Assembly: GCF_009696175.1 (NCBI RefSeq)
Contig: NZ_VUMM01000022.1
Coordinates: 1 to 32,158 of the forward strand
Source of the DNA: Floccifex porci
Lineage (GTDB): Bacteria; Bacillota_I; Bacilli_A; Erysipelotrichales; Erysipelotrichaceae
Length of the DNA: 32,158 nt
Direction: 5' to 3'
In this document: positions 1-32,158 of the stretch, piece by piece
Layout: every line of letters begins with the position of its first letter
How positions within the stretch are numbered: position 1 is the stretch's first letter
Notes under the pieces: model-generated
What the model was told of the DNA's origin: nothing
The model's input: only the letters and a program-made list of their open reading frames with translations
The model's database searches: none
Made by a program: the position numbers and the translations under genes

Positions 1-34
1 AAAGAAGAAACATCAAAAAGAAATGATTATAGAA

Positions 35-74
35 GAAATAAAAAACAACCCAAACCAAAGTGGAATGGGTTGTT
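35..74 (-). terminator. Intrinsic terminator, minus strand
   Basis: A perfect 9-bp inverted repeat (44-52 with 66-74, arm AACAACCCA) has a 13-nt loop. Read on the minus strand it is followed by a run of six U, then AUUUC. It would end transcription of the remnant at 106-258 or read-through from the exporter operon. On the plus strand the stem has no U-tract behind it. Confidence 0.7.
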
Positions 75-105
75 GATCGATGAGATTTTTAAATATTTCC
101 CATGT

Positions 106-258
106 CTACTTGACTAGGGTTGTATCATTCTCCTTTTTGAAGAAAATCCTTTTTAATGACTGAAAATTAAACAGACAGCTCATAACTTTTACATAGAGTT
201 TCATTACCTCATGCACTTTTGTTTTCACAAGATCTTCAATCTCTTTCTTTAAAGTAAC
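106..258 (-). pseudogene. 51-codon open remnant of an unrecognised gene
   Basis: On the minus strand a frame opens just after an in-frame TAA and runs 50 codons to a TAG at 106-108. It has no convincing start codon or ribosome-binding site. Its composition looks like protein, with a charged amphipathic start (VTLKKEIEDLVKTKVHEVMK) and a basic, aromatic tail. It lies between two terminators that both face the minus strand, so it was probably the 3' end of a separate gene. I do not recognise the family. A degraded transposase or a phage-type gene is possible, but nothing seen proves either. The remaining sequence between 75 and 318 shows no other gene. Confidence 0.4.
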
Positions 259-317
259 CGATTATTAAACGCATGAATTTATAATTATATTGAATTCACA
301 ACCTTCTCTGTAAGAAG

Positions 318-355
318 AAAAAAAATAAGAGACAAGCTACTTTTCGCTTGTCTCT
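318..355 (-). terminator. Intrinsic terminator of the MMPL operon
   Basis: A 10-bp perfect stem (328-337 with 346-355, arm AGAGACAAGC) has an 8-nt loop. On the minus strand it is followed by a U-rich tract with a run of eight or nine U. The stem overlaps the last codons and TAG stop of the secreted heptad-repeat protein, so it closes the two-gene operon directly. Confidence 0.93.
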
Positions 356-2634
356 TTTGTACGGTATACATATCTTGTACTGACTTGTGATGAATCTGGA
401 CATCCTGAAAAACTCTTATACGTTTCATTTAAATTCTGAATAGAATGCATAACCTGCTGCAATGTATTCAATTCTTCTTCCGTCAGATCCACTTTTTCTT
501 TCAATACATCGATTCCCTGTTCTTTGAACTGGTTCTGTCCTTCGTTTAAAGCTTTGGCTCCTTCATTCAAAGCATCGAAAGCTTCTTCTAAAGATTCCAA
601 TCCATTTGCCATCTGTTTAAATGCTTCCTGTTGACCTGCAAGCAGATCTGTTGCTTCCTTTAACTGACCGGCACCCTGATTTAAACGATCGTTATTTCCT
701 GTCAATTGCTCCATTCCCTGTTTTAACTGGTCCAGACCATTCTGACTGGATTCCTGCAGTTCTTTTAATTTTTCATTTAGCTGTTTTGAACCTTCATATA
801 TTTGAAGGGATCCATTATATAATTGTTCAATCGATGGTTTTAACTGATTGAGTGAAAGCTGTAAAGTCTGAATGGAATCACCTGCAACTATAGTTTTTAA
901 AGAAGTGCAGATATCAAGTGCCTGCTGTATATCTTTTTGCAGATCCTGCATTGCCTGTAAAGACTGACTTATATTTTTACTCATTGAGGCAATGGATTGA
1001 TTTAACTGTGATAGCATAGTATTCAGCTGTTCAAATTCTACTTCCATTGTTTCCAATGTCTGCAAAGCAGATAGATTCTGAATCTGTAATATCCTTTGTT
1101 TCTGTGCTTCTAATTCATTGATTTTTGCATCAATTGAATCCGTATTCTGCAAATCCGCTTTGGATTCCTCTAAAATTTGTATACTCTGATCCACTGTCTG
1201 AATCATCTGTTGTCTGATTTCATTTATCTGTTCATTCATATTTGAAATCTGTTCATTATTTTCCTTGATTCTCTGATTATTCTGACCTTCTTTTGAAAGA
1301 ATCGACTGTTCCAGTAAAGTTAACTGCTGCTGCATTCCATTCATAGCTTCTAAAGCAGATGCACTCTGATTTAACCCTTCCTGCAGCTGTTTTAAAACCT
1401 GAATATCTTTTTCCAGAGTGTGATCCATTTCATTCATTTCATCAATGGAATACTGCAATGTTTTATTGATTTCATTTGTATCCATATTCTGTAAAGAATT
1501 GTTCAATTGATACAATCCTTGTGAAAGCTGGTAAGACCCCTTTACAATTCCCTGATCCATTGCGTTTTCAATTTGAGAAGTTCCTTGTGGAATGGCATAC
1601 AGCATATCCAGTCCTGCATTCATTGCACTGGCTCCATTTGTGTATTGCTGGATTGACTGCTGCAGATTCTGCATTCCATTATCCAGTACAACAAAGCCAT
1701 CAGCCAATGAACGAATCTGATTTTTAGAAGATGTCAGTGGCTGGCTTTTTTCTTTGATTTCACTGGTTCCTTCGTATAAAGATTGAGAACCTTCTACCAG
1801 TTCATTTTGTGCATTGACCAGTTCATTGATTCCATTACTTAAATCGGATAAGGAAGATATATTTCCCAGCTGAGAATCTAAATCAAAATCACTGGTCATC
1901 CCCATCATAATAGATTCCAAATGAAAGTCTTTAACATCGGCTTCAACAATTACCTGATCGGTAATATTCAGCTGGTCGTTTATTTTTGAAAGCCCTGCAC
2001 TTTCCAGCGTTTCTCTTAATCCAGGAATGTTCACAAATGCCAGCATTTCGTTGGTTCCATCGTTAATGATCTTTCCCTGATCGCATTTTACATTTGTATA
2101 AACGCCAGTTTTCAGATCCAGAAGCCCTCCTAACAAATAAGAAGGATGAACAACAATAGATTTCCCACCTATATTTTGCGTTTCTGTCTGGGTATTTTCA
2201 AAAGTAAATACCATTTTCAGATGTCCATCTTTTCCTTCTAATTCTTTTTGTGAATATTCTTTACCATCCATAAAATATTGAATCTGAATGGAAACAGGCA
2301 ATGGCTGATGACTGGTTCCCTGATAATATACATCGTTTCCATCTACATTCCAGGTATATACGTTTCCATTTTTTTCAGGGGCTTCATTTGTCTTGCTGTT
2401 TTCAACATCCTCTAAATTTAATTCTTCACTTATATTTTCAATTCCATCTTCATCGTGAATCCAGCTGGATACATTCGTATTCTCAATGCTTCCATCGGGA
2501 TTTAAAACCGTAAAGACTGTTTCTGTTTTTTCTGTTGGATTATCCTGCTGAGCATAGACAGGAAAAAATGAAGTGGATACAGCGGTGCACAACAATGCAC
2601 TTCCTATCATTCTTAAAGTTTGTTTTGTTTTCAT
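337..2634 (-). CDS. Secreted coiled-coil heptad-repeat protein, partner of MMPL exporter
   Basis: The 765-aa protein begins with a signal peptide: basic MKTK, a hydrophobic core at residues 9-26, and a signal peptidase I site after VYA near residue 28. Residues 30-250 form a globular part. From about 260 to 740 it is long Gln/Asn-rich coiled coil with many xxxLxxG heptads (such as LNEGAKALNEGQNQF), as in YhgE/Pip-type and MMPL-associated proteins. Unlike YhgE/Pip it shows no C-terminal membrane segments, so it is probably released or surface-associated. Its ATG overlaps the transporter's stop (ATGA) and an AAGGAG site precedes it, so the two are translationally coupled. A role as an extracytoplasmic adaptor or as cargo of the transporter is inference. 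Confidence 0.8.
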   Translation of the reverse strand: MKTKQTLRMIGSALLCTAVSTSFFPVYAQQDNPTEKTETVFTVLNPDGSIENTNVSSWIHDEDGIENISEELNLEDVENSKTNEAPEKNGNVYTWNVDGNDVYYQGTSHQPLPVSIQIQYFMDGKEYSQKELEGKDGHLKMVFTFENTQTETQNIGGKSIVVHPSYLLGGLLDLKTGVYTNVKCDQGKIINDGTNEMLAFVNIPGLRETLESAGLSKINDQLNITDQVIVEADVKDFHLESIMMGMTSDFDLDSQLGNISSLSDLSNGINELVNAQNELVEGSQSLYEGTSEIKEKSQPLTSSKNQIRSLADGFVVLDNGMQNLQQSIQQYTNGASAMNAGLDMLYAIPQGTSQIENAMDQGIVKGSYQLSQGLYQLNNSLQNMDTNEINKTLQYSIDEMNEMDHTLEKDIQVLKQLQEGLNQSASALEAMNGMQQQLTLLEQSILSKEGQNNQRIKENNEQISNMNEQINEIRQQMIQTVDQSIQILEESKADLQNTDSIDAKINELEAQKQRILQIQNLSALQTLETMEVEFEQLNTMLSQLNQSIASMSKNISQSLQAMQDLQKDIQQALDICTSLKTIVAGDSIQTLQLSLNQLKPSIEQLYNGSLQIYEGSKQLNEKLKELQESSQNGLDQLKQGMEQLTGNNDRLNQGAGQLKEATDLLAGQQEAFKQMANGLESLEEAFDALNEGAKALNEGQNQFKEQGIDVLKEKVDLTEEELNTLQQVMHSIQNLNETYKSFSGCPDSSQVSTRYVYRTKETSEK

Positions 2635-4697
2635 ATTTCTTCTCCTTTCGGCCAGTTCTTTGTCGTCTTTTCAATAAAAGAATGAAAACAGATCAACAAA
2701 GAAGGCAGCACAAATAAAATGCTGATCACTGAAATCAAGGCACCTCGTGCCAATAAAATAACTAAGCTTTTAATCAGATCCATCTTTGTCACAAATGAAA
2801 CACCGATACAGGCTGCAAAGAAGGAACATCCGCTGGTAATAATGGATACAGAAGATTTCTGTATCGCAATCTGAATAGCCTGGTGTACCGTGGCTCCTTT
2901 TTTTAATTCTTCTTTGAATCTGGTTGTCATCAGAATCGCATAATCAACAGTAGCCCCTAACTGAATGGTTCCGATTACGATTCCGGCAATAAATGGAAGT
3001 GTATTGCCTGTGAAATATGGCAAACCCATATTGATCGTTATCGCAAATTCAATGGATAAAACCAGAATCACTGGTAAAGCGATAGATTTAAAGGTCATAG
3101 TGACAATCAAAAAGATTAAAATAACGGACAGTATATTAACCACTTTAAAATCAATATTGGTTGTTGTGATTAAATCTCTTGTCATACTTCCTTCTCCACC
3201 AATTAATGCATTCTTATCGTATCGCTTTAATATGGCATCCATCTGATTCAGCTGGTGATTCAATTCTTTCGTAGCCGCTTTATAATCGCTGTTCACGATA
3301 ATCATTTTCTTGCCTGCATTCTGAAAGATTTCTTTTATGATCTGTGGCTTAAAAGAATCTGGAACACCTGGTCCTACAAATTCTTCATAAGCCAGCACAT
3401 TGGTAATACCATCTAATTCTTTAATTTCATCACATAAACTCTGTATTTCCTTAGTTTTTAGGTTTTCATCCACAAACAGAAAGTTTGTTGTAGTCATATC
3501 AAACTTTTCTTTTAACTGATTTGTTCCAATAACGCTGGCAAAATCTTCAGGCATACCAGAAATCAGATCGTAATACTGTTTTGTATGTGACTGTCCATAA
3601 AGAAAAGGAATAAAGACAATCACAAAAACAATCAGGATCTTTTTATAATGATTCACAATAAATCCAGGTAAACGTTTTAATTCATTGATCAAAGTTTTAT
3701 GTTTGTATTTTTCAATCGGCTTATCAAAGAGCATCAGTAAGCTTGGCAAAATAAAGATTGTGGACAAAACCCCTAATACAACTCCTTTTGCCATTACAAT
3801 TCCGATATCCTTTCCCAATGTCAGCTGCATAACACACAATGCCAGAAAACCGGCGATTGTTGTGATCGAACTGGAAGTAATTGACGTAAAAGTCGCATGA
3901 ATGGCTTTTGCCATTGCTTTTTCATTGTCCTGATTCTTTTTTTCTTCCTGGTATCGATGCAGCAGGAAAATGGAATAATCTAAAGTCACTGCCAGCTGAA
4001 GTACAACCGCTAACGCCTTGGTAATGTAACTGATCTGTCCTAAAAAGAAATTGGTTCCAAAATTATATACAATTGGAAAAATCATTCCTAACAGAAACAC
4101 AAATGGAGCGACTGTACTTTCCAGTCCCAGGAACAAAACAATCATACATAAAACGATTGCGATCAAAGCATAAACAGGGGTATCGTGTTCTGTCAGATTT
4201 TTTGTATCTTCACTAAGTGCTGACATCCCTGCCAGAAAACAATCCTTTTTTGTATACTTTTTTATTTTTGAAATGGCCTTCATTGTCTTTGGTGAAGAAG
4301 TAGGCTCATCAAAGGTAACAATCAGCATCGTAGCATCTTGAGAATAAATCATTTTCTGAATGCTTTCAGGAATAGCCTGTCCAGGAATGGACAAATCCAG
4401 AACGTCATCTCTCCAGATTACCTTTTTTACTCCTTCAATCTTCTGAATGTCTTTCTTTATTTTCGCAACTTCTTTATCTTCTTTTCCATTCACAATCAGA
4501 AAATCCACACTGGCCAGATTATAGTCTTCCAGTACCTTCTGTGCTTCCATCGATTCAGCAGAAGAAGGCAGATAAGACAACAAATCATAATTTATGCCCG
4601 TCTTAAAATATCCGATTACGCTGACAAACAACAATACAATGGCAGCCACCAGTATTTTATTTCGATATTTTACGATTTTCTCAGCAAAATTTTCCAT
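2631..4697 (-). CDS. MMPL-family RND-type exporter
   Basis: The 688-aa membrane protein has the two-fold RND/MMPL layout. One N-terminal helix (about 13-33) precedes an extracellular loop of about 140 residues and a bundle of helices (about 175-320). The same pattern repeats from about 350. The family's charged intramembrane motif occurs in both halves: LDYSIFLLHRY near 238 and VDYAILMTTRF near 582. The proton-relay aspartates are thus present. Members move lipids or amphiphilic drugs out using the proton gradient; the substrate here is unknown. The start has AAAGGAG ten bases upstream. The operon has one partner downstream and is divergent from a TetR repressor whose putative operator overlaps its -35 box. 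Confidence 0.9.
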   Translation of the reverse strand: MENFAEKIVKYRNKILVAAIVLLFVSVIGYFKTGINYDLLSYLPSSAESMEAQKVLEDYNLASVDFLIVNGKEDKEVAKIKKDIQKIEGVKKVIWRDDVLDLSIPGQAIPESIQKMIYSQDATMLIVTFDEPTSSPKTMKAISKIKKYTKKDCFLAGMSALSEDTKNLTEHDTPVYALIAIVLCMIVLFLGLESTVAPFVFLLGMIFPIVYNFGTNFFLGQISYITKALAVVLQLAVTLDYSIFLLHRYQEEKKNQDNEKAMAKAIHATFTSITSSSITTIAGFLALCVMQLTLGKDIGIVMAKGVVLGVLSTIFILPSLLMLFDKPIEKYKHKTLINELKRLPGFIVNHYKKILIVFVIVFIPFLYGQSHTKQYYDLISGMPEDFASVIGTNQLKEKFDMTTTNFLFVDENLKTKEIQSLCDEIKELDGITNVLAYEEFVGPGVPDSFKPQIIKEIFQNAGKKMIIVNSDYKAATKELNHQLNQMDAILKRYDKNALIGGEGSMTRDLITTTNIDFKVVNILSVILIFLIVTMTFKSIALPVILVLSIEFAITINMGLPYFTGNTLPFIAGIVIGTIQLGATVDYAILMTTRFKEELKKGATVHQAIQIAIQKSSVSIITSGCSFFAACIGVSFVTKMDLIKSLVILLARGALISVISILFVLPSLLICFHSFIEKTTKNWPKGEEI

Positions 4698-4729
4698 ATC
4701 TCTTTTGCTCCTTTCCCATATCGTCTGGA

Positions 4730-4758
4730 AGTATAATACTAAAATGACTTATAGTCAA
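4730..4758 (-). promoter_or_regulatory. Promoter of the MMPL operon
   Basis: Read on the minus strand: TTGACT (-35, 4753-4758), a 17-bp spacer, then TATACT (-10, 4730-4735). It lies 33 bp upstream of the MMPL start. The -35 box is part of the palindromic operator at 4745-4757, so a bound repressor would block RNA polymerase. Confidence 0.8.
4745..4757. promoter_or_regulatory. TetR-type operator O1
   Basis: The palindrome TGACTTATAGTCA has the form TGAC-N5-GTCA and overlaps the -35 region of the MMPL promoter. The same form recurs at 4810-4822, 65 bp away. Two matching palindromes in one divergent intergenic region, beside a tetR gene, make this the likely binding site. Binding is inferred. 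Confidence 0.7.
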
Positions 4759-4809
4759 TATTTTTTTATATTTGTCTTAAATCTTTTGTAATGTTATTTA
4801 AATTTAGTA

Positions 4810-4822
4810 TGACATTTGGTCA
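4810..4822. promoter_or_regulatory. TetR-type operator O2
   Basis: The palindrome TGACATTTGGTCA has the same TGAC-N5-GTCA form as O1. It ends six bases before the -35 box of tetR, a position suited to autorepression. Confidence 0.68.
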
Positions 4823-4827
4823 TTTAA

Positions 4828-4855
4828 TTGAATTATTATCTAAATTATGTATAAT
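4828..4855 (+). promoter_or_regulatory. Promoter of tetR, giving a leaderless start
   Basis: TTGAAT (4828-4833), a 16-bp spacer and a perfect TATAAT (4850-4855). The transcription start expected about seven bases beyond the -10 box falls on or next to the ATG at 4862. No Shine-Dalgarno sequence is present, so the mRNA appears leaderless. Confidence 0.65.
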
Positions 4856-4861
4856 AAAATT

Positions 4862-5467
4862 ATGAAGAAAAAAGTAATCGAAAATAAAATACAGAAAGAA
4901 AACCGTTTATTAAGTGCCGCCTTTGAATTGCTTACAGAAAATGAAATTCAAAAAGTATCAGTAAATGATATTGTGAATAAAGCCAATGTTGCTAAAGGAA
5001 CGTTTTATTTATATTTCAAAGATAAATATGAAATAAGAGACATTCTGATTCAAAAAGAAACCAGAAAATTATTTCATCAGTCTATTGAAGAACTGAATCA
5101 GAATGATATCCGTGATTTTGAAGATCGTATTATATTTATTATCAATCATGTGATCCTTCAATTTCAGATGCATCCTGAAATTCTTAACTTTATTAAAAAG
5201 AATTTATCCTGGGGCTTATTTCAATCTACTTTAAATGAAGCTTTAAATCACGACACTTATGATTTAATTGAAATCTTTAAAAAAGATGCAAGCAGTGCTC
5301 ATTATACATATAAGAATCCAGAAGTAATCTTATATATGATCATCGAACTGTCAGGCAATACGTGTTATGATGCCATTGCCCGTAAAAAACCTTTAGATAT
5401 TGAAGAATATAAGCCATATTTATTTGATGCGATCCGTGCTATTCTTCAGACTGGAAAAGAATCTTAG
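4862..5467 (+). CDS. TetR/AcrR-family transcriptional repressor
   Basis: About 201 aa. The N-terminal HTH (residues about 10-55) carries the family pattern VSVNDIVNKANVAKGTFYLYF with a following KDKYEI. The C-terminal ligand-binding and dimer domain is variable. I place the start at 4862 because an in-frame ATG at 4847 lies between the -35 and -10 boxes and has no ribosome-binding site. The gene is divergent from the MMPL operon and shares an intergenic region with two TGAC-N5-GTCA palindromes, so it probably represses both directions and is released by an export substrate. The ligand cannot be told from sequence. Confidence 0.9.
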   Translation: MKKKVIENKIQKENRLLSAAFELLTENEIQKVSVNDIVNKANVAKGTFYLYFKDKYEIRDILIQKETRKLFHQSIEELNQNDIRDFEDRIIFIINHVILQFQMHPEILNFIKKNLSWGLFQSTLNEALNHDTYDLIEIFKKDASSAHYTYKNPEVILYMIIELSGNTCYDAIARKKPLDIEEYKPYLFDAIRAILQTGKES

Positions 5468-5541
5468 GATTTTTTTTCGTATTATAAAACCAGGAAGAAA
5501 AATATCCTGGAAAATATAGAATTGTATAGTTATCATGAAAA

Positions 5542-5569
5542 GTCAGGATATAATATTCCTGGCTTTTTT
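5542..5569 (+). terminator. Intrinsic terminator after tetR
   Basis: A 7-bp stem (5542-5548 with 5557-5563, one G-U pair) is followed by TTTTTT. A related 6-bp hairpin, CCAGGA...TCCTGG, lies just upstream at about 5490-5510 and could form a competing fold, because its arms are complementary to the same sequence. Confidence 0.8.
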
Positions 5570-5608
5570 GTGCTAAAAAAGTGCTAAAATTTGCGAAATT
5601 ATGTGAAA

Positions 5609-5635
5609 TTAGCACTTTACTTGAAGTTGTGCTAA
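5609..5635 (+). promoter_or_regulatory. CIRCE-like HrcA operator of the ftsH operon
   Basis: TTAGCACTT, nine bases, then TTGTGCTAA: the exact 9-9-9 layout of the CIRCE element (consensus TTAGCACTC-N9-GAGTGCTAA), with 15 of 18 arm bases matching. It overlaps the ftsH -35 box. Two further half-sites in the reverse orientation precede it: TTGTGCTAA at 5568-5576 and AAGTGCTAA at 5579-5587. The latter pairs perfectly with 5609-5617. HrcA itself is not in the window. Confidence 0.75.
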
Positions 5636-5648
5636 TTTGTTGTAAAAT
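5621..5648 (+). promoter_or_regulatory. Promoter of ftsH
   Basis: TTGAAG (5621-5626), a 16-bp spacer and TAAAAT (5643-5648). The -35 box lies in the spacer of the CIRCE-like operator, so HrcA binding would occlude it. AGGAGG at 5661-5666 precedes the ATG at 5673. Confidence 0.7.
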
Positions 5649-5672
5649 GTATCCATATTCAGGAGGTTTTTT

Positions 5673-7526
5673 ATGAACAAGAAAAAACGGAGCTTTGCAC
5701 AATGGTATCTGATCTTTTGTGTTGCTCTTCTAATAATTGATTTTATAGTGATTCCCCTTGTGAGCGATGCTCGAATCAAAGAGACAACTTATTCTGAGTT
5801 TTTAACGTATATTGAACAGAAAAAAGTAGAGGAAGTTCAGATTGAAGACAGTCAGATTTATTTCACAATTGAAGGAAACGATAAGACTTATCAGACAGGT
5901 CAGATGAACGATCCGGATTTAGTCAATCGATTGAATGAATCCGGTGCTCAATTTAAACAGGTGATTCCAAAACAGACCAATCCATTTTTGTATTTCTTAT
6001 TGACCTTTATGTTGCCAGTCATTGTACTAGGATTCTTATTTTCAAATTATATGAAGAGAATGAGCAAACGAATGGAAAACGATCAGATGTCTTTCAACCA
6101 GGGTGGTTTTGGATTTGGGAATTTATCTAAGTCCAATGCCAAAGTGTATGAAGGAGTTAAAACAGGTAAAACCTTTAATGATGTAGCTGGTCAGGAAGAG
6201 GCAAAAGAGAACTTAAAAGAAGTGGTGGATTTTTTAAAGAATCCAAAAAAATATGAAGAAATAGGAGCCCAGCTTCCTAAAGGAGTTTTACTGGTGGGTC
6301 CTCCTGGAACCGGAAAAACGCTTTTGGCTAAAGCTGTTGCTGGAGAAGCCGGTGTCCCTTTCTTTTCCATTTCCGGTTCTGAATTCGTGGAGATGTTTGT
6401 GGGCCGAGGAGCCGCAAAAGTTCGTGATTTATTTAAACAGGCTCGAGAAAAAGCACCTTGTATCGTATTTATTGATGAAATTGATACCATTGGTAAAAAA
6501 AGAGATGGTTCCGGTTTATCTGGAAACGATGAAAGAGAACAGACTTTAAACCAGCTGTTAGCCGAAATGGATGGTTTTGATGGTTCAAAAGGAGTTGTTT
6601 TGTTGGCGGCTACCAATCGAGATGAAATCTTAGATCCAGCTTTGACACGTCCAGGTCGATTTGATCGAAGAATTCCGGTGGAATTGCCAGATTTAAGAGG
6701 ACGTGAAGAAATATTAAGATTACATGCCAAAAAAGTAAAATGTTCCGATGATATTAATTTTAATGTCATTGCCCGTGCCAGTGCAGGCGCATCCGGAGCG
6801 GAACTGGCCAATATCGTTAATGAATCGGCATTGCTGGCCATTCGTGACGATCGTAAAAAAGTACTGCAGAAAGATATGGAAGAAGCCATTGAAATTGTCA
6901 TTGCCGGAGAACAGAAAAAAGGAGCGGTCATTTCCACTCATGAAAGACTGATTGTAGCTTATCATGAAATTGGTCATGCGTTAGTGGCTGCCAAATGTAA
7001 ACACACCGCTCCGGTTCATAAAATTACGATCATTCCTCGTACCAAAGGAGCTTTGGGATATACGATGCAGGTGGAAGAAAATCAGCAGAATTTATTATCA
7101 AAAGAAGAAATCTACCAGAAAATTATGGTCTATACAGCTGGACGATGTGCCGAAGAACTGGTTTTCCATTCCATTACTTCTGGTGCTTCTAATGATATTG
7201 AACAGGCCACGAAACTGGCTCGTATGGCCATTACTCGATTGGGAATGAGCGATCAGTTTGGTATGGTGGCTTTAGAAACGATGCACAATCAGTATTTAGG
7301 TCAGGATACCACTTTAGCCTGTTCCAATGAAACGGCCACACAAATTGATAAAGAAGTGGTACAATTGATAAGAAAAGCGCATGATGAAGCGTATGCGATT
7401 CTGGAAGAGAATAAAATGAAGCTTCATGAGCTTGCAAAATATTTATATGAAAAAGAGACCATCACTGGAGATGAATTTATGTATATCTTAAATAAACCAG
7501 TGGAAATAGGAGGTCCAAAAGAATAG
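5673..7526 (+). CDS. ftsH: ATP-dependent zinc metalloprotease FtsH
   Basis: The 617-aa, membrane-anchored AAA+ protease degrades misassembled membrane proteins and unstable regulators. Order: TM1 (about 10-32), a small extracytoplasmic domain, TM2 (about 105-125), then the AAA module. Walker A is GPPGTGKT near 209. Walker B is VFIDEID. The pore loop region is MFVGRGAAKVRDLF, and the SRH arginines lie in TRPGRFDRR. The M41 peptidase domain has the zinc site HEIGH near 431. Length is normal for the family, though the C-terminal tail is short. The gene has its own promoter and a CIRCE-like operator, and is followed nine bases later by a J-domain gene whose ribosome-binding site overlaps its stop codon. 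Confidence 0.98.
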   Translation: MNKKKRSFAQWYLIFCVALLIIDFIVIPLVSDARIKETTYSEFLTYIEQKKVEEVQIEDSQIYFTIEGNDKTYQTGQMNDPDLVNRLNESGAQFKQVIPKQTNPFLYFLLTFMLPVIVLGFLFSNYMKRMSKRMENDQMSFNQGGFGFGNLSKSNAKVYEGVKTGKTFNDVAGQEEAKENLKEVVDFLKNPKKYEEIGAQLPKGVLLVGPPGTGKTLLAKAVAGEAGVPFFSISGSEFVEMFVGRGAAKVRDLFKQAREKAPCIVFIDEIDTIGKKRDGSGLSGNDEREQTLNQLLAEMDGFDGSKGVVLLAATNRDEILDPALTRPGRFDRRIPVELPDLRGREEILRLHAKKVKCSDDINFNVIARASAGASGAELANIVNESALLAIRDDRKKVLQKDMEEAIEIVIAGEQKKGAVISTHERLIVAYHEIGHALVAAKCKHTAPVHKITIIPRTKGALGYTMQVEENQQNLLSKEEIYQKIMVYTAGRCAEELVFHSITSGASNDIEQATKLARMAITRLGMSDQFGMVALETMHNQYLGQDTTLACSNETATQIDKEVVQLIRKAHDEAYAILEENKMKLHELAKYLYEKETITGDEFMYILNKPVEIGGPKE

Positions 7527-7535
7527 GAGGAATCC

Positions 7536-8300
7536 ATGGTTCAAGATCCCTACCGTGTTTTAGGAATTGATAAAAATGCGACAGAAGAAGAAATAAAAAA
7601 GGCTTATCGAAAAAAGGCAAAAGAGTGTCATCCCGATCTGCATCCTGATGACCCAGATGCCCAGCAGAAGATGAATGAAGTCAATGAAGCTTATGATATG
7701 TTGAAAAATCCGGATAAATATAGGCAGCAGACTTACACTCAGACGTATTCCAATCCTTATCAGAATACGTACCAGTATGCCGACTTCACGGATTTCTTTT
7801 CTTCGTTTCAGAATCAGAGAACCGTCGAAATGCCTCAAATCGAGCCCAATGACAGTCCTGAAATCCAAAGGATCATATTATTGATCCAGAAACAACAATA
7901 TAAACAGGCATACAATGCTCTGTCACAGTTTTCTATCGATACAAGAACCGCTCGCTGGTATTACTTATTTGCCATTGTCTGCATTGGCTTAGGCTACAAC
8001 CAGAACGCCAAAGAATCCATCGAAAAATGCGTTCGTTTAGAACCAGGGCGTCAGGATTATCAAAGAGTGTATCAGACATTGCATGCCCAGAGCTATTCCA
8101 ATCCATTCATGAATCAGAGAATGTATACGTATACTTATCATAGAAGACATTCCATCTTATGGTATTTTATCGTGATTCAGTTTGTGATGTGGTTATTACA
8201 GGCAATATTATTTGGATTGGGTGGAAGAAACCAGGCACCATCCACTCCTTATGACCAGTATGAACAATATTATAATGGAGAGAACAATGAACAAGTTTAA
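7536..8300 (+). CDS. Membrane-anchored J-domain/TPR protein
   Basis: 254 aa. Residues 4-70 are a J domain with HPD at 32-34, which stimulates ATP hydrolysis by DnaK. The Gly/Phe and zinc-finger regions of true DnaJ are absent. A Tyr/Gln/Asn-rich linker (about 75-100) is followed by TPR-like helices (about 105-175). One hydrophobic segment (about 207-228) near the C-terminus should tether it to the membrane. It is translated from AGGAGG that overlaps the ftsH stop. Being co-transcribed with FtsH behind a heat-shock-type operator, it may bring DnaK to membrane substrates; that link is inference. Confidence 0.88.
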
Positions 8301-8670
8301 AGCTAAAATGATTCAATTTATGTCCGGGCGATATGGAAGTGATGCACTCAATCAGTTTTTAGTCATCGTTTCCTTAATTCTATGTTTTATACAGATTATC
8401 GTTCGAAATTCAATTTTAAATGCATTGATTTTAATTCTATTGATTTATGTGAATTATCGTACTTTATCCAGAAATATTGTCGCAAGAAGACTGGAAAATG
8501 ATAAATTCACAAGACTGATCAAACCATATCAGTTAAAATGGAAATATCGTAAAACCCATAAAGTTTTTCGTTGTAAACAATGTAAACAGATCATTCGTGT
8601 TCCAAAACATAAAGGAACCATTGAAATCACTTGTCCAAAATGTAAAACAAAAGTCACAAAGAGAACTTAA
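8287..8670 (+). CDS. Small membrane protein with C-terminal zinc ribbon
   Basis: 127 aa. A short basic N-terminus precedes two hydrophobic segments (about 24-57), a basic stretch, then a zinc ribbon with two CxxC pairs (CKQC and CPKC, 19 residues apart) ending in a Lys/Thr-rich tail. I chose the ATG at 8287, which has GGAGAG just upstream. It overlaps the end of the J-protein gene by 14 bases, which implies translational coupling. The gene is third and last in the ftsH operon. I do not recognise a named family; a cytosolic metal-binding or nucleic-acid-contacting tail on a membrane anchor is what can be seen. Confidence 0.8.
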
Positions 8671-8683
8671 TCTTTGTGACTTT
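8650..8683. terminator. Bidirectional terminator between ftsH operon and LCP gene
   Basis: A 13-bp perfect stem (8650-8662 with 8671-8683) has an 8-nt loop. On the minus strand it is followed by UUGUUUUAC; on the plus strand only by a weak AU tract. It covers the 3' ends of both convergent genes. Confidence 0.85.
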
Positions 8684-10133
8684 AATTTATATAAGGAATG
8701 TCTTCTCCCTTATAAATGGCCTCTATGTCTTCTTTCGCATTTTGAATGGTGCTTTCATCGGGAATCATTACATACGCATAATCACCCAGTTCATAGGCAT
8801 AAGCTGTGTCTCCTGTTCCATTTAAACTATAGGTATCAATGCTCCAATTTGAAGGATGATTGATCTGTTCTTTGACAAACGATAGAATCTGGCTGGTTTC
8901 CATATTGGTTTGAAACAGATCTTCCATAATATTTAAAATATCCGTAAAATGATTTAATAAATCCGTTGACAGACACTTTTCAATGATTCCTTTCACCAGT
9001 TCCATCTGATTCTTTCCACGCTGCCGATCCCCATCCACATACGCATAACGCTCTCTGGCATAAGCCAAAGCACATTCTCCATTTAAATGATTCTTTCCTT
9101 CCACTACCGAACAGGAATGAAAACTTCCAGAGAGTTCCACATTATAAGGAGAATATACATCCACTCCATCCAATAGATCCACCAATGTCACAATGGTCTG
9201 AAAATTCACTAGTACATTGTAATTGATTTCAATACCCAGTAAGTTTTCAATTGTCTTTTCCGTTGTGGAAATTCCATGCCATCCCGTATGTGTCAATTTG
9301 TCCATTTCTCCATTGGCACAGCCATCACTGGCATCACAGACGGTTTTGACATAATAATCTCTTGGAATGGATAATAAAAAGATCTGATGCGTACCTGGAT
9401 TGATACAAACCACTAAATTCACATCACTTCGAGAATCACTGTCCTCAAATGTCCCTGTACGCGTATCAATTCCACTGATCAAAACTGTAAAAGGTTCTTT
9501 GATCACATCCACAGAAGAAACTGTATTGCTTTGTTGGACATAATATGTATATCGATACACTTCCTGTATTTCCTTTTCAAAATTTTCCATTTCAGAATTT
9601 TCTTCCACAATTTCCAGATACATAGAATCGATACAGATACAATCCAGTAACCCTTCTTTAAAATCATTGATCATATTTTCAGAAGAACTATAGACAACAT
9701 ATTGTGTATCACAATTTAAAGAATCTAGACATTCTTTACTTTTTTCTTCATTGATCGCAAGAATTCCAATTGTACAATTCTTTAAATCCTCTTCTTTTTG
9801 AATCTTACTGTTCTTTAAAGAATAAATCGATAATACTTTTTTCTTTTTTGTATTTGAATCACTGATTTTTGATAAAGTCTGAATGGTTCTATGAATATAA
9901 AAACCACCTAATAAAGATACAATTGAAATCATAATACATAAAATCATACAAATGAATGTATGTTTCTTTTTATAAATAAAATATATAAGAAATAAAAATA
10001 CTATAAATAATCCAATAAAAGCTCCAATATAAATATATGGTAATACATTCATCTGTATCAGTTTAAATATAAAATAAAATATACTTAAAATGGTAAATCC
10101 AAAAATAAAATAATTCTTTTTCATTTCTATCAC
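8682..10133 (-). CDS. LytR-CpsA-Psr (LCP) family glycopolymer ligase, stand-alone copy
   Basis: 483 aa. Three N-terminal hydrophobic helices (about 7-85) are followed by an extra extracytoplasmic domain (about 100-200), then the LCP catalytic domain (about 215-440). LCP hallmarks are present: LISGIDTRTG, the acidic DSDSRSDVN, LSIPRDYY, and the arginine-rich RERYAYVDGDRQRGKNQ. These enzymes transfer undecaprenyl-linked glycopolymers to peptidoglycan. The extra domain resembles a small periplasmic-binding fold (the pattern DLKNCTIGIL ... DCICIDSMYL). A close paralog is encoded in the capsule locus at 26997-28493, with matching architecture. This copy has its own promoter, so it may serve another polymer, such as teichoic acid. 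Confidence 0.92.
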   Translation of the reverse strand: MIEMKKNYFIFGFTILSIFYFIFKLIQMNVLPYIYIGAFIGLFIVFLFLIYFIYKKKHTFICMILCIMISIVSLLGGFYIHRTIQTLSKISDSNTKKKKVLSIYSLKNSKIQKEEDLKNCTIGILAINEEKSKECLDSLNCDTQYVVYSSSENMINDFKEGLLDCICIDSMYLEIVEENSEMENFEKEIQEVYRYTYYVQQSNTVSSVDVIKEPFTVLISGIDTRTGTFEDSDSRSDVNLVVCINPGTHQIFLLSIPRDYYVKTVCDASDGCANGEMDKLTHTGWHGISTTEKTIENLLGIEINYNVLVNFQTIVTLVDLLDGVDVYSPYNVELSGSFHSCSVVEGKNHLNGECALAYARERYAYVDGDRQRGKNQMELVKGIIEKCLSTDLLNHFTDILNIMEDLFQTNMETSQILSFVKEQINHPSNWSIDTYSLNGTGDTAYAYELGDYAYVMIPDESTIQNAKEDIEAIYKGEDIPYIN

Positions 10134-10141
10134 CTATAGAC

Positions 10142-10170
10142 ATGATACAAAATGAAAAAGTAAATTTCAA
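10142..10170 (-). promoter_or_regulatory. Promoter of the stand-alone LCP gene
   Basis: Minus strand: TTGAAA (10165-10170), a 17-bp spacer and TATCAT (10142-10147). It lies just upstream of the LCP start, whose ribosome-binding site is AGGTGA. Confidence 0.6.
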
Positions 10171-10191
10171 ATTCTATAATATTTCAATTTA

Positions 10192-10200
10192 TGTTAGAAT
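10192..10200 (+). promoter_or_regulatory. Extended -10 promoter of the HAD gene
   Basis: TG-T-TAGAAT fits the extended -10 form TGnTATAAT. No good -35 box is seen, as is usual for this promoter class. The gene start is 25 bases downstream. Confidence 0.55.
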
Positions 10201-10224
10201 CTTTAAAGGATGAAGGAAGAATGT

Positions 10225-11013
10225 ATGAAAAAAATTGTATTTTTAGATTTAGATGGAACGTTCTGGGAATTTGAAAAAGTCCCAGAATCGGCTTTAAAAG
10301 CCATAAAATCCGCAAAAGAAAACGGACATAAAATATTTGTGAATACAGGAAGAACAAAATGTGAAGTACCGGATTCCTTATGGGAATTGAATTTAGATGG
10401 ATACTGTTTCTCTGCTGGAAGTGAAATTTATTTAAACAAAGAACGAATCTTATATCAGCCATTAGGTGTTAAAATTGCCAAAGAGATTCAGAATATCATG
10501 GAGAAATACCATTGTGCGTATTCAATGGAAGGATCCAATGTGACCTTTATAAATGAATTAAATCGTATACGTATGGCTGAATTTTCAAAAGAAAATCGAA
10601 TTGGGAATCACTTTATATCTTTTCCAGATGTCAATTTAATGAAAGAAGAAGATTATAAACAGATCATGAAAATTTCCATTCATTTAGAAAAAGAAGAAGA
10701 CAAAGAGAAGATTTTAAAAGAATTACCAGAAGAAGTCTTATATACAGAATTTCGTAAATTCGGTGGAGAAATCACTTTAAAACAGTACAATAAAGCAACA
10801 GCCATTCAATTTTTAGAAACCTATTTTCACAATGAATACAAGTCCATGGCTATAGGAGATTCAGAAAATGACATTCCTATGTTGAAATACGCTCAGATTT
10901 CCATTGCGATGGGAAATGGAAGTGATTGTGTAAAAGAAATATGCGATTATGTGACCGATGATATCAATAAAGATGGGTTGTATAAAGCTTTTTATCATTA
11001 CCACTTAATTTAA
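10225..11013 (+). CDS. HAD-superfamily hydrolase, Cof type
   Basis: About 262 aa. Motif I is FLDLDGTFW at the N-terminus (nucleophile and acid/base aspartates), motif II is NTGR, and motif IV is GDSENDIPML near the C-terminus. A class IIB cap lies between. Such enzymes dephosphorylate sugar phosphates, nucleotides or flavin precursors; the substrate cannot be read from sequence. I place the start at 10225 because GAAGGAAG lies six bases before it. The in-frame ATG at 10210 would have a ribosome-binding site with no spacing. It stands alone between divergent LCP and convergent vanZ genes. Confidence 0.9.
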   Translation: MKKIVFLDLDGTFWEFEKVPESALKAIKSAKENGHKIFVNTGRTKCEVPDSLWELNLDGYCFSAGSEIYLNKERILYQPLGVKIAKEIQNIMEKYHCAYSMEGSNVTFINELNRIRMAEFSKENRIGNHFISFPDVNLMKEEDYKQIMKISIHLEKEEDKEKILKELPEEVLYTEFRKFGGEITLKQYNKATAIQFLETYFHNEYKSMAIGDSENDIPMLKYAQISIAMGNGSDCVKEICDYVTDDINKDGLYKAFYHYHLI

Positions 11014-11044
11014 ATGACAGGATCCATCATCCTGTCATTTTTTA
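11014..11044. terminator. Bidirectional terminator between HAD and vanZ genes
   Basis: A 10-bp perfect stem (11014-11023 with 11029-11038, arm ATGACAGGAT) has a 5-nt loop. On the plus strand it runs directly into a series of T. It begins right after the HAD stop and overlaps the vanZ stop. Confidence 0.9.
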
Positions 11045-11535
11045 AATAAAGATAATATCAATACCGATAAAGAAGAACCACTTAAATCAATCAATACATC
11101 CTTTTTAGACATCGTTCTTCCAATAATATGTCCCTGATGAAATTCATCTATACACGCAAAGAAGAAACAAATCAGTAACGTAATCAAAATTCGTTTTCCC
11201 TTTCCAAGGGATAACATACATAAAGATAAGTAAATCATAAAGGACATACAAAAATAAATAAGAAAATGAGCCAATTTACGCATCGTTAAGTTCCAGTCAC
11301 TTCCATAAGGAGAATATAAAATAATATAACCCTTTATTCTTTTCGCAAGTGAATACCCTTTTGGTGAAGATCTCAATGTCTCTTTCACTTCTTCTTTTAA
11401 AGATTCCGTTACAATACTGGAACGATTCGAAGAAGTAAAACCATCCTCAGAACTTAAAGAATACATCAGAACCACCACAAATAAAGCACATAAAACAAAT
11501 ACAGTAAACCAGATCCCTTTCAATATATGTTTCAT
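11035..11535 (-). CDS. VanZ-family membrane protein
   Basis: 166 aa. One N-terminal helix (about 7-27), a polar extracellular stretch, then three closely spaced helices (about 92-165). The VanZ signatures are visible: RKLAHFLIYF, and DEFHQGHIIGRTMSKKDVL shortly before the last helix. The prototype raises teicoplanin tolerance, but most family members have unknown envelope roles. The gene is monocistronic with GAGGGG as its ribosome-binding site. The promoter carries an inverted repeat directly upstream of the -10 box. Confidence 0.88.
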   Translation of the reverse strand: MKHILKGIWFTVFVLCALFVVVLMYSLSSEDGFTSSNRSSIVTESLKEEVKETLRSSPKGYSLAKRIKGYIILYSPYGSDWNLTMRKLAHFLIYFCMSFMIYLSLCMLSLGKGKRILITLLICFFFACIDEFHQGHIIGRTMSKKDVLIDLSGSSLSVLILSLFKK

Positions 11536-11551
11536 TCAAATCCCCTCATTT

Positions 11552-11588
11552 ATTATATCAAATCGTCCTATAAATATTAATACGATTT
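11552..11588 (-). promoter_or_regulatory. vanZ promoter with operator-like inverted repeat
   Basis: On the minus strand a perfect TATAAT lies at 11552-11557, seventeen bases before the gene start. A 7-bp inverted repeat, AAATCGT...ACGATTT (11560-11566 and 11582-11588), fills the -35 to -10 spacer. No consensus -35 box is seen. The arrangement suggests control by a dimeric regulator that is not in the window. Confidence 0.5.
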
Positions 11589-11719
11589 AATAAACTATAT
11601 TATTGTAGTTACTTATAACACAGTTTCATTCATATAATACATTTATATGTACTTTTTTAATTGAATTTTATAAAATAATATGTGTGTAATCATAACTTCT
11701 TCTTACTTACACACTCTAT

Positions 11720-11783
11720 AAGAATGCGACAATATTTCAATACATATCTCAATACATACTTCATATTTCATTGTCGCATTCTT
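11720..11783. repeat. 14-bp perfect inverted repeat with tandem-repeat loop
   Basis: AAGAATGCGACAAT at 11720-11733 pairs perfectly with 11770-11783. The 36-base interior holds TCAATACATA twice in tandem at a 12-base period. On the plus strand the second arm is followed by TTTCGTTTT, so it could act as a terminator, but no gene upstream on that strand needs one. It may also be a tiny mobile-element relic or a small RNA. Function unknown. Confidence 0.55.
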
Positions 11784-11909
11784 TTTCGTTTTATATTCTC
11801 TTTTGACAAAGAGTTTAGCATTTCTTGTGATGACATAATTAACACTTATATATCTTTATTTTCAGATGCTAAATTTTACATCATCTACCACCAATCATTG
11901 ATTTTCTAA

Positions 11910-12203
11910 ACATTTATTAACAATACCTTTAGAAATTCTTCTTTGTTCCTTCAACAAAATATTTATCCTATTGATCTACTTTTTGAACTTACAAATGCAC
12001 TGGGAATTTCAGATGATAATCTTTTAGTAGACAATCTTACCCATTCCATTTCCAAAGCAGATTCATAGATACACAAGTTGTTGACTGATTTCAACAAGTC
12101 AGAGGAAGAAATCCTCACAGAGATGGTAAAAATCCTTTACAGATCAGGATCTAAAAAGATAAAAAAAGCCCGCGAAGACCACATTTTGTACTCCAAAAAT
12201 TAA
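11910..12203 (+). pseudogene. Decayed XRE/Rgg-like HTH regulator
   Basis: One frame from 11910 to the TAA at 12201 reads like the end of an HTH regulator and its C-terminal helices. The stretch YPIDLLFELTNALGISDDNL is typical of the last HTH helices of Cro/CI-type proteins. It is followed by an in-frame TAG at 12066-12068 and then, in the same frame, IHKLLTDFNKSEEEILTEMV. The same frame continues upstream past another stop (TAA 11907-11909) into CDDIINTYISLFSDAKF, weakly HTH-like, back to about 11790. Two in-frame stops without a frame change indicate recent nonsense decay. The 3' end runs into the capsule-operon terminator. No start codon or ribosome-binding site is evident. Confidence 0.55.
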
Positions 12204-12230
12204 GGAGTACTCTCTGTGCTACACGCGAGC
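12161..12230 (-). terminator. Terminator of the capsule operon
   Basis: On the minus strand a long imperfect hairpin ends with seven U. The base stem is GCTCGCG/CGCGGGC (12224-12230 with 12168-12174, one G-U pair). CACA/TGTG and a 7-bp apical stem (12188-12194 with 12204-12210, arm GTACTCC) lie inside. It sits 30 bases after the flippase stop and closes the whole locus. Confidence 0.85.
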
Positions 12231-12259
12231 ATTATAATTATAAATATAAACGGTATAAC

Positions 12260-13735
12260 CTATTTGAAAAGGTGACGAGAAAATTTACTTTTCTTCACTA
12301 ACTTACCAACAACCATATTCCATATTTCTACAATCATTTCTTCCTTACGGATAAGGAGATATACTCCATAGATTCCGAAGAAAAGCATTGCAGAAATCAC
12401 TAGAGTCAAGAATGATCCTAATCCAAGCATTTTAACCCACAGTGATGCTACAGTTCCTAAAATGAGCGTGAAAGTTATTCTTCCATAGTGAATCTGTTTG
12501 AGTGTTTCTGCAACATCATCTTTAAGAGCAATATATTGAACAACTAAGACGACAAATTCTGCCACTAATGTTCCGATTGCAGCACCAGCAGATGCAAACC
12601 TAGGAATTAACAATGCGTTGATTATCACATCAACAATAGCACCTGCTATTTCTGAATATAATACTACCTTTTCTTTCCCCAGTGGCACTAACATTTGTAT
12701 GCCAAGGATATTTGTAATTCCTATGAACAATAATGTCGGCATTATAATCTGCATCGGTAGAATAGACCCTGCATAAGCACTTCCGGAAAGAAAGAATATG
12801 CCTTCCTTCGCATAGAACATGAAATATAGCGCTAATGGCGACGCAATAAGAAGCACAAATGATAGAGCCTTTTTAGTTATCCTTTTAAACTCATCTATTA
12901 ATCCATTCTCAATATAGTAGGATGCTCTCGGCAATAGAACCGCCCCCAGAGAAGTTACAATGGAAACAAGAATGGTTTTTATTTTTACTGCAGCATTGTA
13001 GTAGCCTACATCAGTGTCTGTTTTCATAAAACCAAGCATTACTGTATCGAGATTAGTATATATTGTTGTGGCACAAGCCATAGCAAAAAAGGTTCCAATT
13101 GGTTTAAAATGTCGCTTAAAATTATATCCACCAACAGGATTTAAATCGATATACTTATGTACATTGATAAAATTAAAAATATTAGAAGCAGAGGCAGCAA
13201 GAATTGAAATACCACCATAAATTACATAATCAGATTTTTTATGGATTAGTAAAAACATTGAAATTAAAGCAATAAACTTAAATATTACAGATCGAATTGT
13301 AATATATGTGTATTGTTCCAAAGCCTTATATAACCACTCCATACCAATAGAAGTAAGGATGATGGTAAAACTCACAATTACATAAAGTGTTTTCTCGCTT
13401 TGTAAACGCGGCACAAACGCAATTGCGATAAAAAGAATAACATAAGAAATTGCGCTCATTATTAAATTAATGATAAGTAGCTCCTGCGCTGTCCTTGTTA
13501 GCTCTTCTCTATTGTCTCTTACTTTAGCACAAGCCCTAATTCCGTATGTAGGAATCCCTAGCTGAGCAAACATTGAAAAATATGAAATTAATGAAGTGGC
13601 AAACGATACTTTTCCAGTTCCTTCAGGAAGAAGAATACGAGAAACATACGGAAACGTAATTAAAGGGAAGATAAATGACGACATAGTCAGTATCATATTC
13701 ATAATTACATTCAGTTTTAAAGATTTTTGTTTCAT
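12260..13735 (-). CDS. wzx: Wzx-type polysaccharide flippase
   Basis: The 491-aa integral membrane protein has about 12-14 hydrophobic segments over its full length. The N-terminus has the usual pattern for the polysaccharide-synthase (MOP/MATE) family: NMILTMSSFIFPLITFPYVS, then RILLPEGTGKVSFA. It should flip undecaprenyl-linked repeat units to the outer face, where Wzy joins them. It is the last gene of the operon, 25 bases after glf. The ribosome-binding site is GGTGAG. Confidence 0.9.
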   Translation of the reverse strand: MKQKSLKLNVIMNMILTMSSFIFPLITFPYVSRILLPEGTGKVSFATSLISYFSMFAQLGIPTYGIRACAKVRDNREELTRTAQELLIINLIMSAISYVILFIAIAFVPRLQSEKTLYVIVSFTIILTSIGMEWLYKALEQYTYITIRSVIFKFIALISMFLLIHKKSDYVIYGGISILAASASNIFNFINVHKYIDLNPVGGYNFKRHFKPIGTFFAMACATTIYTNLDTVMLGFMKTDTDVGYYNAAVKIKTILVSIVTSLGAVLLPRASYYIENGLIDEFKRITKKALSFVLLIASPLALYFMFYAKEGIFFLSGSAYAGSILPMQIIMPTLLFIGITNILGIQMLVPLGKEKVVLYSEIAGAIVDVIINALLIPRFASAGAAIGTLVAEFVVLVVQYIALKDDVAETLKQIHYGRITFTLILGTVASLWVKMLGLGSFLTLVISAMLFFGIYGVYLLIRKEEMIVEIWNMVVGKLVKKSKFSRHLFK

Positions 13736-13760
13736 ATGTTTCTCACCAACTCCAAACGCT

Positions 13761-14873
13761 TTATTTTAACTCCGCTTCACACTTATCTAACACAGATGCA
13801 ATTACAGCATCCATATCGTAATATTTGTATTCTCCTAATCTTCCACCGAAGATTACGTTTTCTTCCTTATCTGCCAGCTCCTTGTACTTCTTGTACAAAG
13901 CACCATTCTTTTCATCATTGACTGGATAGTAAGGTTCATCTCCCGGTTTCCATTCGCTAGAGTACTCTCTACTAATTACTGTCTTTGGAAAATCACTTCC
14001 ATTCTCATCCTTACCAAACTCGAACCATTTGTGTTCAATAATTCTGGTCCACGGAGTTTCTCTATCCGTATAATTCACTGCAGCATTTCCCTGGAAGTTA
14101 GGTTTATCCAATACTTCTGTTTCAAATCGAACAGAACGGTACTCTAAATAACCAAGAGAGTAATTGAAGTAAGCATCAATTGGGCCAGTATAAACAACCT
14201 TTTTTGCCATACCATCCCATTTTGCTTTGTCCTCCAGATAGTCTTCTCCTAATTTGACCTCAATTCCATCTAAGATATTCTCAATCATCTTGGTGTATCC
14301 ACCAACCGGAATTCCCTGATAAAGAGCATTGAAATAGTTGTTGTCAAAAGTTAGACGAACTGGAAGACGCTTGATAATAAACGCAGGAAGATTCTTGCAA
14401 TCTCTTCCCCACTGCTTTTCGGTGTAGCCTTTAATCAACTTCTCATAGATATCTCTACCAACTAAAGAGATTGCCTGTTCTTCCAGATTCTTTGGTTCAC
14501 CTTTTACTTCTTGTTTTTGCTCCTCAATTTTCTCCAATGCCTCTTCAGGAGTTACTACTCCCCACATCTTATTGAATGTGTACATATTGAATGGTAAGGA
14601 ATAAAGTTCACCTTTGTAGTTTGCTACTGGAGAATTAGTGAATCGGTTGAAGGTTGCAAACTGAATGATATAGCCCCAGACCTTCTGATTGTTGGTGTGG
14701 AAGATATGCGCGCCATACTTGTGAACGTTAATCCCTTCAACCTTCTCCGTATATATATTCCCGCCTACGTTATCTCGCTTATCGATAACAAGGCACTTAT
14801 ATCCTTTGTTTGTTGCCTCTCTGGCAAATATTGATCCGTATAAACCGGATCCCACTATTAAATAATCGTACAT
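13761..14873 (-). CDS. glf: UDP-galactopyranose mutase
   Basis: The 370-aa flavoenzyme converts UDP-galactopyranose to UDP-galactofuranose. The FAD-binding Rossmann motif is at the N-terminus (DYLIVGSGLYGSIFAREA), followed by DKRDNVGGNIYTE and HKYGAHIFHTNN. NFQGNAAVNYTD and the C-terminal GGRLGEYKYYDMDAVI match the family closely. I use the ATG at 14873, with TGAGGA eight bases upstream. An in-frame ATG seven codons earlier would add an atypical acidic leader. It lies next to a probable galactofuranosyltransferase. Confidence 0.97.
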   Translation of the reverse strand: MYDYLIVGSGLYGSIFAREATNKGYKCLVIDKRDNVGGNIYTEKVEGINVHKYGAHIFHTNNQKVWGYIIQFATFNRFTNSPVANYKGELYSLPFNMYTFNKMWGVVTPEEALEKIEEQKQEVKGEPKNLEEQAISLVGRDIYEKLIKGYTEKQWGRDCKNLPAFIIKRLPVRLTFDNNYFNALYQGIPVGGYTKMIENILDGIEVKLGEDYLEDKAKWDGMAKKVVYTGPIDAYFNYSLGYLEYRSVRFETEVLDKPNFQGNAAVNYTDRETPWTRIIEHKWFEFGKDENGSDFPKTVISREYSSEWKPGDEPYYPVNDEKNGALYKKYKELADKEENVIFGGRLGEYKYYDMDAVIASVLDKCEAELK

Positions 14874-14993
14874 TATTAATTCCTCATTTTCCAAGATACT
14901 GTTACAGCGCGAAAGAATTCGTCCTACTTATGAAACACTAGCTTTCAATCTAATTTAAAATATCTATAACACTTTAAAAAGTTGATTGGTTAA

Positions 14994-15027
14994 GACAGCT
15001 TAGTGAGTTTTCACATTTAAGGCTGTC
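14994..15027 (-). other. Stem-loop in the gap between glycosyltransferase and glf
   Basis: GACAGCTTA (14994-15002) pairs with TAAGGCTGTC (15018-15027) with one bulged G. GTGA/TCAC (15003-15006 with 15011-15014) extends it. No U-tract follows on the minus strand, so it is unlikely to be a terminator. It may be an mRNA-processing or stability element in the 194-base gap. Confidence 0.45.
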
Positions 15028-15067
15028 CTCAAATTTCTTTCACACTAACTAGCCTCTAAATTAATCT

Positions 15068-16114
15068 TTATATATTTTGAATTCTTCTGAGAGCCTCTTC
15101 CAACGCCCTTTTTGAATAGAAACCACTTCTTAACTTTATAGATTCTTCATTTACACGTGAACATATTTCGTCATATTGATCTTTGCTCATATTAGATATA
15201 AGCTCCGCACACTCAGTTAAACTATTTACACATAATCCTATTCCCTTTTCTTTAACAAAAGTCGCTAGTGCAGCCTCTTTCCAAATAACTACAGGAACTC
15301 CAGACGATATATATAACGATAACTTATGTGGATTATTATAACGAAGATAATTACCAGTATTGCCATCACAAGTATCTATGCTTGTGCCGTCCCACACCAA
15401 ACCAAAACCTGATGTAAACTGTTCAGAAAGTTCTTCAGGCTTAAAAGCCCCATGATATGCAATATTCGGGCTTGCATTATTCTTGTAATTCACACCATAT
15501 AAATCAAAATTCAAATTGCTTACATTCTGGATTTCGCCCAAATATGCCGATTTGCTCAAATCTAAATTTCCTGCGATTATAATATTGTTCGCAAAATTTT
15601 TTTCATTAATTGGTGAGTCAGATAGATAATCAAATATTTCTAGTATAACAATTTTGCTTTCACCAACACCTTTATCTTTCAACCATTCTTTCATTTTAGA
15701 ATTATGTACAATAAACTGGTCCGCTACCCTCACCATAAACTCAAACTCAGAACGATTGTGTTCGTTGTAGACGGAATTTCGTAACTCTTCGATATCATGA
15801 ATTAATGAAATAACTTTTACATTTTTTCTTTCCTTGAGTTTTAATATGTTTTTTTCCCTATTACATTGTCTATTTCTAAACGGATGTTGCAATAAAATAA
15901 CAGAGTTATCCTCAACTTCTTTATATAATTGGGACCATTCAAAAAAATACCTGATTTGATTCACTATTTTACTAAAAATATTATTTTTCGCCTCAATATG
16001 ATGAACATATAATGGTTTAAAGTTCATTTTTTCAGCAATCGAGGTAATATCTGCTGTTGCCTTGCTTCCAGCATTAAATGCATTCTTATTGCTTTCTACT
16101 ACTTGATATAGCAT
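15068..16114 (-). CDS. Probable galactofuranosyltransferase
   Basis: About 348 aa. The sequence resembles beta-1,6-galactofuranosyltransferase/Gtf3-like enzymes with a GT-B fold. It begins LYQVVESNKNAFNAGSKA and has the mid-protein pattern VISLIHDIEELR. In the C-terminal half the donor-site region reads NYLRYNNPHKLSLYISSGVP. Adjacent glf would supply UDP-Galf, which supports the assignment; the exact linkage is unknown. I put the start at 16114 because AGGAGG lies nine bases before that ATG. The ATG at 16123 would be one base from the same site. Confidence 0.75.
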   Translation of the reverse strand: MLYQVVESNKNAFNAGSKATADITSIAEKMNFKPLYVHHIEAKNNIFSKIVNQIRYFFEWSQLYKEVEDNSVILLQHPFRNRQCNREKNILKLKERKNVKVISLIHDIEELRNSVYNEHNRSEFEFMVRVADQFIVHNSKMKEWLKDKGVGESKIVILEIFDYLSDSPINEKNFANNIIIAGNLDLSKSAYLGEIQNVSNLNFDLYGVNYKNNASPNIAYHGAFKPEELSEQFTSGFGLVWDGTSIDTCDGNTGNYLRYNNPHKLSLYISSGVPVVIWKEAALATFVKEKGIGLCVNSLTECAELISNMSKDQYDEICSRVNEESIKLRSGFYSKRALEEALRRIQNI

Positions 16115-16123
16115 AAAATTCAT

Positions 16124-16487
16124 CCCTCCTGTTACTATATTTAGAAGCTGGCGTAAAGCTCACTGTCCTAGCCAATACAACAGGAGCAAACACACCACTG
16201 TCATTACAAAAAGTTTCTTCTGACACGTTTTCAAGTATCATAAAATAATGCGAAATCTTCTTTATTTTCACACTGCAACATTTGCTTTTACATCCTGCTA
16301 TTTCTTTTTTGTCTACTATAGACGCATCCTTTAAAATCTGACTCTTCGAATTATAACCATTGCTTCAAACAGCGGCGGATTGACTTTCCTCCTTCTTGTG
16401 TTTTTCTACTTGCTTACGGAAATGTTCCTTCACATTTTCTATTATTATATTTCCTCCCACAACAACAATTCTTTCATAGTATTCTTT
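16124..16487 (-). other. Intergenic stretch with decayed coding sequence
   Basis: These 364 bases hold no intact gene. On the minus strand, directly after the GT2 stop and in the same frame, 40 codons stay open to a TGA at 16365-16367 (KEYYERIVVVGGNIII and a Lys/Glu-rich end). Then an open frame without a start runs from about 16364 into the next gene (pieces: SQILKDASIVDKKEIAGCKS and SEETFCNDSGVFAPVVLAR). I recognise neither piece. They look like leftovers from recombination or deletion in the variable capsule block. The AGGAGG for the next gene lies at the left edge. Confidence 0.4.
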
Positions 16488-17657
16488 TCATAAATAATTC
16501 CAATTTTCTAAAAGCGTCAGTGCCATTTCTTCATTAAATGCAATTATGTAATTATGCAATTTTTTCGCTTTTTCTGAGTGAATGGAGAAAAAACAATTTT
16601 TATAATATAATTGATATAAACGGACACTTTCCTCAAACACCATTTTTCGTACTTCGTTCCCTAGCTGACGAACCCTCGCATCATTCATTGCAATCTGATC
16701 AAAGAATTGATTGTATGTACTTTCAGACAATAGATTTCTTTTTTTCTGTTCGCCCATTAAGTATTCTGTAATCCACAAACTTTCAATTGATCTAAAATTT
16801 TTTTTCGCAGTTTGAGTTATTCCGCTCATATTAACACGATAAGCATATACTTCTTTTTTTATCGTATATGAGTTTGTTGCTTTTGGATAAAGTATCATTA
16901 CAAATAACGTATCTTCAAACCAAAATCCATCTGGAAATTTTATATCAGAAAATAATACACTTTTAATTACCTTACCCCATGGATACCCATAAAAGGTATC
17001 AATTGGAGATATGCTATTCAATGAACTCCAATGTCTAAAAAATCTGCTGATTTTTCCATTGTCGTAAAAAGAGAATGCAGAACCCTCGACCATATCAGCA
17101 TTATTCTGAATTGCTTTATCGAGGAGAGCATCTATCGCCCCTGGCAAGATATAGTCATCTGAATCAACAAACATTAAGTATTTTCCATTTATATGCTTTA
17201 ATGCACTATTACGTGCAGAAGAATGCCCCCCATTTTCTTGATTGATAATGACAACATTCTTTCTATTTTTGTATTGTTGAATAATACTATATGTATTATC
17301 TGTTGATCCGTCGTTAACGATAATCAGTTCAAATTTATATTTTGTTTTCTGATTTAAAATAGATTCAACACATTTCTCAATATACTGTTCAACATTATAT
17401 GCGGGTACTATAATACTCAATTCATAAAAATCTCCCATTTCGTTACAAGCATCGATTTTTCCTTTTGGGAACTTACAAAGCTCTTCTAATTTCTGTCTTG
17501 TATAGATTTCATGTGGCATTGGTCTATAGTTTGAATTTTTCTTTTTTAATATGAGATGGTACTCAGATCTTTTAATATATTTTAATATATTTCTCGCTAT
17601 AGCCTTGCAGTAAGCTAAAATTCGGTAAATTACCATGACACTAACTAACTCATCCAT
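16488..17657 (-). CDS. GT2-family glycosyltransferase
   Basis: 389 aa. After an N-terminal extension of about 75 residues with basic and hydrophobic stretches comes a GT-A domain: ELSIIVPAYNVEQYIEKCVE, LIIVNDGSTDNTY, NGGHSSARNSAL, and the metal-binding YLMFVDSDDYI. The middle has FEDTLFVMILYPKA, as in CpsI/EpsJ-like capsule enzymes. It adds one sugar to the lipid-linked repeat unit; donor and acceptor are unknown. The stop is followed by 40 further open codons in frame, so the C-terminus may have been shortened. Confidence 0.88.
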   Translation of the reverse strand: MDELVSVMVIYRILAYCKAIARNILKYIKRSEYHLILKKKNSNYRPMPHEIYTRQKLEELCKFPKGKIDACNEMGDFYELSIIVPAYNVEQYIEKCVESILNQKTKYKFELIIVNDGSTDNTYSIIQQYKNRKNVVIINQENGGHSSARNSALKHINGKYLMFVDSDDYILPGAIDALLDKAIQNNADMVEGSAFSFYDNGKISRFFRHWSSLNSISPIDTFYGYPWGKVIKSVLFSDIKFPDGFWFEDTLFVMILYPKATNSYTIKKEVYAYRVNMSGITQTAKKNFRSIESLWITEYLMGEQKKRNLLSESTYNQFFDQIAMNDARVRQLGNEVRKMVFEESVRLYQLYYKNCFFSIHSEKAKKLHNYIIAFNEEMALTLLENWNYL

Positions 17658-17695
17658 TCAACTTTCCACCCTCTTATTACTATATAAATGTACGA

Positions 17696-18886
17696 TCAAA
17701 TCGGTTTATTACGTATATTAAAATTTAATAAGGTATTCTTTAGAAATCCATTTCTTTCTATTTGAGTTAATACCAACATAAGACTCAAGAGAGAATTGAA
17801 GGCAACACGATCCTCAAGGCCTTCCATAAGTCCATATACTAATGCCGAAAAAATCAACACTCTAAAGAAACCTTGAATAAATTCATTCTGTTTCATTTCA
17901 CTAAATTTCAAGCAAAAATATAGCAATACAATCCATACTGCAGTTGCTATTATTCCGCCCTTCAGAAGGATATCCAACAACGCATTGTGGGAATAGTACC
18001 CATTATTCCATAAATCTACTGTGCCCCCTCCTTGCCCCCATATTGGAGATGACATGAATTGTTTTAAGGCCTGATCCCAATAAAATCTGCGATCTGTAAA
18101 TGTTGACGACTTACCTAATGCTGTAAAAATAAAACTCAAATAGTTTATTCGATTCATAAACACAATAGTTATTTCCAGCACCGCATAAATAATCATGATC
18201 AAATTAGCATTTGCTAATTTATTAATAAACTTTTTTCGAGAACAAAACATCAAATAAATGATTATCATAAAAAGAGCTACGAGACCGGAACCTGATTTAT
18301 AAAAAAGTTCTGTACCCACAATAACTAGAAATGTAAATAGGGGCTTTTTACTATCAGGATGTATATTTTGGTACAAAACACAAAATGATATCGTCAAAAT
18401 AAAGTATAAAGTTATAGTATTATCTAATCCCATAAAATTAATTCTTCCAGTATCTGATAACGCATGATTTAATCCATTAGGAAAAAATACTGTTAAAATT
18501 GCATTAATACAAATCAGAAATGAAAGCCATTTATATACTACGTTTATCAACTCTTTTGAGTTTACTTTTGAGAAATATGAGAAAATCATATAAATCCCAA
18601 TGAAGTTTGCCATATTAATAATCTTTGCAGATACAGAAACACCATTGATTATTGAAGCACATACCTGCATTATTTCATATAGCAATATTAAAAAGAATGC
18701 TTTGTTAAAAGTAAACCTTCTAAAATAGTAATATGCAGCCAATAAAAACGCAAAGATTCTCCATGCCACAAAAAAATTATCTAATGATTGATTCGCTAGA
18801 ACAATGCAATCTGGCCGAAAAAAAGGAATGATTAGAAACAAGATATTTAGTTGTAAATTTAATTTTCTACTATCAGACATAAGCAC
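17696..18886 (-). CDS. wzy: Wzy-type repeat-unit polymerase
   Basis: The 396-aa protein is almost entirely hydrophobic helices (about 10-12). A larger extracellular loop near residues 255-300 contains FTDRRFYWDQALKQF, GQGGGT and YYSHNALLDILLKGG, the pattern of O-antigen polymerase/ligase proteins. It should polymerise flipped repeat units. AAAGGA lies five bases before the GTG at 18886 and eleven before the ATG at 18880, so either start is possible. It follows the GT32-like gene closely. Confidence 0.85.
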   Translation of the reverse strand: MLMSDSRKLNLQLNILFLIIPFFRPDCIVLANQSLDNFFVAWRIFAFLLAAYYYFRRFTFNKAFFLILLYEIMQVCASIINGVSVSAKIINMANFIGIYMIFSYFSKVNSKELINVVYKWLSFLICINAILTVFFPNGLNHALSDTGRINFMGLDNTITLYFILTISFCVLYQNIHPDSKKPLFTFLVIVGTELFYKSGSGLVALFMIIIYLMFCSRKKFINKLANANLIMIIYAVLEITIVFMNRINYLSFIFTALGKSSTFTDRRFYWDQALKQFMSSPIWGQGGGTVDLWNNGYYSHNALLDILLKGGIIATAVWIVLLYFCLKFSEMKQNEFIQGFFRVLIFSALVYGLMEGLEDRVAFNSLLSLMLVLTQIERNGFLKNTLLNFNIRNKPI

Positions 18887-18905
18887 AATTTTCCTTTAGC
18901 ATAAT

Positions 18906-19604
18906 TTATCTTCCTATTATGCTCTTGATTTTTATTATCGTTCCTTCTCCTATGATTCTTGCAATTCTTCTTTTTAATCTTTGTTGATTTGATGTCCAAC
19001 TAGCACTGTAGTGATGAACAGATATTGTCAAATCGCTCATTAGGTTTCTCGCATTTTTACCCGATGCAAGTGGATCCATATATTCTGGTGGAAAAATCTT
19101 ATTTTTAGCACTATCAAGCATACCGTCTTTCATGGCAGATTCAATAGCTTTTGTATTTATAATAGGACATGATATCTTAGGCAATTGATTTTTCTCAAAC
19201 TGAACGTTGTCATATTCTGCTAACATATATTTTAATACCGGACTTTTTGCCACAGCACCAAAACCTAACCCCGTATTTATTTCTCCACTTTGCTGTCTAC
19301 CAAAAAAAGAATCCAATTTAAGCAATGAGTCGAAGCTTTTTAGCAATTCAACATCAGTATCTAAATATATACCACCATTTTCATATACGATTTTCAAGCG
19401 TGCATAATCTGATACAAACGCCCAAGCCTGATTCTCATATGCTTCCTTAACAAAAGGCACACAGGTAACGTCAAAATTTTTCTCATCCCATCGAATAATT
19501 TTATAGTCAGGACAATATTTATTCCAGCTTCTGATGCAAGCTTTAACTTCATGCGGAATCGGCTTCCCACCAAACCAACAATAATGAATTACTTTTGGTA
19601 TCAT
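18906..19604 (-). CDS. GT32-like capsular glycosyltransferase with DXD motif
   Basis: About 232 aa. The N-terminus IPKVIHYCWFGGKPIPHEV is the hallmark of the glycosyltransferase sugar-binding DXD family (GT32, mannosyltransferase OCH1-like). The nucleotide-sugar/metal site is GGIYLDTDVELL, with DTD at 82-84. I use the ATG at 19604, with AAGGAG eight bases upstream. The in-frame GTG at 19628 lacks one. The upstream DUF1919 gene, if its frame is restored, would stop 20 bases before this start. Confidence 0.88.
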   Translation of the reverse strand: MIPKVIHYCWFGGKPIPHEVKACIRSWNKYCPDYKIIRWDEKNFDVTCVPFVKEAYENQAWAFVSDYARLKIVYENGGIYLDTDVELLKSFDSLLKLDSFFGRQQSGEINTGLGFGAVAKSPVLKYMLAEYDNVQFEKNQLPKISCPIINTKAIESAMKDGMLDSAKNKIFPPEYMDPLASGKNARNLMSDLTISVHHYSASWTSNQQRLKRRIARIIGEGTIIKIKSIIGR

Positions 19605-19688
19605 AAATTTCTCCTTATTATTTATCACATATTATTAATTATCCCCGTAATATCTTTCCCAAACGGCTCATAAGAAGCCATTATAAAA

Positions 19689-20282
19689 TCATGCTTGGGG
19701 AATTGGTGGATAACTGTGTACCCCCCCACTCAGATTTGGCCATTCTTTACATGTAAAAAACAATTTATTCTTATACGGTAATCCCATAAACCTATTAACT
19801 TCTGTTTCAGTACAGCCATTCTGATCATTAAACTTCACAAGCAAATTATCCCAATTAATACGTTTGATACGGCGTTCCCATTTTTCTCTCGCTTCTTTTT
19901 CACTGTGATAATGAAGGAAAAAAATCTCAATAGAATTCTTTCCATTGGATAAAACTCCAACTGGATATGTACCAAATCTTTTATCTCCTGAGATTTGTGG
20001 AGCATCTTTCCACCGAGACTCTTCTGGTTTTATAAATGAGAGCTTACCATTGATATAGCCTTTTAAGTCAGACAAAAAATCAATGTAGTCCTTTGCCATA
20101 AAGAACATTCCGACTGTAGGTGATTCTTTTGGTAAGTTATAAGATTCATAAATCATGCCGCCCCAACAGTTATTAGAGATGATTGTAAAGTCAGTAGACT
20201 TAAGTTGCTTTTTGCGATGATTAGCCAATCCCACACGCCAATATTTCAATATTTTTAATCTTAATCCTTCATATGTAGGCAT
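19689..20282 (-). CDS. DUF1919 capsule protein, apparently frameshifted near the C-terminus
   Basis: As read the protein has about 197 aa. It matches DUF1919, a family found in capsule and exopolysaccharide loci: FTIISNNCWGGMIYESYNLP, SPTVGMFFMAKDYIDFL, YPVGVL, HYHSEKEAREKWERR, and LPYKNKLFFTCKEWPNL. After that the frame passes a run of seven G (19721-19727) and ends in an odd Pro-rich tail. With six G the frame continues in good coding sequence (YTVIHQFPKHDF, then IMASYEPFGKDITG) to a TGA at 19625-19627, giving 218 aa. The start at 20282 has AAAGGAAG at proper spacing. Biochemical role unknown; likely polymer assembly or modification. Confidence 0.8.
   Translation of the reverse strand: MPTYEGLRLKILKYWRVGLANHRKKQLKSTDFTIISNNCWGGMIYESYNLPKESPTVGMFFMAKDYIDFLSDLKGYINGKLSFIKPEESRWKDAPQISGDKRFGTYPVGVLSNGKNSIEIFFLHYHSEKEAREKWERRIKRINWDNLLVKFNDQNGCTETEVNRFMGLPYKNKLFFTCKEWPNLSGGVHSYPPIPQA
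19721..19727 (-). repeat. G7 homopolymer in the DUF1919 gene
   Basis: Seven C on the plus strand are seven G in the coding strand, near the 3' end of the gene. The frame on one side continues sensibly only if one base is removed. This is a candidate slipped-strand phase-variation tract, a fixed mutation, or a sequencing error. Confidence 0.75.
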
Positions 20283-20354
20283 GATCATCTTCCTTTCTAT
20301 GAATAATTTTGTGTTAGAATAACGAACCATTTTAGTATATTCACCATATTTTTC

Positions 20355-21488
20355 TCACGATACAATCGTAGTTTCATTCCTACTTCGTGTTTGTTCAACT
20401 TGGTTTATGTAGATATTTTCTAATTTCTTCACAGCTGTAGAAATATTATACTTATTTATCTGTTGCTCGTGATTTTTCAAATAATGTTCTCGTTCTTCAT
20501 CACTTTTTATTGTTATATTTTGCATAGTATCCGCCCAAGTATTTGGCGCATCATCAATAGACGCCCAGATGATATTGCCAAAATCCACCTCAGAAGTCAC
20601 CTTATCCGAAACAATACATGGTAATCCTGATATTTGTGCTTCAAGTAAAACAATTGGTAGTCCTTCATATTTTGAAGGCAATGCAAAAATATCCATAGCG
20701 GAATACAGTTCCGAGGGATTGTCCGTTTCGCCCCAGAATATAATACGATTACTGCAAGAAGTTCGATTTGCCTGCTCTTTAATGGTATCCATATCTGGAC
20801 CGTTACCAACTAGAAGCAGTAAGGCTGTATTATCTTTAGAGGCCAATATCTCAAAAGTTTGAATTAAGTAGCTCTGATTTTTCTGATCATTAAATTTACC
20901 AATATGCCCGATAATGATACCGCATTCCGAACTGATTAACTTTCTGACAGTTTCTCTGTTCTTTGAGTTAAATGCAAATTTTTTTGTATCAAATGCGTTT
21001 GGAATCACTTCATAAGCTCGATCACCATACATCCATTTTCCAGCCTTTTCTCCGCAAGCCAAGGAATATGTTGATATCTTTTGCAAACTTCTCTTAAGTA
21101 TCCTATGCAAAAATAGATGAGAGCAAGTCGTATTATGGCTATGTGCAATTCTTGCTGGGACCTTAACAAGCAAAGCAATAAGAAGTTCAATTGCTATAAT
21201 CGCACTACTTCCATGCACATGTACAATATCAAATTTATTATTTTTTAAATAGGAGTATATAGTAATATAATAATGAAACGGATTGTTTTGTTTTCTTGGC
21301 AATTTAAGTAACTTAATACCATGAGAAACACAAAGTTTTTCATATCCACTGTCATATGGTTCCCCAGCAATAATGGAAACATCAAATTTTGTTTTATCAA
21401 GATGAGTGGCATAATTAATTACCTGTGAAGTCACGCCGTTCCTATCAAAATAGGATGTAATCATTGCCACTTTTATTCTTTCTGCCAT
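20355..21488 (-). CDS. GT4-family glycosyltransferase
   Basis: The 377-aa GT-B enzyme has an N-terminal acceptor domain starting VAMITSYFDRNGVTSQVINY. Mid-protein VHVHGSSAI and AHSHNTT are typical of EpsF/CapM-like capsule enzymes. The C-terminal donor domain has IGHIGKFNDQKNQ, VGNGP, and the E-x7-E site in PSKYEGLPIVLLEAQISGLP. The sugar donor is unknown. AAGGGG precedes the ATG, and the upstream GT4 gene ends only 13 bases away. Confidence 0.92.
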   Translation of the reverse strand: MAERIKVAMITSYFDRNGVTSQVINYATHLDKTKFDVSIIAGEPYDSGYEKLCVSHGIKLLKLPRKQNNPFHYYITIYSYLKNNKFDIVHVHGSSAIIAIELLIALLVKVPARIAHSHNTTCSHLFLHRILKRSLQKISTYSLACGEKAGKWMYGDRAYEVIPNAFDTKKFAFNSKNRETVRKLISSECGIIIGHIGKFNDQKNQSYLIQTFEILASKDNTALLLLVGNGPDMDTIKEQANRTSCSNRIIFWGETDNPSELYSAMDIFALPSKYEGLPIVLLEAQISGLPCIVSDKVTSEVDFGNIIWASIDDAPNTWADTMQNITIKSDEEREHYLKNHEQQINKYNISTAVKKLENIYINQVEQTRSRNETTIVS

Positions 21489-21501
21489 AAAATTCCCCTT
21501 A

Positions 21502-22629
21502 TTATACTGTTTCTAGTTTTTTTAATTCTGATGAAAAGTCAATTGGATTATTTTGTAAATATTCAATTGTTTTTTTTCTCTCTACGGGATTTTTATATAA
21601 GTACTCAATTTTATCGGCTAGAGAATTACCATTCAATTCTGTCAAGTATCCGTTCATTCCATCTTTAATCTGTTCTTTGGCAGAGGGTATATTTGAAGAT
21701 AATATTGCCAAACAGAGCACTCGTGCCTCCACTAAGGTGATTACATACCCCTCATGCCGAGATGGTTGAACATATAAATCACATTTTTTCATATACGGGT
21801 ATGGATTCTTCTTTTGTCCCAGAAAAACAAACTGCTTTTCCAAATGATATGTCTTATAAGCAAGTTTTCTTAATTTTTTCTCATCTCTACCCGATCCAAT
21901 TACATACCATGTAAAATTAATGCCTCGCTTAGCCAAAATTGAAGCCGTAAAGATTGCAATATCATATCCCTTTTGTTCTGTAAGTCGACCCACAGTCAAA
22001 ATATTGAACTTGTCCTTATTAAATTGAATGTCTACATTCTCTTCAGCCTTATGCTTGATATCATTTGTATTGATTACATTATAAAAAACAGCCGCCTTTT
22101 CTTTGAATGTTGGATATTCTCTGCAAAAAGCGTCCATAACAGCCTGTGAAACACCAAATATTTTGTCATATATTGGAAGATAATTCTCTACACTTTTCAG
22201 CCAATAGATTTTTTCGTCATGTAACCATGTAGCTTTTTTCTTTGCTTTAATCTTTCTAGCTAAAAATGCTGTAGTAAACGAACCATATCCATAAAAATCT
22301 ATTGCAATATCGTAGGTTTTATTAAACTTATTTATTACACTTTCTACAACATAATCGTAATATGGCAAATATTTATTTACAGACATTTTTTTTAGAACTT
22401 TAGCTGGAAATGCATACATTGATACAAGCGAATGAATAAAATGGTTTTTGAACTCCAACTGTATAATGTTGACTTTCTTCTTCAGCCGATATTCATATTC
22501 ATTATCAACGTCAAGCAATACAAGCGTTACGTTATATTCGTTTTCTGGTAAAGCGTTAATCAATTCAATCAGAGCAACCTCGGATCCACCACCACCAAGA
22601 GATTTAGCCATTATCAATAATTCCTTCAT
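21502..22629 (-). CDS. GT4-family glycosyltransferase
   Basis: The 375-aa GT-B enzyme has LIMAKSLGGGGSEVALIEL at the N-terminus (glycine-rich acceptor-side loop). Then come WLHDEKIYWLK and, in the donor domain, TVGRLTEQKGYDIAI and the E-x7-E region PSRHEGYVITLVEA. It is a different subfamily from its neighbour and shows little direct similarity outside the donor site. Its start lies three bases after the stop of the preceding gene, so translation is coupled. Confidence 0.9.
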   Translation of the reverse strand: MKELLIMAKSLGGGGSEVALIELINALPENEYNVTLVLLDVDNEYEYRLKKKVNIIQLEFKNHFIHSLVSMYAFPAKVLKKMSVNKYLPYYDYVVESVINKFNKTYDIAIDFYGYGSFTTAFLARKIKAKKKATWLHDEKIYWLKSVENYLPIYDKIFGVSQAVMDAFCREYPTFKEKAAVFYNVINTNDIKHKAEENVDIQFNKDKFNILTVGRLTEQKGYDIAIFTASILAKRGINFTWYVIGSGRDEKKLRKLAYKTYHLEKQFVFLGQKKNPYPYMKKCDLYVQPSRHEGYVITLVEARVLCLAILSSNIPSAKEQIKDGMNGYLTELNGNSLADKIEYLYKNPVERKKTIEYLQNNPIDFSSELKKLETV

Positions 22630-22632
22630 CTC

Positions 22633-23127
22633 TTATTTCTTCCCCTCAAACATCTCATCAACAATACTATCCAGTTCTTCACAGAACTTTGCGTTATTGC
22701 TGGTGTTCTTTCCTTCTTTTTTGATTTCATCATAACTATCTATGACTCCACCCAGCTTCTCTATATCCTCAACAACCACAATGGTGCCCATTCTGCTTTC
22801 TACTTCTTTGCAAAACTTAACCTGATGGTCGTTGACATGTTCGTTGTATTTATATTGTCTAGGCACAACAATCGGTGTCTTTCCAATCTGAAGTGGCATG
22901 ATAAAACTGGAAGGCCCACCATGAGTGATTACTATTCTTGCCTCCCCTACCATCTCAACCATCTTCTGGTATGGGAAGAGCTTATTCCACTCACAATGCT
23001 TTGGTTCATATGTAGAGTATCCAGTTTGCATTACTACTTTTTCATCATGCTCTGCTGCCCATTTATCCATATATTCAACAAGTCTATTAAACTGTTGTTC
23101 ATGAGTTCCTACTGTAACAAAAATCAT
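22633..23127 (-). CDS. Alg13-like catalytic subunit of two-part glycosyltransferase
   Basis: About 165 aa. It begins IFVTVGTHEQQFNRLVEYMD and has the donor-binding stretch VITHGGPSSFIMPLQIGKTP, then VPRQYKYNEHVNDHQ. These are diagnostic of the GT28 C-terminal domain of the Alg13/EpsF/PssE type. It works as a heterodimer with the Alg14-like protein encoded just upstream, on the inner membrane face. In streptococcal loci the equivalent pair adds galactose to lipid-linked glucose; the donor here is not determined. I choose the ATG at 23127; an upstream in-frame extension has no family match. Confidence 0.9.
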   Translation of the reverse strand: MIFVTVGTHEQQFNRLVEYMDKWAAEHDEKVVMQTGYSTYEPKHCEWNKLFPYQKMVEMVGEARIVITHGGPSSFIMPLQIGKTPIVVPRQYKYNEHVNDHQVKFCKEVESRMGTIVVVEDIEKLGGVIDSYDEIKKEGKNTSNNAKFCEELDSIVDEMFEGKK

Positions 23128-23156
23128 CTCTTTATCCCTTTTCCCTCTACAACAAC

Positions 23157-23621
23157 TTAAAAAATACTTCCTAAGTTCACAGCCTTCGGGTACACTTTCT
23201 TCATTTCTTCCCATTCCACAATGAACCTATCTGCTATTGGATAGCAGAGTTTTCCTGCAATTGTGGAAGCATCAATTCTATCGAACACCTCTATATAAAT
23301 GGTTTTAGCCCCCATCAGCTTACCAATCCAAAAAAACGGAATTGCAGGCGCAGCTCCAGAACTGATAATGAGATCTGGCTTCTCTTTAGGCAGGATTTTC
23401 AATGCTCTCCATGTGTTGATAAGAAGGGCTTTTATAGAACGGTTAGAAGGATAATAAACTGAGTACATCTTCTCTCCTTTAAGCAGAGAGCGTGCATCTT
23501 CCTTATCAAATGTAACCCAAAATCTATCCTTATCCTGCCAGAAAGGCTTCAACATATATAAATGTGTAAGATGCCCGCCAGACGAACCAACTAAACATAC
23601 TTTCAATTTCTTCTCTGCCAT
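23157..23621 (-). CDS. Alg14-like membrane subunit of two-part glycosyltransferase
   Basis: About 154 aa. The start KKLKVCLVGSSGGHLTHLYM and the later PDLIISSGAAPAIPFFWIGK and YIEVFDRIDA are characteristic of the Alg14/EpsE/PssD/CpsF family. This subunit recruits the Alg13-like partner to the membrane and helps form the active site. I choose the ATG at 23621, which has AGGAG upstream. An in-frame ATG 17 codons earlier would add a charged leader unlike the family. The partner gene starts 29 bases after its stop. A 158-base gap separates it from the nucleotidyltransferase and holds only a 5-bp GGAGC hairpin. Confidence 0.9.
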   Translation of the reverse strand: MAEKKLKVCLVGSSGGHLTHLYMLKPFWQDKDRFWVTFDKEDARSLLKGEKMYSVYYPSNRSIKALLINTWRALKILPKEKPDLIISSGAAPAIPFFWIGKLMGAKTIYIEVFDRIDASTIAGKLCYPIADRFIVEWEEMKKVYPKAVNLGSIF

Positions 23622-23779
23622 CTTTACTCTTCTCCTCGCATTTATCTTTTCTTCCTCTACTTCAAAACCCATCTACCTCGCATCCCTCTATCCTTTATTA
23701 CTTCTCCAGCTCCCTTCGGAGCGGTTTTATGGATTAGAGGTTTAGTGGGTGATAGGTGTTGTGCTTGAGTTGTTTTTTA

Positions 23780-24634
23780 TCAAAACTCTTCCGGATATAA
23801 TCCTTCTTTAACCAATCTCTCAATGTTCTTCCTAACAGTCGGACCATCTTCCTTATAGGTCATGCCGTACCAGGTATCATTGCTCTTTAGCACCTTCACA
23901 TCTATTGCCTTCTTCTCAAGCAATTCTCCAATATAAGTCGGAATCAGGAATTCTCCCTGACCGCCATTCTCAAAGAACTCTACAAAGCCTTTTTCAAGCA
24001 AATCCATGAACTCTGGTCTCAACCCCCACATATTCATGGAAACTAAACTTTCCATATCCAGTTCTGTGTTCTTGCTGATTCCCTTTGTTTCAACAACTTC
24101 TTTGAGCCAGCCATCTTCCTCAACACAGATGCCTCTGGTAACAGTACCGTTATCGGATAATGTATTCTTAAGAACAAATCCTGCCATGCAACAGTTTCCA
24201 CCGTTCTTTAAATATTCAGCCAGCTTCACAAATCCTTCTTTACCGTAGTAATCATCAGCATTGATAACTACAAATGGTTCGTGAATCTTATCCTTCGCTG
24301 CAAGAATGGCCTGTCCAGTCCCCCAAGGCTTAGTTCTATTTATTGTTTTTTCTTTGTACTTCTTAGGCACATCTTCTATTTCCTGAAATGCATATTCTAT
24401 CTGAATTCCCTTGTTCTTCATTCTCTGACCAATAACTTCATCAAAATCCGCAAGGAGATCTTTTCTAATTACAAACACAACCTTGTTGAATCCGGCTTCC
24501 ATCGCATCATAGATGGAATAGTCCATAATGATATGCTCTCTGGCATCTACAGGCTCTAACTGTTTTATGCCGCCACCAAATCGACTACCAATCCCTGCTG
24601 CCATAATTAACAATGTTAAATTCATTTCTTTCAT
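23780..24634 (-). CDS. Nucleotidyltransferase of the sugar-NTP transferase fold
   Basis: About 284 aa from the ATG at 24634. The signature NLTLLIMAAGIGSRFGGGIK with Lys is the NTP-binding loop. The metal-binding aspartates lie in VVINADDYYG, and KPWGTGQAILAAK fits the donor loop. It should form an NDP-sugar or another activated precursor; the substrate is not recognisable. A GTG at 24715 with AAAGGAG five bases upstream keeps the same frame and would add 27 residues, so the true start is open. It is the first gene of the variable block, after the tandem hairpins at 24818-24886. Confidence 0.85.
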   Translation of the reverse strand: MKEMNLTLLIMAAGIGSRFGGGIKQLEPVDAREHIIMDYSIYDAMEAGFNKVVFVIRKDLLADFDEVIGQRMKNKGIQIEYAFQEIEDVPKKYKEKTINRTKPWGTGQAILAAKDKIHEPFVVINADDYYGKEGFVKLAEYLKNGGNCCMAGFVLKNTLSDNGTVTRGICVEEDGWLKEVVETKGISKNTELDMESLVSMNMWGLRPEFMDLLEKGFVEFFENGGQGEFLIPTYIGELLEKKAIDVKVLKSNDTWYGMTYKEDGPTVRKNIERLVKEGLYPEEF

Positions 24635-24817
24635 ATCCTCTCTGCCTTCTCGGGCATTCTTCTTTTCTTTCACACTCTCTGGTGCGGTATGTCTTCTTCC
24701 TTTTACCCCATTCACCCAGTCTCCTTTATCTTTTCTAATATTTAGACTTGGATTTTGAATAGTAGAATCAAATCACTATCAAAATGACTGAAATATATAT
24801 CTTTTATAAATACACAT

Positions 24818-24838
24818 AAAAAAAGACCATTCGGTCTT
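24818..24838 (-). terminator. Intrinsic terminator between conserved and variable capsule blocks
   Basis: A 6-bp stem AAGACC/GGTCTT (24823-24828 with 24833-24838) has a 4-base loop. On the minus strand seven U follow, then AUG. It lies downstream of the LytTR gene and upstream of the nucleotidyltransferase. Confidence 0.8.
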
Positions 24839-24851
24839 AATTAAAAATATA

Positions 24852-24886
24852 TACGTATACCATTCATCTCATGAATAGTATACGTA
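24852..24886 (-). other. Long palindromic hairpin after the LytTR gene
   Basis: TACGTATAC pairs with GTATACGTA. After one C-A mismatch, ATTCAT pairs with ATGAAT around a CTC loop, so 15 of 16 positions pair. On the minus strand a U-rich tract (TATATTTTTAATT) follows. It is either the first of two stacked terminators or an operator. Confidence 0.7.
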
Positions 24887-24931
24887 ACTTTGTAATACTA
24901 ATTCTTATTCCCTTACTTAAAGCTATAGACA

Positions 24932-25594
24932 TTATTCATACATACCTTTGAACTGTTTCATGTATTTTCTTGAGATGGGTACGTATGTTCCATCCACTAA
25001 CTGAATTTTATCTCTGGTAACTGTTTTAAAATGATTTTTGTTTACTAAAAAAGAAACATGTATCCGTATAAAATCTTCAATGACTTCTTCTTCAAAGTCA
25101 TCAATGTGTTTATACGTTATCCACGTTTCTCCATTTTTCATATGAATAATTGTTCTTCTTTTATCTCTTTCAAAATATAAAATATCTTTAGCTTTCTGTA
25201 CAATCAATGTACTTTTCCAGCTAAAATATACAAATTTTTCGTTCTGAAACCGATTTTCACATAATTTTAAAGCTTGTTCTACATAAGATAAATCTTCTTT
25301 AAATATAAATGAAATATGTTCCACTTCATATACTTTATAAGAATCATGTAGATCATCACTCACAAATACGATTCCAATATTCTGAAACTTTTCTTTAATT
25401 TCTTTACTTTTTTCTAACCAGTTTTCTAAACTTAAATCAATAAAAATACAGTCAATACAAAAATTACGCCTATTCTTTAAAAAACTATCAAAAGTACTAT
25501 ATTTTTGAATAATTGATGTATCGAGTAATGTATCAACTTTCTCCGATATTTTATTCAATAATAAATGATCTTTTGATATAATCCCCACATTCAC
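24932..25594 (-). CDS. LytTR-type response regulator within the capsule operon
   Basis: 220 aa. Residues 1-115 look like a divergent receiver domain. The acceptor position is probably the Asp in CIDCIFIDLSLENW, and VFVSDD follows. Residues about 130-218 are a LytTR DNA-binding domain: ILYFERDKRRTIIHMKNGE, FIRIHVSFLVNKNHF, and the closing VPISRKYMKQFK. The start is GTG with AGAGGTGA upstream, 17 bases after the sugar-transferase stop, so it belongs to the operon. No histidine kinase is nearby. It may set capsule expression by cell density or peptide signal; that is inference. Confidence 0.85.
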   Translation of the reverse strand: MNVGIISKDHLLLNKISEKVDTLLDTSIIQKYSTFDSFLKNRRNFCIDCIFIDLSLENWLEKSKEIKEKFQNIGIVFVSDDLHDSYKVYEVEHISFIFKEDLSYVEQALKLCENRFQNEKFVYFSWKSTLIVQKAKDILYFERDKRRTIIHMKNGETWITYKHIDDFEEEVIEDFIRIHVSFLVNKNHFKTVTRDKIQLVDGTYVPISRKYMKQFKGMYE

Positions 25595-25611
25595 ACTAGG
25601 TCACCTCTTCT

Positions 25612-26967
25612 CTACTTAGCCCCTAATTTTTGAAATACGGTTTTAAAAGTACGTACCAGTAACTGTATATCTAAATCAATGTTCCAGTTACGATAGTAAT
25701 ATTCATCCAGTTCCAGTCTTTCATCAAAGCCAATTTCACTTCTTCCATGTGTTTGCCACATTCCTGTAATTCCCGGTTTGGATTTGATGATGGTGGAATA
25801 GGATTCTTTCATATCTTCAATTTCTCTGAATAAATAAGGTCTTGGTCCAATTAAAGACATATCTCCTTTTAATACATTGATAAACTGTGGAAATTCATCC
25901 AGTGAACTTTTTCTTAAGAAGTTTCCAGCTTTGGTTACCCTTGGATCGTTTTCCAGTTTCTTATTGGTCAGATATTCTTCTTTAATAGCTGGATCGTTTT
26001 CCATCAGTTCTTCCAGTATCTTTTCCGCTCCGACGACCATCGATCGATATTTATACATCTTAAAGGCTTTCCCGTCTTTTCCGATTCGATCCTGTGTAAA
26101 GAAGATTGGTCCCTTATCCTTACATTTTCGATTGTAGATCCAGACAAAGATCGTTAATGGAATCAGTATCAGACAGCCAGCCAGTCCAGCGGCTATATCA
26201 ATGCATCGTTTCAGAAACAGATCCACAATTGAACTGTCTCCTGTGGATGTATTGACCAGTACCAGTCCATCAAAGTTCTGCGGTTTTGAATTAAACGTAA
26301 ACTGTCCTTCAATATGGGGTACATATTTGATGTTGTTTACTTTATCTTCCACTAAAGAAATCAGATAGTTCATCTCTTTCTTAGATAGTCCTGGAATGGT
26401 AAAGATACAGGAATCGATACAGTTTCTTTTTAAATAATCCTGTACATCTCTCAAGAAAATAATTTTATCTTCATTAACCAATGCATCCTGTTTATGAGTG
26501 ATCTTCTCACTTTCATTGCAGTTCACAAAGGCTTCAACTTCCATCATTGAAAAACGATTCCCATTGATGACTCTCTCTACTTCTCTGGCATTTTTTCCAA
26601 TCCCAAACACAAGGATGCGATTTTTATATCTATCTCTCAATCGGATTCTTATTGTTCTTGTACAGACTATTACCAATATAAAAGAACAAATAGTCATCAG
26701 AATCAGTTTTAATACATAATAAAATGTATACATGGTACGTGGTGCAATGATAAAACAGAAGACAAAATACAGGATATGGGATTTGATCAGCAAGTTGATC
26801 TCATCCCATATCAGTATTGAATTTCCTTTATATCTTCCACTCATATACTGGACCACAAAATAAGCCAGTAAATATTTTCTCCAGTAGATATTAAACTGAA
26901 AAATATATAATAATAAACAGGTCAGAATCATTTCACATATGATTTCTACCTTACTTATCTTATTCAC
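25612..26967 (-). CDS. Initiating phosphoglycosyltransferase (undecaprenyl-phosphate sugar transferase)
   Basis: 451 aa. Four N-terminal hydrophobic helices (about 10-110) and a cytosolic Rossmann-like region (about 115-235, VFGIGKNAREVERVINGN) precede a membrane re-entrant helix and the bacterial sugar-transferase domain (about 250-451). That domain shows KMYKYRSMV, FLRKSSLDEFPQFINVLKGD, MSLIGPRPYL, and KPGITGMWQTHGRSE. It places the first sugar-phosphate on undecaprenyl phosphate, so it commits the pathway. WbaP/CpsE-type enzymes use glucose or galactose; which one applies here is not clear. The start is GTG with AAGGA eight bases upstream. Confidence 0.95.
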   Translation of the reverse strand: MNKISKVEIICEMILTCLLLYIFQFNIYWRKYLLAYFVVQYMSGRYKGNSILIWDEINLLIKSHILYFVFCFIIAPRTMYTFYYVLKLILMTICSFILVIVCTRTIRIRLRDRYKNRILVFGIGKNAREVERVINGNRFSMMEVEAFVNCNESEKITHKQDALVNEDKIIFLRDVQDYLKRNCIDSCIFTIPGLSKKEMNYLISLVEDKVNNIKYVPHIEGQFTFNSKPQNFDGLVLVNTSTGDSSIVDLFLKRCIDIAAGLAGCLILIPLTIFVWIYNRKCKDKGPIFFTQDRIGKDGKAFKMYKYRSMVVGAEKILEELMENDPAIKEEYLTNKKLENDPRVTKAGNFLRKSSLDEFPQFINVLKGDMSLIGPRPYLFREIEDMKESYSTIIKSKPGITGMWQTHGRSEIGFDERLELDEYYYRNWNIDLDIQLLVRTFKTVFQKLGAK

Positions 26968-26996
26968 TTCAAATTCCTTCTCTTCTCTTTTTTTAT

Positions 26997-28493
26997 TTAT
27001 TCAGATGTCGCATCTTTTGAATTGACATAGGGAGGTGTTTCTCCATTCATGATGGATTGAATATCCGCTTTGGCATTATTGATCGTTGTTTCATCCGGAT
27101 ACATGACATAGGCATAGTCTCCCAGTTCATACGCAAAGTCGGTTCCTCCCGATCCATTTAAACTGTACGTATAGATTGACCAGGATCCTCCTTCATTTAA
27201 CTGCTGTTTAACCAGGGCAAAAACCTGATTCATATCCATATTGGTCTGAATGAGATCCGACATCGTTTCCATGATTTCAGAGAAATTACTTAATAAGGCA
27301 GGAGAAACCATCTTTTTAATAATGGCGGTCAATACCTGCATCTGGTTCTTTCCTCTCTGTCGGTCTCCGTCGCTGTAGGCATATCGTTCTCTGGCATATC
27401 CCAATGCGCATTCTCCATTTAAGTGGTTATTTCCTTCATAAACGGTACATGTTGTATTCCCATTCCCAACATTTTCAATGGTCTGTGAAGAATAGATATC
27501 AATTCCATCCAAAAGATCTACGATGGTTCTTACCGTCTTGAAATTGACTCTTACGTTATAGTTGATTTCAATGGACAGCAGATTTTCAATGGTTCTTTCC
27601 GTTGTTGCCACTCCATGCCATCCGGTATGGGTCAGCTTATCTTTCTGTCCGTTTCCGCATCCTGCCGAAGCATCGCATACCGTTGTGACATAATAGTCTC
27701 TTGGTATGGACAACATAAAGATCTGTTTCGTTGTCGGATTGACGGTAATGACCATATTGACATCGCTTCTGGAATCTCCATCATCAAAGCCTTCTGTTCT
27801 TGTATCGATTCCACTGATCAGTACGCTGAATGGTTCTTTGATGACATCAATATCCTCTACAGTATTTTCCTTATCGACATAGTAGATATAGCTGTATACT
27901 TCTCTTATATCGTCTTCAAAATTCTCAAAGCCTTCATAGTCTTCAATGGTATCCAGATACATCTGATCGATACAGATACAGTCAATGGCCTGTCCTTTAA
28001 AATCCTTTACCAGTTCAATCGAAGATGTATATTCTTTGATCTCGATTTCCTGGTTCAGTTTATTCAGACAGATATCGACATTTTCTCGATTGTTGTTTGT
28101 CAGGATTCCAATCGTTCTTCCCTTCAGATCTTTCTCTTCCTTAACTGCACTCATCTTTAAAGCATAGATACTGATGATCTTTTTTGTCTTTGTATCGCTA
28201 GTTGAAATCTTCATAATGGAATCCACTGTTTCTGTAATATATTTGATTCCAAATCCGGAAGTAAAGATCAATACAATCGATAAGATACAGGCAATGATTT
28301 TTGTGAACAGTTTCTTTGCCTTAACCCACAACAGTACGCTTAATAAACAGACACATAAAAAGGCCACACATAGTGGCACTAAGATTTTTATTGGCAGGAT
28401 ATCGATCTGTATGATCTTAAATAAAAATACAATACTTAAAATCAGTACGATGATACTGATATACGTTCCTGGATTCTTTAATAACTTTTTCAT
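26997..28493 (-). CDS. LCP-family ligase of the capsule operon
   Basis: 498 aa with the same architecture as the protein at 8682-10133: three hydrophobic helices, an extra extracytoplasmic domain (about 100-205, DLKGRTIGILTNNN ... DCICIDQMYLD), then the LCP domain. The catalytic signatures are LISGIDTRTEGFDDGDSRSD, LSIPRDYY and RERYAYSDGDRQRGKNQ. Within the capsule operon it should attach finished polymer to peptidoglycan. Its ATG overlaps the lipoprotein stop by one base (TAATG), so the pair is translationally coupled. Confidence 0.94.
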   Translation of the reverse strand: MKKLLKNPGTYISIIVLILSIVFLFKIIQIDILPIKILVPLCVAFLCVCLLSVLLWVKAKKLFTKIIACILSIVLIFTSGFGIKYITETVDSIMKISTSDTKTKKIISIYALKMSAVKEEKDLKGRTIGILTNNNRENVDICLNKLNQEIEIKEYTSSIELVKDFKGQAIDCICIDQMYLDTIEDYEGFENFEDDIREVYSYIYYVDKENTVEDIDVIKEPFSVLISGIDTRTEGFDDGDSRSDVNMVITVNPTTKQIFMLSIPRDYYVTTVCDASAGCGNGQKDKLTHTGWHGVATTERTIENLLSIEINYNVRVNFKTVRTIVDLLDGIDIYSSQTIENVGNGNTTCTVYEGNNHLNGECALGYARERYAYSDGDRQRGKNQMQVLTAIIKKMVSPALLSNFSEIMETMSDLIQTNMDMNQVFALVKQQLNEGGSWSIYTYSLNGSGGTDFAYELGDYAYVMYPDETTINNAKADIQSIMNGETPPYVNSKDATSE

Positions 28494-29047
28494 TAGATTG
28501 AATACGAAGAAGTTGCGACAAAACTATTTGGATCTACGGTTGTAACATAGGTTACTCCTTCTCCAAAATCAAAGCGAACCACCAGCTGACCTTCTTCCAT
28601 CGTTACCTGAACATTTTGAGGAGCGCTTGTATCAATTCCCATATTGATACAGGCAGCTTCCAAGGCTCTCTGTTTTGCATCCTCAGAAATTTCATCTTTC
28701 TTTTCTTCGGCTGGTTTTTCTTCGGCTGGTTTTTCTTCAGGCTCCGGTTGAACTTCTTCTTCCTCTTTCTTTTCTTCTTCTACGTTTTCATTGGCAATGG
28801 ATTGATAGTCTCTATCTTTAATTCGACCATCTTTACCAATTTTGTATTCATAATGACCCGTAGCCGTTTCAAATATAATATAATAATTCCCTTTTTTTTC
28901 TTCCTTTGATAAAGAAGTAATTTCTTCTTTACTGACATTGGAATCGTCCATCGCAACAATGACACTGTCTTCTAAAGTCGCTTCGATTCCGCTTTGACAG
29001 GCACATAAAGAAAACAGACAAATCAGACATAAAATCAGCTTTTTCAT
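28493..29047 (-). CDS. Lipoprotein with two PepSY-like modules
   Basis: 184 aa. The signal peptide ends in the lipobox LCAC (Cys about 17), so it is lipid-anchored outside. Residues about 22-75 have the PepSY-like pattern VSKEEITSLSKEE ... FETATGHYEYKIGKDG. A Glu/Lys/Pro linker (about 88-120) contains a perfect 15-bp DNA repeat (28703-28732) encoding EEKPA units. Residues about 121-184 form a second module of similar length (ALEAACINMGID, QLVVRFDFGEG). The gene starts directly at the cpsD stop and overlaps the LCP start, so all three are coupled. PepSY-like domains often inhibit or chaperone enzymes; the role here is inferred only. Confidence 0.7.
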   Translation of the reverse strand: MKKLILCLICLFSLCACQSGIEATLEDSVIVAMDDSNVSKEEITSLSKEEKKGNYYIIFETATGHYEYKIGKDGRIKDRDYQSIANENVEEEKKEEEEVQPEPEEKPAEEKPAEEKKDEISEDAKQRALEAACINMGIDTSAPQNVQVTMEEGQLVVRFDFGEGVTYVTTVDPNSFVATSSYSI

Positions 29048-29758
29048 TTATTTTGATCTCCTTCTTTTCTTTTTGGGCTCATCTTCACCATAACCATAAT
29101 AGTTATAGTGTTTCTGTTCAAAATCTTCTACTTTTGTCAGACACACTCCCATCAGTTTGGCTCCATTTCGCTGCAGGTCTCTAACTGCTTCTCGAGCTCT
29201 TCTTTTATCGGTATCCTTAGCAGAAACCACAAACAGGGTTCCATCACTGGCATTGGCCACTGGAATCACATCCGAGCAGGCAGTGATTGGAGGACAGTCG
29301 ATTATGATAAAATCAAATTCCTGTCTGGCTACCTGTAAGAATCTGGCAAACCGATTGGAGCTTAACAGTTCCAGAGGATTAGGAACTCTGGATCCGGCTG
29401 ATAAAAAATACATCTGTCGTCCTGTTTTGGTCTGCAGCACTTTTAATTCTTCACTTTGAATTATGCTTGTATGTTCATCAAAATGGGACAATAGATTGGA
29501 CAATCCTGTCACATTGCTTGTTTTAAACATTCTATGCAGTGTACTGTTTCTTAGATCACAATCAATCAACAGTACATTTCGATATTTATCCGCACAGATT
29601 CTTGCCAGATTGGATGCGATCGTACTTTTTCCTTCATTTGGATTGGTACTGACCGTATTGATCACCTGAATGTTTTCATCCATTCTTGAAAATTCTATAT
29701 TGGTCCTTAACTGTCTATAGACTTCATCCAGATCAAACTGATTGATTTTCTTTGCCAT
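29048..29758 (-). CDS. cpsD: Bacterial tyrosine kinase CpsD/CapB
   Basis: About 236 aa. Walker A is STNPNEGKSTIASN (about 37-50), Walker A' VLLIDCDLR (about 62-70), and Walker B FIIIDCPP (about 143-150). A C-terminal tyrosine cluster HYNYYGYG precedes a basic tail. This BY-kinase autophosphorylates on the cluster and needs the membrane activator encoded by the Wzz-like gene. I use the ATG at 29758, which overlaps the cpsB stop as TGATG; AGGAGG lies just upstream. The cycle of phosphorylation by CpsD and dephosphorylation by CpsB sets chain length and export. Confidence 0.95.
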   Translation of the reverse strand: MAKKINQFDLDEVYRQLRTNIEFSRMDENIQVINTVSTNPNEGKSTIASNLARICADKYRNVLLIDCDLRNSTLHRMFKTSNVTGLSNLLSHFDEHTSIIQSEELKVLQTKTGRQMYFLSAGSRVPNPLELLSSNRFARFLQVARQEFDFIIIDCPPITACSDVIPVANASDGTLFVVSAKDTDKRRAREAVRDLQRNGAKLMGVCLTKVEDFEQKHYNYYGYGEDEPKKKRRRSK

Positions 29759-30525
29759 CAACTCTTCCTCCTGAAGAAACCTTTCTTTGGCTTCATTTCT
29801 TTTATATCCCTGTTGGATAAGATCGCATATGGATTTTCCACCATCAATAGCTCTGCATTTTCCTTACCCATTTTCTTCTCTACTTTTTCATATACATCAC
29901 TTAACACAGAAACTCTTCGACCACTGGCTCTATGACAGTCACTGGCAATCACATGTGCATATCCCTTTTTTAACAGTTCCCATGCATTCTTTTCAATTGT
30001 ACTTCCATGAATTCCTAATAAAGAAGAACGATTCACCTGAAAGACATATCCTTTTTCTTTCCAGTCTTCTATAATTTCAAGATCCAGACCATCCTGAAAA
30101 TATCGTTCCACATGAGCAATACATGGAACGTATCCTTTTACTTCAATTTCATATAAATATTCATTAAAATCTTCAATTTTATGAATGTCTTTTCGTACAT
30201 CAAATTCACACAATATATATCGACTCTGATTTAACGATTCAAATACATTTTCTTCTAAAAGCTGATATACATCTGCATTTAAAAACAATTCACAACCAAA
30301 AGCCAGCTGAATTCCATATTCATTTGATATCTTTCTGGCTTCTCTCTGTCTATTTCTAACTTCCTTAAATTTATCTTTATTCAGCTGATTTCCAATAAAA
30401 TGAGGAGTGGAACATATAATTTTGATCCCATCTTCTTTTGCCATCTGAAAAGCACTTCTCATTCCACTTTCATCTGGCATACCATCATCCAATCCCCATA
30501 CGATATGTGAATGAATATCGATCAT
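29758..30525 (-). CDS. cpsB: PHP-type protein tyrosine phosphatase CpsB/YwqE
   Basis: 255 aa. The metal-binding N-terminus MIDIHSHIVWGLDDG carries the first two histidines. STPHF, CELFL, AHVERY and IASDCHR supply the remaining PHP ligands. These manganese-dependent enzymes dephosphorylate the CpsD tyrosine cluster. AAAGGA precedes the ATG, which is one base after the Wzz stop. Confidence 0.95.
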   Translation of the reverse strand: MIDIHSHIVWGLDDGMPDESGMRSAFQMAKEDGIKIICSTPHFIGNQLNKDKFKEVRNRQREARKISNEYGIQLAFGCELFLNADVYQLLEENVFESLNQSRYILCEFDVRKDIHKIEDFNEYLYEIEVKGYVPCIAHVERYFQDGLDLEIIEDWKEKGYVFQVNRSSLLGIHGSTIEKNAWELLKKGYAHVIASDCHRASGRRVSVLSDVYEKVEKKMGKENAELLMVENPYAILSNRDIKEMKPKKGFFRRKS

Positions 30526-30526
30526 A

Positions 30527-31246
30527 TTAATCCTTTATCACTGGTAATTCACAGAATACCGGTAAATTCAAATATTTTTCTGCTTCTTCTTTTGATTTTA
30601 ATCTTGTATTTGTTAATACTTTTAAAACCACAATCAAAGCATCGATCACAAAACCAGCAGCAGCTCCGATTAAAATATTTTTCTTTACATTAGGACCACT
30701 TGGTTCATAAGACAATTTTGCCTTATCCACAATTTCAATATTTTTCAGATTTAAGTTTTCCTGCATTGTATCAATAAATACATTTACCATTGAATTGACT
30801 ATATTTTTTGATAATTTAGGATCCAATGTAGTGGCTTCCACCTTTACCAGTGTTGTATTTGTATCATTAGAAACTTCAATCTGATCTCTAAGATCTTCAA
30901 CGGATTCCATACCCGTTTGTTTTGCCACTTCCGATAGTATATTATCCTGTACAAGTAAAGCCATTACATTATTAACCAGTTTTTCATTTGAAGTCTGAGA
31001 TGTATAATCCACAACCCCACTTTCACTAATAGAAGGAGTTAAAAATATAGTGGAACTGGATGTATATTTTGGTGCAATAAAGAATTTTGATATCACACCG
31101 GCTAAAATGGCACATAAAATCACAATGACAACCAGTAAACCAAACTGTTTTTTGATAACCTGCCATATTTCCACTAAATCAATTTCTACATCTTCATTTT
31201 TATCTTCCTCTTGCCAGGAATTCACATTCATAAAATCTTGATTCAT
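30527..31246 (-). CDS. cpsC: Wzz/CpsC chain-length regulator and kinase activator
   Basis: 239 aa. A cytosolic acidic N-terminus contains DLVEIWQVIKKQ. Two transmembrane helices (about 36-57 and 188-208) flank an extracellular domain of about 130 residues. PKYTSSSTIFLTP after TM1 and PSGPNVKKNILIG before TM2 are typical of the Wzz family. Its C-terminal cytosolic segment LPVFCELPVIKD probably activates CpsD. It is the first gene after the LoaP-controlled terminator. The ribosome-binding site is AAAGGA with an additional AGAG. Confidence 0.94.
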   Translation of the reverse strand: MNQDFMNVNSWQEEDKNEDVEIDLVEIWQVIKKQFGLLVVIVILCAILAGVISKFFIAPKYTSSSTIFLTPSISESGVVDYTSQTSNEKLVNNVMALLVQDNILSEVAKQTGMESVEDLRDQIEVSNDTNTTLVKVEATTLDPKLSKNIVNSMVNVFIDTMQENLNLKNIEIVDKAKLSYEPSGPNVKKNILIGAAAGFVIDALIVVLKVLTNTRLKSKEEAEKYLNLPVFCELPVIKD

Positions 31247-31260
31247 TCTCTTTTCCTTTC

Positions 31261-31299
31261 ACTAAAAAATACTCTTCCCCCTAAATACAGGGAAAAGAG
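31261..31299 (-). terminator. Leader terminator of the capsule operon, probable LoaP target
   Basis: On the minus strand a 10-bp stem with two G-U pairs (31290-31299 with 31272-31281) has an 8-base loop, followed by U-AUUUUUU-AG. It lies between loaP and cpsC, 15 bases before the cpsC start. Read-through would be needed to express the locus, which is the role known for LoaP. Confidence 0.88.
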
Positions 31300-31328
31300 C
31301 CCATCTACTACACTATTGACCACACTTG

Positions 31329-31357
31329 AAAGAAGGCGGTAAACCTGTCTCTTCTTT
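31329..31357 (-). promoter_or_regulatory. Candidate LoaP-recognition hairpin
   Basis: A perfect 7-bp stem AAAGAAG/CTTCTTT (31329-31335 with 31351-31357) contains an internal loop and a 3-bp GGT/ACC apical stem. It lies 29 bases upstream of the leader terminator on the minus strand. LoaP is known to act through an RNA hairpin element in operon leaders; equating this one with it is inference from position. Confidence 0.5.
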
Positions 31358-31364
31358 TAAATGT

Positions 31365-31853
31365 TTACTCACTTACTGTAATGCCTGATTTCCATTGTTG
31401 ATTTTCAAAGAAATAAAGATCTAACCACAATAAACGATTATGACGATCCACTTTGGTCACATAGTCTTCAAATCCAACTAAAGGACCTGAATCAATTACT
31501 AATTTTTTATTTTCTAAATGTCCATAAGACATTCTTAAAATTCCTTTATCGTCCAATAAACGTTTAAGTACCGCAATTTCTTCTTTTGTTAAAGCAGAAG
31601 TCCCTTTATAACGAAGTTCTCTGATCAGTCCTTTTTTCACTTCCATATTCTGTATTAAAGAATAAAAAGAAACCTGATCCAGATTGCTTTCCACAAATAC
31701 ATAACCAGGAAACAAAGCTTTCAGAGCAAGTCCATCTATATCTCTTCGATAGTACTCAAATTTCGGACTGTATGCCTTTAATCCTTCCCTCTCTAATAAG
31801 GATACAAGTACATCCTGATTCTGCATCTGAACAAACAAAATATAATAATTCAT
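31365..31853 (-). CDS. loaP: LoaP-type NusG-family antiterminator
   Basis: About 162 aa. The N-terminal NGN domain (about 1-100) has YYILFVQMQNQD, then LFPGYVFVES as in NusG/RfaH. A linker is followed by a short KOW-like domain (GPLVGFEDYVTKVDRHNRLL). It is the first gene of a polysaccharide operon with an intrinsic terminator in the following leader, the setting in which LoaP proteins act in Bacillota. It should travel with RNA polymerase and carry it past terminators, perhaps including those near 24.8 kb. I use the ATG at 31853; a TTG two codons upstream is too close to the weak AGGG site. Confidence 0.88.
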   Translation of the reverse strand: MNYYILFVQMQNQDVLVSLLEREGLKAYSPKFEYYRRDIDGLALKALFPGYVFVESNLDQVSFYSLIQNMEVKKGLIRELRYKGTSALTKEEIAVLKRLLDDKGILRMSYGHLENKKLVIDSGPLVGFEDYVTKVDRHNRLLWLDLYFFENQQWKSGITVSE

Positions 31854-31859
31854 AATCAA

Positions 31860-32042
31860 CCCTGACTTATCAATCCCATTTATTTTATCAAATTTCTTAT
31901 ATCGAGATATGACATCTTTTTACACCAAATGTTTGATTTATTACATTTAAAAGTTATTAATTAAGCAATTCTTTAATAAATGAATAAAAAACGACATTTT
32001 TCTTAAATTTTATTTAAATTTTATAAAACTTAAGAAATGATA
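31860..32042. other. AT-rich upstream region of loaP
   Basis: About 180 bases between loaP and the IS left end. They must contain the capsule promoter on the minus strand, but I could not pick a convincing -35/-10 pair. A 12-bp palindrome ATATCGAGATAT lies near 31902-31913. The rest is very AT-rich, with repeated AAATTTTAT-like words near 32007-32025. Confidence 0.35.
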
Positions 32043-32158
32043 TGTACCCTCCAAACTGGACAATAAGCCAGTAAGGAGGGTTTTTATATGAAGTATACAT
32101 GGCAGTTTAAACTTGAATGTGTAAAGAATTATAAGAAAGGCATTACTACACCTGTACC
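32043..32158 (+). mobile_element. Left end of an IS3-family insertion sequence
   Basis: The terminal inverted repeat begins TGTACCCTCCAAACTGGACA, the TG...TGGACA style of IS3/IS150-group ends. A short leader with AAGGAGG leads directly to a transposase orfA start. The element runs past the window edge, so its right end and target duplication cannot be seen. Confidence 0.82.
32088..32158 (+). CDS. IS3-family transposase OrfA, 5' end only
   Basis: The 23 complete codons begin KYTWQFKLECVKNYKKG, the start of the helix-turn-helix OrfA (InsE-like) of IS3-family elements, which binds the element ends. AAGGAGG lies nine bases upstream. It is cut by the window edge, so the orfB catalytic part is outside. 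Confidence 0.8.
   Translation, partial: MKYTWQFKLECVKNYKKGITTPV

Follow-up and report, generated by a model that had tools for sequence, protein, structure and literature searches.

Frameshifts in homopolymers of the pneumococcal capsule gene wciG inactivate an acetyltransferase and give rise to serotypes 33H and 35D, a change that has been put down to slipped-strand mispairing (PMC11934437). Other pneumococcal capsule frameshift serotypes involve wcjE (11E, 33F, and 9A) and wciE (33E). A second set of related systems comprises poly-G contingency loci, among them capsule genes of Campylobacter (PMC8355987) and the pili of Bifidobacterium breve (PMC9187656), in which a G tract within a surface-structure gene sets the reading frame. 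Genes of the DUF1919 family have been found in EPS or cps loci of Lactobacillus johnsonii, where one lies beside glf and the epsU flippase, and of Actinobacillus pleuropneumoniae, in both cases without known function.

Here, we describe a DUF1919 gene of Floccifex porci that is out of frame at a run of seven G residues (G7). The window, by which we mean the whole stretch of DNA that was analyzed, comprises positions 1 to 32,158 of contig NZ_VUMM01000022.1 (32,158 nucleotides). As in the pneumococcal serotypes, where indels of one or a few bases knock out one step encoded by a Wzy-type cps locus, the break affects a single gene of a capsule operon, and wciG is its nearest documented parallel. 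The pneumococcal genes differ in that their products are acetyltransferases or glycosyltransferases with established roles and in that many isolates were compared, whereas the present gene belongs to DUF1919 and comes from one genome. The locus shares with the poly-G contingency loci a G tract in a surface-structure gene; unlike theirs, this tract is only G7 and stands alone in its genome.

A DUF1919 gene out of frame at a G7 tract

The features of the locus are as follows.

12260 to 26967, minus strand: host capsule/EPS operon of the Wzx/Wzy type, assigned by family matches to its genes
20355 to 21488, minus strand: GT4 glycosyltransferase, the upstream neighbor, assigned by family match
19689 to 20330, minus strand: DUF1919 (PF08942) open reading frame with the G7, 213 amino acids as listed; 180 bits, profile positions 11 to 157 of 196
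19721 to 19727, minus strand (C7 on the plus strand): G7 homopolymer and site of the frame break, read directly; the sole GGGGGGG in the 2.02-Mb genome
19625 to 19720, minus strand: out-of-frame family C-terminus, 31 codons (19628 to 19720) plus a TGA at 19625 to 19627
19664 to 19675, minus strand: S-x-E-P motif of the tail, in which S, E, and P hardly vary across the family
19654 to 19655, minus strand: junction of an in-frame four-codon deletion (FGK / DIT), relative to all 22 homologs
18906 to 19604, minus strand: Gly_transf_sug / Caps_synth glycosyltransferase, the next operon gene, with its ATG at 19602 to 19604

The operon encodes an initiating sugar transferase (PF02397), several glycosyltransferases including a GT2, an O-antigen-ligase/polymerase-like protein, a flippase, a UDP-galactopyranose mutase, and a galactofuranosyltransferase-like protein that scores 368 bits, under its family cut-off of 420. 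Past the end of the operon, at 11943 to 12203 on the plus strand, lie fragments that resemble pieces of a small regulator, possibly a decayed XRE-type gene.

The DUF1919 gene likely starts at the ATG at 20282, which, as in its homologs, would give a protein beginning MPTYEGLRLK. Its membership in the family is clear from a Pfam score of 180.2 bits, above the gathering cut-off of 25 bits, while an NCBIfam search of the protein returned no family at an E value of ≤0.001. A fold search with the closest relative (locus L002) gave one good match, 2G6T from Clostridium acetobutylicum, which is uncharacterized and the only solved relative (VIA-align Z score of 18.6; root mean square deviation of 3.4 over 190 residues). 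Since all other VIA-align matches had Z scores of 4.2 or less, we propose no activity from the fold. The window gene resembles 2G6T in both sequence family and fold and differs in that its C-terminus is not in its frame.

The gene is broken at the G7. In frame 0, the open reading frame stops 32 bases past the tract, and the listed protein ends in ...LSGGVHSYPPIPQA, of which VHSYPPIPQA follows the tract. A sequence-only reading of this DNA had placed the DUF1919 gene out of frame at this run, with a product soon ending in SYPPIPQA, and both statements hold. In the alternative frame, the sequence after the tract continues as YTVIHQFPKHDFIMASYEPFGKDITGIINNM and terminates at the TGA at 19625 to 19627. 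That reading had counted a coherent tail of 33 residues; the coherence stands, as the tail aligns as a genuine family C-terminus (see below), and the length is corrected to 31 residues after the glycines. It had also held that a TGA 20 bases ahead of the next start would restore tight operon spacing, and the coordinates agree: the frame-0 stop leaves a gap of 84 nucleotides (nt) to the next gene, and the tail-frame TGA leaves 20 nt to the ATG at 19602 to 19604. In two relatives that carry the same downstream glycosyltransferase (MIPKIIHYCWFG...), the corresponding gaps are 10 and 15 nt (L005 and L011), and the 20 nt obtained with the tail frame therefore fit the family pattern.

Family membership and constraint of the out-of-frame tail

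To place the tail, we fetched relatives from genome contigs (n = 26) and built a profile from the C-termini of 22 homologs. The window tail scored 48.2 bits against this profile, compared with a maximum of 7.0 bits in 2,000 shuffles of the same DNA, and it aligned with all 22 homologs, an alignment that the earlier reading had put forward as a check. None of the 22 ends like the G7 product, an ending that the earlier reading had named as grounds for refuting its own proposal; the G7 product also lacks the S-x-E-P motif. The closest relative, L002, is 84% identical to the window protein and has YTIIRQFPKHDFIMASYEPFGRSRYIDITDLLNAF at the corresponding place; with the L002 protein as a tblastn query, the window tail was matched in the other frame with an E value of about 5e-9. 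In codon comparisons with four homologs, pN/pS was 0.14 to 0.29 in the tail and 0.13 to 0.29 in the body of the gene, a similarity indicating that the tail was translated under the same protein-level constraint until recently. By alignment and codon comparison, then, the tail is an authentic DUF1919 C-terminus with a history of purifying selection. The complete DUF1919 domain is not found in one frame, as the match stops at profile position 157 of 196 and the tail lies in another frame. Joining the two frames in a read-through protein extended the Pfam match by 8 positions and raised its score by only 1.6 bits (180.2 to 181.8), a small gain that is explained by the weakness of the Pfam profile at the C-terminus.

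The tail is authentic yet not fully canonical. Between FG[K/R] and DIT, it lacks four residues (S/N, R/K, Y, and I/V in most homologs) that are kept in 22 of 22 homologs; the earlier reading of the tail had overlooked their absence. In a structure model of the read-through protein, the last helix was still formed, with pLDDT values there of 74 to 79 versus 87 to 90 in L002. The loss fits a gene on which constraint had already loosened; as a change in a terminal loop, it may instead be neutral and harmless.

Poly-G runs in the genome and in relatives

A whole-genome count over the 2,024,886 bases found eight G6 runs, one G7, and no G8. From base composition, about 14 to 20 runs of G7 or more would be expected, and one was observed. 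With these numbers, the genome has no poly-G repertoire; the counts are a falling background series, without the long tail that contingency loci produce. One of the eight G6 runs lies in the window, at 17226 to 17231, in a GT2 gene of the same capsule operon, where it is in frame within ENGGHSS.

The length of the tract is known from one genome assembly, with one genome per species. At the tract site, no homolog carries seven or more G residues in a row. Three relatives do carry broken DUF1919 genes: in L024 (a Candidatus Faecisoma metagenome-assembled genome [MAG]), a single-base change shifts the frame at a G6 in conserved WGG codons (1420 to 1500), a site that differs from that of the window; in L015 (Eubacterium sp. 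UBA3782, also a MAG), another single-base change does so at an A7 near the start of the gene (2960 to 3080); and L027 has several breaks. All three loci come from MAGs, in which consensus errors are more common, and the gene is intact in seven apparent isolates (L003, L006, L011, and L017 to L020). We considered a conserved slippage site common to DUF1919 genes and rejected it, since L015 and L024 break at other runs and L027 breaks several times. Such scattered sites are typical of loss or error rather than of a switch common to these genes. In L006, the conserved WGG codons at which L024 is broken contain a G7 that stays in frame. Elsewhere, four congeneric genomes (G001 to G004) have no DUF1919 gene, viral contigs yielded neither the tract region nor a DUF1919 homolog, and plasmids yielded only a 69%-identical fragment, in Lactiplantibacillus.

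Readings of the G7 allele

We lean modestly toward inactivation of the DUF1919 gene by a recent slippage mutation of one base, rather than toward a dedicated switch. Replication slippage at a short G run would recently have expanded the run by one base and put the DUF1919 gene of the capsule/EPS operon out of frame, with translation ending just past the tract. The protein would thereby lose its final 31 residues, with the S-x-E-P motif and the C-terminal helix, and gain 11 unrelated ones. Judging from this replacement, the truncated product is probably inactive, and the capsule of the strain would be made without whatever step DUF1919 performs. The locus has what a null allele would have, namely, intact homologs, a one-base break at a homopolymer, and a constrained downstream frame, and the tract, as the longest G run in the genome, is where slippage would be most expected. 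The four conserved residues missing from the tail are as expected if constraint on the gene had already loosened. We infer that the G7 allele exists as called, rather than through a consensus error, and that it reflects ordinary mutation rather than a maintained switch.

An error of consensus or assembly would mean that the true tract is G6 and the gene intact. Of all homopolymers, G runs are the most difficult to call, and database lengths of G tracts may differ from those of the true population (PMC9187656). The tail is still under constraint, and the one G7 of the genome is also the one frame break seen in the window. We nevertheless consider such an error unlikely. When the genes of the window were checked, they contained 81 homopolymers of 6 or more (including 18 A/T runs of length seven and 4 of length eight), and none of the other genes was visibly broken, which indicates that the data are not generally homopolymer prone. 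Nor would an error in the tract explain the independent four-residue deletion.

The sequence-only reading had proposed reversible phase variation, with the G tract slipping between lengths in the population and toggling the DUF1919 protein and thus capsule structure. Capsule and pilus genes are classic targets of such switching, and G-tract slippage switches are known in Gram-positive gut commensals (B. breve pili, G11/G12; PMC9187656). As at a contingency locus, tract length here sets the on or off frame, one base deciding between the truncated open reading frame and the intact, constrained tail behind the G7 of a surface-polysaccharide gene. The isolate Blautia schinkii MSK.6.26, which carries the second-closest DUF1919 homolog, provides a further argument in favor, as its capsule locus (L104; G273:C22:1-20000) contains three poly-G tracts, two of which split genes.

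L104:5914: G8 at the 3' end of an FrhB-like gene
L104:7713: G9 splitting an Acyl_transf_3 gene
L104:17460: G9 splitting an ATPgrasp_TupA gene

The B. schinkii genome has 15 runs of G7 to G10 (five G7, three G8, four G9, and three G10), a distribution with the flat tail that contingency loci should give, and the three tracts look like a set of such loci. It is thus plausible that gut Bacillota have poly-G tracts that split capsule genes, but the genome studied here does not resemble one in which they are used. Its tract is short, at G7 only and not at a hypermutable length above composition, and no other G run in the genome exceeds 6. The tract is also not conserved among homologs, whose breaks lie elsewhere, and the tail bears another lesion, the in-frame deletion. 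The proposal is not supported by these results, and we regard toggling of this gene as improbable. The broader idea that, in gut Bacillota, DUF1919 performs a capsule step under the control of slippage, with G7/G6 toggling in a living population and with such capsule loci as little-described poly-G contingency loci, is more doubtful still.

Recoding, in which a +1 ribosome shift or RNA polymerase slippage on the G7 would yield some full-length protein, is very improbable: GGG-GGG-GTA could let a glycine tRNA re-pair one base on and the downstream frame is constrained, but no homolog keeps the G7 or a frame break at the site, so there is no conserved recoding site, and slippage during transcription as a rule requires at least eight identical bases, which are mostly A or T (PMC3711429).

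With a recent inactivating slip as the favored account, the locus is mainly a caution: where a genome contains hardly any long G runs, one additional G is to be taken as ordinary mutation or error unless reads show something else. The B. schinkii capsule locus is a more striking lead than the G7 of the window. Should the tract prove to vary, gut Bacillota would have one more capsule switch. If the allele is real, the capsule of this strain is made without the DUF1919 step, and a broken strain beside strains with intact copies could reveal the role of the uncharacterized DUF1919 family.
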